Positions 1 to 54,056 of a stretch of 54,056 nt of DNA are shown in pieces. Each line of letters begins with the position of its first letter. Position 1 is the first letter of the stretch. The notes beneath the pieces are model-generated. The model did no database searches and was not told the DNA's origin. It saw nothing but the letters and a program-made list of their open reading frames with translations. Source of the DNA: Methanosarcinaceae archaeon (lineage in GTDB: Archaea > Halobacteriota > Methanosarcinia > Methanosarcinales > Methanosarcinaceae); contig JAIPUR010000018.1 of the NCBI GenBank assembly GCA_020055655.1, positions 1-54,056 on the forward strand, written 5' to 3'. Made by a program: the position numbers and the translations under genes.

Positions 1-429
1 ACGGCGTTGTCGAAGAAGGGAAGTAAGGGGTCTGAAGAGGTCATTCGTGATTACTTTATCAAGGATTTCTACAAGGATCATCTGAAGATGTATAAGAAGC
101 GGCCGATCTACTGGATGTTCACTTCGGGTAAGGGGAAGGCGTTCAATGCTCTGGTCTATATGCATCGGTATGATAAGACGACCCTTGCTAAGATGAGGAT
201 GGATTATTTGCTTGAGCTTGAGGCTAAGATGGATGCTCAGAGAGAGATGCTCAAGGATGAGGATGGCAAGAGTGCCCAGGAGAAGGCGAAGCTGAGTGCG
301 AAGATAGAGGAGGTCATGGCTTATGATGAGCTGTTGAAGAACAAGGCGGATGCTTATGTGGAGATCGATCTTGATGATGGGGTCAAGGTCAATTATGAGA
401 AGTTTAAGGGATTGGTTGGGAAATTGTGA
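1..429 (+). CDS. pglX: BREX-1 adenine-specific DNA methyltransferase PglX, C-terminal end (partial)
   Basis: The reading frame is open from the first base, so the gene starts upstream of the window; 142 codons are visible. The segment [20 protein letters not shown] followed by MHRYD matches the conserved C-terminal target-recognition part of PglX. PglX is the m6A methyltransferase that marks host DNA in BREX defence. The catalytic NPPY-type domain would lie outside the window. The tail is a charged coiled-coil-like helix (about residues 60-115), usual for the family. The order pglX, pglZ, brxL that follows supports the call. Base composition is visibly richer in G+C than the next gene. Confidence 0.9.
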
Positions 430-430
430 A

Positions 431-466
431 AATTGAAATCTGAATTGAAATCTGAATTAAAATCTG
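431..466 (+). repeat. 12-bp tandem repeat, three copies
   Basis: Three head-to-tail copies of AATTGAAATCTG (431-442, 443-454 and 455-466, the last with one G to A change) fill the gap between the pglX stop at 427-429 and the next gene. The unit length is a multiple of three. It is the kind of repeat that changes copy number by slippage. Confidence 0.85.
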
Positions 467-485
467 AATGTGGAAGGTACTAAAT

Positions 486-1475
486 ATGGATTATGATGAT
501 ATTGTTGATGAACGACCGGAGATATCGTTTCCCAATGAGGTTACGATAGCAGAAATACTTCTTCCGACTCCTGAAAGAATAATGAAAATTGATACTCTTG
601 AGGGGAGGGAAGAAGAATATAGTTATTATCTTGGTACATTAGAGTATACTATTGCTACTTATTATTACTTCCAGGACAAGAAACTAACAGACGCAAAGGT
701 TATCAAAATATTGAAACATTTACGTTCGAATCTTGATAAGACCCATGATTTTTTTGAAGATGCGCTTGAACTGGAATTATTTGAAAATTTAGTGAACGTT
801 ATTTTCGATGAACCAATAAGCACTCATGAATTTTTATTATTGATCGATTACATTCTCATATCAATTGACAATCGATCATGGATACCGGATACTCGGGCGT
901 ACTTGAAATGGGTTTGCTATTTCTTTGGAGTAAATTCACCAGAAGATGATCTAAAGCACGAGAACATGATTAAAAAACTTGCTAAAAAGTGTAATGTTCC
1001 TGACGATATGGTACCATCCCTTCTGGTCAGAAGTGGAATTGATGATGACGAAGAAGAAGATGAGATCGATCCTTATGAACAATTGAGCCCGGAAGATAAA
1101 GTTCGTTTCAAAGAATTCTTTTCATTGACCGATGAAAAAAGAATTAATTATTTACTTGAAAATAGTCCACAAGAATTTGATCTGTTTGCAGCATATATCT
1201 TAGAGCTTGAACTGAAAGATGAAATTAATGCATTAAAAAGTCTGGCAAAAAGATTTAGCAAGAAATTTGGTAATGAGTACAGACTTTATTCCAATATTGC
1301 AGACATTGTTTATTGTTGTCAACCAAATATTTCTAAGATATATCTTGACAAAGCCCTTAACGCTTTAGAAAAAACAGAAGACCTCTCGGAAGATGAAAAG
1401 ATCGAGGTTAGAGAAGAGCTTAAAAACAATATTAAAGCCTGTGATAAGATCTATGAAGCACTAAATGGAACTTGA
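486..1475 (+). CDS. Unrecognised acidic helical protein inside the BREX locus
   Basis: I do not recognise this family. An ATG at 468 is in frame, but 486 is the better start because GGAAGG (472-477) sits 8 bases before it, giving 329 residues. The protein is soluble, rich in Asp/Glu and Lys, with no signal peptide, membrane segment, nuclease motif or Walker motif. An Asp/Glu-rich linker (IDDDEEEDE, about residues 184-192) splits it into two helical halves; the C-terminal half looks like helical-hairpin (TPR-like) repeats. It lies between pglX and pglZ in the same direction, so it is probably co-transcribed with BREX. It is more A+T-rich than its neighbours, which suggests later insertion. It could be a BREX accessory or regulator, or a passenger defence or anti-defence gene. 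Confidence 0.75.
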   Translation: MDYDDIVDERPEISFPNEVTIAEILLPTPERIMKIDTLEGREEEYSYYLGTLEYTIATYYYFQDKKLTDAKVIKILKHLRSNLDKTHDFFEDALELELFENLVNVIFDEPISTHEFLLLIDYILISIDNRSWIPDTRAYLKWVCYFFGVNSPEDDLKHENMIKKLAKKCNVPDDMVPSLLVRSGIDDDEEEDEIDPYEQLSPEDKVRFKEFFSLTDEKRINYLLENSPQEFDLFAAYILELELKDEINALKSLAKRFSKKFGNEYRLYSNIADIVYCCQPNISKIYLDKALNALEKTEDLSEDEKIEVREELKNNIKACDKIYEALNGT

Positions 1476-1515
1476 ACACGAACATTCATTTTAGCAATTA
1501 ACTGTAAAGTCAACT

Positions 1516-1541
1516 ACCACCCGTTAAAAAGGGTGGTCTTT
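1516..1541 (+). terminator. Hairpin with T-run after the BREX-embedded gene
   Basis: ACCACCC (1516-1522) and GGGTGGT (1531-1537) form a 7-bp stem with an A-rich 8-base loop, followed by CTTTT. It is placed as a terminator or attenuator 40 bases after the stop. A hairpin of this form, next to AGTCAACT, also resembles the ends of IS200/IS605 elements, but no tnpA or tnpB is present. Confidence 0.5.
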
Positions 1542-1685
1542 TGCAGAAAGATGATAAAACTGAACTGAACTGAACAGTACTAATAGCAATCCATCTACAC
1601 AAGTTCACAGAATAATAGAAACCACTCAAAAATCCAATTCATAAGAAACTCAGTTGGCTTTAACACACTCACCGGATGCATCAAT

Positions 1686-4301
1686 ATGGTTAACGTAGAG
1701 AAAACACTCCAAACGCTTCTCAAGAAATTTGCCGAAAAGGAAGATTATGAAAAACGGAAGATAGTCTTTTGGTATGACAAGGATGAAACGGCAGACGAGG
1801 ATAGTCTTGCTCAAATAGAAGATGAGCTGGCAAAGCATGATATCAAAATAAAGGTACTTGCTGACAACTTTTTTGAGATCAAGAAGCTTCTGGAGGTTGA
1901 AGATACTGGTTCGAACTATTTGATCTACTCTCCGAAGGGAGAAAGAGATCCGGAGGATAACTGGCTTCTGGACATTCAGATGTATTCCAGTAGGTTCGAG
2001 AACAGTAGGATATCGGACATCAAGAGTGTGCTGGAAATAGATGGGTATGATCTTGATGAATTCCTTGAAAAGAGATACAAGTTCTTCGTCAGCAAAAAGA
2101 GAACTGAATCATTTTTACGGTGGTATCAGGCAGACTGGATACAAGAAGACTTCCTGCTGGGTTTTTTAGCTGTATTTTCCGGGTCGCAGTCAGTTGATCT
2201 CCGTGAGATCCTGAGGAACATGTTAAAAGCATCTCTTGAAGAGGACCATAACAAGATCTGGAATGATATCGCTAAGTTTGAACTTGAAAAGGACTTCTGG
2301 GGTCTTATAAAAAGTTATTTTGGATACAGTTCCGAAGCTCCAACACTTAAAAAGTTGTTCCTGAGCTTCATTATCACTCATGTTAGCAGGAACACGAAAC
2401 TGGACCTTAGCTCTTATGATGATTATATCAACAAAAAAGGCAACGAATGTGAGATCTTCACACGCAACTGGATGGACCATGCAAAGGATTCTGAAGTTTT
2501 TGACGAGTACTGCCAGGATGTTCTGACCGAGAACAACTCAAAGGTTGAGAACGACCTTAAGGCCATCATCAAGAGTAGCGATGTTGAAGAATATGTTGAA
2601 GCTGAAGCTACAACTTTATTCGACAGGGCAGTAATCAGTAGCATTGCCAAAGACCTTGAAAATGGCATGGAGGATTTCGAGGCTTACCTTGGTTGGATAG
2701 CAACAAGAAAGACAAAACATGGATATCCAAAATACAGTAACTTGTATCTTGCACTTGAAAATGCGGTGTTGCTTTATTCCTTTGCTAAGGATATCAAAGA
2801 TGAGGAACTCCATGGTAAAAAGCTGAAGGACCTTTTCCATGACTATGCTGACAAACATTACCTCATGGACCAGTATTATCGTAAATTCTATTACTACTTC
2901 GATAAGAACAGGGAAGAGGATATTCTTAAGAACACACGTGAGCAGGTAGAAAAGCTCTACAACAACAGGTTTATGGATCGTTTGCTCAGCCAGTGGAGCG
3001 AGGCCATAAACAACGAGACAAATGGCGTCTGGAACGTGGAACTCGTAGATCATCAGAACGAGTTCTACAAGAGGCATGTTGACAGGGTCCTGAGTCGTAA
3101 CGACAAGGATAAAATTGCAGTCATCATTTCTGATGCACTAAGGTATGAGGTTGCAGCGGAGCTTCAGGAAGTGCTGAACAAAGAGACCCTCGGAATAATA
3201 GAACTTGATACCATAGCAGGGTCTCTGCCTTCATATACTAAGTTAGGTATGGCAAGTTTGTTACCGCACAAAGTTCTTGAGTACAGAGAAGGTCGCATTT
3301 TTGCAGATAATATCAGTACTGAAGGCTTGCAGAATAGAGAAAAGATACTGCAAAATAACTTTGATGATTCAGTAGCAGTAAACTACAAAGAAGTACTAGA
3401 CCTGAAAAGAGAAGATGCAAAAGAAAAATTCAAAGGTAAACGTCTGTTCTACATATATCATGATAAGATCGATGCCACAGGTGACCATTCTGCTTCAGAA
3501 CACAATGTATTCAATGCAGCTGAAGAGACAATATATGATCTTAAAAGAATTATTTACAAAATGGCAAATTCACGTATCGTAAATAATTTTATAATTACAT
3601 CAGACCATGGCTTCATCTACAAACGTGATGACCTTGGAAATATTGATAAGCGAGATACTTCTGATTTTGACAAGCAAAAAATCATTGAATCTAATAAACG
3701 GTTTATTCTTAGCAAAGAAGATATTTTGTTGAAAAATACACACAAATTCAATATGTCAAATACATTTGAATCTGAGGACAATATATTCCTCTACACACCA
3801 CAGGCTGATCTCAGATTCAAATTGCAAGGTGCTGGAAGTAATTTTGTGCATGGGGGTGTATCACCTCAGGAAATTGTGTTACCTCTTCTTAGGTATAGTC
3901 ATAAAGAAACTGTAACTCTTGATAAGAAAGGAATCAAGAAAGGAAAAGTTGGACTTGCTTTGACAACACCTGCCAGGAAGATCACAAATACTACCTTCAA
4001 GGTTAGTTTTTTGCAAACAGAAAAAGTAACCGACAAGATGCTTCCTCGTCACTGTCGCATATCTCTGTGGGATGCTGATGGTAACAAAAGAATAAGTGAT
4101 GAAAAGGTTGTTATTGCTGATAGCACATCAGATGATGCAACCGAAAGAGTATATTCAGTGGTATTGACATTAACAAGTGACGTTGAAAATAAGGTTTATT
4201 ATCTTCATGCTATTGATGAAGACAAAAATGAACTTAACAGGGAAATATTTGACCCGATACCCTTCAACGTTGACCTCCTGGTAAAAGATGAATTTTTCTA
4301 A
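1686..4301 (+). CDS. pglZ: BREX-1 phosphatase-fold protein PglZ (type A)
   Basis: PglZ is a core BREX component of the alkaline-phosphatase superfamily, needed for defence and host methylation in characterised systems. The 871-residue length is normal for type A. The N-terminus (KRKIVFWYD, then an LLxV/E-rich region) is the family N-domain. The metal-binding core runs from about residue 475 (AVIISDALRYE) through SLPSYTKLGMASLLPH, YHDKIDATGD and TSDHGFIY (about 640) to HGGVSPQEIVLPLLR (about 720). A C-terminal beta-rich domain ends the protein. ATG 1686 follows GGATG at a usable distance. brxL starts 29 bases after its stop, so they share an operon. Confidence 0.95.
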   Translation: MVNVEKTLQTLLKKFAEKEDYEKRKIVFWYDKDETADEDSLAQIEDELAKHDIKIKVLADNFFEIKKLLEVEDTGSNYLIYSPKGERDPEDNWLLDIQMYSSRFENSRISDIKSVLEIDGYDLDEFLEKRYKFFVSKKRTESFLRWYQADWIQEDFLLGFLAVFSGSQSVDLREILRNMLKASLEEDHNKIWNDIAKFELEKDFWGLIKSYFGYSSEAPTLKKLFLSFIITHVSRNTKLDLSSYDDYINKKGNECEIFTRNWMDHAKDSEVFDEYCQDVLTENNSKVENDLKAIIKSSDVEEYVEAEATTLFDRAVISSIAKDLENGMEDFEAYLGWIATRKTKHGYPKYSNLYLALENAVLLYSFAKDIKDEELHGKKLKDLFHDYADKHYLMDQYYRKFYYYFDKNREEDILKNTREQVEKLYNNRFMDRLLSQWSEAINNETNGVWNVELVDHQNEFYKRHVDRVLSRNDKDKIAVIISDALRYEVAAELQEVLNKETLGIIELDTIAGSLPSYTKLGMASLLPHKVLEYREGRIFADNISTEGLQNREKILQNNFDDSVAVNYKEVLDLKREDAKEKFKGKRLFYIYHDKIDATGDHSASEHNVFNAAEETIYDLKRIIYKMANSRIVNNFIITSDHGFIYKRDDLGNIDKRDTSDFDKQKIIESNKRFILSKEDILLKNTHKFNMSNTFESEDNIFLYTPQADLRFKLQGAGSNFVHGGVSPQEIVLPLLRYSHKETVTLDKKGIKKGKVGLALTTPARKITNTTFKVSFLQTEKVTDKMLPRHCRISLWDADGNKRISDEKVVIADSTSDDATERVYSVVLTLTSDVENKVYYLHAIDEDKNELNREIFDPIPFNVDLLVKDEFF

Positions 4302-4330
4302 TACAATTATGAGATTAAGGACAGATAAAA

Positions 4331-6370
4331 ATGACAGACTCAGCATTAGACCTTGAAACAGATAGAAAACTCAATGAGTATTTCCCGGGAAGGGCTGTGA
4401 GGAAAGATCTCACTAAGCTTGTAAAGGTCGGGCATAATGTACCTGTCTATGTCCTTGAATATCTCCTGGGAACACACTGTGCCACAGATGATGAGGATCT
4501 CATTCAGGACGGTGTCCGTAAAGTCAAAAGGATACTCTCTGATAATTATGTTAGTCCCCATGAAGCGGAAAAGATCAAATCAAAGATACGTGAGAACGGA
4601 TATTACACCATTATCGATAACATTGTCGTAAAGCTGAACGAAAGAAGGGACATCTATGAAGCCACTTTCAACAACCTTGGGGTCTCAAATGTAGAAGTTG
4701 AATCCGAGTACGTGAAAAAATTTGACAAGCTTTTCGGAGGCGGGATCTGGTGTATTATAAAAATGGAATATGTACCGGATGCTGGTTATTCTCCCTTTGT
4801 CATAGCAGACCTGAAGCCCATACAGATCCCAAACATCAACGTCAATGAACTGATCGAGCAGAGGGAGAACTTCACCAAGGAAGAGTGGATAGATGTACTG
4901 TTAAGGACCATAGGAATGGAACCTACATTGCTGAAAGACAATGTAAAATGGCACCTTTTGGAACGTCTTGTACCACTCGTGGAAAGCAACTATAACCTGT
5001 GCGAACTCGGACCAAGGAGTACCGGTAAATCACACGTTTACAAGGAGATTTCCCCGAATTCCATTCTGATGTCCGGTGGACAGACCACTGTTGCAAACCT
5101 CTTCTATAACATGGGTACAAGGCAGGTAGGTCTTGTAGGTCACTGGGATGTTGTGGCCTTTGATGAAGTAGCAGGTATCAATTTCAAAGACAAGGATGGT
5201 ATACAGATCCTTAAAGATTACATGGCGTCAGGCTCCTTCGCACGTGGAAAGAACCAGATCAATGCCAATGCATCAATTGCTTTTGTCGGTAACGTCAACC
5301 AGAGCATCTCCTCATTGCTCAAGACGTTCCACCTCTTTGCACCCTTCCCGGATGCAATGAACAATGATAGTGCATTCTTTGACAGGATGCATTACTATCT
5401 TCCGGGCTGGGAAGTTCCAAAGTTCAGGCCGGAGCACTTCACTGATAGGTATGGATTTATTGTAGACTATCTGGCCGAATTCCTGAGAGAGATGAGGAAA
5501 AGGTCCTATAGTGACAATATGTTCAAATACTACAATCTGGGCAACAATCTCAACCAGAGAGATGTCATAGCTGTCAAGAAGACATTCTCCGGTTTGATGA
5601 AGCTCATCTATCCTGATGAGCAGGCAACCAAAGAAGAAATTCAGGAGATCCTGGAGTATTCTCTTGTAGGCAGGAGAAGGGTAAAGGAGCAGCTCAAAAA
5701 GATCGGAGGAATGGAATTCTTTGATGTTAATTTCTCCTATATCGACAATGAAGACATGAGTGAGAGCTTTGTCAATGTTCCTGAAAGTGGCGGAAATCAG
5801 ATAATTCCTCCGGGAATGCTAAAACCTGGTCAGTGCTTTGCTGTAGCAGCAACTGAGAATGGCAAGGTGGGCGTGTACAAGACTGAACTTCAGGTCACTG
5901 CAGGAAATGGGAAATATGATACTTCCGGGCTTGGTTCAAATTCGAAAACAAAAGAATCGATCAAAACCGCTGTGAACTACTTTAAAGCAAATGCAAAGTT
6001 CATCAGCCAATCGATATCTACCAAAGAAAGGGACTACTTCCTGAATGTGCAGGATATTTATGGTGTTGGAATGGCAGAAGGAGCAAATCTTGCTGCTTTT
6101 ATCGCTTTGTGTTCAGGTGCTCTCGAAAGACCTGTTACAGAGCAGACTGCGATCATTGGTACCATGACTATTGGGGGAGCAATACAGAGCGCTGAAAATC
6201 TGGCTGATCTGTTGCAGATTTGCTTGGATGCAGGTGCAAAGAAGATTTTGATTCCTGCAGCTGCTACTGTAAAATTAGGGACAGTGCCTCCAGAGCTTTT
6301 GAGCAAGTTCCAGTTGGCGTTTTATGATGAGCCGATAGATGCAGTGCAGAAAGCCTTGTTTATTGCTTGA
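4331..6370 (+). CDS. brxL: BREX-1 Lon-like AAA+ protein BrxL
   Basis: The 679-residue protein has the BrxL layout: an N-terminal domain with LNEYFPGRAVRKDL, an AAA+ domain with Walker A GPRSTGKSH (about residues 227-235) and Walker B VVAFDEVAG (about 274-282), and a C-terminal Lon-type fold (about 545-679). In the Lon part the positions of the catalytic Ser and Lys read GMAEGAN and IQSAENL, so no Ser-Lys protease dyad is visible. This fits the family, whose members are thought to act as DNA-bound ATPases rather than proteases. AAGGA lies 9 bases before the ATG. It is the last core BREX gene. Confidence 0.95.
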   Translation: MTDSALDLETDRKLNEYFPGRAVRKDLTKLVKVGHNVPVYVLEYLLGTHCATDDEDLIQDGVRKVKRILSDNYVSPHEAEKIKSKIRENGYYTIIDNIVVKLNERRDIYEATFNNLGVSNVEVESEYVKKFDKLFGGGIWCIIKMEYVPDAGYSPFVIADLKPIQIPNINVNELIEQRENFTKEEWIDVLLRTIGMEPTLLKDNVKWHLLERLVPLVESNYNLCELGPRSTGKSHVYKEISPNSILMSGGQTTVANLFYNMGTRQVGLVGHWDVVAFDEVAGINFKDKDGIQILKDYMASGSFARGKNQINANASIAFVGNVNQSISSLLKTFHLFAPFPDAMNNDSAFFDRMHYYLPGWEVPKFRPEHFTDRYGFIVDYLAEFLREMRKRSYSDNMFKYYNLGNNLNQRDVIAVKKTFSGLMKLIYPDEQATKEEIQEILEYSLVGRRRVKEQLKKIGGMEFFDVNFSYIDNEDMSESFVNVPESGGNQIIPPGMLKPGQCFAVAATENGKVGVYKTELQVTAGNGKYDTSGLGSNSKTKESIKTAVNYFKANAKFISQSISTKERDYFLNVQDIYGVGMAEGANLAAFIALCSGALERPVTEQTAIIGTMTIGGAIQSAENLADLLQICLDAGAKKILIPAAATVKLGTVPPELLSKFQLAFYDEPIDAVQKALFIA

Positions 6371-6467
6371 AAGTCTATCTTTTGTCTATGATAGAATTGA
6401 ATGTGATATTTAATTTGAGATCGATGCTGTTGATAGTTTACAAAAAGCGCAATCATGGGGATTTATC

Positions 6468-7451
6468 ATGGGAATTAATATGTGGATGGTAAGAGCTGGT
6501 GAAGATGCTTACTTGATCGAGAACTTCAAGAATGACAATTATGTTGCTATTGGATGGGAAGTTGGAGATATTAGTAAAGTTAAAAGTAAAGAAGAAGTAA
6601 AAGTACTTGTTGAACAAAAGTGTACATATTTTTCTAAAAAAAGCCAGATAAACAATGTAGCTGGGCAAATGAACAGATTCCTATTTGAGTTTAATAAAGA
6701 AGATTATGTAGTCTCATATGACCCTACAAATAGAACCTATATTGTCGGTCAGATTAAATCTGACTACGAGTACAACACCGAGTTGAGTGAATACTACCAT
6801 ATTCGAAGAGTCAACTGGTTGGGGGAAGTTAGAAGGGACGATCTTTCAACTTCAACCAGGAACAGTCTTGGAGCAATCTCGACTATATTTTCGATCAATG
6901 ATGATGCAGCAGGAGAAATTATCGTAATATTGGAAGGTAAAAAGTCACCTCTCAATGAAGTAATTGAAGAATTAAATGAAGAGGATCTAAAAGAAGATAT
7001 GGTATCCCGTGCCCATGAACTTATCAAAGATAATGTCATCAAACTCGATTGGGAAAATGTGGAAAAATTGGTTTCAGGCATCCTGAAATCAATGGGCTAC
7101 AAAACATTAATTACTGAACGTGGTGCAGATAGAGGTAAGGATATTGAAGCTTCTCCCGATGGTATGATGTTAGAGGAGCCACGAATATTAGCAGAGGTAA
7201 AACACCGTAATGGACAGATGGGATCCAAGGAAGTACGCAGTTTTCATTCTGTATTAAGAGGAAGAAAGGGATTGTATGTTTCTACCGGTGGTTTTTCTAA
7301 AGAAGCTAAGTATGAAGCAGAAAGAAGTAGTGATCAATTAACATTGATAGATTCTGACAGATTGGTCGAGTTGGTTATTCAAAACTACGATAATTTTGAT
7401 GTGGATACAAAGCTATTGATTCCTTTGGCAAAGATATATTGGCCTGCATAA
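6468..7451 (+). CDS. Mrr-like restriction endonuclease with N-terminal sensor domain
   Basis: The 327-residue protein ends in an Mrr-type PD-(D/E)XK nuclease: GADRGKDIEAS (about residue 220) supplies the Asp and AEVKHR (about 243) supplies the E-x-K, followed by GQMGSKEVRSFHSVL. The N-terminal 150 residues (MWMVRAGEDAY, then NYVAIGWEVGDIS) match the domain often placed before Mrr nucleases, probably a modified-base reader. Such type IV enzymes cut methylated or otherwise modified foreign DNA. The start at 6468 is chosen because GGGGA lies 7 bases upstream. It follows brxL by 97 bases in the same direction and probably extends the BREX island to phages with modified DNA (inference). Confidence 0.85.
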   Translation: MGINMWMVRAGEDAYLIENFKNDNYVAIGWEVGDISKVKSKEEVKVLVEQKCTYFSKKSQINNVAGQMNRFLFEFNKEDYVVSYDPTNRTYIVGQIKSDYEYNTELSEYYHIRRVNWLGEVRRDDLSTSTRNSLGAISTIFSINDDAAGEIIVILEGKKSPLNEVIEELNEEDLKEDMVSRAHELIKDNVIKLDWENVEKLVSGILKSMGYKTLITERGADRGKDIEASPDGMMLEEPRILAEVKHRNGQMGSKEVRSFHSVLRGRKGLYVSTGGFSKEAKYEAERSSDQLTLIDSDRLVELVIQNYDNFDVDTKLLIPLAKIYWPA

Positions 7452-7583
7452 TGTTAACAGTTCAAATCAATTTGAGCATTTCATAATTCTGAAATAAATA
7501 TCTGCCAAGTCAAATTGATATGCAAAATACTTCATTATGATAATAGTTGAAATGAAGGATTTCTCGAATACCCAACATTAGAT

Positions 7584-7810
7584 TTATTTCACTTTAAATT
7601 TACTCGAAGCTGTTGGTGGTTCGAAAATTCGGCTCCCTTCTTGATATTCTATCCATTCATTTTCATCAAGGCACACCATTGCTGGAGTAGTACACCTTGC
7701 GCTTCCACAAATTAACGCTGTTTCAGGATATCCTATGGGTTCAACCATCTTAACATATTTTTTTGTTCTCTCTTTAGGCTACCACATTTAGTACATCTTG
7801 CTAGTGCCAT
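7584..7810 (-). pseudogene. Frameshifted small zinc-ribbon protein
   Basis: Reading the minus strand from ATG 7810 gives MALARCTKCG, then a frame change near 7780 after which the frame continues PKERTKKYVKMVEPIGYP and on to a stop at 7584-7586. The two parts join into a coherent 75-residue protein with four cysteines (CTKC and CGSARC). The 227-bp length is one short of a multiple of three, consistent with loss of one base in a C run. It lies directly after the helicase-nuclease gene on the same strand, 32 bases from its stop. A sequencing error would make it an intact gene. Confidence 0.65.
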
Positions 7811-7842
7811 ATTATCACCTACTTATAAGTCAAAAATAAAAA

Positions 7843-10800
7843 TCATTTCCTACTGTGCCACACACAAATCCCCTTATAGTCACAGAATCGGCAGTTAGGA
7901 TTCCCCACAACCTCAAAGTCCTCATTCAATATCCGGCTCACAACTTCCTTTATCCTCTCCAGAACAGTACTCACATTCTCTTCACTCACATCCACCAGCC
8001 TAAGTTCAGCAAGTTCAGGATGAACGTACATATGACCTGCTTGTATCGGTAACTTGCCATACTTATCCTTCACAGCCAGGCAATACAGAGCCATCTGAAC
8101 ATCCTCTTTCAGTTTGTTCTTGCTCAGGTTGCTCTTGCCAGTCTTGTAGTCGATCACAATGTAATCCCCATCAGGAGTCCTGTCAAGTCGGTCTATAAAG
8201 CCTCCAAAATGAGCCCCATCAAGGTCGAGTTCGAACCACTCTTCCACTGCAACAGTCTCATTGAGATTATCCTTCTCGAAATCGAACCAGAACTCCAGCA
8301 TCTTCTGCATCTTGTTGTATTCCTGCTTCTCCTGAGTCTCAGAATCGAAGTTTGAAGACTCCCATGAACTGTTCAGCATATCCTTTGCGAGACCAAATTT
8401 TATTGCTTCGCCCTGTATCCTGAGCTTTGCCATTTCCTCAAGAACAGAATGAACGTCCGTACCCACTTGGAAGAATGACTTCTGTGGAGTTGGAATATGC
8501 AATATCGACTGGAACTTGAACTTAAGTGGACAATCCTCATACGTCTTAATCTTGGATGCAGAGAAACGCATATCAGGATTCACAAGTGGTGGAATTCTAT
8601 TGTCCACAAGATCTTGCAGTTCACTAGCTACCTTCGGGTTTATTGTCAGAAGATCATTCAGGTCAAGGTTATCAGGATTTCCACTCGTCTCGAGCTCTCT
8701 TAACTGAGCAAGTAGTACAAGGGATTCCATCGCAAGCTTCAACTGACCCTGTTTGGTGTACATATTAACGAGACTTTCCTGCTCTGCCACCTTTCTCTTT
8801 AACGGAGAATCAGTATCCAGCTCGAATTGTTCTTCCACTTCTTCGGCCTCTATCATCTCCACCAGCGGGTTGCTGGCAAATCCAATATCTTCCAGGAACT
8901 GGCTGGGTTTAACACCTCTTTTATTGCCAGCATACCTCTCAGGAAATACAAGATAAAGCAGTTCCCTTGCACGGGTCATGGCAACGTATGCAAGTCTCCT
9001 CTCCTCTTCGATATGTAGTACTTTCTCTTCTTCATCCCTTTGCACGCCTTTTGTAAGCTCAATGGGTACTGTGAATGTTTTCCTCTTGTACTGCAGGGGA
9101 AGATGGCGGGTAGCCATATCAGATACAAACACCACATTTGCCTCCTTACCCTTTGATTGGTGGATGGTCATTACCTTTACAGTGTTCTCATCACTGGATT
9201 CACCGTCCTCTATCTCAAGGTCAAAGACAAGCTTGAGATGCTCCATGACCATCTCAAACTCAGCACCTCCATCTATAAGTTCAAGGTCTTCCACCATCTT
9301 CACAAGGGAATTGAGTACGTCGATGTTCCTGCGGGAAATTTTAGAGTTCTCATGCACCTGTGAGCGGTACAGGTCTGTCATATCCATGAGAAGATGCTTC
9401 AGGGTATCCGAAGGAAGATGATTTTTCTTATACTCGATCATCTCCTGCAATCTTTCAATTATGGACTTTACAAGAGCCATCTGCTCAAGTTCCAGCTCAT
9501 CCAGATGGTGCAGCAACACGGAATAAATTCCATCACCCTGCATAGAATTCTTTTTGTTGAGTTTACCTGCCATTATATTGATCTTCTGCAAGCTATGCTC
9601 GGTCACACCTTCCCTGGAGAGGATCTTTGCAAAGGAAATACCATTGTTAAAAGGGTCTGCAATAAAACGCATGTAAGCAAGTGCTTCCTGTATGAGCGGG
9701 AAGTCCTTTATCTGCAAACTACCCACATATTCCACCGGGATCATATGGCGTTTCAGAGCTTCACTGAATTTTTTCCCATCAGCTCTTTTACGCGTAAGTA
9801 TGTAGATGTCCTTGGCTTCGACAGCTTCCTCATTCACAAGCCTGTCGATCTCACTGGCAACCCATTCTGCTTCACTCACATCATTTGGAGATCTTACAAC
9901 CTTAACAGGTGTCCCACCACCGTTGTTCGAGACAAGTTCTTTTTCCTGCCTGTCAGGATTCTGCCGGATCAGTTCCTGAGACAGATCGACTATCTGCTCT
10001 GTGGACCTGTAGTTTACCCCAAGGGTGATTTTCTCAAGGGATGGATAGAATTCACCCAATTGGTTGATATTTGAAAGGTAAGCACCCCTGAATCTGTAAA
10101 TGCACTGGTCATCATCAGCCACACACGTAAGCCTCCCCCCGTCTGCCAGAAGGTGTACCAGATGTAGTTGAGCATAATTCGTATCTTGGAACTCATCAAC
10201 TAAAATGTAATCATAGCTTTGATGTATCCTTTTCCTGGCAATATCATTTCTCTCCAGCAGCCTGCATGCCATAGTGATCATGTCATTATAATCAATGAAA
10301 TTATTATTCCATTTGTATTCCTGAAAATGACGGTAGAACTTTGTGAGGTCAGCAAGTTTCTGCAGCCTGTCCATATCATCTACATCTAGTTCCCCCTCGG
10401 ATACTAATTTGCTCTGTGTATATTCGTCCAGTTCTTCAGGCGATATTAGATGGTCATGGAATTGTGAAGTACCTTCCATCAGGCTTGTGATGAGATCTGA
10501 AGGTGCAGTAGGGATAGTGATGTATTCAAAATTAAAAGAGTCAATATTCTTTACACCCCATACATGCGAGTGTTCTTTCGATATCATACGTGTCCCATGG
10601 TTTATTCCCATGTCCAGGGAAAAGTCACGTATAAGCTCATTACAGAACGAATGAAATGTAGACACAGTGATGCCAGAGGCAGAACCAATGTTCTTTTCGA
10701 TCCTGTCATGCATCTCAGATGCAGCTTTTTCAGAGAATGTCAGTGCAAGGATCTTATCTGGATCAAGTTCCTCTTCTATTAATTGCACTACCTTCTCTGT

Positions 10801-10905
10801 TATTGTTAGTGTCTTTCCAGAGCCTGGTCCTGCAAGGATCAATAGTGGTCCATCGGTGTAAGATACTGCTTCTAATTGATCGTTATTAAGGTCTGTAATT
10901 CCCAA
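7843..10905 (-). CDS. UvrD/PcrA-type DNA helicase fused to Fe-S PD-(D/E)XK nuclease
   Basis: The 1020-residue protein starts with a complete SF1A helicase: Q-motif LNNDQLEAV, Walker A AGPGSGKT (residues 25-32), motif II VDEFQDTN, VADDDQCIYRFRGA, YRST, and QSKGKEANVVFV. The C-terminal nuclease has GTDVH (His near 819), FIDRLDR, IDYKTG (near 920) and four cysteines (about 792, 1005, 1008 and 1014; CRFCDYKGIC) placed as in AddB/Cas4 Fe-S nucleases. It probably unwinds and degrades or resects DNA ends, in repair or defence. The start is TTG 10905 with GGAG 8 bases upstream. It is transcribed toward the BREX/Mrr genes, so it is a separate unit at the island edge. Confidence 0.92.
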   Translation of the reverse strand: MGITDLNNDQLEAVSYTDGPLLILAGPGSGKTLTITEKVVQLIEEELDPDKILALTFSEKAASEMHDRIEKNIGSASGITVSTFHSFCNELIRDFSLDMGINHGTRMISKEHSHVWGVKNIDSFNFEYITIPTAPSDLITSLMEGTSQFHDHLISPEELDEYTQSKLVSEGELDVDDMDRLQKLADLTKFYRHFQEYKWNNNFIDYNDMITMACRLLERNDIARKRIHQSYDYILVDEFQDTNYAQLHLVHLLADGGRLTCVADDDQCIYRFRGAYLSNINQLGEFYPSLEKITLGVNYRSTEQIVDLSQELIRQNPDRQEKELVSNNGGGTPVKVVRSPNDVSEAEWVASEIDRLVNEEAVEAKDIYILTRKRADGKKFSEALKRHMIPVEYVGSLQIKDFPLIQEALAYMRFIADPFNNGISFAKILSREGVTEHSLQKINIMAGKLNKKNSMQGDGIYSVLLHHLDELELEQMALVKSIIERLQEMIEYKKNHLPSDTLKHLLMDMTDLYRSQVHENSKISRRNIDVLNSLVKMVEDLELIDGGAEFEMVMEHLKLVFDLEIEDGESSDENTVKVMTIHQSKGKEANVVFVSDMATRHLPLQYKRKTFTVPIELTKGVQRDEEEKVLHIEEERRLAYVAMTRARELLYLVFPERYAGNKRGVKPSQFLEDIGFASNPLVEMIEAEEVEEQFELDTDSPLKRKVAEQESLVNMYTKQGQLKLAMESLVLLAQLRELETSGNPDNLDLNDLLTINPKVASELQDLVDNRIPPLVNPDMRFSASKIKTYEDCPLKFKFQSILHIPTPQKSFFQVGTDVHSVLEEMAKLRIQGEAIKFGLAKDMLNSSWESSNFDSETQEKQEYNKMQKMLEFWFDFEKDNLNETVAVEEWFELDLDGAHFGGFIDRLDRTPDGDYIVIDYKTGKSNLSKNKLKEDVQMALYCLAVKDKYGKLPIQAGHMYVHPELAELRLVDVSEENVSTVLERIKEVVSRILNEDFEVVGNPNCRFCDYKGICVWHSRK

Positions 10906-10960
10906 TATTACTACTCCAAAATCGTTTATTTATTCTGCATGGCAATAAATGCTATTAAAA

Positions 10961-10969
10961 ATATAAAAG
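10961..10969 (-). promoter_or_regulatory. Probable TATA box of the helicase-nuclease gene
   Basis: The minus strand reads CTTTTATAT here, about 58 bases before the TTG start. With the usual archaeal spacing it would start transcription near 10938 and leave a leader of about 33 bases that carries the GGAG ribosome site. Confidence 0.4.
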
Positions 10970-11015
10970 TGCATTGAGATAGTTTTTGGATAGGATTAGA
11001 TTCTCATGATCCAAG

Positions 11016-11147
11016 GGAGAAAATAACGGTGGGGAACTTGTGGAGTATACTCTCCGGACGATTGATCCGGATGTCTGTTATAAGTCAGTAAGAGCTAGCC
11101 GTGGAAAGCATAGCAAAGCTGAGCCTATCAGTGCTCTGTATGAGCAA
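11016..11147 (+). pseudogene. Relic of a phage terminase large subunit
   Basis: The frame reads GENNGGELVEYTLRTIDPDV, then CYKSVRASRGKHSKAEPISALYEQ. This matches the nuclease-domain region of phage large terminases (EVNNGG, a dominant RASRGK motif, AEP-ALYEQ). Upstream is a stop (11007-11009), and after ALYEQ the similarity ends, the frame continuing with unrelated residues to a stop at 11193. Only about 44 codons of a protein of several hundred remain. It marks a vanished provirus. Confidence 0.7.
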
Positions 11148-11322
11148 GAATACGACCGCAGTACTTCACAGGGTGATGAAGGAACAGGATTGTAATAAGA
11201 GTCATGCGGTGGACTTTATTGCGGAGTATTATTCGAAGATACAGAACAGCCTCAGAGAGAGGCAGGTGGAAGAGACTGCTGAGCTTGTGATTGAGAAATT
11301 GAAGTTGAGGAAGTTGGTTTAG
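11140..11322 (+). CDS. Small hypothetical ORF fused to the terminase relic
   Basis: The 60-residue frame starts at ATG 11140 (MSKNTTAVLHRVMKEQDCNK) and overlaps the terminase relic in another frame. It is helical and charged, ending in a Leu/Lys/Glu-rich helix. I recognise no family and no good ribosome site. It may be the C-terminal remnant of another gene joined to the terminase fragment by deletion. Confidence 0.3.
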   Translation: MSKNTTAVLHRVMKEQDCNKSHAVDFIAEYYSKIQNSLRERQVEETAELVIEKLKLRKLV

Positions 11323-11652
11323 AAATTCGGATCAGATACTTAGTACTTTTTTAAGGGGTATGTACAAGTGGAAATAATTGTACACTAAAAATACATCAGT
11401 AAATTATAATATATTTATCGGACTAGGATGTGAATTTTAGTTGCGAGTTAAAGATGATAGAGATATGTTAATGTTGTAAACAGCGGCAGAACTGTTAAAG
11501 AAAGGGAAATAATAGCCAGAGATACCAATGATTTTTTCAAAGATAGAGGCTAATTGTTCTATTGTTGCAATATAGGAATATTTTGAAGATATTTAAAAAA
11601 ATATGCCAGAGAGAAGAATTACTCCTGACATTATTCCATTTGCAGATCAAAG
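11323..11652. other. Gene-poor decayed spacer
   Basis: No intact gene is seen. A 28-codon open stretch at about 11468-11554 on the plus strand (VNVVNSGRTVKEREIIARD, then a stop after FFKDRG) is coding-like but has no start and may be another relic. The rest is A+T-rich. Confidence 0.4.
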
Positions 11653-11838
11653 TCAAAGTCTTTTCCAAATCGCTGAGATCTTAGCTATTTCAATATGCGT
11701 GTATTCGTCCCCTTCATCCCACTTCAGGCTTAATACATCATCAGCACATTCAGCAACCATGCCATTGTATACTGTACCATCAGCATCTAAAGATACATTC
11801 TTACCCATATAGTATTTTTCTATAAAAGACTGTTTCAA
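11653..11838 (-). CDS. Small conserved methanogen protein, probable beta-barrel (SH3/Sm-like)
   Basis: The 61-residue protein alternates short beta strands: KYYMGKNVSLDADGTVYNG, then VAECADDVLSLKWDEG and YTHIEIAKISAIWK. Short proteins with this KxVxVDADG...V.EC.DDVL..K pattern recur in Methanosarcinales and have an SH3/Sm-like barrel pattern; their function is not known to me. The TTG start at 11838 is supported by GGGGG 8 to 9 bases upstream; ATG at codon 11 is the alternative. It stands alone between relics. Confidence 0.6.
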   Translation of the reverse strand: MKQSFIEKYYMGKNVSLDADGTVYNGMVAECADDVLSLKWDEGDEYTHIEIAKISAIWKRL

Positions 11839-11955
11839 ATTTTAACCCCCTTTATTAACAGAGGAATTATTTTATGTTTTTCTCATTAATAGATTTATTG
11901 AAACAAAGATTCTTAGTTTAGTTATTAACAAGCACAACATTTTTTAGAATCTGAT

Positions 11956-12259
11956 TCACCAGAATATAATGAATGATCTTCTTCTGAACATTTCTCTTTT
12001 TGAAATCACAAGATATGTACTGGCAGCAAGCAACAAAAATATGCAAATAGATGTGGTGACAATAACTGCAAAATATTGGCATCAAATCCTTCAGGTAACA
12101 CATACTTTAGCAATATACCTGCATAAGTCCAAACAATAACAACTCCATAATTCCATATGCGACATCTCTGTTTTTTAGCATCTTTTTGGCTCCTATAATG
12201 AATCCAAGAAAAATAATTATAACAGCCCAGTTTTCTTCGGCCAGACCAAAACCTTTCCA
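11956..12259 (-). pseudogene. Broken multi-frameshift membrane protein gene
   Basis: Three frames must be joined to read one membrane protein: WKGFGLAEENWAVIIIFLGF and AKKMLKNRDVAYG; then VVIVWTYAGILLKYVLPEGFDA; then YFAVIVTTSICIFLLLAAS ending in a charged tail and stop at 11956-11958. The joined product has three hydrophobic segments. At least two frameshifts and no usable start codon show that the gene is dead. I do not recognise the family. Confidence 0.6.
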
Positions 12260-12521
12260 CCCTGAACTCTAATGGAATAATTTTATAATGTCACAAGATT
12301 ATTCAGGCCGCATTGGCAATAGAAGAAATAACAAATGTAGAATGACATCTAATGTACACATTTTTGAATATAAATATACATGTAATTATAATTTAAATAG
12401 ATACTTTAACCTTTATATGCACATGAATTAAAAAATTGTGCACATAATTTACAAAATTATGCCATAACATATTAAACAATGTATACCGAGTTTTACATTT
12501 ATACAAATTCGGGATATTAAA

Positions 12522-13799
12522 ATGGATGATAATTTAAAAACGATCTGCTTTTTAATCGCACTTATTGGCATATTGTTCACACCTTGTGCAGTGGCAGATA
12601 ATAGTGTGCTAACGACCAATATCAATGCACAATATAATGTTGATCCCGATGAAGAGACGGTACACGTCGTTAAAGAAATCCTTTTTACAAATAGTAACTC
12701 CGATACTAAATTTATGCGCGGCTATTATTCAAATTATAACTATTACCTTCCTTCTAGTGCAAAGAATATTGTAGCTTATGACACTGAAAGAGAGGTAGTT
12801 TTCAGAGAAAATGCTGCAGGATATCACACATTTTATTTTAATCACAAAGTCTGGTACGAAAATAATTACAAATTTTACATTGCGTATGATCTGGAAATTA
12901 GTAGAAATACAGCAACATTCTATCTCAATGAACAGGGAAAGAACACAGCTGTTACAATAGAAGTCCCATCTGATTTTGATACACATATTGGCAGAGATGA
13001 TTATGTTCTTGATACGAAGAAGTATTCAAATGTATACAGCTTTGAAAAAGGTAAAGAATGGACTAGATCATGTGTTGTCAATTCTGTAAGGCCAACTGAA
13101 AGACTCACACTTCAGGGTACTGCAGAACTTAGAGAGAGAGATGTGGGAATAGAAGTCAATTACTGGGAAGGAGAAGAAGAGTGGGCGCAGAGAACGCTTG
13201 ATACCACATTAAAAAGCCTTCCGATATTAGAAAAAACATGGAATGTGCCATTTCCAGAAAAATATAACATCAGTATTACACAGGCAAGCATCGATGAAAC
13301 CCAGGGATACGGTGGCTTCAACAGTGGTAGAAAAGGAATATGGATGCTTCATAGCTCCAGTGAAGAAATACTTATTCATGAATTAGCACACTATTGGACA
13401 CGTGACTGCAATTTTGAACAGATATGGTTGGATGAGGGATATGCTGATCTTTATACATACATTACATTAAATGAATTAGATCCGGAAAAAGCAGATGCAA
13501 GAAAAGACCGCTTTATACAGAAGTATAATAATATGAAGGGTGATTACGATTTGCCATTAGATCAGTGGATCACCCCGGAAAGTATAGATAGTATCTCTGA
13601 AAATGAAGTTAATTTCGGATACAAAAAAGCTTTTGTTCTAACTTATGAAATATACCAAACAATAGGTTTAGAGCAAATGCAATCATCAAATATGGATCTT
13701 GTTCAGTCTATAGATCCTGTGACAAATGAGGAGTATATAGATATTGTAAGTAGTTCTACTTCTGAAAACATGACGTTTGCTAAAGATTTTATATATTGA
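12522..13799 (+). CDS. Secreted HExxH zinc metallopeptidase (M1-like gluzincin)
   Basis: Residues 1-26 form a signal peptide (ICFLIALIGILFTPCAVA). The catalytic motif HELAHYW (His286, His290) and DEGYADLYTY (Glu305 as third zinc ligand) mark a gluzincin. The spacing from HExxH to the Glu is 14 residues rather than the 18 of typical M1 aminopeptidases, so it is either a shortened M1-like or a peptidase-MA-like enzyme. The N-terminal half is beta-rich, as in M1 N-domains. No C-terminal membrane anchor is seen. It probably acts outside the cell on peptides. It is a single gene; a TATA-like TTTATATG lies near 12412. Confidence 0.8.
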   Translation: MDDNLKTICFLIALIGILFTPCAVADNSVLTTNINAQYNVDPDEETVHVVKEILFTNSNSDTKFMRGYYSNYNYYLPSSAKNIVAYDTEREVVFRENAAGYHTFYFNHKVWYENNYKFYIAYDLEISRNTATFYLNEQGKNTAVTIEVPSDFDTHIGRDDYVLDTKKYSNVYSFEKGKEWTRSCVVNSVRPTERLTLQGTAELRERDVGIEVNYWEGEEEWAQRTLDTTLKSLPILEKTWNVPFPEKYNISITQASIDETQGYGGFNSGRKGIWMLHSSSEEILIHELAHYWTRDCNFEQIWLDEGYADLYTYITLNELDPEKADARKDRFIQKYNNMKGDYDLPLDQWITPESIDSISENEVNFGYKKAFVLTYEIYQTIGLEQMQSSNMDLVQSIDPVTNEEYIDIVSSSTSENMTFAKDFIY

Positions 13800-13930
13800 T
13801 CAAGTAAATATTTATTTTAGCTTAACATCGGAAGATTTATTTAGATAAGTCTATAAACTATAATAGTAATGCATATAGTAGGTTGAAAAGAACTCATGGC
13901 TCTAGTACTCTGTAGAGTGGGGACCACAGG

Positions 13931-13940
13931 TATATAAAAG
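13931..13940 (+). promoter_or_regulatory. Probable TATA box of the first histidine kinase
   Basis: TATATAAAAG lies about 35 bases before the TTG start at 13970, placing the transcript start close to the GGTGGA ribosome site near 13959-13964. Confidence 0.45.
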
Positions 13941-13969
13941 GGTTTAAACAACGCAATGGGTGGAATCTA

Positions 13970-16198
13970 TTGGGATCTAATAATCGAAAAGAGATCAATC
14001 TAGATATTTCTTGCGAAAATGGTAATGAGCTAACGGCAATATTTGATAATTTAGATGAACCTGTATTTGTGCTCAGCATGGAGAAAATAGTTCTAAACTT
14101 TAATAGGCCATTTGCCGATTATCTGGACAAAGATTATGCTGATATCGAGGGAAGAAATATAGAACAGCTAGATATGTTTTTACATAAGGATTTTGACCTA
14201 TTTATCAATAGAATAGCAGACAACGATAGATCCAAATGCAGTTTTGAGACTGATTTATTATGTCCTAATAATGAATTGCTTTCTGCAGCACTTAGTGTTC
14301 GAGTATTCGACTACGGAAGTAATGATGCACTTCTTTGTACAATTAAAAACATAGAGAGCAATTTTAAATTATCAGAGAAAAAATACTTTGATATTATTGA
14401 AAACGTAAATGATGGAATTGCAATTCTAAAGGATGGCTATGTTAAGTTTGCAAATAGAAAAAGTGCTGAAATGGTAGGATATAGTAAAGATGAAATAATT
14501 GGCGAAAAGTTTTCAAAATTTGTATCTCCTAATCATCACGAAAAAGTCATCACGCATTATTATAATGCAGTTAATAGCCCGATTCATATAGATGATAGAT
14601 TTGAAATCGATCTGTTGTCAAAGAATAAGCAAACAATTCCTATAGAGGTCAATGCTAAGACAATTGATTTTGAAAGTCGAAAGTCGTATCTTGTAATATT
14701 CAGAGAAATTACAGAGCGTAAACCATTGGAAGAGCATGCTCAACAGGAAAAGAATAGGGTTGAAAATTACCTCGATGTTGCAGGGTCTATTATAGGCATA
14801 TTGGATAAAGATCAGAACATTGTTCTTCCAAATAAAAAAGCATGTGAAGTACTTGGTTATTCTAAAGAGGAAATGCTAGGTCAAAATTGGTTTGATATTT
14901 TCTTGCCAGAAAAAGTGCGGGAAATAGCAAGAAATGAGTTTATTAAAATGATCTCGGGTGAAGTTGAAGCGCCCGAATTCAATGAAAATTGGGTAGTTAC
15001 AAAAAACGGGGAAGAACGTTTAATTTATTGGCATGATGTACCTCTAAAAGATGAATATGGAAATATAACAGGAAGTATTAGCTCTGGTCACGATATTACT
15101 GATCAAAAAATAATGCAGAAAAAAGTTCGTGACTCCGAGGCAAAAATTCGCACTATATTCAATTCAATAGATGATCAGATATACATATGTGATCAGGAAA
15201 TGAATATTATTGATATTAATGATTCTGCAATCACTCATCTGGGATATGAGCGTGATGAACTTCTCAGGATGCGACATGATCAACTTATTGTTCCTGAACT
15301 TCAAGCTGCTACTGAAGAATGCGCCAGGCAGTTATTTGAAAAGACACACTTGGTCTTTGAAACCGCTCTTATGGGAAAAGATGGCTCTATATATCCAGTA
15401 GAAGTAAGTGCCAGATTTATTGATTATGAAGGTCAGAAAGCGATAATTTGTGTAGATAGAGATATTTCTGAGAGAAAGAATGCTGAAAATGAAATGAAAA
15501 AATATGCAGAAGAACTTAGAGAATCAAATGAACTAAAAGAACTCTTTACTGATATCATCCGCCATGATCTCCTAACTCCTGCCAGTATAGTTAAAGGTTA
15601 TAGTGAAGAGCTCCTTGCAAAAAAATTAGATGCTGATACATTATTCGACTTAAGGAAGATCTATGATAACAATGAACGTTTGATCAATCTACTTGAATCT
15701 GCAACTAAACTTAGCAAATTGCAGAAAATGGACGAGATCGAGTTTGAAGAGTTGAATATCGTTGCTATTTTTCAGATGGTCGTCGAATGCCTGAATCCAA
15801 ATATTACTGATAAACATCAAACTGTTAACATTAACACTGCTATTAAATGTAATGCAATGGTCAATCATTTGATCGAAGAGGTTTTTACCAATCTTTTGTC
15901 AAATGCTATCAAATATAGTCCAGATAATAGCAATATTTGCATAGATTTCATTGATCTGAATGATGAATGGAAAATAACAGTCAGCGATGAGGGAATAGGT
16001 ATACGTGATGAAGATAAAATCCATATATTCGATCGATTTGGACGTGCAGATAAAGCAGGAATAAAAGGTACAGGTCTTGGACTTGCCATTGTCAAAAGAA
16101 TTATTGAATTACATAAGGGGAAACTGGGTGTGCTGGATAATCCAGATGGACAGGGTAGTATATTCTGGGTTACTGTAAAAAAAGCATCTTCTGTGTAA
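13970..16198 (+). CDS. Soluble multi-PAS sensor histidine kinase
   Basis: The 742-residue protein has about four PAS domains (roughly 15-125, 130-250, 255-385 and 385-510), each later one ending in a DIT(E/D)-type segment. These are followed by a dimerisation domain with H-box IIRHDLLTPAS (His near 532) and an ATPase domain with N-box NLLSNAIKYSP, G1 DEGIGI and G2 GTGLGLAIVKR. No membrane segment is present, so it senses a cytoplasmic signal. The TTG start is chosen because GGTGGA precedes it; the ATG at 13956 opens only a 15-codon frame. The RHDLLTP box is typical of Methanosarcina kinases. No response regulator is adjacent. Confidence 0.88.
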   Translation: MGSNNRKEINLDISCENGNELTAIFDNLDEPVFVLSMEKIVLNFNRPFADYLDKDYADIEGRNIEQLDMFLHKDFDLFINRIADNDRSKCSFETDLLCPNNELLSAALSVRVFDYGSNDALLCTIKNIESNFKLSEKKYFDIIENVNDGIAILKDGYVKFANRKSAEMVGYSKDEIIGEKFSKFVSPNHHEKVITHYYNAVNSPIHIDDRFEIDLLSKNKQTIPIEVNAKTIDFESRKSYLVIFREITERKPLEEHAQQEKNRVENYLDVAGSIIGILDKDQNIVLPNKKACEVLGYSKEEMLGQNWFDIFLPEKVREIARNEFIKMISGEVEAPEFNENWVVTKNGEERLIYWHDVPLKDEYGNITGSISSGHDITDQKIMQKKVRDSEAKIRTIFNSIDDQIYICDQEMNIIDINDSAITHLGYERDELLRMRHDQLIVPELQAATEECARQLFEKTHLVFETALMGKDGSIYPVEVSARFIDYEGQKAIICVDRDISERKNAENEMKKYAEELRESNELKELFTDIIRHDLLTPASIVKGYSEELLAKKLDADTLFDLRKIYDNNERLINLLESATKLSKLQKMDEIEFEELNIVAIFQMVVECLNPNITDKHQTVNINTAIKCNAMVNHLIEEVFTNLLSNAIKYSPDNSNICIDFIDLNDEWKITVSDEGIGIRDEDKIHIFDRFGRADKAGIKGTGLGLAIVKRIIELHKGKLGVLDNPDGQGSIFWVTVKKASSV

Positions 16199-16416
16199 TT
16201 TTGAATTAACTTTTTTATGTATATTTCACTTCTCAATTTAATGTTTCATCAAAAAATATTTAATCTTGTCAAGCATTTCCTTATAAAAATAATACATTCA
16301 ACGATGAGTTCATGGCATATATTATATATTTCTGTATGCTAAAATAATAGCTAAATATTTATTTTTATTATTACTTGCATATACTAATCTATATCAAAAT
16401 CAGCAAGAAGCATTCA

Positions 16417-17934
16417 ATGAGTGGAAAAATGAGTTATTCTGATGAAAATATATCTAATCTTACCGTTTTTTCCAATCAATGCGAAAATGAGGATGTATAT
16501 AGATCTTTATTCAAAAACAGTAATGCAGCAATGTTATTGATCGATACTGGAACTTCTGAGATCGTCGATGCGAATGTAGCTGCATGTGATTTTTACGGCT
16601 GGTCACATGAAGAACTACTAAACAAAAAAATCGATCAGATAAATACTCTGACACCTGAAAAAATAAAGACTGAAATGCAAGATGCAGTTTTAGAAATGAG
16701 GAATTATTTCTTTTTTAAACACATGCTTTCAAATGGCAAAATACGTGATGTTGAAGTTTATAGTAGTCCCGTTGTCATCAATTCAAGAAAATTACTTTAT
16801 TCCATTGTTCATGATATTACTGAACGTAAAACAGCTGAAAATGAACTTAAGAAGAAAAAAATTCAGCTTAGTACGGCACAAAAAGTCGGTCATGTAGGAA
16901 GTTATGAGATCGATCTTAATGCCAATAAAGTTGATGCATCAGATGAAGCTGCAAGAATATATGGAGTAAAAAGTGGAGAATTAGGCCTTAAAGAAATAAA
17001 AAGTATACCTCTTCCGCAACATCGACAAGCATTGGATAAGGCACTCAATGATCTTGTTATTAATTCTGTTCCATATAATATGCAATTTAAGATTAAGAGA
17101 AAGAATGATGGTGAAATGCGCGATATTCATTCTATTGCAGAGTTTTATGAAAAAAGAAATGTTATTATTGGAACTATTCAGGATGTTACAGAATTTAGAC
17201 AAGTGGAAAACGCATTATTACGTGCCAAGTTGATAGCTGAGGCAGCTAATAGGAGTAAAGATGAATTCCTGGCTACTATGAGTCACGAACTTAGAACTCC
17301 ACTGACATCTATTATTGGTTTTTCTGATATATTGCTAGATGAAAGGTTTGGCGACTTGAATGATAAACAGAAAAGATACATTGGTCACGTTCTAAGCGGT
17401 GGAGAGCATTTGCTTGGTATTATCAACAATATTCTGGACCTTTCAAAGATCGAAGCTGGGAAAATGGAACTTTATCGTGAGGATTTTGTTGTATATGATG
17501 CTATAAATGAAGTGAAGATGATGATAAATCCACTTTCTTCAAAGAAAAATATTTCTGTTACTGTTACACTTGATCAGGATATTAATTGTATAAATGCAGA
17601 CAGAACGAAGTTCAAACAAATATTGTATAATCTATTAAGTAACGCTATTAAATTTACAGATAAAAAAGGCTCTGTCACAGTTCATGGTAAAAAGGTGGAT
17701 GGAATGATGGAAATATGTGTCAAAGATAATGGAATAGGAATCCTGGCAGATGATCAAAAAGAACTATTTCAGCCTTTTAAACAACTCGATCCACATTTAA
17801 ACAGTGATTTTGAAGGCACAGGTCTTGGACTTGCACTCGTTAAGAAATTTTTAGAGATGCATGATGGGGATATAAGGGTTGAAAGTGAACTGGGAGTTGG
17901 CAGCACTTTCACTTTTGTAATCCCATGTAAATAG
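16417..17934 (+). CDS. PAS-domain sensor histidine kinase
   Basis: Two PAS domains (about residues 25-145 and 150-270) precede a HisKA domain with MSHELRTPLTSIIGFSDILL (His near 290) and an ATPase domain with N-box NLLSNAIKFTD, G1 DNGIGI and G2 GTGLGLALVKKF. It has no membrane segment. The frame is open from TTG 16375, but ATG 16417 (after AGAAG) or ATG 16429 (after GTGGA) is a more credible start; I give 16417. It ends 21 bases from the oppositely oriented kinase gene that follows, so the two converge. Confidence 0.85.
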   Translation: MSGKMSYSDENISNLTVFSNQCENEDVYRSLFKNSNAAMLLIDTGTSEIVDANVAACDFYGWSHEELLNKKIDQINTLTPEKIKTEMQDAVLEMRNYFFFKHMLSNGKIRDVEVYSSPVVINSRKLLYSIVHDITERKTAENELKKKKIQLSTAQKVGHVGSYEIDLNANKVDASDEAARIYGVKSGELGLKEIKSIPLPQHRQALDKALNDLVINSVPYNMQFKIKRKNDGEMRDIHSIAEFYEKRNVIIGTIQDVTEFRQVENALLRAKLIAEAANRSKDEFLATMSHELRTPLTSIIGFSDILLDERFGDLNDKQKRYIGHVLSGGEHLLGIINNILDLSKIEAGKMELYREDFVVYDAINEVKMMINPLSSKKNISVTVTLDQDINCINADRTKFKQILYNLLSNAIKFTDKKGSVTVHGKKVDGMMEICVKDNGIGILADDQKELFQPFKQLDPHLNSDFEGTGLGLALVKKFLEMHDGDIRVESELGVGSTFTFVIPCK

Positions 17935-17955
17935 AATAAACGTCTATCCAATAAG

Positions 17956-19365
17956 CTACACATCATTTTCACTGTGTTCCATAAGTATGGTGAAACCGAA
18001 AATACTGTATTTACCATATTCACTTTTTACCCAAACATTACCTCCATGTAATTCCACCATTTTCTTTACAAGTGAAAGTCCAAGCCCGGTACCGTTTGTA
18101 TTAACATGAGCATTTTCAAGCTGAATGAATGGGTTGAATAATTTGTCCATGTCTTCTTCATTTATACCTATGCCCTCATCCTTTACTTCAAAATGTATGA
18201 AATTGTTCACTTGCTTATAAAATACCATAACTACTCCGCCATCATCTGAAAATTTGATTGCGTTACCTATGAGATTATAGAGTACCTGTTTTAATTTACC
18301 AGCATCTGCTTCAATGGTTACAGCTTCTGAATGAAGAGGAGCAAAAAGTGATACATTTTTGGCATCGGCAAGTGGTCTCATAGATTCTATTGTGCTGGAA
18401 ACAAATGAACCCAGTTCGAAATGTTCAAACTCCATATCCATTTTTCCAGATTCAGCTTTTGAAAGATCCAGAATATTGTTGATAATACCAAGCAAATGGT
18501 GTCCACTTTCCGAAATATATTTTGCATATCTGGTCTGTCGGTCATTCAAAGTACCCGCCAAATTATCAGAAAGCATGTCTGAAAATCCAATTATAGCATT
18601 AAGAGGAGTTCTTATTTCATGACTCATGTTAGCTAAAAAAGCACTTTTTGCATTGTTTGAAGCATCGGCAAGCAATCTTGCTTCCATAAGATCATTTTCC
18701 ATCTGTTTCCTTTGGGAAAGATCAATTTCCATTGAGAATATTTCTACTTGCTTTTCAGAAACTTCAACGGCGGAAAAACTTGAATAAACTGGAACTCTTT
18801 TACCAGAAATTGCAATTAAATCAATTTCCTTGTAACCCATATGACTTCTGTCATCTAAAAGAGAATTTATGATATTTTCAAAATAATCCTTATTTTCAAC
18901 AGGAACTATCAGATCGGTTATTTTTTGTCCCATAGCCTCTTTTTTTGAATAGCCATACATTTTCTCGCTGGCAGCATTCCAGTAATGAATAGAATAATCT
19001 GAGTCAAATCCTTGAACAGCAACGTCAGGAACATTGTTTATAACATTTTGAAACTTAATTTCATATAGATCTAGTTGTTCTTCCTGATCTTTTAGTGTTC
19101 GTGAAAGATTAACATGTTTGCTAAGAACAATGTAAACAACATTTGTGGCTAAAAGAATAAGAATAAATGACAGTGCTTTGATAAAATACACATCGTTTAA
19201 TAGCAAGCCATCATCAGAAATGCCTTCAAACCAATTCGAAACGTATAACCATGCAGGATATAGCAATAATAAGAAAATGAGAAGCACAGTCACTGGTACT
19301 GAATATGGCTTCTGAAACCATTTTTTTAGTTTCAGCGGGTCAAGATCATCGATTTGAGTTTTCAT
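17956..19365 (-). CDS. Membrane-bound PAS sensor histidine kinase
   Basis: The 469-residue protein has two membrane segments (about residues 22-43 and 64-85) enclosing a short outside loop, then one PAS domain (about 95-225). The HisKA domain has MSHEIRTPLNAIIGFSDML (His near 249), and the ATPase domain has N-box NLIGNAIKFSD, G1 DEGIGI and G2 GTGLGLSLVKKM. It resembles the neighbouring convergent kinase closely over the kinase core (both read SHE-RTPL-IIGFSD-L and GEHLLGI/GHHLLGIINNILDLSK), which suggests duplication with exchange of the sensor part. Confidence 0.87.
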   Translation of the reverse strand: MKTQIDDLDPLKLKKWFQKPYSVPVTVLLIFLLLLYPAWLYVSNWFEGISDDGLLLNDVYFIKALSFILILLATNVVYIVLSKHVNLSRTLKDQEEQLDLYEIKFQNVINNVPDVAVQGFDSDYSIHYWNAASEKMYGYSKKEAMGQKITDLIVPVENKDYFENIINSLLDDRSHMGYKEIDLIAISGKRVPVYSSFSAVEVSEKQVEIFSMEIDLSQRKQMENDLMEARLLADASNNAKSAFLANMSHEIRTPLNAIIGFSDMLSDNLAGTLNDRQTRYAKYISESGHHLLGIINNILDLSKAESGKMDMEFEHFELGSFVSSTIESMRPLADAKNVSLFAPLHSEAVTIEADAGKLKQVLYNLIGNAIKFSDDGGVVMVFYKQVNNFIHFEVKDEGIGINEEDMDKLFNPFIQLENAHVNTNGTGLGLSLVKKMVELHGGNVWVKSEYGKYSIFGFTILMEHSENDV

Positions 19366-19552
19366 TGCAGTGCATCCTCATACTTTATATGGTGACCAAA
19401 TATAACGAATAATAGTAGTATCTGTTATATATAAGTGAGTGTATTTATATATGTGCATCATTTAAGAATTGTAAATTGATAGCATTGAAGAATAATTATA
19501 GAAAATATCAGCATGCACAGGGGAAGATATTATTAGAAATATTGAATCATTA

Positions 19553-20113
19553 TTGGGATATTTGAACATATTTCTTTTACTTATACTGATAAATTCACTT
19601 TTATCAAGGTTCGCAGTTATTAAAGCACCATTATCATCAGCATCCGGTGTGTCAAGCCTTTACTTTGCTGTGGCTTTCATGATAATTTTTGCCATTTGGT
19701 ATGGAATGTGGGGTGCTCTTTCTGCATATATAGGATGCATGATAGGTGCAGGAGTTCTTGCTGACATGCCTTTTTCATTGAATGTCATATGGTCTCTTGC
19801 TGACCTCTGGCAAGTAATGATTCCTATTGCAGCTTTTTCATACTTCAAACTCGATATTCTACTACGAACAAAAAGGGATCTTGGAATGTTTTTTATTTTT
19901 GCCTGCATACTCAATAATCTGGTTGGAGCTTTATGGGGATCAATGTCCCTTGTAGTCAGCGAAACAATTCCATGGACTGAATTCACAGCTACATTTGAAG
20001 GATGGTTTATTGGTAACGTAATTGCAACAACATTAATTGTTCCTTTTATCCTGAGATACATTACCCCTTATATTGCCCAAACAGAAACTTACGTAAATAA
20101 GTATTGGATATAA
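19553..20113 (+). CDS. MASE1-like sensor membrane domain without kinase
   Basis: The 186-residue protein has about five hydrophobic segments with IKAPLSSASGVSSLYFAVAF, YGMWGALSAYIGCMIGAG and SLADLWQVMIP. This layout matches the MASE1-type integral sensor that normally precedes PAS and kinase domains in Methanosarcina signalling proteins. Here it stops after FILRYITPYIA and a short tail, exactly where the kinase would begin. The start is uncertain: TTG 19553 is used, with no clear ribosome site. It may be a stand-alone sensor or a truncated kinase. It is divergent from the membrane kinase at 17956-19365. Confidence 0.6.
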   Translation: MGYLNIFLLLILINSLLSRFAVIKAPLSSASGVSSLYFAVAFMIIFAIWYGMWGALSAYIGCMIGAGVLADMPFSLNVIWSLADLWQVMIPIAAFSYFKLDILLRTKRDLGMFFIFACILNNLVGALWGSMSLVVSETIPWTEFTATFEGWFIGNVIATTLIVPFILRYITPYIAQTETYVNKYWI

Positions 20114-20145
20114 GACAAAAATGGTTGCAGTTAATTGTAAATTAA

Positions 20146-21129
20146 TTATACTTTATCCTTCAAATGTTTAAACTCATCCCTTGCTTCGGACATGGCCAGG
20201 AGATTTCTTAAAGGTGTTTCAGGGGCCAGACCACAACCAGGAGCAAGTATGTCAATCTTTGCATCCAGACATTTAAAAGCCTCTTTTCTGACATCTTCCG
20301 GAGGCTTTCTATACAGAGTATTTGCAGTGGAAATATTTCCGATCACCGCTGTATTGTTTTTGTGCGCAAGGTAGATAATATTATTAAGATCTTTCACATT
20401 TTCTTCAACACTAATTGCATTAAAGCCACATTGAAGAATATCTGGTACAATACTGTCTACCTCTCCACATATGTGAAGTATAGTATTGCCTTTTACACTC
20501 TCATTATACCTGACCAATGCAGGTTTTACAAGTTCTTTGAATGCATCAGGTCCCATCATCTCAGGGGATGACAGGGAATCTGCCATTACCACTGCATTTG
20601 CACCTGAATTAAGATATTCATTGGCACAAATTATGCAGGCATCAATGCATTTATCTATAACAGCCTTTGCAATTTCGGGTTTCTGTATAGTCCACATTAG
20701 GAACGAGCTAATACCACAAAGATATGAAGCAAGATCAGCAGGTCCTTCTATTCCTGCAATTATAGGTACTTTCATTCCAAGTTCATTCCTGAGCAGACGT
20801 GATGCTTCTATTACAACAGGTACCCTTCCCCTTTTCATCAAGTCTATAGGTATTTCAATATCTTCAGGTTTACTCTCAAAAGGATGACTGATTATTGATG
20901 GAGTTCTTGCTCTTGTGCCGGTATCGATCTGACATCCAAGTGCCTCACCCACCACTGTCACATCAAAGGGATAACGTATGACCTCAAACTTTGCATCCGT
21001 GTGAAAGGAAGCTGCAAGCTTTGCCATTTTTTCCGGATCCCTATCAGCTTCAGGCCTGCTTGCTCCGGAAATATCCATCAGCTCAACTATTCCTGCTGTA
21101 GTGGCTGTACCTACCATAGGATAATCCAC
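20146..21129 (-). CDS. Methylcobalamin:coenzyme M methyltransferase-like protein (UroD family)
   Basis: The protein matches the MtaA/MtbA branch of the uroporphyrinogen-decarboxylase fold: GTATTAGIVELM, IAGIEGPADLASYLCG, ADSLSSPEMMGP, then HICG (zinc-binding His/Cys) and APGCGLAPETPLRNL with a second Cys. These enzymes move methyl groups from a corrinoid protein to coenzyme M in methylotrophic methanogenesis. No corrinoid protein or substrate methyltransferase gene is adjacent, so the donor is unknown. GTG 21129 is the first standard start, but clear family sequence (KFQDILDGKS) continues upstream in the same frame to about 21189, where AGGA stands 9 bases before an ATT codon. A non-standard start or a damaged 5' end is possible. 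Confidence 0.8.
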   Translation of the reverse strand: MDYPMVGTATTAGIVELMDISGASRPEADRDPEKMAKLAASFHTDAKFEVIRYPFDVTVVGEALGCQIDTGTRARTPSIISHPFESKPEDIEIPIDLMKRGRVPVVIEASRLLRNELGMKVPIIAGIEGPADLASYLCGISSFLMWTIQKPEIAKAVIDKCIDACIICANEYLNSGANAVVMADSLSSPEMMGPDAFKELVKPALVRYNESVKGNTILHICGEVDSIVPDILQCGFNAISVEENVKDLNNIIYLAHKNNTAVIGNISTANTLYRKPPEDVRKEAFKCLDAKIDILAPGCGLAPETPLRNLLAMSEARDEFKHLKDKV

Positions 21130-21377
21130 ACTTTTTCCGTCAAGTATATCTTGGAATTTTTTTGTGATATTTAATTTTGGTTCAATAATATTATAACATC
21201 CTTTTTAGTTTGAATTAAAAGTATACGTCATTGCATAAAAATCATTTTATACCACGATTTGATAAATAAAGGTCTAATGAGCTTCTTTTTCAATCATATG
21301 TCGAATAAGCTATATAGTATAACTTTAATTTTAAATTGCATGTTAATTTAATCAAGCATTTTTTGTATTGAGGTTTT

Positions 21378-22565
21378 ATGATTCAAAATGAAAAAATAGA
21401 AGTACGGAACCTTACAAAAATCTTTGCGAAAAAGCCCCAGAAAGCACTTTCTCTTCTTAAGAATGGGGCATCGAAACAGGATGTCTTAGAAAAGACGGGA
21501 CTAAATGTCGGTCTTTATAACATCAATTTCGACGTATATGACGGTGAGATCTTTGTAATAATGGGCCTTTCAGGCTCAGGAAAGTCAACTCTTTTACGAT
21601 GCCTTAATCGTCTTATAGATCCCACAGATGGCCATATTCTCATAGATGGCGATGATATTGCCACAGCCAATTCTGAAGAACTCAGAGAAATGCGCAGAGA
21701 TAAGCTTGGAATGGTATTCCAGAGTTTTGCACTCATACCCCACCGCAGTGTACTGGATAATGTAGCGTATGGACTTGAGATCCAGGGAGTAGCAAAAGAG
21801 GAAAGAGTTAAAAGTGCCATGGAAGCTATCGAGACCGTTGGCCTGAAAGGACACGAGGCCAGCAAGACCACCCAGCTTAGCGGAGGAATGCAGCAAAGAG
21901 TAGGACTTGCAAGGGCCCTTGCCACAGATCCTGATATCCTGTTGATGGATGAAGCATTCAGTGCCCTGGATCCACTAATACGCAGTGAGATGCAGGACGA
22001 ACTCCTTGCACTTGAAGACAAGATGGAAAAGACCATCGTGTTCGTTTCCCATGATCTGGACGAGGCTCTCAAATTGGGAGACAGGATCATGATTATGAAC
22101 GATGGATACATTGCTCAGATAGGAACTGCTGAAGAGATACTCACTAATCCTGCTGACGATTATGTAGCCAAGTTCGTTGCAGGAGTAGACAGGTCCAAAA
22201 TATTCACCGCAGAAGCTATAATGAAAAGGGCTGATCCAATTGTTTCTATCAATTCAGGGCTTAAGGTAGCTCTGCAACTTATGAGGGAACATGGAATATC
22301 ATCCTTATTCGTAGTAGGCAGGGATAAATCTTTAAAAGGTATCATACACGTTGATTCCGCAGTAGAGGGATTGAAGCAAGGCAAGACTCTACAGGATACC
22401 ATGATAAAGGATGTACCAGTGGTCCATCCTGATACACCGCTGAATGAACTCATACCTATTATAGAGAACACTTCACCTCTTCCTGTAGCCAGAGAAGATA
22501 ATAGACTCGTAGGGATAATAGTAAGAGGTAGCGTGCTTGGAGCACTTGCCATAGAGGAGGTATGA
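21378..22565 (+). CDS. proV: Glycine betaine/proline ABC transporter ATP-binding protein with CBS domains
   Basis: The 395-residue protein is an ABC ATPase of the OpuA/ProV type: Walker A GLSGSGKST (about residues 62-70), signature LSGGMQQRVGLARAL, Walker B ILLMDEAFSALDP, switch His in FVSHDLDEAL. The N-terminal extension (KIFAKKPQKALSLLKNGASK) is typical of betaine importers. Two CBS domains (about 270-395) are the ionic-strength sensor known in OpuA. It powers uptake of compatible solutes under salt stress and corresponds to the Ota system of Methanosarcina. GAGG precedes the ATG. It overlaps the permease start by a few bases. Confidence 0.93.
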   Translation: MIQNEKIEVRNLTKIFAKKPQKALSLLKNGASKQDVLEKTGLNVGLYNINFDVYDGEIFVIMGLSGSGKSTLLRCLNRLIDPTDGHILIDGDDIATANSEELREMRRDKLGMVFQSFALIPHRSVLDNVAYGLEIQGVAKEERVKSAMEAIETVGLKGHEASKTTQLSGGMQQRVGLARALATDPDILLMDEAFSALDPLIRSEMQDELLALEDKMEKTIVFVSHDLDEALKLGDRIMIMNDGYIAQIGTAEEILTNPADDYVAKFVAGVDRSKIFTAEAIMKRADPIVSINSGLKVALQLMREHGISSLFVVGRDKSLKGIIHVDSAVEGLKQGKTLQDTMIKDVPVVHPDTPLNELIPIIENTSPLPVAREDNRLVGIIVRGSVLGALAIEEV

Positions 22566-22567
22566 AT

Positions 22568-23398
22568 ATGATTATTCCAAAATTACCACTTGGTGAAGCT
22601 GTGGAGTTATTTGTCGGATGGATAGATTCGAATTTCGGCTTCGTTCTTGATGTTTTTAGCGATATCACTGATTTTATGATAACAGGGATCAATGATACAT
22701 TCCTTATGCTGCCTCCAATTGTGTTTGCACTGTTATTGGGAGTTATAGCTTATCTGCTAAGCAGTAAGAACCTGAAGCTTGCGATAGGAACCGTACTAGG
22801 ACTGGTGCTGATCGATAATCTAGGTATGTGGGAACTTTCCATGGAAACTCTGTCTCTGGTGCTAACAGCTGCATTTATAGCGCTTATAGTAGCAATTCCC
22901 GTGGGAATAATTTCAGCCAAGAATGAAATGTTAGCCCAAACCATTAAACCCATACTTGACCTGATGCAGACAATGCCATCATTTGTCTACCTGATACCTG
23001 CAGTTATATTCTTTGGTCTTGGAAATGTACCAGGACTTGTAGCAACTGTTGTGTTCTCAATGCCACCCGCCATCCGTCTTACAAATCTCGGAATCCAGCA
23101 AGTTCCAACAGAACTGGTTGAAGTTGCAGATGCATTTGGCTCTACACCATTACAGAAATTATTGAAGGTTGAGATCCCGGTTGCCATGCCAAGTATAATG
23201 GCAGGGGTAAATCAGTGTATTATGCTCTCCCTTTCAATGGTAGTCATTGCTGCCATGATCGGTGCCAGGGGCTTGGGTTACCAGGTGCTTGTGGGTATAC
23301 AGAGAGTGGATATTGGTCAGGGTTTCGAGGCTGGGCTCGGTATTGTGATCATAGCGGTCATACTGGATAGATTCACACAGCACCTTACACCAAAGTAA
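22568..23398 (+). CDS. proW: Glycine betaine/proline ABC transporter permease
   Basis: The permease has about six membrane segments and the ProW coupling region (about residues 160-220: FSMPPAIRLTNLGIQQVPTE and EVADAFGSTPLQKLLKVEIP). An ATG at 22562 overlaps the upstream stop, but GGAGG (22556-22560) sits directly against it and is 7 bases from the in-frame ATG at 22568, so 22568 is the preferred start (277 codons including the stop). It forms the membrane channel of the betaine importer with the preceding ATPase. Confidence 0.92.
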   Translation: MIIPKLPLGEAVELFVGWIDSNFGFVLDVFSDITDFMITGINDTFLMLPPIVFALLLGVIAYLLSSKNLKLAIGTVLGLVLIDNLGMWELSMETLSLVLTAAFIALIVAIPVGIISAKNEMLAQTIKPILDLMQTMPSFVYLIPAVIFFGLGNVPGLVATVVFSMPPAIRLTNLGIQQVPTELVEVADAFGSTPLQKLLKVEIPVAMPSIMAGVNQCIMLSLSMVVIAAMIGARGLGYQVLVGIQRVDIGQGFEAGLGIVIIAVILDRFTQHLTPK

Positions 23399-23481
23399 GG
23401 TGCAATTTCTTTTTATCGCGGTTTTCCGCATAATACACCATCTAAGTAATTTAAAAATATAGTAAATACAGTTGTGATACA

Positions 23482-24363
23482 TTGAATGGAAAAATAAAAT
23501 CAGTATTAATAATGCTGTTAGTTCTAGTCAGCCTTATTGGAGCAGGATGCGTCCAGGAAGGAGAAGTAACAGATGAGGGAACAGAATCTACAGCAGAGCC
23601 TGTAAAGATAGGATATGTCCTGTGGGATGGAGAAATTGCAAGTACCAATGTCATGAAGATCGTACTTGAGCAGGCAGGATATGAAGTTGATATCACTGCA
23701 GTTGACGGAGGCCCTCTTTATCAGGGTGTTGCTGATGGTCAGTTCGATTTTACAACCTCAGCCTGGCTTCCACAGACACAAAAGAACTACTGGGACCAAT
23801 ATGGTGAAGATATTGACAGTGTAGCCATAAACCTTGAAGACTGTCGTATTGGTCTTGTTGTACCTGAGTATGTAACTATTGATTCTATCGAAGAGCTAAA
23901 TGCTGAAAAGGAGAAGTTCGATAGTGAAATAATTGGTATCGATCCAGGTGCAGGTATAATGTCAGTTACAGAAACTGCAATAGATGAATATGCTCTGGAC
24001 TATGAACTCGTCCCCAGCAGTAGTGCAGGAATGACTGCAGCTCTTAATGGTGCTATCGCAGATGAGGAATGGGTAGTTGTCACACTATGGTCACCACACT
24101 GGGCATTCGGCCGCTGGGATCTGAAATACCTTGAAGATACCGAAGGTGCCTACGGAGAAGCTGACCACGTTGAAACACTCGCAAGAAAGGGACTGGCAGA
24201 AGACAATCCTGAACTCTATGCTATAATTAGCAGATTCAGCTGGACTCACGATGATATTCAGTCCGTTATGGCTGACATGGAAAATGGTATGTCAGAAGAA
24301 GAAGCAGCCAGAAAGTGGGTAGATAATAACCCTGAAAAGGTTGCTGAGTGGCTGGGCGAATAA
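23482..24363 (+). CDS. proX: Glycine betaine-binding lipoprotein (ProX/OpuAC type), copy 1
   Basis: A lipoprotein signal (LLVLVSLIGAGC, lipid Cys near 22) anchors this 293-residue binding protein outside the membrane. It has the betaine-binding pattern: IGYVLWDG, SAWLPQTQKNYW and TLWSPHWAFGRWDLKYLED, whose tryptophans form the aromatic cage for the quaternary amine in this family. The TTG start is supported by GTGAT 4 bases upstream and by the absence of another in-frame start. It follows the permease by 83 bases and delivers substrate to it. Confidence 0.9.
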   Translation: MNGKIKSVLIMLLVLVSLIGAGCVQEGEVTDEGTESTAEPVKIGYVLWDGEIASTNVMKIVLEQAGYEVDITAVDGGPLYQGVADGQFDFTTSAWLPQTQKNYWDQYGEDIDSVAINLEDCRIGLVVPEYVTIDSIEELNAEKEKFDSEIIGIDPGAGIMSVTETAIDEYALDYELVPSSSAGMTAALNGAIADEEWVVVTLWSPHWAFGRWDLKYLEDTEGAYGEADHVETLARKGLAEDNPELYAIISRFSWTHDDIQSVMADMENGMSEEEAARKWVDNNPEKVAEWLGE

Positions 24364-24496
24364 TCCCATCCATCTCTTTTTTAATTTTTATCAATCCATT
24401 GTTTAGTATCTAAGCAATTTGATTGAAGATAGAGAGCAGGCATTTTTGCCTGTTAACTATCCAAAACATTTTTTAAATAAAAATAGGAGGAATTAG

Positions 24497-25384
24497 TTGA
24501 AAGCAAAGTACATGAAAATATTAGCATGTTTAATGATCACACTAGCTATCTTAGTCGCTGGTTGTGCATCAGAAGGTGAAGAGAGCGCAGTCGAAGAATC
24601 TACAGCAGAGCCTGTAAAGATAGGAGTTGTACAGTGGGATGATTCACGTGCAACTGGAAGTGTCTTCACACAGATTCTCGATGAAGGTGGATATGAATAT
24701 GAAATAGTGTCTGCAGACCTTGGAGGTCTTTATCAGGCTACATCACAGGGAGATGTTGATGTACTTATCCAGGCATGGCTTCCTGGAACCCAGGGACCTT
24801 ACTGGGAAGAGTATGGTGATGATCTTGTCCAAGCACAGGTAATAGCATCTGGAGCAAGGTGCGGACTTGTAGTTCCTGAGTATGTTCCTATCGATACCAT
24901 TGAAGAGCTTAACGATAATGCTGATAAGTTCGATAACAAGATTAGTGGCATTGAACCTGGTGCCGGTATCATGCAGAACACAGAAAGTTGCATGGTTGAC
25001 TATGATCTTGGTAATTTCGAGCTTTATTCCAGCAGTACTGTAGGAATGACTGCAGATCTTCAGGATAAGATCGACAACGAAGAATGGGTGGTTGCAACAC
25101 TATGGAGGCCACACTGGAGCTTTGCCCGTATTGAAGGACTGAAATTCCTTGAAGATTCCCAGGGAAGCTACGGAGACAGTGATAATCTGGTAATCCTTAC
25201 AAGAACTGGTTTTGAAGAGGATAATCCAGAATTCAATCAGCTTATCCAGAACTTCGAAATGGATCTTTCAGACGTCGAATCAATAATGATAGGTATTGAT
25301 TCAGGGAAGACCGCAGAAGAAGCTGCAGCTGACTGGCTTGCAGAGAATCCTGAAAAGTTCGATGAAGTTCTCGGAACAGAGTGA
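24497..25384 (+). CDS. Glycine betaine-binding lipoprotein, copy 2
   Basis: This is a second 295-residue binding protein, clearly paralogous to the one before it along its whole length: lipobox LAILVAGC, IGVVQWDD, QAWLPGTQGPYW and TLWRPHWSFARIEGLKFLED. The TTG start has an ideal AGGAGG 7 bases upstream. Differences around the cage (WDD for WDG, RPHWSFARIE for SPHWAFGRWD) suggest a different substrate preference or affinity (inference). The strong ribosome site and the terminator after it indicate high expression as the last gene of the operon. Confidence 0.88.
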   Translation: MKAKYMKILACLMITLAILVAGCASEGEESAVEESTAEPVKIGVVQWDDSRATGSVFTQILDEGGYEYEIVSADLGGLYQATSQGDVDVLIQAWLPGTQGPYWEEYGDDLVQAQVIASGARCGLVVPEYVPIDTIEELNDNADKFDNKISGIEPGAGIMQNTESCMVDYDLGNFELYSSSTVGMTADLQDKIDNEEWVVATLWRPHWSFARIEGLKFLEDSQGSYGDSDNLVILTRTGFEEDNPEFNQLIQNFEMDLSDVESIMIGIDSGKTAEEAAADWLAENPEKFDEVLGTE

Positions 25385-25411
25385 GGATAATTCCTCACTA
25401 CATTCTTTTTT
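25380..25411 (+). terminator. Terminator of the betaine operon, overlapping the stop codon
   Basis: AGTGAGGA (25380-25387) and TCCTCACT (25392-25399) form a perfect 8-bp stem with loop TAAT, followed by ACATTCTTTTTT. The left arm contains the TGA stop of the second binding protein. Confidence 0.75.
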
Positions 25412-25500
25412 GATGCTTATCCTGTTTTTATTAAATAATTTCACATCTCTCCAAGAAATGTGAAAAATAATTGATCTAAGTTAATTAATTATAATATAAT

Positions 25501-26097
25501 TTACTTAAGATTCAGTGCCAGTTTTTTTCCCGCTTCAAATGCTTTTTCAAGAATATCTCCGTCCTTTAAGACCGCACCTTTACTGAAGTAGCCGGTAGCC
25601 TCAAACCTGTCAAATATCTCATAACCAAGTGCTTCAAGAGGCATACTGATGGCTTCAAGGGTAAATCCCATCTCATCGGCTAATACCTGCTCGCAAACTG
25701 TAAAAACAAGTGCTTTTCGTCCTTGGTCTTCAAGTTTGCTTAAATAAGGACCCGGACGTTGTTCAGTGAACTCATAAAATGGATAAAGGCGATCTATGAA
25801 GGTTTTCATCTCTGCAGTTACATTGTAATTATAAACAGGAGAACCAAGGATAAGACCTTTAGCTTCTTCTATTTGAGGATAAAGAAGCTCCATTCCATCA
25901 TGGGATCTGGTACAAGTTCCATCTTTTCTGCAAGCTTCACAGCCAATACAGGATTCAATGGAATACTCCTTCAAATGAACTTTTTTTGTTTTAACACCTG
26001 CTGACTCTGCTCCTTTTAAGAAGCTATCAAGCAGGATATCGGTATTTCCATTTTTTCGAGGGCTTCCACCAACCCCAAGAATTTTTACTTCATTCAT
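25501..26097 (-). CDS. Iron-sulfur flavoprotein / NADPH-dependent FMN reductase family
   Basis: The 198-residue protein has a flavodoxin-like fold: the FMN phosphate loop GVGGSPRKNGNTD (about residues 8-20), then CIGCEACRKDGTC, a cysteine cluster that binds a 4Fe-4S centre in iron-sulfur flavoproteins, and GSPVYNYNVTAEMKTFIDR. The family passes electrons in anaerobic archaea, often linked to oxidative-stress defence, but the partner is unknown. AAGG lies 8 bases before the ATG. The methyltransferase gene lies 22 bases upstream on the same strand, so the two may be co-transcribed. Confidence 0.88.
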   Translation of the reverse strand: MNEVKILGVGGSPRKNGNTDILLDSFLKGAESAGVKTKKVHLKEYSIESCIGCEACRKDGTCTRSHDGMELLYPQIEEAKGLILGSPVYNYNVTAEMKTFIDRLYPFYEFTEQRPGPYLSKLEDQGRKALVFTVCEQVLADEMGFTLEAISMPLEALGYEIFDRFEATGYFSKGAVLKDGDILEKAFEAGKKLALNLK

Positions 26098-26119
26098 GTT
26101 ATAACCTTATTTTAGATAT

Positions 26120-26680
26120 CTATTTTTGAAAAGTAGCCGTGTAATGTGGCCAGAGAAAATAATTGCCGTAGCTACTATATATTTTGCAAAAGCCTGCACT
26201 AGTCATACACTCATCAATTTTTTCAGGGTACAAACCGTGATCACGCCTTGTGGGCTCTCTTATATGAATTTGGCCTTTCTTATTAAGCTTGTCTGCAAGA
26301 GAATTTATTGCATCCTGTCTTTTATCCTCATCAATATCATGAAGAACAAAATGAATGATCACAGAGTCAAAATAATTGTCAGGAAGAGCTGAATCTTCTA
26401 TTTTTTCACAAATGTATTCAACATTAGAAAACTCATTTAGTTTCTTCTTTGCTTTTGTAAGCCAATAATCAGATGTATCAATACAAACTACTTTGCCATT
26501 TGTAACTGTTTCTGCGATGTATTTTGAAACTGCACCTGCTCCACATCCAAAATCAAGGACATTTTCATTAGCTTTTAATTGTAATCCATATACATATTTT
26601 TTGTAACGAAAATAACCCATGCGGTTCCAGAGCCATTCCATCCTTATTTCTTCAAAAAAACCTGGATTTTCAAAACTCAT
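26120..26680 (-). CDS. Class I SAM-dependent methyltransferase
   Basis: The 186-residue protein carries the SAM-binding motif VLDFGCGAGAVSKYIAE (about residues 40-56), an acidic motif II (VVCIDTSDYW) and the post-motif DSVIIHFVLHDID of class I methyltransferases. The substrate cannot be inferred; the similarity is to small-molecule methyltransferases of the UbiE/type-11 kind. The start ATG 26680 has no strong ribosome site. Confidence 0.85.
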   Translation of the reverse strand: MSFENPGFFEEIRMEWLWNRMGYFRYKKYVYGLQLKANENVLDFGCGAGAVSKYIAETVTNGKVVCIDTSDYWLTKAKKKLNEFSNVEYICEKIEDSALPDNYFDSVIIHFVLHDIDEDKRQDAINSLADKLNKKGQIHIREPTRRDHGLYPEKIDECMTSAGFCKIYSSYGNYFLWPHYTATFQK

Positions 26681-26815
26681 AAATTACAATTAATTGTCTA
26701 TTTCATTAGTCTTTTGCCAACTTCATACAAAATGAGAATGTAAATGATCAAACAAAAATAAAGCAAGATAAACCACTCCGATAATAACTAGTAAAAAGAA
26801 AACATCAGTGAAATT

Positions 26816-27226
26816 ATGAATATATGGATCAAGGATATGCTTAAAAGTCTGGATGATAACCTTGATGATAAAATGAAAATTAAGCTTATGGAAAAATGTG
26901 GTGAAAGCTGTCCATTCACTCATTTTACTGATGAAAGATTACTAGCTATCAAGGATACTTCCAATGATGAGCGTGATTTTCTGGAAAAACTGTCTCAACA
27001 ATGGCGAGTCAAAATAGAAGGTGACAATGTCTATGTTGTCTTTGACCAGTGCTATTGCCCTCTTGTCAACGAGAACTTGGAGGATACTTCCCCAACTCTC
27101 TGTTATTGTACCATGGGAAATCTAAAAAAGAAATTTAGAATCGGTCTTGGTAGAGATGTGGGCATCCTGATGGAAAAAACAGTTCTTTCCGGAGATAATG
27201 AATGCCGATTCAAAGTACTGATATAG
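26816..27226 (+). CDS. Cysteine-rich small protein of unknown function
   Basis: The 136-residue protein has paired cysteines CGESC (near 29-33), CYC (near 80-82), LCYC (near 96-98) and a last Cys in DNECRFKVLI. The tail GxxCRF resembles the C-terminus of V4R-like and amino-thiazoline-hydrolase-like small-ligand or metal proteins. It probably binds a metal or Fe-S cluster. No membrane segment is seen. GTGA lies just before the ATG. It stands alone, divergent from the methyltransferase gene. Confidence 0.65.
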   Translation: MNIWIKDMLKSLDDNLDDKMKIKLMEKCGESCPFTHFTDERLLAIKDTSNDERDFLEKLSQQWRVKIEGDNVYVVFDQCYCPLVNENLEDTSPTLCYCTMGNLKKKFRIGLGRDVGILMEKTVLSGDNECRFKVLI

Positions 27227-27267
27227 ATACTCTAGTGAAGTTAAAAAGTAAAAAGTAAAACAAGTTT

Positions 27268-28041
27268 TTAAGCTAGTTGAATTAATGTAGCCTGCCCAAT
27301 AGGTGGAATACTTTTTGTCAACATTGGACTATAAAATACTCTAACTTTCATTCCTTCTTTTACATTGTCTATGTCAAAAAGACCTCCGTTAGGTTCTAAT
27401 ATTATAGTTTCTTCTGAAACCACAAACTTAATCCCTTTTGCAAATCCTGAATTTCTGATCTCTTCACTCTCGAGCAGGAACAATGGATATGAATCTCCAT
27501 CTTCCATAGAAGATATAGTTCCATTTAAACTGCTGAGAGCTTCGGAATCTTTTTCATCTGAAAGACTTTCGTATTTAACAAATATCATTCTGTCATCGTA
27601 ATTTCCAATTCCAAGGATCAATTGATCATTGTCCATTGAAACAATTGTTACATTTCTCAACAGGGAGAGATACTGACTATCAAGTGACTCGGAACCACAG
27701 TATGCAAGTGTTATAGGGCCGGAGATTAGTGTCAATTCATTGTTATTCAGCGTATAAGTTCCACTGCCACGGTTACAATCAGCTTTTATGGAATATGTTC
27801 CATCATCTGCAAAGGTGATAGTGTAGCTTTCCGGATCAGGAACAACAGATTGGATGGCAGGTTCGCTTTCGATAAGTCCTGACCATTGCCATTCGGTATC
27901 AACTATATCATTAAGGGAAATTATTTCAGATTTACCATCTTCTGTATCAGGTGCATTTTCGGTGCAACCGGATACTAAAAGAGTGGCTGTAACTAAAGTA
28001 CAGATAAAAAGTAAGGTCATTATTTTTTGTATATTTCTCAT
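27268..28041 (-). CDS. META-domain (HslJ-like) lipoprotein
   Basis: The 257-residue protein begins with a lipoprotein signal (LVTATLLVSGC, lipid Cys near 26). Residues 45-155 form a META/HslJ-like domain: DTEWQWSG, YTITFADDGTYSIKADCNRG and SGPITLAYC with the paired cysteines usual for the family. A second beta-rich domain (about 165-257) resembles DUF3221-like secreted domains. It is predicted on the outer face of the membrane; its role is unknown, with META proteins often linked to envelope stress. GGGGT lies 9 bases before the ATG. Confidence 0.8.
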   Translation of the reverse strand: MRNIQKIMTLLFICTLVTATLLVSGCTENAPDTEDGKSEIISLNDIVDTEWQWSGLIESEPAIQSVVPDPESYTITFADDGTYSIKADCNRGSGTYTLNNNELTLISGPITLAYCGSESLDSQYLSLLRNVTIVSMDNDQLILGIGNYDDRMIFVKYESLSDEKDSEALSSLNGTISSMEDGDSYPLFLLESEEIRNSGFAKGIKFVVSEETIILEPNGGLFDIDNVKEGMKVRVFYSPMLTKSIPPIGQATLIQLA

Positions 28042-28124
28042 TGGTTATTACCCCTTATACCATGATATGATCTGTTATTATTTAGGCACTCCTTAAACTT
28101 CAATCTGACTTGAAGTAATCATAT

Positions 28125-28150
28125 AGTATCTAAAAACAGTATCTAAAAAC
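28125..28150. repeat. 13-bp tandem duplication
   Basis: AGTATCTAAAAAC occurs twice in direct succession (28125-28137 and 28138-28150), about 90 bases upstream of the META lipoprotein start. It is a simple slippage duplication in the promoter region. Confidence 0.8.
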
Positions 28151-28259
28151 AGGAATTTAAGGCTATTTTGAGGAATAAATGCGCAAGAAAAATCAAAAAG
28201 GGACATAAGGATGTTGAATCTATTTACATTAAATAATTTGGATTATCAGATCGAATGCA

Positions 28260-28631
28260 CTATTCATCCTGTCCAAGCGTACACTGTCTGCCGAGATATT
28301 CACTTCCCCAATCGCAAAGTGCTTCGAGTATAGGAGCAACGGTACAGCCGAATTCAGTTAGTGAATATTCGACTTTTGGAGGGATTTCCGGATACATCTT
28401 CCGGTTTACCAGTCCATCTTCTTCAAGTTCTCTTAGCTGCTTTGTCAACATTCTGGGGGAAACACCATGAAGACTTTGTTGTAGTTTGTTATATCGTATA
28501 ACATCCACTTCTTTAAGGTGCCAGAGAATCAGAGGTTTCCATTTTCCGCCAATGACATCAAGGGTTGCTTCTACAGGACAGTGGTATTCCTTGTTGTTTC
28601 TTATATTGACCATTTTTTTTTCGGTTGTCAT
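28260..28631 (-). CDS. HxlR-family winged-helix transcription regulator
   Basis: The 123-residue protein is a complete HxlR regulator: HCPVEATLDVIGGKWKPLIL, the helix-turn-helix RYNKLQQSLHGVSPRMLTKQ and LRELEEDGLVNRKMYPEIPP, then VEYSLTEFG. The conserved Cys near residue 18 is the redox- or electrophile-sensing residue in some members. AGGA lies 6 bases before the ATG. It is divergent from arsC with a 358-base spacer and could regulate it or itself (inference). Confidence 0.9.
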   Translation of the reverse strand: MTTEKKMVNIRNNKEYHCPVEATLDVIGGKWKPLILWHLKEVDVIRYNKLQQSLHGVSPRMLTKQLRELEEDGLVNRKMYPEIPPKVEYSLTEFGCTVAPILEALCDWGSEYLGRQCTLGQDE

Positions 28632-28750
28632 GTTTTCCTTTTAAGTATACTTTTTGTTAGTGACTATTATAATTGTCAGTATGGCGTATATGTATTTTAT
28701 TATTTATTTTATAGTATTTAAGATAATGTGTCGTAGACGTGTTCTTATAA

Positions 28751-28915
28751 ATTTATGATCTCCAAGAGCCATTCAGGTTTATTGTGGATATTTTTGTAAC
28801 AGATCTGATTGAAAAGCGATCTATTGGTAATAAGGATTTCACCAGAACTGAGATTTATTCACTTAGCCTCAGCCTCAGAACTTCAGGAGCAAAGAAACTC
28901 ATATATTCTCTATAA
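28751..28915 (+). pseudogene. Cas1-like C-terminal relic A
   Basis: One frame, open for 54 codons to a stop at 28913, reads IYDLQEPFRFIVDIFVTDLI, then EKRSIGNKDFTRTEIYSLSL and TSGAKKL. YDLQEPFRFLVD...LIE, followed by a DF-R motif and a GAKKL end, is the C-terminal signature of Cas1 integrases. There is no start codon and an in-frame stop just upstream (TAA 28748-28750). It lies in the hxlR-arsC spacer. The match is by eye. Confidence 0.6.
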
Positions 28916-28934
28916 TTACGATAAACTATAATGT

Positions 28935-28943
28935 CTATATAAA
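28935..28943 (+). promoter_or_regulatory. Probable TATA box of arsC
   Basis: CTATATAAA lies about 50 bases before the arsC ATG; the expected transcript start near 28966 leaves a leader of about 24 bases. Confidence 0.45.
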
Positions 28944-28989
28944 GTATATAGAATAGTTTTATTAGCTTTTATTTTACACTAGATGTACT

Positions 28990-29436
28990 ATGGTATATAG
29001 TGATAATAAAACAAAAGTGCTCTTTATTTGTGTACATAACAGTGGCAGGAGCCAAATAGCAGAAGAGTACCTGAGAAGAATTGCAGGTAATCGTTTTGAA
29101 GTTGAAAGTGCTGGTTTGAATCCCACTACTCTTCATTCTTTAGTCCAGAGGGTTCTGGAAGAGGATGGTTTTGATCTAAGAGATAAAAAACCCCAATCTG
29201 CATGGGATCTTTTCAGGGAAGGTAAACTCTACAAGTATGTAATCACTGTATGTGACAAAGCCCATGAGAAGGATTGTCCAATATTTCCCAGACCATACAC
29301 TCAACTGAACTGGCCATTCCCTGATCCGGAATCATTTACTGGAACAGAAGAGGATCAACTGACACAGATGAGGTCACTGAGAGACTCTATTAAAATGAGA
29401 GTTGAACAATTTGTTGAAGAAGCTGCCAGTGTTTGA
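28990..29436 (+). CDS. arsC: Arsenate reductase, low-molecular-weight phosphatase type
   Basis: The 148-residue protein has the P-loop FICVHNSGRSQIAEE with nucleophile Cys14 and Arg20, and the two further cysteines of thioredoxin-coupled ArsC (Cys88 and Cys96 in VCDKAHEKDC). The sequence WPFPDPESFTGT is the DP loop carrying the general acid. It would reduce arsenate to arsenite in the cytoplasm. No arsenite pump or ArsR gene is adjacent. The start is ATG 28990, behind a TATA box at the expected distance. Confidence 0.88.
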   Translation: MVYSDNKTKVLFICVHNSGRSQIAEEYLRRIAGNRFEVESAGLNPTTLHSLVQRVLEEDGFDLRDKKPQSAWDLFREGKLYKYVITVCDKAHEKDCPIFPRPYTQLNWPFPDPESFTGTEEDQLTQMRSLRDSIKMRVEQFVEEAASV

Positions 29437-29589
29437 GCTGATAAGCCTTTTAGCTTGAATGTCCATGTAAAGAAAAGATTACAGATGTGGGAAAGTAGTT
29501 ACTAATGGTAATACTAATTTCAACATTTTAAAGATTTACTGAATAAGGGAAAATGACTACAGAAAAAGAAAGAATGTCAGTGATATATT

Positions 29590-29985
29590 TTATCCAATGA
29601 GTTCTTCAACGTTATTGCGATTTTCCCTTCTTTTAAGGTATCTGTCACATTGCTGCAACCTATCATACCCAAGCATTATTCCAAGAATAAAATCCTCTTC
29701 ATCTGTATAATTTGAAAGGCTTTTATTCCCTATTTTTCTGATTATATTGATGCATTTTTCATCTCCAAAAAATATGTTTATATTCTTTTTTGAAGCTGGG
29801 ATGATCAGATAGTTAACATTCTTTTTTTCAAGTAATTTTATGATATCCGGCTCATGGCAAGAATTTGCAGTATGGAGAATGAGGTGTCGAAGTCCTTTTT
29901 TATACTCATAGAGATGGTGTCTCAAAACCTGCATACCTTCTGGAATGTGGACTCTCAATACCTTTTCATTTTTTGTCTTTTGCAT
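29590..29985 (-). CDS. DUF2023 family protein
   Basis: The core VLRHHLYEYKKGLRHLILHT, with INIFFGD and DFILGIMLGYDRLQQCDRYL, matches DUF2023, a family of small proteins with no known function, in some genomes linked to flavodoxin or NO/redox genes. The frame is open from 30027, but ATG 29985 has GGAGG exactly 6 bases upstream, giving 131 residues. It is soluble and a single gene. Confidence 0.8.
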   Translation of the reverse strand: MQKTKNEKVLRVHIPEGMQVLRHHLYEYKKGLRHLILHTANSCHEPDIIKLLEKKNVNYLIIPASKKNINIFFGDEKCINIIRKIGNKSLSNYTDEEDFILGIMLGYDRLQQCDRYLKRRENRNNVEELIG

Positions 29986-30447
29986 AGATTGCCTCCAGCA
30001 CATTTTTATTGATCTGCTCAGTTCCAAACTCTAAATTGTCTGAAACGCTGCTTTGTTCTTCTTGATAGTTTCCATCCCATATTTTGAACCTGTTTATTTA
30101 ATAGATTTTTTTTGCTTTGTAGAGAAATTAAAGGATATTATGTAGCATATTAGAGAAGTCTACTCTGCATGATAGCAATTGCTATAATGTATTCGCAGCA
30201 TATATAAGTGTCGTATTCACTATTAAATATAGGGGTGACTACTTTAGATACGTCCCAAAGATCAGGTCCATGGATATAATTAACATCAAAAACAAAACTA
30301 TCTCAATAGAATATAATTTTTGACAGATGTAATAGATATCCAAAAATAACTATAACTATGAGGTAATGTGGCATACAGATTGATAATTGCAAAATCATTT
30401 TTCATAAACATAATTTAAAGTAATTTGTAAATTACCGGAGACATAAA
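29986..30447. promoter_or_regulatory. Intergenic region with palindrome and TATA box
   Basis: No gene is seen. It holds the perfect 14-bp palindrome ATAGCAATTGCTAT (30172-30185) followed 15 bases later by TATATAAGTG (30201-30210), an operator-like arrangement pointing toward the EamA transporter gene. The distance from this TATA box to the transporter start (over 200 bases) implies a long leader or another promoter nearer the gene. Confidence 0.4.
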
Positions 30448-31293
30448 GTGCTAACTATTGAAACTCTTGCGATCCTTTTTGGACTTATATCTGCATTATC
30501 GTGGGGTGCAGGGGATTTTGTAGGAGGGTATGCTGCCAGGAAGACAAGTGCATATTCTGTGGTCCTGGTCACACAGATCATGGGTATTATTATATATCCG
30601 ATACTTGCATTTGTATTTTCAGAAAATCTGCCTCCACTGAACTATCTTATGTGGGGCGGGTTTGCAGGATTCTTTGGAGCTGCAGGTCTGATAGCACTAT
30701 ATATCGGTATGTCCCGGGGGAAAATAATTATCGTTGCTACAATGGCTGCAGTAATAGCGGTGATCATACCTGTAATGTATTCAATTTTGAATGAAGGTAT
30801 CCCTTCCGCATTTAAGATTGCGGGTTTTATCTTTGCATTTATTGGGATATGGTTCATTGTCAACAGGAATGCTGGACCCAGGTTAAAAGCAAAAGATCTG
30901 GAATATCCGTTAATTGCAGGTACATTGTTCGGCCTGTTCTTTATATCCATTGATAATTTCAGTACCACTGCGATCTACTGGCCATTAACAGTTTCGAGAA
31001 TTACAGCATTTATCATGATCACCGGATTCATAATATCAACAAAGACCGTCACAAAACCCACGTCCAATGTGATTCTCTTGGTTATTCTTGCAGGATTATT
31101 CAATACAGGAGGTGCCTCCCTGTTTGCACTGGCTTCAGAAGCCGGAAGATTGGATGTTGCTACGATACTATCATCGTTGAGTCCTGTAGTAACAGTATTG
31201 ATGGCATGTATATTTTTAAAGGAACAACTTGAACCTCGTCAATGGGTAGGAGTAATAGCCTCTTTGATCTCTTTGATCCTTATATCGATCTGA
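30448..31293 (+). CDS. EamA/DMT-family transporter
   Basis: The 281-residue protein has ten hydrophobic segments in two repeats of five, as in drug/metabolite transporters: GLISALSWGAGDFVGGYAAR in the first repeat, GLFNTGGASLFALASEAG and LSSLSPVVTVLMACIFLKEQ in the second. The substrate is unknown; amino-acid or metabolite export is usual. The GTG start follows GGAG by 7 bases. Confidence 0.87.
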   Translation: MLTIETLAILFGLISALSWGAGDFVGGYAARKTSAYSVVLVTQIMGIIIYPILAFVFSENLPPLNYLMWGGFAGFFGAAGLIALYIGMSRGKIIIVATMAAVIAVIIPVMYSILNEGIPSAFKIAGFIFAFIGIWFIVNRNAGPRLKAKDLEYPLIAGTLFGLFFISIDNFSTTAIYWPLTVSRITAFIMITGFIISTKTVTKPTSNVILLVILAGLFNTGGASLFALASEAGRLDVATILSSLSPVVTVLMACIFLKEQLEPRQWVGVIASLISLILISI

Positions 31294-31328
31294 TAATTTC
31301 ATTTATATACATCTGTTTTCCATGTCAC

Positions 31329-31973
31329 TTAACATTTCATTAAGTCCTGTGTCACTGATTTTTTTCTTTTTGATATTCCATTTAAACATGGGACTTTAAC
31401 CTGGCATTTGCCACATCCATTGCCCGGTCCATATTTTTCATCGATTTTATCTATAAATTTAGAGCAGCATGTGTAGTCTTTACCTTCGAAAGTGATCGCT
31501 TTTGGAGGGCAATTAGAGATACAGACCCACACATGGAACAATAATCATAAATTCCCTGATATTCCTTTTTTGTAGGCCCATGTTTCATGTTTGTGATAAG
31601 ACTTGTAAAACTCCTTGCTACTCCTTTCTTTGTGATAAGGGTTCTCGATAAACCAAAGCTACCCAATCCGGCAACATAAGCTACGTTTCTTTGTGACCAA
31701 TTACTGCCATAGTCACTGTTAGTAAGTGGTCTGTAGATATCAATCCAGGTACCTATTGTCTCTTCAAAACGATCATCGATACTTGGTGCAATACATAAAT
31801 ATCCCTGTTGTTTAAGAATTTCTTTAATGTGTTGGGAAAGTTTATCGATGACATTTTTACCTTCAGGCCTAATATGAAGCTATTCTTTTGATGGTTCCCT
31901 CATATTTCGACTATTTAGATAAATGGTTGATCTGTGGATCCAGAATAAAGTCCTCTACGATTTTTTCTAACAT
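31329..31973 (-). pseudogene. Broken 4Fe-4S double-cluster protein (QueG-like iron-sulfur module)
   Basis: The minus strand starts MLEKIVEDFILDPQINHLSK, then meets stops and a frame change near 31880-31915. It continues LHIRPEGKNVIDKLSQHIKE, NVAYVAGLGSFGLSRTLITK and YDYCSMCGS. After a second frame change near 31535 it reads CISNCPPKAITFEGKD and GCGKCQVKVPC. The cysteine pattern C-xx-C-xx-(C)-xxx-CP plus C-xx-C is the double 4Fe-4S module of epoxyqueuosine-reductase-like proteins of methanogens. At least two frameshifts, an internal TAG and a missing N-terminal segment make it dead. Confidence 0.75.
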
Positions 31974-32217
31974 TATCCCAATCTCTCCTATATCATTCCC
32001 TCAAACCAAAATCATGATATATGGATCAATCCTAAAAAAAACTCCAGATTACATTGAATGCTTATCCAATGTTGAGTATGAATGTAAATTATAGAACCAT
32101 CCAATTTCTACGAGACAATTTAGTATAAAGATTATGAAAATTTAATTTTTTCCATAATTGGATCTGTAGAAATCTCAAGTATCCCCAATTATTCGAATGG
32201 AAATGGAAGTATTTCCT

Positions 32218-32442
32218 TTACTTGATGTTTTCTGAATCTTTAACAGGTTCAAAATAATTACAGTTATTACAGAAATAACCCTTTTTAATCCATTTTCTTT
32301 TACCTTTTAAGGGCACTGTTTCTTGAGCATACAAAGTAACAAGATAAGCAGCTTTACATTTATGACAGATTGGTAATTTTCTACCAGTGCTCCCTCTTCC
32401 TTGTTGTCTACGTGGTCCTACATTTCGTTTATTATCTGTCAT
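32218..32442 (-). CDS. Small zinc-ribbon protein
   Basis: The 74-residue basic protein has CHKC and CNNC separated by about 33 residues, a zinc ribbon. The open frame continues upstream, but ATG 32442 (MTDNKRNVGPRRQQ) is chosen because upstream codons read as a low-quality extension antisense to a Cas1-like relic. AAATATAAATA lies about 22-32 bases before this ATG, so the mRNA is probably leaderless, which fits the absence of a ribosome site. It may bind nucleic acid; function unknown. Confidence 0.65.
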   Translation of the reverse strand: MTDNKRNVGPRRQQGRGSTGRKLPICHKCKAAYLVTLYAQETVPLKGKRKWIKKGYFCNNCNYFEPVKDSENIK

Positions 32443-32502
32443 AACTAAATAGATGTGTTCTAAGTATTTATATTTGTGTATATGATATAGCTTTTTTTTA
32501 CA

Positions 32503-32778
32503 GGAGATGATAAAACTCGAATCAAGATAGCAAGCAAATTCATTGCAGCTAAGTTTCATAAGTCCATTGTAGTTATGAATTATTTGCGCGCTATGTCCGA
32601 GTGAGAATAGTTTAGCGTATAATCTGCAAGAGCCTTTTAAATTCCTTGTTGATTTTGTTTTTTAATTCGCATAGAAACTAATGGCATAAATAAGAAGGAT
32701 TTCATTAGAAATGAAGGTTATTCCCTCAGACTTAATCCCAGTGGCGCTCAGAAACTAACCAAAGCTGTCAGATCGTAA
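32503..32778 (+). pseudogene. Cas1-like relic B with internal deletion and frameshifts
   Basis: Three joined frames give a Cas1-like protein missing its middle. First (32503-32604): GDDKTRIKIASKFIAAKFHK and SIVVMNYLRAMSE. Then (32597-32662): PSENSLAYNLQEPFKFLVDF. Then (32662-32778): LIRIETNGINKKDFIRNEGY and SLRLNPSGAQKLTKAV, ending at TAA. The segments TRIK-AKFI-AKF-KS, NSLAYDLQEPFRFLVD and KKDF-R---YSLRL-P-GAKKL occur in this order in archaeal Cas1. No start codon is usable. It overlaps the upstream region of the zinc-ribbon gene. Confidence 0.68.
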
Positions 32779-32906
32779 TTTAAAGTACGAGTTAGCTACC
32801 ATAGCAAGATGTTAATGGAAAATTTATTATACTTCATGAATGAGTTAAATCATATTGGTGCTATATCATAACCATTAAAACAAATAATTTTTTAAATATC
32901 CTATGC

Positions 32907-32918
32907 GCATAGCTATGC
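32907..32918. promoter_or_regulatory. 12-bp palindrome upstream of the rimB-rimK operon
   Basis: GCATAGCTATGC is a perfect 12-bp palindrome about 90 bases before the rimB start and just upstream of a TATA-like TTTATTTAAA (32931-32940). It is placed as an operator. Confidence 0.4.
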
Positions 32919-33007
32919 ACTAACAGATTCTTTATTTAAAATTCAAGCTACTTTCATAGTTATGAAAATAGTTGCTTGAAACTTTTAATATCATGGTGTA
33001 AAACATT

Positions 33008-33490
33008 ATGAACAAAACAGAACAAAAATTAATGCTTGGATGGAGGGAGTGGGTAAAGCTGCCTGATCTGGGTTTACATGCAATAAAAGCCAAAGTTGAT
33101 ACCGGCGCAAAAACATCAGCATTGCATGCTTTTAACGTGGAAGTTTGCAAAGAGAATGATGTTGATGTAGTTAAGTTCTTTATTCATCCAATACAAAAGA
33201 ATCAAAGTTTCCAGATAGAATGCAAAACACCTTTAAAAGATCGCCGTTTGGTTACTGATTCAGGTGGCCATCAAGAAATGCGCTATGTAATCGAAACTGA
33301 TATCATAATTGCTGCTTACCGTTTCCCGATTGAATTAACACTTACAGATAGGGACACAATGCGTTTTAGGATGTTGCTAGGCCGTAATGCAATGAAAGGC
33401 TTGGCTCTGGTGGATCCTAGTGCATCATTTATACACGGTGAAGTTGATGCTCCCTTCCTATACAATAAAAAATTGGAGGCTAAAATATGA
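33008..33490 (+). CDS. rimB: RimB/ATP-dependent zinc protease-like aspartyl-protease-fold protein
   Basis: The 160-residue protein has [12 protein letters not shown] with Asp31 in the position of the catalytic Asp of retropepsin-like folds, and [16 protein letters not shown]. This matches the COG4067 family, which in bacteria trims or tunes the poly-glutamate tails made by RimK. Its stop overlaps the rimK start (ATGA). It probably controls the extent of the modification. Confidence 0.87.
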
Positions 33491-34392
33491 AAATTGCCTT
33501 ATTATCTAGAAACCGCAATCTATATTCTTCTAAAAGATTGATCGAAGCTGCAGAAGAAAGAGGACATGAAACTCAGGTGATCGATGTATTACGAGTTTAT
33601 ATGAACATTACTTCTCATAAGCCCTCTGTTCACTACAAGGGTAAAGAGCTTGAGAATTTTGATGCTGTGATTCCTCGTGTAGGTTCATCTGTTACATACT
33701 ATGGTGCTGCAGTACTGCGACAGTTTGAAATGATGGGAGTTTATCCGGTGAATGAATCTGTAGCTATAACTCGATCAAGAGATAAATTGCGTTCTATGCA
33801 ATTGCTTTCTCGTAGAGGGGTTGGTTTACCTATAACTGTGTATGCAAGTAAACCCGATGATGTTAAAGATATGATCAAAATGGTTGGTGGAGCTCCTCTA
33901 GTTGTTAAGATTCTTGAGGGAACCCAGGGTATTGGTGTTGTATTAGCAGAAACTCAAAAAGCCGCAGAAAGTGTGATAGAAGGTTTTATGGGAGTAAAGG
34001 CAAACATTTTGATACAGGAGTACATAAAAGAATCCAGTGGTGCTGATATCCGCTGTTTTGTTATCGGTGGCAAAGTTGTTGCAGCAATGAAAAGACAAGC
34101 ACCAGAAGGCGAGTTTCGTTCAAATATACATAGAGGTGGATCTGCAGAAGTAATTAAGATCACGCCCGAGGAACGTTCTACTGCTGTGCGTGCTGCTAAA
34201 ATAATGGGTCTCAATGTTGCTGGCGTTGATCTTTTGCGCTCTAACCATGGGCCAGTAGTAATGGAAGTGAATTCCAGTCCTGGCTTACAAGGAATAGAAA
34301 CTGCTACTGGTAAAGATATTGCAGGCATGATAATTGAATTTGTTGAAAAGAATGGTCAGTGTGGAAAAACTAAGACTCGTGGAAAAGGTTGA
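33487..34392 (+). CDS. rimK: RimK-type ATP-grasp glutamate ligase
   Basis: The 301-residue protein is a complete RimK-type ATP-grasp ligase: [40 protein letters not shown], the ATP-binding [14 protein letters not shown], and Mg-binding VAGVDLL and [16 protein letters not shown]. RimK adds glutamates to the C-terminus of ribosomal protein S6 in bacteria. Archaea lack bacterial S6, so the target here is another protein or a cofactor such as tetrahydrosarcinapterin or F420 (inference). It is translationally coupled to rimB and 3 bases from the aspartoacylase-like gene. Confidence 0.9.
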
Positions 34393-34395
34393 TCA

Positions 34396-35442
34396 ATGCG
34401 TCAAGCAATTACAATAGCAGGTACAACAATTCAGCCGGGAACCCGGAAGTCAATTGAACTTTCTATACCTAGCTTTTATACGCATACCTCAGAATCCATG
34501 CCAATTCATGTGGTACATGGGCATAAACCCGGACCGTGCCTTTTGATATGTGCTGCAATTCATGGAGATGAGATCAATGGTGTAGAGATAATCCGCCGTG
34601 TACTTGCACACAAAACTGTTAACAATCTCAAAGGTACGCTCATAGCCATTCCAATTGTAAATGTATTCGGATTTGTATCTCAATCTCGCTATTTGCCTGA
34701 CAGGAGGGATTTAAATCGTTCGTTCCCCGGTTCAAAAAAAGGCTCTATGGCATCTCGTATGGCAAATATTTTGATGGTAGAGATAATTGAACATTGTACA
34801 CATATAATCGATCTCCATACGGGAGCAATTGCCCGAGAGAATTTACCCCAGATACGTGCATGTCTGAATGATGATCCGGAAACAGAATCCTTTGCTCGTT
34901 CTTTTGGTGTTCCTGTTATGATCAATACTCAATTACGAGACGGGTCACTACGTGAAGCAGCCAGTGAAAATAATATTCCGGCACTTTTGTATGAAGCTGG
35001 CGAAGCGCTCCGATTTAATGAATTTGCAATTAGAGCAGGAGTAAGGGGTATACTTGGAGCTATGTCCCATATTGGAATGAGAGCAAAAAGTAGAAAAAAG
35101 AAGGTATATGATTCTTTTATATCCAAATCAACTCACTGGATAAGATCCTCACAAAGCGGAATTCTACGTTCAATAGTTCCTCTGGGAACTCTAGTCAATA
35201 AAGGTGACATACTGGCTTACATTAATGATCCTTTAGGTGAAATAGAAACAGAAGTCATCAGATTGGTATCTGGGATCGTTATTGGAAAAACAAATATCCC
35301 ACTTGTACATGAAGGAGAAGGCATATTTCACATAGCGCAATATCCTGAAGCAGAAGAAATTTCCAACTACATAGAATCATATCACGATGAATTTGACCCA
35401 CTTAATGAAGATACGGAAAATAAAGATGCTCCTTTGGTATGA
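34396..35442 (+). CDS. Succinylglutamate desuccinylase/aspartoacylase-family zinc hydrolase
   Basis: The 348-residue protein has the M14-like zinc site AAIHGDEINGVE (His56, Glu59), the substrate motif RDLNRSFPG and the second zinc His in IDLHTGA. A C-terminal barrel-sandwich domain (about 250-325) follows, as in COG3608. It would cleave an amide bond of an N-acyl amino acid or a glutamate tail. Its constant pairing with RimB and RimK in bacteria suggests that it removes or edits what RimK adds. It ends the three-gene operon. Confidence 0.87.
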   Translation: MRQAITIAGTTIQPGTRKSIELSIPSFYTHTSESMPIHVVHGHKPGPCLLICAAIHGDEINGVEIIRRVLAHKTVNNLKGTLIAIPIVNVFGFVSQSRYLPDRRDLNRSFPGSKKGSMASRMANILMVEIIEHCTHIIDLHTGAIARENLPQIRACLNDDPETESFARSFGVPVMINTQLRDGSLREAASENNIPALLYEAGEALRFNEFAIRAGVRGILGAMSHIGMRAKSRKKKVYDSFISKSTHWIRSSQSGILRSIVPLGTLVNKGDILAYINDPLGEIETEVIRLVSGIVIGKTNIPLVHEGEGIFHIAQYPEAEEISNYIESYHDEFDPLNEDTENKDAPLV

Positions 35443-35553
35443 CTTCTGACAATTCAATATTGAAGGGTTATCATCTTTCAATTCTGCTATTTAAGTTAAT
35501 TTGATATTCTATTGAGAGTAAAATACAATTAGAGGTTTTAGGGGGTACTATTA

Positions 35554-36612
35554 TTGTATTCAAACAAAGTTTCTAAAAAAGCAGGGTTACCACCGGGTAC
35601 ACTTGTAAGAATAGGTAAAAAATACTCTGAAGAAACTAAAATTACAGTAATAGATTATGATATTAACAGTTTTCAAGAAACTGTCATTAATGATATTGAA
35701 GATGTTTTTTCATACAAAGATAGTTCCACAATTACCTGGATCAACATAAGTGGCCTTGAAAACATAAGCATAATTGAGAAAATTGGAAAATTTTTTAATA
35801 TTCATCCACTGGTTCTTGAAGATATCCTCAATACTAACCAAAGACCAAAAGTCGATGACTTCGATGACTATCTATATATTGTCATGAAAATGGTTTATTT
35901 CAATGAAGATGGTATTGATATAACCCTTGAGCAGGTAAGTATTATTTTAGGTGAAAATTTCGTCATTTCATTTCAGGAAGTGGAAAAAGATGTATTTGAT
36001 CCTGTTCGAGAGAGGATTAGAAAAAATAAAGGTCGAATAAGAAAAGTGAAGTCTGATTATTTAGCCTACAGCCTGATGGATGCAATGCTCGACAATTATT
36101 TTTTTATACTTGAAAAAATAGGAGAATATGTTGAAGATATCAGTGAAGAATTGCTCAAAAATCCAGAAAAGAAAACGCTTCATGATATTCACTACATAAA
36201 AGGAGAGATGTTTTTTTTAAGAAGGTCTGTTTGGCCGTTAAGGGAAGTTGTTAACACTCTCAAGCGTAGTGAATCAGAATTGGTGAATAAGGAAACAGTC
36301 ATTTTTTTGAATGACCTGTACGACCACACGATCCAGATAATGGATTCAGTAGAATCATATAGAGAGATGCTTTCGGGAATGGCCGACTTATATCTTTCAA
36401 GTGTAAGCAACCGCATGAATGAAGTCATGAAGCTCTTGACAATTATAGCAACAATATTTATCCCCCTCACTTTTATTGCAGGTATCTATGGCATGAACTT
36501 TGAATACATGCCTGAATTAAAATGGAAATGGGGATATCCATTTGTTTGGATTACAATTATCTCTATTTCCAGCATAATGGTAGTTTACTTCCACAGGAAA
36601 AACTGGTTATGA
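35554..36612 (+). CDS. corA: CorA-family magnesium/cobalt channel
   Basis: The 352-residue protein has the CorA layout: an N-terminal cytoplasmic alpha/beta domain, a long helix, and two C-terminal membrane segments with the signature YGMNF (about residue 312) between them. The motif HPLVLEDILNTNQRPKVDDF is typical of the family N-domain. It forms a pentameric Mg2+ (or Co2+/Ni2+) channel. The TTG start at 35554 follows AGGGGG by 8-9 bases. It opens a cluster with DUF432 and MscS genes (11-base gap, then 4-base overlap), so the three are co-expressed. Confidence 0.93.
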   Translation: MYSNKVSKKAGLPPGTLVRIGKKYSEETKITVIDYDINSFQETVINDIEDVFSYKDSSTITWINISGLENISIIEKIGKFFNIHPLVLEDILNTNQRPKVDDFDDYLYIVMKMVYFNEDGIDITLEQVSIILGENFVISFQEVEKDVFDPVRERIRKNKGRIRKVKSDYLAYSLMDAMLDNYFFILEKIGEYVEDISEELLKNPEKKTLHDIHYIKGEMFFLRRSVWPLREVVNTLKRSESELVNKETVIFLNDLYDHTIQIMDSVESYREMLSGMADLYLSSVSNRMNEVMKLLTIIATIFIPLTFIAGIYGMNFEYMPELKWKWGYPFVWITIISISSIMVVYFHRKNWL

Positions 36613-36623
36613 ATGAGGTTTAA

Positions 36624-37337
36624 ATGAAAGATGTTTTTAGTACATACAAACCACCTTTTGATGTAAAAATTGGTGAGGTCCCTATTTCTGTTTCAGAAGA
36701 AAATGGCATTCTTATTTACAGAAGACAAGATGATGATGACATCTATGAAAAAATGATATTAAATGGAAATTCAGAGATACTGATAAACCCGATCGAGCCA
36801 GTAAACCTACCTAAAAGTCTAAGTCCATTTTTGCTTATAGAACTTGAAAAGCCATTAGTAGTTAGTCCAAAATCCAAACAAATTATTTTTTTGACATTTC
36901 CTATAGAAATAGGTGTTTTTGTTTCAGATAAGGAATTGCGAATACTTGACATATTCAGCTTCAACAATGGAAAATTCACATTGTATGGTCCACAAAACAA
37001 TGGTTTGATATGCAGATACTGGAAAAGCGAAGTATTCACATCTATTCCACAGATAAATTCACTTCACCAAGGAGCTATAGAAATAGAAATCAATAACGAT
37101 ATCAATGAATGGAGTGAGATAACACAAATAGTTTTTAATGCTTATGGCATGAAAATCTATCATGGTGATGGCAGGATTTCCATGAAAGCAAACATGAAGA
37201 TACAAAGCAGATCAATTGCTGAAACATCATTTACTTTGCTACCTACAACTTCACTATTCAAGCGGTCTGTTGAACTTTATACAGCCCGCAAAATTGCAAT
37301 TAATGTATCAAAATGTGTAATGGAGCATGGATTATGA
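36624..37337 (+). CDS. DUF432 family archaeal protein
   Basis: The 237-residue protein matches DUF432, a family of archaeal proteins of unknown function (YKPPF at the start; SPFLLIELEKPLVVSP; SVELYTARKIAINVSKCVME at the end). It is soluble and beta-rich with no signal peptide. Its ATG lies 11 bases after corA, and its stop overlaps the mscS start, so it probably works with these two ion channels as a cytoplasmic partner or regulator (inference). Confidence 0.8.
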   Translation: MKDVFSTYKPPFDVKIGEVPISVSEENGILIYRRQDDDDIYEKMILNGNSEILINPIEPVNLPKSLSPFLLIELEKPLVVSPKSKQIIFLTFPIEIGVFVSDKELRILDIFSFNNGKFTLYGPQNNGLICRYWKSEVFTSIPQINSLHQGAIEIEINNDINEWSEITQIVFNAYGMKIYHGDGRISMKANMKIQSRSIAETSFTLLPTTSLFKRSVELYTARKIAINVSKCVMEHGL

Positions 37338-38179
37338 ACAATAGCACATTTTTCCCTTACAGTTTACCCTCATTATCTGGAATTGTACTAGATGCAATAA
37401 GTGTTGTCTTAATCCTGTTCATTTCTTTAATTTTTGCTAAAGTAGCCACAATATATACTCAGCGTTCATTGAAAGAAAAAATGGAAAAAGAGCACCTCAA
37501 TATACTCAACAAAACGATCTATTATGGGATCATTACTCTTTCAATATTGTTGTTCATTTTCCCAATACTCAAAATTGAAGCATCCAGCCTTCTTGTTGCT
37601 GGTGGTGTTGTGGGTATAGTCATTGGTTTTGCCAGTCAGAGTATTGTAGGAAACCTAATTTCGGGCATTTTTCTGATGATAGAGCGCCCTGTAAAAATAG
37701 GAGACCAAATTAATATCGAGGGAAATTATGGATTTGTAGAAGATATCAATTTGGTTTCTACAATTATGAGGACATACGATGGGCTTTACATAAGAGTTCC
37801 TAATGAAACAGTTTTCACAACTAATATAGTGAATTTTGTTGCAAACTCTGCTAGAAGATTTGAATATAATGTAGGGGTCCGTTATGATGATGATGCAGAT
37901 AAGGCAATTGCCATCATCGAAGATCTAATTGAGGCACAACCATTAGCCCTTAAAAATCCTGTCCCTCAAGTTTTTGTACATGAGCTTGCAGACAATGCAG
38001 TAACCATTCTTGTAAGAATTTGGTGTCCTCCTACGGAATGGTATTCTGTAAAAATGGAAATGCTTTGGAATATCAAGAAAACACTGGAAGAAAATGAAAT
38101 TGAAATTGCATTCCCACAAAGAACTGTTTGGTTTGCAAATGAGCTTTCTTTGAAAACTAAAGATGAGAATATAAAATGA
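37334..38179 (+). CDS. mscS: MscS-family mechanosensitive ion channel
   Basis: The 281-residue protein has three membrane segments and the pore-lining helix SSLLVAGGVVGIVIGFASQS, then LISGIFLMIERPVKIGDQIN and the beta domain of MscS (NLVSTIMRTYDG, IRVPNETVF). It releases solutes during hypo-osmotic shock. ATG 37334 is chosen because it overlaps the DUF432 stop (ATGA); an in-frame ATG 21 bases upstream is less likely. The family role pairs naturally with the betaine importer in this window: one loads solutes, the other vents them. Confidence 0.92.
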   Translation: MNNSTFFPYSLPSLSGIVLDAISVVLILFISLIFAKVATIYTQRSLKEKMEKEHLNILNKTIYYGIITLSILLFIFPILKIEASSLLVAGGVVGIVIGFASQSIVGNLISGIFLMIERPVKIGDQINIEGNYGFVEDINLVSTIMRTYDGLYIRVPNETVFTTNIVNFVANSARRFEYNVGVRYDDDADKAIAIIEDLIEAQPLALKNPVPQVFVHELADNAVTILVRIWCPPTEWYSVKMEMLWNIKKTLEENEIEIAFPQRTVWFANELSLKTKDENIK

Positions 38180-38191
38180 ATTATAAGTGAT

Positions 38192-38235
38192 AATCTCTAT
38201 ATTTTGCCTCTATATTTGACACATTTATAGAGATT
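38192..38235 (+). terminator. Inverted repeat after mscS
   Basis: AATCTCTATA (38192-38201) and TATAGAGATT (38226-38235) are a perfect 10-bp inverted repeat with a 24-base spacer, 12 bases after the mscS stop, followed by a T-rich stretch. A transcript end or processing hairpin is likely. Confidence 0.5.
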
Positions 38236-38302
38236 TTCGACTTTTATATTTTTTGATGAATTTGAATTACTTTCTAAAATCCTGAATATTTTCAATTCAG
38301 AA

Positions 38303-38335
38303 TACCTATTACCCTAAAATCAGGTGCGGGATATA
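38303..38335 (+). repeat. Hairpin-like intergenic element, copy 1
   Basis: CTATTACCC followed by AAATCAGGTGCGGG and a TA-rich end matches, in reverse complement, the element at 50602-50637. The right stem arm is degenerate here (GGGATATAT instead of GGGTAATAG). It lies in the 347-base mscS-DUF1638 spacer, which otherwise holds only the inverted repeat at 38192. Confidence 0.6.
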
Positions 38336-38526
38336 TACAAGAAGAAAAAAGTGTACGGTATTTATTGCAGAGATCAAGCATTTCAAAAACATTTGAATAA
38401 ATATTGCTGGAGTATTAAAAACTGGTTTCATTTAGCAACTTCTATATAATATGTAATTTCACTCTAAATTAGAGTATCAATTTTTAGAAGTCAGAACATT
38501 TGGTAATATGCTATAGAGGTGATGGT

Positions 38527-39312
38527 GTGACAGTAATAAGTTTCGTAGCTTGTAAAATATTTGAGGATGAAATCATCCATGTTGTGGAAAATGATTCATT
38601 AATTGACAAATTGATACTTGTGGAAAATGATGATTGTGGAAGGCTGGCTGAAAAGTTAGACAATGAAGGAATTAAATATGAAATTCTTCCTCTCGAGGCC
38701 ATTCCAGTAAATCTGGATTCCAATGAATCTGACAAAATTACTCTTATAATTGATATTCTAGAACTCGCACTGCATGCTTACCCGGATGATCTCAAAAATG
38801 CTGTTTACGCTGTCACTGAAGAAATGTCTTCATATTCTGACGGTATTCTCCTTTTCTATGGTCTTTGTGGAAATGTTCTTGCAAAAACAGAAGAAGACTT
38901 AAAGGACTTATCTTGTCCTGTTCACATATTAAAAGAAAAAAACGGACAAATAATAGATGATTGCATAGGTGCAGTTCTTGGTGGTCGGGGTGCTTATCTT
39001 GAAAAACTAAGAGCATGTAGTGGCGTTGGTACATTTTTTATGACACCCATGTGGGCGGCCAACTGGCGTGAGATGATAGTATCAGCAGGCATGACTCCTG
39101 ACATTGATGATATAGAGTCATCAAAGTTTGTTTTTGAACAAGTAGGATATAAGATTGTAGCTAAAATTGACACTGGACTACGCTATGAAGAAAATTTTGA
39201 TGCTATGGTTGACGAATTCGCACAGCTATTTGATTTTGATGTAATTGAAATGGATGCCAGTCCTGAATTACTTGAGCATTGCTATTGTAAATTAAAAGAA
39301 CATGTCTCATAA
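38527..39312 (+). CDS. DUF1638 family protein
   Basis: The protein matches DUF1638, common in methylotrophic methanogens and acetogens near methyltransferase genes (FVACKIFEDEI at the start; LLFYGLCGNVLA; DCIGAVLGG; TPMWAANWREM; an acidic end with HCYC). Its role is unknown; the cysteines and position elsewhere suggest corrinoid or thiol chemistry. The frame is open from TTG 38500, but GTG 38527 with GAGG 7 bases upstream is the better start, giving 261 residues. It is a single gene here, without methyltransferase neighbours. Confidence 0.82.
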   Translation: MTVISFVACKIFEDEIIHVVENDSLIDKLILVENDDCGRLAEKLDNEGIKYEILPLEAIPVNLDSNESDKITLIIDILELALHAYPDDLKNAVYAVTEEMSSYSDGILLFYGLCGNVLAKTEEDLKDLSCPVHILKEKNGQIIDDCIGAVLGGRGAYLEKLRACSGVGTFFMTPMWAANWREMIVSAGMTPDIDDIESSKFVFEQVGYKIVAKIDTGLRYEENFDAMVDEFAQLFDFDVIEMDASPELLEHCYCKLKEHVS

Positions 39313-39570
39313 CATTTAGTTGATTTATCAATAATATATCACAGTATCACGCTTATGAAGTTTCGGTATGAAAAACTGTTACCTATCGGATCTTAAGCGT
39401 AGATCTTCAGGACAATATGTATTTGATTTAAAAGAGCGTTGTTTGAGTATCCTAACTATTAAATGACAAAATTGTTTTCATGTGAGATGAAAGAAGTAGT
39501 CTTATGCGAAGAAGTAGGATTCATTATAACTAGTATATGGATTTTTTATAGGATATAAAAAGGGGTTCAA

Positions 39571-41574
39571 ATGAATAACAGTGGTTGTACTTTCATGGAA
39601 ATCGAAAATGAATGGATAACTATGTCCGATGGTTGTAAACTTGCGGCAAAGATATGGTTACCAGAGAATGTAAATGATCAGCCGGTACCTGCCATTCTGG
39701 AATACATTCCTTACAGGAAACGTGATTTTAAAGCAGTTCGCGATTCCATGATCCACAGATATTTTGCTCAACGTGGGTATGCATCTGTCAGAGTGGATAT
39801 GCGAGGGAGTGGTGATTCAGAAGGTGTTTTGAAGGATGAATATCTGCCACAGGAACTGCAGGATGGACTGGAAACATTGGAATGGATAGCATCCAGACCT
39901 TGGTGTACAGGAAATATTGGAATGATGGGGATTTCCTGGGGAGGGTTCAATGCTCTTCAAATAGCTTCAATTGGATCGCCATATCTGAAGGCCATAATTA
40001 CGGTTTCATCTTCTGATGACCGATATAAAGATGATGTACATTATATGGGAGGATGCATGTTAACAGACAACCTCTCATGGGCATCCACTATGTTCTCTTA
40101 CAATTCACTCCCGCCAGATCCTGATATTGTTGGTGAGAAATGGAAAGATATGTGGCTTGAAAGATTAGAGGGTAGTGGTCTTTGGCTGAAGAAATGGCTT
40201 CAACATCAGAGAAAAGATGAATACTGGAAACATGCTTCTATTGCAGAGGACGAGGCCCCCATATCATGTCCGGTCTTCGCTGTAAGTGGATGGACAGATG
40301 GTTATTCCAACACCGTTTTCAGACTTATGGAAAACTTACAGGTTCCTCGTAAAGCCCTTATAGGTTCCTGGGGTCATAAGTACCCCAATTTATGTGGAGG
40401 GGACCAAGGAATTGATTTTTTGAACGAGGCTGTTATCTGGTGGGACCGATGGCTTAAGGGCATTGATAATAGCTTTGCCGATGAACCCATGTTACGTCTT
40501 TGGATGCAGGATAGTGTATCACCTCTCATCCCAAAAAGTCCTGGTCGATGGATAGCAGAGAATAGCTGGCCATCCAAAAATGTTGAACAAGAAACCTTTT
40601 TATTATCGCCGGGCAGGATCCACCTCAAAAGAACAAATATCAAAAACGAAATAACAAGCATCAGAAGTCCTTTAAGTGTTGGCCTTTTTGCAGGCAAGTG
40701 GTACTCATATTCAGAGTTAACTGACCTTCCTCACGACCAGAATGAAGAAGATGGAGGAGCCCTTGTTTTTGACACGCCTGTCCTGGAAGAAGACATTGAG
40801 ATACTTGGATGTCCAGAAGTCGAACTTGAATTGAAGTCTGATAAACCCATATCTATGATCGCCCTTCGGCTTAATGATCTGTGTAGAGAGGGAACTTCCA
40901 CAAGGATTACTTATGGACTTCTTAATCTAACACACATAGATGGTGATGAGGATCCTGAAGCCCTGGAAATAGATAATTGTTACAGGGTTAAGATAAAGAT
41001 GAATTATGTTGCACAAAATTTTCCGGCAGGAAATAAGATACGTCTGGCTATCTCAACTTCCTACTGGCCTTTTGCATGGCCAAGTCCTGAACCTGCATCT
41101 TTGACCATCAAAAGCGGAGGTAGACTAATACTGCCCGTGAGACAAAAAAGTGAACTTGACGAAAATTTACGCAGTATTGGAGAAGCAGTTTCAGCAGAAC
41201 CAATTAAAACTACACTTCTGGCTCCTGCAAAAAGAGAATGGACCGTACAGCACAATCTTGCAACAAATGAAGTAAAACAACAAATAATCAACAATGACGC
41301 GCTCTTAAAACTTGATAAGATCGATCTTGAGATGGGAAAAGAGGCCACTGAGATTTATTCATATACTAATAATGATTATAATACGGTTCGGGGAGAAGTT
41401 GAAAGCACAAGAACTCTGAAACGTGGCAACTGGAATGTCAAAACTATAACAAGAACTGTGCTTACTTCTACACCAACTGACTTTCAGATAAGAGCAACAC
41501 TTGATGCTTATTTGGGGGATGTTAGAATATTTAGTAAAAGCTGGGATGAACTCATCCCTCGTGATATGATTTGA
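39571..41574 (+). CDS. CocE/NonD-family (S15-like) acyl hydrolase
   Basis: The 667-residue protein has an alpha/beta-hydrolase domain with RVDMRGSGDSEG and the nucleophile motif GISWGGF (Ser near 122), a cap region, and a C-terminal jelly-roll domain (EDIEILGCPEVELELKSD; NKIRLAISTSYWPFAWPSPE) as in Xaa-Pro dipeptidyl peptidases and cocaine esterase. No signal peptide is seen, so it acts in the cytoplasm on an ester or amide. AGGGG precedes the ATG. The ATP-grasp gene starts 16 bases after it and is surely co-transcribed. Confidence 0.9.
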   Translation: MNNSGCTFMEIENEWITMSDGCKLAAKIWLPENVNDQPVPAILEYIPYRKRDFKAVRDSMIHRYFAQRGYASVRVDMRGSGDSEGVLKDEYLPQELQDGLETLEWIASRPWCTGNIGMMGISWGGFNALQIASIGSPYLKAIITVSSSDDRYKDDVHYMGGCMLTDNLSWASTMFSYNSLPPDPDIVGEKWKDMWLERLEGSGLWLKKWLQHQRKDEYWKHASIAEDEAPISCPVFAVSGWTDGYSNTVFRLMENLQVPRKALIGSWGHKYPNLCGGDQGIDFLNEAVIWWDRWLKGIDNSFADEPMLRLWMQDSVSPLIPKSPGRWIAENSWPSKNVEQETFLLSPGRIHLKRTNIKNEITSIRSPLSVGLFAGKWYSYSELTDLPHDQNEEDGGALVFDTPVLEEDIEILGCPEVELELKSDKPISMIALRLNDLCREGTSTRITYGLLNLTHIDGDEDPEALEIDNCYRVKIKMNYVAQNFPAGNKIRLAISTSYWPFAWPSPEPASLTIKSGGRLILPVRQKSELDENLRSIGEAVSAEPIKTTLLAPAKREWTVQHNLATNEVKQQIINNDALLKLDKIDLEMGKEATEIYSYTNNDYNTVRGEVESTRTLKRGNWNVKTITRTVLTSTPTDFQIRATLDAYLGDVRIFSKSWDELIPRDMI

Positions 41575-41589
41575 ATAGGGGGTTTTGTA

Positions 41590-42870
41590 ATGACAAAAAA
41601 TATTTTTATTGTAGGAATGGATGAATTCAATCTAGAAAAAATAAAAAATGTACCTGCAGCTAAAGATTGTAAATTTCATGCTGCTATAGATATCAATGAG
41701 ATTCGAAATGTTAATGACTTTGATATTGAGAAACTAATTTCTATTGCAGAAGAGCGCATAAATGCTGTAGATGGCAGACCTAGCGGAATAATCACTTATT
41801 TTGATTTTCCAGCTCAGGATATTGTGCCTATTTTAATAAGTAAATTTGGTCTAAAGGGTCCTGACTTTGAAAGTGTATTGAAATGTGAACATAAATTTTG
41901 GAGCAGGCTCGCACAACAAGAATGTATACCTAAGCACATCCCAACTTTTATGACAGTAGACCCATTTGATGAGAATGTTTTCAATAACATAGAAATACCA
42001 TTTCCTTTTTGGATCAAACCATTCCGATCATTTAGATCTTATTTAGCGTTTGAAATTACAAATAGACAACAGTTTAAAGTAAGTATTGAGGAGATTCGAA
42101 ATAATATCCAGTTTATCCATAGACCTTTTATGAAATTACTAGAAATGCATGAGTTACCAGACTCAATTTCTAAGATAAAAGAGAGTTGTATTATTGAAAG
42201 TTCCTTATATGGCAGACAGTGCACTGTTGAAGGCTATGTATTTAACGGTGAAATAAATTTTTACGGTGTTGTGGATTCTCTTAAAGAAAACCATTTCTCA
42301 TCATTCTCTTCCTATGAATATCCTTCCTCTTTAGAACAATGGATACAGGATAAGATAAGAGACGTTGCCACTACTTTCATAAAGCATATTAAATTTGACA
42401 ATTCTGCATTTAACATGGAGTTCTTCTATAACACTTTTACAGAGGAAGTTTATTTACTGGAAGTAAATACACGTATATCTCAATCCCATGCAGATCTATT
42501 TGAGAAGGTTCATGGCATATCTAACCATCAGGTTATGTTACAAATAGCTTTAGGTGAACACCCAACACCATTAGGAAACAATGGAAAGTTTAAATATGCT
42601 TCTAAGTTCATGCTAAGAACATTTGAAGTTGGGACTGTAGTGTCTGTTCCATCAAAAGACTCAATCGAAAAAGTAATAAAAGAAATGCCTGATACAATTA
42701 TTAGCGTGTTAGTGGAAGAAGGACAAGAACTTGAACAACTTGAACTTCAGGACAGTTATAGTTATGAACTCGCTGAAATTTATATAGGAGGCAACAGCAG
42801 ATCTGAACTCAAAGAAAAATATGATCGTGCGCTTGACATGCTAAATTTCAAGATTCAGAATACTCTTTAA
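41590..42870 (+). CDS. ATP-grasp ligase of unknown substrate
   Basis: The 426-residue protein has the ATP-grasp pattern: a Rossmann-like N-domain (FIVGMDEFNLEKI), PFPFWIKPFRSF as the ATP-binding strand and loop, ESSLYGRQCTVEGYVFNG, and the Mg-binding FNMEFFYNTFTEEVYLLEVN followed by TRIS. This is the carboxylate-amine ligase or biotin-carboxylase-like arrangement. GGGGG lies 7 bases before the ATG. Coupled to an S15/CocE-type hydrolase, it may make, and the hydrolase break, an amide-linked small molecule (inference). It ends 24 bases before a 9-bp target duplication. Confidence 0.82.
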   Translation: MTKNIFIVGMDEFNLEKIKNVPAAKDCKFHAAIDINEIRNVNDFDIEKLISIAEERINAVDGRPSGIITYFDFPAQDIVPILISKFGLKGPDFESVLKCEHKFWSRLAQQECIPKHIPTFMTVDPFDENVFNNIEIPFPFWIKPFRSFRSYLAFEITNRQQFKVSIEEIRNNIQFIHRPFMKLLEMHELPDSISKIKESCIIESSLYGRQCTVEGYVFNGEINFYGVVDSLKENHFSSFSSYEYPSSLEQWIQDKIRDVATTFIKHIKFDNSAFNMEFFYNTFTEEVYLLEVNTRISQSHADLFEKVHGISNHQVMLQIALGEHPTPLGNNGKFKYASKFMLRTFEVGTVVSVPSKDSIEKVIKEMPDTIISVLVEEGQELEQLELQDSYSYELAEIYIGGNSRSELKEKYDRALDMLNFKIQNTL

Positions 42871-42894
42871 AACCAGTATAAATCTTTAATTTAG

Positions 42895-42903
42895 AGGATT
42901 TCG
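42895..42903 (+). repeat. Left 9-bp target-site duplication
   Basis: AGGATTTCG directly precedes the left inverted repeat of the IS element and recurs exactly at 43957-43965 on its other side. Confidence 0.75.
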
Positions 42904-43956
42904 GGCTCTGTAGAAAACCGATTTTCCATTTTATTTTAGCACAATAATTTAAAAAGGATTAATCCCCTGAGTATTACTTACCACAAGAAAACACAAAGGG
43001 GATGATTGTGTTTGTTCCAGATTGGAAATCTGCAACTCCCATTAAATATTTGATTTAATGGCATTTCTAATAAGTACTTAAAGTTTGTTGATACAGCACT
43101 AGATGTATCAGGAAACTCACATCTCCAGATTTTTATATTTGTAAGTATTCTAAAAGAAAATATACTCAGCACCCGCTCATGACATTGGTTTTGTTGAAAG
43201 AATATCTTGATGAGGATTATCGAGATATTATAGAAATAGTTGAATTAATGGACAAAGTTAAAGCAAGAATCGGACTTAGACAGGTTCCACACTTTACTAG
43301 ACTTCACAAATTCATTACAAGATTAAGTTTCTATATATTTTGCTGGATTGCTCAAACAAACACTAAAACTATTCTATTCCCATGGTGAACAAATAGAAAT
43401 TACCGCCATTGATTCAAGTGGATTTTCTAGTGGCCACTGTAGCTATTATTATTCTTGGAGAACATGAAAGAAACGAAGATCTTTCTTAAAAACCAGTATA
43501 TCTGTTGATACTGTAAAGTTCATTGTTACTGGTTTCAAGATATCAGGTAAGCCTATGCATGATGCAAAACATGCATTGGCATTGCTAAAGCAATGTCACA
43601 AAACTCGCAGATCAAAGTGCTATGTAATGGATAAAGGGTACGATTCAAAAGATATACATTCATTAACAAGAGAGCAATTGAAAGCCATAGCCATCATTCC
43701 TTTAAGAAAGACAAAAAGGAAGAAGATCAAAGGAAAATACCGCAGAAAAATGGTATGGGAATTTGATGAAGAATTGTACCATAAAAGAAATCTGCTTGAA
43801 ACAATTTCTCTGTTCTGAAAAGGAAATATTGGGAAGAAGTAAAGACAAAAAAATACTGGAATCAAGTCAAAGAAGTCAAATTTAAGTTGTTAGTACATAA
43901 CCTTGACAGATATTTCAAGGTTATATTTGTTATTCAAATGAGGATTTCTACAGAGC
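42904..43956 (+). mobile_element. Degenerate IS4/IS5-type insertion sequence (1053 bp)
   Basis: The ends are inverted repeats: left GCTCTGTAGAAAACC (42905-42919) and right, reverse-complemented, GCTCTGTAGAAATCC (43942-43956), with one mismatch in 15. The flanks carry a perfect 9-bp direct repeat. Inside lies a broken DDE transposase on the plus strand. One extra G at 42904 makes the left boundary uncertain by one base. A 9-bp duplication is as in the IS903-like group. Confidence 0.85.
43080..43920 (+). pseudogene. Broken DDE transposase of the IS element
   Basis: Joined frames give KYSKRKYTQHPLMTLVLLKE, IIEIVELMDKVKARIGLRQV, then [20 protein letters not shown] with the first catalytic Asp, a TGA stop after SWRT (near 43468), VDTVKFIVTGFKISGKPMHD, CYVMDKGYDSKD with the second Asp, and LYHKRNLLE, the Y-xx-R-xxx-E signature with the catalytic Glu. 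A further stop and frame change near 43818 is followed by [14 protein letters not shown]. Several stops and frameshifts make it inactive. The boundaries given are approximate. Confidence 0.85.
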
Positions 43957-43965
43957 AGGATTTCG
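43957..43965 (+). repeat. Right 9-bp target-site duplication
   Basis: AGGATTTCG follows the right inverted repeat directly and is identical to 42895-42903. Confidence 0.75.
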
Positions 43966-44400
43966 ATAATTGGTGCTGTTCATGCATATATGGATACTGA
44001 CTCTATCTTTGTTTTCCCCTGAACATGAACAGAAGATCATTGACTATTTAAAGGCTCCAAATCGTTATAATTTAGATATTGATCTGTTGAGGGCTGAAAA
44101 AGATAATATATGGAACTATTATGGTATATCTTCAAAACGCTATGCTCTTTACACCTGTAAAAATGAGGAACTCAAGTTAATTGAAGGTGAGAGATTATTC
44201 TAACTACATAGACTTGGAACTTAACAAATCCATTTCCAAAGGATGTTGCTGATTGGCAGGCTAAGATATGTGGGGATCTCCTTAAGTTACACTATTGGAT
44301 TCTTAAAGAGATAGACATTGAAGAGAAGTATACATGGTGCTAATGTTGCTAGGTCTTATGGCACCATTTCTTATCTCACTTTTTATGTTCAATATATCTA
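43957..44400 (+). pseudogene. Family B DNA polymerase relic
   Basis: The first frame reads [18 protein letters not shown], containing YMDTDS, the catalytic motif C of family B polymerases, then a stop. A shifted frame continues PEHEQKIIDYLKAPNRYNLD, YYGISSKRYALYTCKNEELK (the K-SKRY motif that follows in these enzymes) to a stop at 44203. After another shift come LTNPFPKDVADWQ and LLKLHYWILKEIDIEEKY, and finally YGTISYLTF. Only the palm-to-thumb end of a polymerase of many hundred residues remains. The IS element was inserted at its left edge. Such PolB genes belong to viruses, plasmids or casposons. Confidence 0.68.
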
Positions 44401-44482
44401 ATCCTATCAAACTCTTCTATATTTGCTATAGCCAGGCGCATTGTAGAAATAAGATAGGATCTTAATTTAAACTGGGGTTAAA

Positions 44483-45286
44483 ATGAAACATTTACTAGTT
44501 TGTATCTTAATGATATTCTTTGTTATTTTATCCGGTTGCATCAGCAATACAAATGAAGCTGCCGATGGAACAGTAGACAATAATGAGAACATTATCGGGT
44601 CAATAGAGTTTCAGGTAGAAGGGACGGAAGTGGAGATTATAAGCTCTGATCTGAGCTATCCGGCGTACGTAGCAGCACCCGCAACCGAAGACAGAAAACC
44701 GGCAATAGTGCTGTTACACTCATTCAGGGGGATGGAACCGGGATATATAGAACTCATCGACAGGTTTGCTTCTGAAGGGTATGTGGTAGTGGCTCCTGAG
44801 TGGCAGACTTTCGAGACATCTCCATCCGATGCGCTTGTAGAACAATTGATACGAGATTCTGTGAAATATGCAAAAACAAGGCCTGATGTGAATACCGATA
44901 TTCTCGGATTGACAGGCTTCTGTGCAGGTGGAAGATACACCATGCTCTTTCTTCCTGAGATCAAGGAATTCAATTCCGGGGTTGCATGGTATGGTTTCCC
45001 ATATTCAGGAGGAGACGAGAATCGACCGGCTACACCCGCTGACGTGGTAGAGGGGCTTGAAGCACCCATGTTGATTATCCACGGAACCAATGACCAGCCC
45101 AGCAATATATCAGATATCTATAGATACTCCACTGAACTGGATACTGCTGACAAATACTTTGAATTGAAGGTATATCAGGGTCAACCCCATGGTTTCATGC
45201 TTGAGGATGGACAGCTCTCACAGAGTTTTGAAGCCGAGGATGCTTACTGGCAGATGCTTACATTCTTTGACAGGACATTGAACTAA
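44483..45286 (+). CDS. Dienelactone hydrolase-family lipoprotein
   Basis: The 267-residue protein has a lipoprotein signal (MIFFVILSGC, lipid Cys near 20) and a dienelactone-hydrolase domain: PAIVLLHSFRGMEPGYIE, GLTGFCAGGRYTMLF with Cys147 as nucleophile, IIHGTNDQPS with the catalytic Asp, and GQPHGFM with the His. It is an extracytoplasmic thiol hydrolase of esters or lactones; the natural substrate is unknown. It is followed after 10 bases by the UPF0182 membrane protein, so the two form an operon. Confidence 0.88.
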   Translation: MKHLLVCILMIFFVILSGCISNTNEAADGTVDNNENIIGSIEFQVEGTEVEIISSDLSYPAYVAAPATEDRKPAIVLLHSFRGMEPGYIELIDRFASEGYVVVAPEWQTFETSPSDALVEQLIRDSVKYAKTRPDVNTDILGLTGFCAGGRYTMLFLPEIKEFNSGVAWYGFPYSGGDENRPATPADVVEGLEAPMLIIHGTNDQPSNISDIYRYSTELDTADKYFELKVYQGQPHGFMLEDGQLSQSFEAEDAYWQMLTFFDRTLN

Positions 45287-45296
45287 GGGATATGCT

Positions 45297-48038
45297 ATGA
45301 AAGACACAAAGTTCATTTTCCTTTTGTTGCTTGTACTTTTTTTTGCTATAGGTCCTTTCGTTGGGATCTATACCGATTACCTGTGGTTTGATATGATCGG
45401 CTATACTTCCGTTTTTATAACGATCCTGAAATGGAAATTGATCATAGGAATACCCGTTTTTTTATTCGTGTTCATCTTTCTCTACGTGAACGCAAGGATT
45501 GCAGAGGCCTTAATAAGCAGGGTACTTGCTGATAAGAATATTGAATATGATAAATTGGATTCCCGGACCATTTTGGTTGTGCCAGTTGTATTTTCATTCC
45601 TTTTTGGACTCATACTCAGCAGTAATTGGAAAACCATCCTCCTTTACATGAATAATACAACTTTTGGAATAAAGGATCCCATTCTTATGAACGATATAGG
45701 ATTCTATGTATTCCAGCTTCCATTCTTGCATCTTGTGAGAGGGGGATTCCTGATTCTGTCCATCATAGCTTTCATATTGGTTCTGATCCGTTACATATAC
45801 AAACTTGAACCTTTATTCCAACCGGAGAAAAAGAGGAAAGAAGATATTACAGAAAGTTATATCCTGGAACAGACAACCAGTGTTAAGGATATATTGCTCG
45901 AACTACCTCCAAAAGTCCTTGTTCATATTTCGATACTTCTTGCATCTATTTTTGTGCTGATAGCTTTTGGTTTTTTCCTTAACAGATATGAAATTCTGTT
46001 CTCCCAGTATGGAGTGGTGGCTGGTGCGGGATACACTGATGTGTATATTCGCCTTCCGATATTCAATATATTAACCGCGCTGTCCTTGTTGATATCGATA
46101 GCTTTGATGACAAATGTTAAATTGAAAGATGTCAGGATCCCAGTTGCAAGCATATTTCTGATAATTTTGTTCATTCTGGCAAGTTCCTTTGTGCCGAATG
46201 TATATCAGCAGTTCAAAGTAGAACCAACGGAAATACAACTTGAAGAACCATATTTGAATTATAACATAAATTACACAAGAATGGCTTTTAGTCTGTCAGA
46301 TATTGAAGAAAAATCCTTTGAAGTAAATTCTAAATTTACATTGTCAGAACTTGAAAATAATACACAGGTCGCCGATAATATACGAATATGGGATAGAAGG
46401 GCTCTTCAACAAACATACAGACAATTACAGCAGATCCGAACCTATTATACATTCTACGATGTCGATACCGACCGATATCATATAGATGATGGGTACCGAC
46501 AGTACATGATATCTGCCAGGGAACTGGATACAATGCAGCTCGCTCCGGAAGCGAAGACATGGGTGAATGAGCGTCTGGTTTACACCCACGGGTTTGGGGT
46601 TGTAATGAATCCTGTAAGCACGAAAACTTCTGATGGCAGACCTGAATTTGTTTTGCAGAATATTCCTCCTGTAGGGATTTTCAATGTATCCAATCCACGC
46701 ATATATTATGGTGAGCTTACTGAGGAATACAAGATAGCAGATACGGGAAAAGAAGAATTCGACTACCCACGGGAAGAACAGAACGTATTCACCCAATACG
46801 ATGGCAGAAGTGGTATATTACTGGATTCTTTTTTTAAAAGACTTGTCTTTGCCTATTCTTTTGGCGAGATAAATGTCATCCTCAGTGAATACATAGATGA
46901 TAATTCACGGTTGATGTATCACAGGCAGATCGAAGAAAGGGCACAGACCATAGCTCCATTCCTTGAATATGATAGTGACCCGTACCCCGTGGTATATGAT
47001 GGAAGAATCTACTGGATAATAGATGCTTATACAACTGCCGACAAATTTCCTTATTCTGAGAACTATTATGGATCAAATTTCTACGGTATCAACTACATCA
47101 GAAATTCTGTAAAGGTCGTTATTGATGCTTATGATGGAACTGTGGATCTCTACGTGATGGAAGATGAACCTGTTGTTAATACTTATTCCAGGATATTTCC
47201 TGACCTTTTCAAACCGTTCAGTGAGATGCCAGCAGGTCTTAAGAAGCACATACGATACCCTAAGGACTTCTTTAAGGTTCAGATGAACATGTATGAGAAC
47301 TACCACATGAAAAACGCAGACACTTTTTATAATAAAGAGGATGCGTGGGAGATCCCAAAGGAGGTATACAGGGGAGGCAGCATTGATATGGAGCCTTATT
47401 ACATGATCACAAAACTTCCTAACGGAGGTGGACTGGAATCGGTATTATTACAGCCTTTCACGCCCAGAAACAGGGAGAATATGATCGCATGGATAGCCGC
47501 TAGATGTGATGAACCAAATTATGGAGAGATAAAACATTACGAATTGCCAAAGGGCGAACTCATCTATGGTCCAACACTGATAGAGTCCAGGATCGATCAG
47601 GATCCGGATATCTCCGAGCAGTTAACCTTGTGGGGACAGACCGGATCCCGGGTAATTAGAGGGAATTTACTGGTAGTGCCAATCGGTAATTCAATATTTT
47701 ACTCTGAGCCCTTGTTCATAAGTGCTGAAGAATCAGAGATCCCTGAACTCAGAAGGGTTATCGTGTCATCCGGGCAGAAAGTTGTTATGGGCGAGAATCT
47801 TCCGGAAGCTCTCCAGATGCTTGTGGAAGGCAGACTCACAGACGAGGCTGAGACCGAACAAGCAGGTCTACCACCGACTATAAGTGAACTTGCACAACAG
47901 GCACTGGATCATTACAACAAGGCTCAGGAATATCTGGCCGAAGGTAACTGGGCAGGATATGGCGAAGAGATCGATCAAATGGAAAACACCCTGGTCCAGC
48001 TAGATAAGATTCTGGATGAAGCAGATAAAAACGTCTAA
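45297..48038 (+). CDS. UPF0182 family membrane protein
   Basis: The 913-residue protein matches UPF0182 in length and sequence (TDYLWFDMIGYTSVFITILK near the start; NRYEILFSQYGVVAGAGYTD; WIIDAYTTADKFPYSENYYG). About seven membrane segments lie in the first 300 residues, and the rest is a large domain predicted outside the cell, with a Gln/Glu-rich helix at the end. Function unknown; it is shared with actinobacteria and cyanobacteria. AAGGGA lies 7 bases before ATG 45297. Confidence 0.9.
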   Translation: MKDTKFIFLLLLVLFFAIGPFVGIYTDYLWFDMIGYTSVFITILKWKLIIGIPVFLFVFIFLYVNARIAEALISRVLADKNIEYDKLDSRTILVVPVVFSFLFGLILSSNWKTILLYMNNTTFGIKDPILMNDIGFYVFQLPFLHLVRGGFLILSIIAFILVLIRYIYKLEPLFQPEKKRKEDITESYILEQTTSVKDILLELPPKVLVHISILLASIFVLIAFGFFLNRYEILFSQYGVVAGAGYTDVYIRLPIFNILTALSLLISIALMTNVKLKDVRIPVASIFLIILFILASSFVPNVYQQFKVEPTEIQLEEPYLNYNINYTRMAFSLSDIEEKSFEVNSKFTLSELENNTQVADNIRIWDRRALQQTYRQLQQIRTYYTFYDVDTDRYHIDDGYRQYMISARELDTMQLAPEAKTWVNERLVYTHGFGVVMNPVSTKTSDGRPEFVLQNIPPVGIFNVSNPRIYYGELTEEYKIADTGKEEFDYPREEQNVFTQYDGRSGILLDSFFKRLVFAYSFGEINVILSEYIDDNSRLMYHRQIEERAQTIAPFLEYDSDPYPVVYDGRIYWIIDAYTTADKFPYSENYYGSNFYGINYIRNSVKVVIDAYDGTVDLYVMEDEPVVNTYSRIFPDLFKPFSEMPAGLKKHIRYPKDFFKVQMNMYENYHMKNADTFYNKEDAWEIPKEVYRGGSIDMEPYYMITKLPNGGGLESVLLQPFTPRNRENMIAWIAARCDEPNYGEIKHYELPKGELIYGPTLIESRIDQDPDISEQLTLWGQTGSRVIRGNLLVVPIGNSIFYSEPLFISAEESEIPELRRVIVSSGQKVVMGENLPEALQMLVEGRLTDEAETEQAGLPPTISELAQQALDHYNKAQEYLAEGNWAGYGEEIDQMENTLVQLDKILDEADKNV

Positions 48039-48081
48039 TTCCTATAATACAGGATCTCAGACCTTCATTGGCTATTAAAAA

Positions 48082-48112
48082 GAAAAGCTCAACAAGCTTT
48101 TCATTATTTTTA
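48082..48112 (+). terminator. Terminator after the UPF0182 gene
   Basis: GAAAAGCT (48082-48089) and AGCTTTTC (48095-48102) form a perfect 8-bp stem with loop CAACA, followed by ATTATTTTTA, 43 bases after the stop. Confidence 0.65.
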
Positions 48113-48140
48113 GAGGAATAGAACAATAATAGACCATGCC

Positions 48141-48218
48141 AAAATTAAGCAAATGCTTTCCAGGTTTCTTGTGGATTTTGCTGCTTTAAGTCTCATAGAA
48201 AAATTATCTTACATGTGA
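48141..48218 (+). pseudogene. Cas1-like relic C (short)
   Basis: One frame reads KIKQMLSRFLVDFAALSLIE, then KLSYM and a stop at 48216. Q-xxx-RFLVDFA-LSLIEK corresponds to the QEPFRFLVDxAVxxLIEK segment of Cas1. Only about 26 codons remain, so the call is weaker than for relics A and B and rests partly on their presence nearby. Confidence 0.4.
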
Positions 48219-48305
48219 ATTCAAGCTAAAGGTTAATCTTCCAAAATTTTAAGTGTTGGGTTTTTAGAATTCTTCTAATGGTTTTTACTAAAACGCTTAT
48301 CTTGT

Positions 48306-49259
48306 ATGGAAGAATATGGAAGTCAAATGTGGATCGATGCTCTGTATTTATCTTTTGATTATCTCATTAAGGTCATCCCTCCTATCATAGTAGGGACCAT
48401 TATAATGGATATTCTCGTGGAAATGGGATGGGTCAAAAAACTGGGTTTCATTGCATCCCCCGTGATGCGTTTTGGAAATCTCAGGGAGGAGATAGGTGTG
48501 AGTTTTCTCACATCCTTTGGCTCATCTGCTGCGGGAAATTCCATGATAGCAAAGCTTCATGAGAATAACCACATCAATAGAAAGGAGACCATCATCGCTA
48601 CAATGGTAAACTCGTTCCCATCAAGCATAGTGCTCTCAAGAGACCTGCTGCCAGTGGTTGTCGTACTGCTTGGCAGCACCGGCCTTGTCTACCTGGGTAT
48701 AGTGATACTTATCGGTTTTCTAAAGACATTGATGGCTCTGGGCGCTGCCCGTGTTCTCCTTGAACCCAAAACCCACGGGGATATCCATGCTAACATTGAG
48801 AAGATCTCTTTCAGGCAAGCAGTTATAGGGGTCTCTAAAAGATCAGGGGCATCCCTGAAAAAGATAGTCATAACCATGGTGCTGGTATCTATAATTGTTT
48901 TCCAGCTCATGGAGACCGGTATATTTGATTGGTTATCATCCATGATGAGTAACTCTTTTTTGATCCGATATGTACCTGCAGAGGGTCTACCTATCGTTGC
49001 CGGATGGTTTGCCAGCAATATCGCTGCCTATACCATAGCCGGTAATCTTCTAACGGCAGAGATACTTACACCAAAGGATGTTATACTTGCCCTTATTATT
49101 GGAAGGATACTGGCCAGTGTTCCCAGGATTAAGAGCATGCTGCCATATTATGTGGGTATATTCAGTCCCAGGCTTGGAGTGAAGATCATGTTTGTATCCC
49201 TGATGATGCAGAACGGTATAATGGTCATGATCGTGGGTTTTATCATAATGTTCTGGTGA
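48306..49259 (+). CDS. Nucleoside-recognition (Gate) domain membrane protein
   Basis: The 317-residue protein has about seven membrane segments in two Gate-type repeats: SFLTSFGSSAAGNSMIAKLH and MVNSFPSSIVLSRDLLPVVV in the first, GWFASNIAAYTIAGNLLTAE and GRILASVPRIKSMLPYYVGI in the second. It resembles spore-maturation/nucleoside-recognition proteins of methanogens; the transported molecule is unknown. No clear ribosome site precedes ATG 48306, so the start is likely but not proven. Confidence 0.82.
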   Translation: MEEYGSQMWIDALYLSFDYLIKVIPPIIVGTIIMDILVEMGWVKKLGFIASPVMRFGNLREEIGVSFLTSFGSSAAGNSMIAKLHENNHINRKETIIATMVNSFPSSIVLSRDLLPVVVVLLGSTGLVYLGIVILIGFLKTLMALGAARVLLEPKTHGDIHANIEKISFRQAVIGVSKRSGASLKKIVITMVLVSIIVFQLMETGIFDWLSSMMSNSFLIRYVPAEGLPIVAGWFASNIAAYTIAGNLLTAEILTPKDVILALIIGRILASVPRIKSMLPYYVGIFSPRLGVKIMFVSLMMQNGIMVMIVGFIIMFW

Positions 49260-49277
49260 ACTCTCCAGAGGATTATG

Positions 49278-49382
49278 TTTTTCAGGCTCTTCATTTACTG
49301 AAAATCTATCATCCTTAATGTATAGTTTGGCATTGCTAACACGCATATCTATTCCGTATCCGTTAAGGAATTGAAGTTTCAT
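49278..49382 (-). pseudogene. Possible Cas1-like N-terminal relic D
   Basis: From ATG 49382 the minus strand reads MKLQFLNGYGIDMRVSNAKL, then YIKDDRFSVNEEPEK, after which the frame runs into the antisense of the preceding membrane gene. AGAGGTTGAT stands just before the ATG, so this is the true 5' end of a former gene. The short beta-hairpin pattern (NGxGxxxRVxxxKLxIKD) resembles the N-terminus of Cas1 proteins. Identification is tentative. Confidence 0.35.
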
Positions 49383-49480
49383 TAGAAATCAACCTCTTCT
49401 AGCAAAGTATCTGATGAAATACAAAGACTTGCAGAACTAAAAAAGCACTTCAAAGCCTTACAGTTAGACAACTTTAATAT

Positions 49481-49627
49481 ATGGCAAAAAACTATGGGGT
49501 CAAAGTTAAATCTCAAGACCTTGTGTTTTTTGATTAGACAGCTCCAAAATTAACAAAAGATGATTATGTTGCTTGGATAAGATATGATCTAAGCTTCGAG
49601 GAAATTATTATATTTACATTAACATGA
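49481..49627 (+). other. Short open frame interrupted by one TAG
   Basis: ATG 49481 opens MAKNYGVKVKSQDLVFFD, a TAG at 49535-49537, then TAPKLTKDDYVAWIRYDLSF and EEIIIFTLT before TGA 49625. Both halves are in one frame and look coding, but I recognise no family. It is either a dead fragment or, in an organism that reads TAG as pyrrolysine, a 48-residue peptide. The rest of the 49383-49678 spacer shows nothing clear. Confidence 0.3.
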
Positions 49628-49678
49628 AAAGACTCACTAATAAAGTAAAAATAAAAATAAACAAGGATATACATATAT

Positions 49679-50335
49679 ATGGCTATTGAAACTTTAGAGA
49701 TGACAAGCAGTCTTATGAGTTATTTCATTTTCTCGTTTATATCACTGCTCATCATTGTAAGCCCAATAGGCGCTCTTTTTGCGTTTATACCCCTGACAAG
49801 TTCAATGACATTTGAAGAAAAGAACCTAATTGCAAAGCGTGCTGTCTTGTTAGCTAGTTTGCTGTCAATTTTCTTCGCTATAAGTGGAACTTTAATTTTA
49901 GACATGTTCGGTGTACGCGTTGATTCCTTAAGGATAGCTGGTGGAATTCTACTTTTCACAATTTCATTTGATATGCTTCAAGCACGAACATCCAGGGAAA
50001 GTATTACAGAAAAAGAGATCGATGCATCACTAAGAAGAGATGATATATGGATATTTCCCGTTGCTTTACCAATGCTCACAGGACCTGCTACAATTGCAAC
50101 GATAATATTACTTATTAAAGGTGCAATTTCATTTGATTATAAAATAATGGTTATACTTGCTATATTGTTAACATTTGCTATTACTTTGTTCGTGCTCACT
50201 CATTCGTGGAGAATATCTAAATTCATGGGATATACTGGAATGATGGTTACAACAAGACTTCTTGGATTGTTCCTTGCAGCACTTGCAGTGGAAATGATTA
50301 TAAACGGAGTTTGGAATATCTATAATAGTTTATGA
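49679..50335 (+). CDS. marC: MarC-family integral membrane protein
   Basis: The 218-residue protein has six membrane segments and MarC motifs: IVSPIGALFAFIPLTSSMT, GGILLFTISFDMLQAR, FPVALPMLTGPATIATIILL and TRLLGLFLAALAVEMIINGV. MarC proteins are widespread; their transport substrate is unproven. AAGGAT lies about 9 bases before the ATG. It is a single gene. Confidence 0.9.
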   Translation: MAIETLEMTSSLMSYFIFSFISLLIIVSPIGALFAFIPLTSSMTFEEKNLIAKRAVLLASLLSIFFAISGTLILDMFGVRVDSLRIAGGILLFTISFDMLQARTSRESITEKEIDASLRRDDIWIFPVALPMLTGPATIATIILLIKGAISFDYKIMVILAILLTFAITLFVLTHSWRISKFMGYTGMMVTTRLLGLFLAALAVEMIINGVWNIYNSL

Positions 50336-50354
50336 TTTCAGGGAACATGATTAA

Positions 50355-50528
50355 TTGATTATAAAAATAATCAAATTAAGCAATGTATATGATGAATTAT
50401 TTCAGAATGGTATTGGAAAAGTATATGAACCATATAATATGAATTTCTTTTTGTTCAATATTGTTCATGAACAAAATATTATGCTTTTCCAAAATGCCAC
50501 TAATACAGAAAATATGGATTTATCATAG
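50355..50528 (+). other. Unassigned short open frame in the marC-hsdR spacer
   Basis: A 57-codon frame from TTG 50355 (LSNVYDELFQNGIGKVYEPY, then NMNFFLFNIVHEQNIMLFQN) ends at TAG 50526. It looks coding but has no ribosome site and no family that I recognise; it may be a relic. The rest of the 50336-50700 spacer holds only the hairpin element at 50602. Confidence 0.3.
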
Positions 50529-50601
50529 TGAATCCGAAAAATGATTTTTTTAATTTGATGCAATAATAATTAAAAATTAAAGAAAGTTTGGTTTTTTGGC
50601 G

Positions 50602-50637
50602 TTACCTATTACCCCGCACCTGATTTCCGGGTAATAG
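50602..50637 (-). repeat. Hairpin intergenic element, copy 2
   Basis: CTATTACCC (50607-50615) and GGGTAATAG (50629-50637) are perfect complementary arms enclosing CGCACCTGATTTC. Its reverse complement matches 38303-38335. It lies about 65-100 bases downstream of the hsdR stop, in the same relation to hsdR as copy 1 is to mscS, so it may serve as a 3'-end element. Confidence 0.65.
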
Positions 50638-50700
50638 AAAGCGACAAAGAAGATAATTACAAATGACAACTATTCTTCTTTACATTACTTCTAATGACTC

Positions 50701-53700
50701 TTAATTTGTCCATGAATTTGAAAGAACTTCAGCTTGCTTTAATACTAATTCAATGGCTTCCGGTGCCATGTCTGGAGGATACTTATATTTCTGTAATGTG
50801 CGACGAACAAGAATTCGCAATTTAGCTCTTACACTATCACGCACTTGCCAATCCACTGTTGTAGACTTTTGTAATTTTTTGGTAATTTCCCGAGCTATCT
50901 TTTTAAGGGTCTCATCGCCCAATTCACGCACAGCACTTTCGTTGTCTGCCAGTGCATCGTAGAATGCGATCTCATCAGGGTTCAGGCCTAGTTCCTCATC
51001 ATGTTTCAGAGCTTCACGATAGTCCTTTGCCATCTGGATGAGTTCTTCGATGACCTGGGCTGTTTCAATGCCACGATTATTGTATTTTCGCAGTGTTTCC
51101 TGCAAACGATCACTGTATTTCTTTTCCTGAACAACGTTGTTTGAAGACCTTGATCTTATCTGGTCTTTTAGCAGTTTTTCCAGTAATTCAACTGCAAGAT
51201 TGCGATATTCCATGTGTCGGACATCTTCCAGGAATTCATCTGATAAGAGGCTGATATCTGGTTTTTCCAGACTTGCCAGTTCGAATACATCCACTACACC
51301 TTCGGAAATAATGGAATTATCAAGTATCTGTTTAAGGAGAGAGTTCTTTTCTTCCTGTGTCCGTTTTTTGTCAACAGATGTGTATTTTGAAATAGCGGTC
51401 TTCACGGCTGAGAAGAATGCAATTTCAGAATGTAATGGTTCGAGTTCATCAAGGGTGCTGCATAGTGAATATGCTTTGTTGATGGCAAGTACGGTGTCCA
51501 GATAACGCTTTTTGCCGTCATCTAGTCCTAAGATATGGTTTGCTGCGGGTACTAACAGCTTGTAGGCCTGAGTCTCAAAACCTGTGTAATCGAAGCCGTG
51601 GAACATACCACGGACGATATCCATTTTCTCCAGCACTATGGAGTAGGCTTCTTCGGCATTCCTTGTGGGTTCGCCTCTGCCTTTGGCTTCGGTGTAGTTG
51701 TTGAGTGCTTGTTTTAGCTCGTTTGCAATTCCAATATAGTCTACTACCAGACCACCGGGTTTGTTACCGAATACACGATTGACCCTTGCAGTGGCTTGTA
51801 TCAGATTATGGTCTTTCATGGGTTTGTCGATGTACATGGTATTGCAGCATGGTACGTCAAATCCTGTGAGCCACATGTCACGAACTATGACCAGCTTAAG
51901 TGGGTCTTTACTGTCCTTGAAGCGGTTTTCGATATCCTTTTTGGTTTTCTTGTTGTAGATATGTGGCTGAAGGTCTTTTTTATCGGATGCTGAGCCGGTC
52001 ATTACGACCTTTATGGCACCTTTCTTTGGGTCGGGATCATGCCACTCCGGACGCAGTGCTGTTATCTGGTCGTAGAGTTCGACACAGATCCTGCGACTCA
52101 TGCCTACGATCATGGCTTTCCCTTCCATTGATTCGTTGCGTTTTTCAAAGTGCTGAACAAGGTCAATGGCCACCTGCTGAATACGTGGTGTGGAACCTAC
52201 GAGTTTTTCCAGACGGCTCCATTCACTTTTTGTCTTTTCACGACTGGATATCTCTTCTTCGTCTTCGACTATTTCCTCGACCTTTGTGGATAGCTCTGCT
52301 ATTTTTTCGTTGTTCAAATCGAGTTTTGCTAAGCGTGATTCATAGAATATAGGTACAGTTGCTCCGTCATCAACGGCATCCTGTATGTCATATATGGATA
52401 TCTCTTTGCCAAATACGTCATAGGTGTCCTTGTCATCTGTTGATATCGGCGTGCCTGTGAATCCGATGAATGTGGCATTTGGTATGGCATCACGCAGATA
52501 TCTGGAATATCCGAATACCATTTTACTACCGATGACTTTGCCGTTCTCATCCTTTACATCGACAAGGCGGCCTTTACTTCCATATTGACTGCGGTGGGCT
52601 TCATCTGAGATCACCACGATGTTATGACGGGAATTCAGGACCGGATGTGTGGTCTCGTCTCCTATGGGTGCGAATTTCTGTATGGTTGTGAAGATTATGC
52701 CGCCGGATTCTCTTTCAGAGAGCATGAGGCGCAGTTCTTCCCGGTTTTTAGCCTGTACGGGTGTTTGCTTGAAGAGTTCCTGCAGATTGGAGAATGTGTT
52801 GAAGAGTTGTCCGTCCAGGTCGGTGCGGTCTGTTACTACCAGTATTGTGGGATTGTTCATTTCCGGCTGCTGCAATAGTTTCCCGGCATAGCAGCACATT
52901 AAGATGCTCTTACCGGACCCCTGGGTATGCCAGATGACTCCGGCCTTTTTGCTGCCGGGAACTACTTCTCTGCCATAGCTTGCACGGGCTTCATGGCTCA
53001 TGTGCTCATCCGGCATTTGTGATGCTATCAGTGTCACTCTTACCGCTTCCCGGACCGCATGGAACTGGTGGTAACCGGCTATTTTTTTGATCAGGCTTGC
53101 GCCATCGTGCTCAAAGAGTATGAAATATCGAAGATAATCAAGCAGCAGTTCCTTATCAAAAAATCCCCTGACGACTGTCTCCAGTTGCCATTCCATTAGC
53201 GGCTTATCATCTTCATTTTTGATGGTACGCCATGGTCCGAATCGTTCCTTGTTAGCTGTCAGCGACCCGACACGTGCATTGAACCCGTCACTTATCACCA
53301 GTGCTTCGTTGAATACAAAAAGATCAGCTATTTCGTCCTTATAGGTCTGCAACTGCTCGTATGCGTTCCAGATATTTACCTTCTCGTCACCCGGAGTCTT
53401 AAGCTCCAGGACAGCAATAGGCAGACCATTGATAAAACAAACAATATCCGGCCTTCTGGGCTGTTTTATCCCCTGGATCGTAAACTGATTGACCACCAGG
53501 AACCGATTATTCTCCAGTCTCTCAAAATCGATCAAAAATACCCTGTCATGAATAACTTCATCATCCCTGCTATACTCGACCGGAACCCCTTCCAGCAAGA
53601 ACCGATGGAACACCCGGTTATTGATCGTCAGGTCCAGCCCCTCTGGTTGTAAAACACTTGCTAAAGCCTGCTCAACAGCACTCTCCGGTAATCCCCCGTT

Positions 53701-53874
53701 AATACGCACCAGTGCTTCGCGCAAATACCTCTTTAACACAACCTCATGATAATCACCACGCTCAGGACGATAAGAATCACAAGCAATATCAGGGCCATGA
53801 ATTACATCCCAGTCCTTCTCCCTGAACCAGTCAAGACATAACTGTTCGAGTTGATCTTCGTTCATCATGAGCAT
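50701..53874 (-). CDS. hsdR: Type I restriction enzyme, R (restriction/translocation) subunit
   Basis: The 1057-residue length is normal for HsdR. The N-terminal nuclease has [20 protein letters not shown] with the D...E-x-K site. The SF2 motor follows: Walker [12 protein letters not shown] (about residue 315), DEAH box [11 protein letters not shown] (about 422), FGFTGTPI, and motif [13 protein letters not shown] helical C-terminal domain binds the methyltransferase. The protein pumps and cuts unmodified DNA with HsdM and HsdS. The frame starts at MLMMNEDQ; the third or fourth codon ATG is equally possible. hsdS lies 66 bases upstream on the same strand. Confidence 0.95.
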
Positions 53875-53940
53875 CTCTTTGTTAGTTGTAAGTGTTTACT
53901 TCCAACACTTATTTAATCTTTTTTAAATTATATTGATGAA

Positions 53941-54056
53941 TTATACCTTAGCTTCATCAAGTTCGATGTTTTCAACTGATAATTCACCGGACAGGAGTTT
54001 GGGAAGGAGTGTGTCACGGAGGTCTTGAAGTACAAAGGATTCTAATCGGATTTCAA
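53941..54056 (-). CDS. hsdS: Type I restriction enzyme specificity subunit, C-terminal end (partial)
   Basis: The minus-strand frame is open to the window edge and reads EIRLESFVLQDLRDTLLPKL, then LSGELSVENIELDEAKV and TAA (53941-53943). LRDTLLPKLLSGEL is the conserved end of HsdS, the DNA-recognition subunit that guides HsdM and HsdR. It lies directly before hsdR in the same direction; hsdM should follow upstream, outside the window. Confidence 0.88.
   Translation of the reverse strand, partial: EIRLESFVLQDLRDTLLPKLLSGELSVENIELDEAKV

Follow-up and report, generated by a model that had tools for sequence, protein, structure and literature searches.

Exchangeable defence cargo between pglX and pglZ in a methanosarcinal BREX locus

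The BREX locus and gene X

The DNA analysed here, referred to as the window, is a stretch of 54,056 nucleotides from a Methanosarcinaceae archaeon (contig JAIPUR010000018.1, assembly GCA_020055655.1), and its forward strand begins inside a type 1 BREX locus. The last 142 codons of the methyltransferase gene pglX (1..429, +; NF033452, E=6e-53; PADLOC PglX, E=6e-55), which are 91% identical in DNA to pglX of Methanococcoides seepicolus, are followed by a gene that we call X (486..1475, +), by pglZ of BREX-1 type A (1686..4301, +; TIGR02687, E=4.5e-250) and by brxL (4331..6370, +; TIGR02653, 1152.6 bits). The leader of pglZ (1555..1685, +) is conserved, being common to sister BREX loci (75-85% in DNA comparison). 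Directly 3′ of brxL lies a gene for an Mrr-type restriction endonuclease (6468-7451; PADLOC PDC-S02, Pfam Mrr_cat).

The locus is broken in this assembly, and the BREX system of this genome may be non-working. The contig end cuts pglX, whose first ~997 residues are missing, while brxB and a truncated brxC (1012 aa) are found on another contig (C4; G000:C4, L181 13868-17486), where they abut a truncated RACo gene. Some 3.5 kb up to the window start, namely the end of brxC and pglX residues 1-997, are missing from the assembly. The gap may stem from faulty assembly or from a genuine rearrangement of the locus.

The reading frame of X is open from position 468 and runs from an ATG at 486 to a stop at 1475. 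As a Shine-Dalgarno-like GGAAGG (472..477, +), read from the sequence, stands eight bases 5′ of this ATG, 329 residues is the likelier length. A terminator-like hairpin (ACCACCC/GGGTGGT) followed by CTTTT (1516..1542, +) is predicted from the sequence and from an RNA fold of 1501-1560, and would close the X unit. The stretch between the pglX stop and X also carries three tandem 12-bp repeats (AATTGAAATCTG, AATTGAAATCTG, AATTAAAATCTG; 431-466).

A first-pass annotation, made from the letters alone, had described an acidic helical protein of 329 residues with no recognised domain, A+T-richer than its neighbours and encoded in their direction between pglX and pglZ. This description was borne out. 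The G+C content of X is 33.5%, against 46.2% in the pglX fragment, 38.7% in pglZ and 43.7% in brxL. The predicted protein has a pI of 4.48 and a net charge of -32, which is not exceptional in the window, since 3 of its 33 ORFs of more than 150 aa exceed X in acidity per residue. Searches of Pfam, NCBIfam and PADLOC returned no family for X, no catalytic motif or nuclease family and none of the nuclease or ATPase domains of PrrC; 29 aligned relatives gave no convincing match in Pfam or PADLOC, and no transmembrane segment was found in X. That X is a real gene follows from its homologues in 42 genomes and from dN/dS values of ~0.11-0.55 between relatives.

Predicted architecture of the X protein

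Structure prediction, proposed at the outset together with a remote homology search, yielded a nearly all-helical AF2 model with two domains joined by a low-confidence linker. The N-domain (residues 20-185; 543..1040, +) is modelled on its own with a pLDDT of 92 and a pTM of 0.87. It is likely the functional core, because it contains nearly all residues that are invariant in alignments of the family (E42, E44, Y45, E53, D69, H114, E115, N129, R130, W132, Y139, K141 and W142) and occurs alone in some genera, as ORFs of 177-182 aa; its mean column identity is 66%, against 43% overall. Foldseek and VIA-align searches with this domain alone gave no clear PDB relative (best E 2.0, Z 4.4), which does not in itself prove a new fold, and a PDB sequence search with X returned nothing meaningful.

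The acidic linker (residues 186-201; 1041..1088, +) has a net charge of -10 by charge count. The C-domain (residues 202-329; 1089..1472, +) is modelled as helical hairpins and resembles the TPR folds of CHIP and Sgt2, a binding type of fold. Against the TPR of CHIP, VIA-align gives a Z of about 9 and an rmsd of about 6, values that among helical repeats may reflect a common arrangement. Matches to Pfam TPR families fall solely below the cut-off, and the N-domain of X is unrelated to CHIP and Sgt2.

Distribution and evolution of the family

By profile search, 42 of 112 Methanosarcinaceae genomes, from 9 of 14 genera, contain X, and tandem paralogues are frequent; the homologues show 30-47% identity. 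On genome contigs a scan with the single protein gave no matches and an alignment-based scan found the relatives. Within the window genus, among the genomes searched, X is present solely in this one. Beyond the Methanosarcinaceae the searches recovered just two things: an N-domain-like module in a fusion, from another family within the order, and one contig assigned to a Pacearchaeota bin. In the fusion (L197 3082-4188, L198 1956-2837) an otherwise different protein ends in a C-terminal module related to the N-domain. The contig (L078) encodes a divergent X of 387 aa alongside TPR, Bro-N and Schlafen genes, and the best relative of this Schlafen gene is found in an X-bearing Methanosarcina type I locus.

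Between related X genes, dN/dS is 0.11-0.22 in restriction-modification contexts and 0.13-0.55 elsewhere, a difference that is insecure because most pairs of the second group diverged more recently. Judged by these ratios, the relatives, stand-alone copies included, are under purifying selection.

The tandem duplicates, the pseudogenes and the patchy presence of X are what one would expect of a selfish or addictive passenger on mobile islands with no role in defence. Remnants of a multi-copy element point the same way, as they adjoin X in two loci (L057 2541-3494, L058 10960-11910) and lie within about 6 kb of it in three others (L032 6530-7471, G349, G406). These remnants, beside Methanococcoides X genes at the three mapped positions, derive from a protein of ~890 aa that has no match in Pfam and is presumably, from its DTDS motif, a family B DNA polymerase of a mobile element. 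However, clustering of neighbouring genes revealed none that is constantly found with X, which a toxin-antitoxin pair would require, and a pattern scan of 2.9 million viral contigs found no relative of X. Its repeated placement in hsdM operons, described below, also argues against a mere passenger, and we regard this explanation as very improbable. A search with X in BFVD gave nothing significant, and in PHROG only weak matches to unnamed families (best E 5e-4).

The lack of a constant adjacent partner speaks against X as half of a toxin-antitoxin system. One candidate partner, a neighbour of 316-317 aa in M. seepicolus, proved to be a C-terminal remnant of the ~890 aa protein.

A variable slot after pglX

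The nearest BREX relative of the window is a locus of M. seepicolus (L159), which shares 86% DNA identity over the pglZ leader, pglZ and brxL. The blastn blocks between the two cover window positions 3-429 and 1555-6371. Homology therefore ends at the pglX stop codon and restarts at 1555, which delimits an exchanged cargo slot (430..1554, +). In the window this slot holds X and the terminator-like hairpin; in M. seepicolus it holds a membrane-protein gene and a split KwaB-like homologue. We infer that the latter pair is Kiwa-like, kwaA being assigned, not by a family model, from its transmembrane segments and from a homologue in another locus (L145) that stands beside a kwaB-like gene. The Kiwa-like pair and X occupy the identical slot in sister loci, but Kiwa (KwaA-KwaB) and X have no similarity in sequence or architecture, and X lacks a transmembrane segment. 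L145 (763-3394) is itself a methanosarcinal BREX locus, with a TIR-like gene and then a Kiwa-like pair directly 3′ of pglX, and with pglZ divergent.

The first-pass annotation had taken pglZ to adjoin pglX normally. This fails in the present lineage, where 22 of 23 resolved Methanosarcinaceae BREX loci have at least one other gene after pglX. Elsewhere the cargo includes RloB with AAA_21, OLD with UvrD, TIR, Schlafen AlbA_2, a DUF234 ATPase, HD, SMC-like and Gabija-like genes, and so unrelated defence genes fill the slot of X in closely related BREX loci. PglX is split into two ORFs (about 620 and 570 aa) in ten methanosarcinal BREX loci; eight of these (L150-L154, L156-L158) carry a Schlafen AlbA_2 gene between the halves and two (L155, L162) do not.

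Among 32 Methanosarcinaceae genomes with PglZ, X lies between pglX and pglZ only in the window genome and in one other (G212), whose BREX locus is decayed and contains an IS66 transposase and two copies of X, one of them frameshifted. On a tree of X, which carries a long-branch attraction warning for the window row, the three BREX copies require at least two label changes, so that X entered BREX more than once or by replacement. The survey for homologues at the same position, which the annotation had advised, thus returned just these two genomes. This rules out X as a core component of BREX type 1 or a BREX-specific accessory. Of the earlier idea of a new BREX accessory, an accessory in a defence slot stands; specificity for BREX does not, given the two genomes, the main link to type I restriction-modification and the many stand-alone copies.

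Association with type I restriction-modification

The significant association of X is with type I restriction-modification. At seven loci (L031, L036, L039, L042, L044, L048 and L166) X is part of an intact operon with hsdM and hsdS. It lies less than 2.5 kb from an intact hsdM in 7 of the 42 X-bearing genomes, where 0.23 are expected by chance; the P of about 3e-9 treats the genomes as independent, which they are not: the seven loci reduce to two HsdM lineages (about 56% mutual identity) and contain three X clades. Sixteen further copies adjoin fragments of hsdM, hsdS or hsdR. For 27 of 58 copies there is no recognised defence gene within 7 kb, in part through short contigs; context labels rest on such contigs in several genomes, and the ORFs of relatives were called mechanically. 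A housekeeping role, with homologues mainly outside defence loci, had been named as the outcome to set against a function in defence. Despite the 27 copies we saw no sign of it, X being patchy in presence, with pseudogenes and tandem copies.

The position of X shifts around nearly identical hsdM genes, and hsdM genes about 91% identical occur without X, accompanied instead by Schlafen remnants (L183) or a PIN gene (L184). X is therefore an exchangeable passenger of these loci and is ruled out as an obligate type I subunit.

The ease with which X is dispensed with and shuffled around hsdM would also suit an independent antiviral gene that makes no contact with methyltransferases and is merely harboured by restriction-modification and BREX loci, as the Kiwa-like and Gabija-like genes are. 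The purifying selection on stand-alone copies agrees with this, as does the fact that other cargo of the slot consists of self-sufficient defence modules. It gives no reason, however, for the recurrence of X next to methyltransferase genes in particular and not across defence islands in general, and we consider it rather unlikely, while still the closest rival of the explanation preferred below.

A regulator of the methyltransferase/restriction complex that tempers HsdM or PglX, perhaps as a DNA mimic like Ocr, is distinctly improbable; a self-protection regulator was one of the readings offered by the first-pass annotation. The family is acidic (pI mostly 4.2-5) and X stands beside both types of methyltransferase that Ocr inhibits (PMC7261183). 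Against this, the acidity is ordinary for the genome, with much of it in the linker and the N-terminal tail, X persists without a neighbouring methyltransferase, and closely related hsdM loci manage without X. Acidic anti-restriction proteins of the Ocr/ArdA type are likewise helical, and the same targets, type I and BREX methyltransferases, are suspected for X; X differs in being cellular, larger and two-domain, and any inhibition by it is putative.

Discussion

X is swappable defence cargo beside methyltransferase genes, namely hsdM and, in two genomes, pglX, since sister BREX and hsdM loci hold Kiwa-like, PIN, Schlafen or other genes in its place. The suggestion of an accessory or stand-alone defence gene has therefore held up well: sister slots contain Kiwa-like, RloB, Gabija-like, TIR and Schlafen genes, and X recurs beside hsdM. 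We conclude that X is probably a back-up defence gene.

There are precedents for such an arrangement. PrrC is encoded within a type IC locus and comes into action on inhibition of restriction, and genes of the PrrC/Rlo type are, like X in its seven intact type I loci, embedded in the hsd operon beside hsdM as accessories to restriction (PMC12707154). The inhibitor Ocr binds PglX as well as type I complexes (PMC7261183). The N-terminal bundles of PglX and HsdM are homologous, and back-up nucleases have been recruited by BREX loci (PMC12839542). X resembles such auxiliary effectors in lying inside the BREX operon between core genes, where Schlafen, OLD/TOPRIM, TIR or Kiwa-like genes can take its place. 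There are also differences. X has neither an ABC-ATPase nor a nuclease domain such as PrrC has, its activation by inhibition of restriction-modification is hypothetical, and it matches no family among the nucleases listed in the BREX effector survey (PMC12839542). No paper was found that links hsdM and hsdS with Methanosarcina, or BREX and TPR with archaea.

The explanation we tentatively prefer, at somewhat below even odds, is that X is exchangeable cargo that works as a PrrC-like guard or back-up effector by docking on methyltransferase complexes. The TPR-like C-domain would dock on the HsdM or PglX complex, or on a viral protein that targets this complex. Much as with PrrC, inhibition of the complex would then activate the conserved helical N-domain, which might damage either the virus or its infected host cell. 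Stand-alone copies could work in trans, on whatever other methyltransferases their genome encodes.

Several observations speak for such a guard: the excess of genomes with X near an intact hsdM, spread over three X clades; the Kiwa-like pair in the sister slot; the replacement of X by PIN or Schlafen genes within one HsdM subfamily; and a conserved core in the N-domain joined to a C-domain that the model suggests is of a binding type. Against it stand the lack of a recognised catalytic motif or nuclease family, the nearly half of all copies that have no recognised defence gene within 7 kb and the reduction of the hsdM-linked genomes to two HsdM lineages; contact between X and HsdM or PglX is putative. 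In a bolder version, which we consider unlikely, both the fold and the biochemical activity of the N-domain are new, and X is a guard, common to type I restriction-modification and BREX, with which archaea sense that adenine methyltransferases are being inhibited.

The X family is missing from the copies of Pfam, NCBIfam and PADLOC used here, and it travels with two methyltransferase-based defence systems of methanogens. The variable slot after pglX, together with the surroundings of hsdM, is a place to mine for further archaeal defence genes. Should X indeed guard methyltransferases, archaea would have in it their own counterpart of PrrC, common to restriction-modification and BREX.
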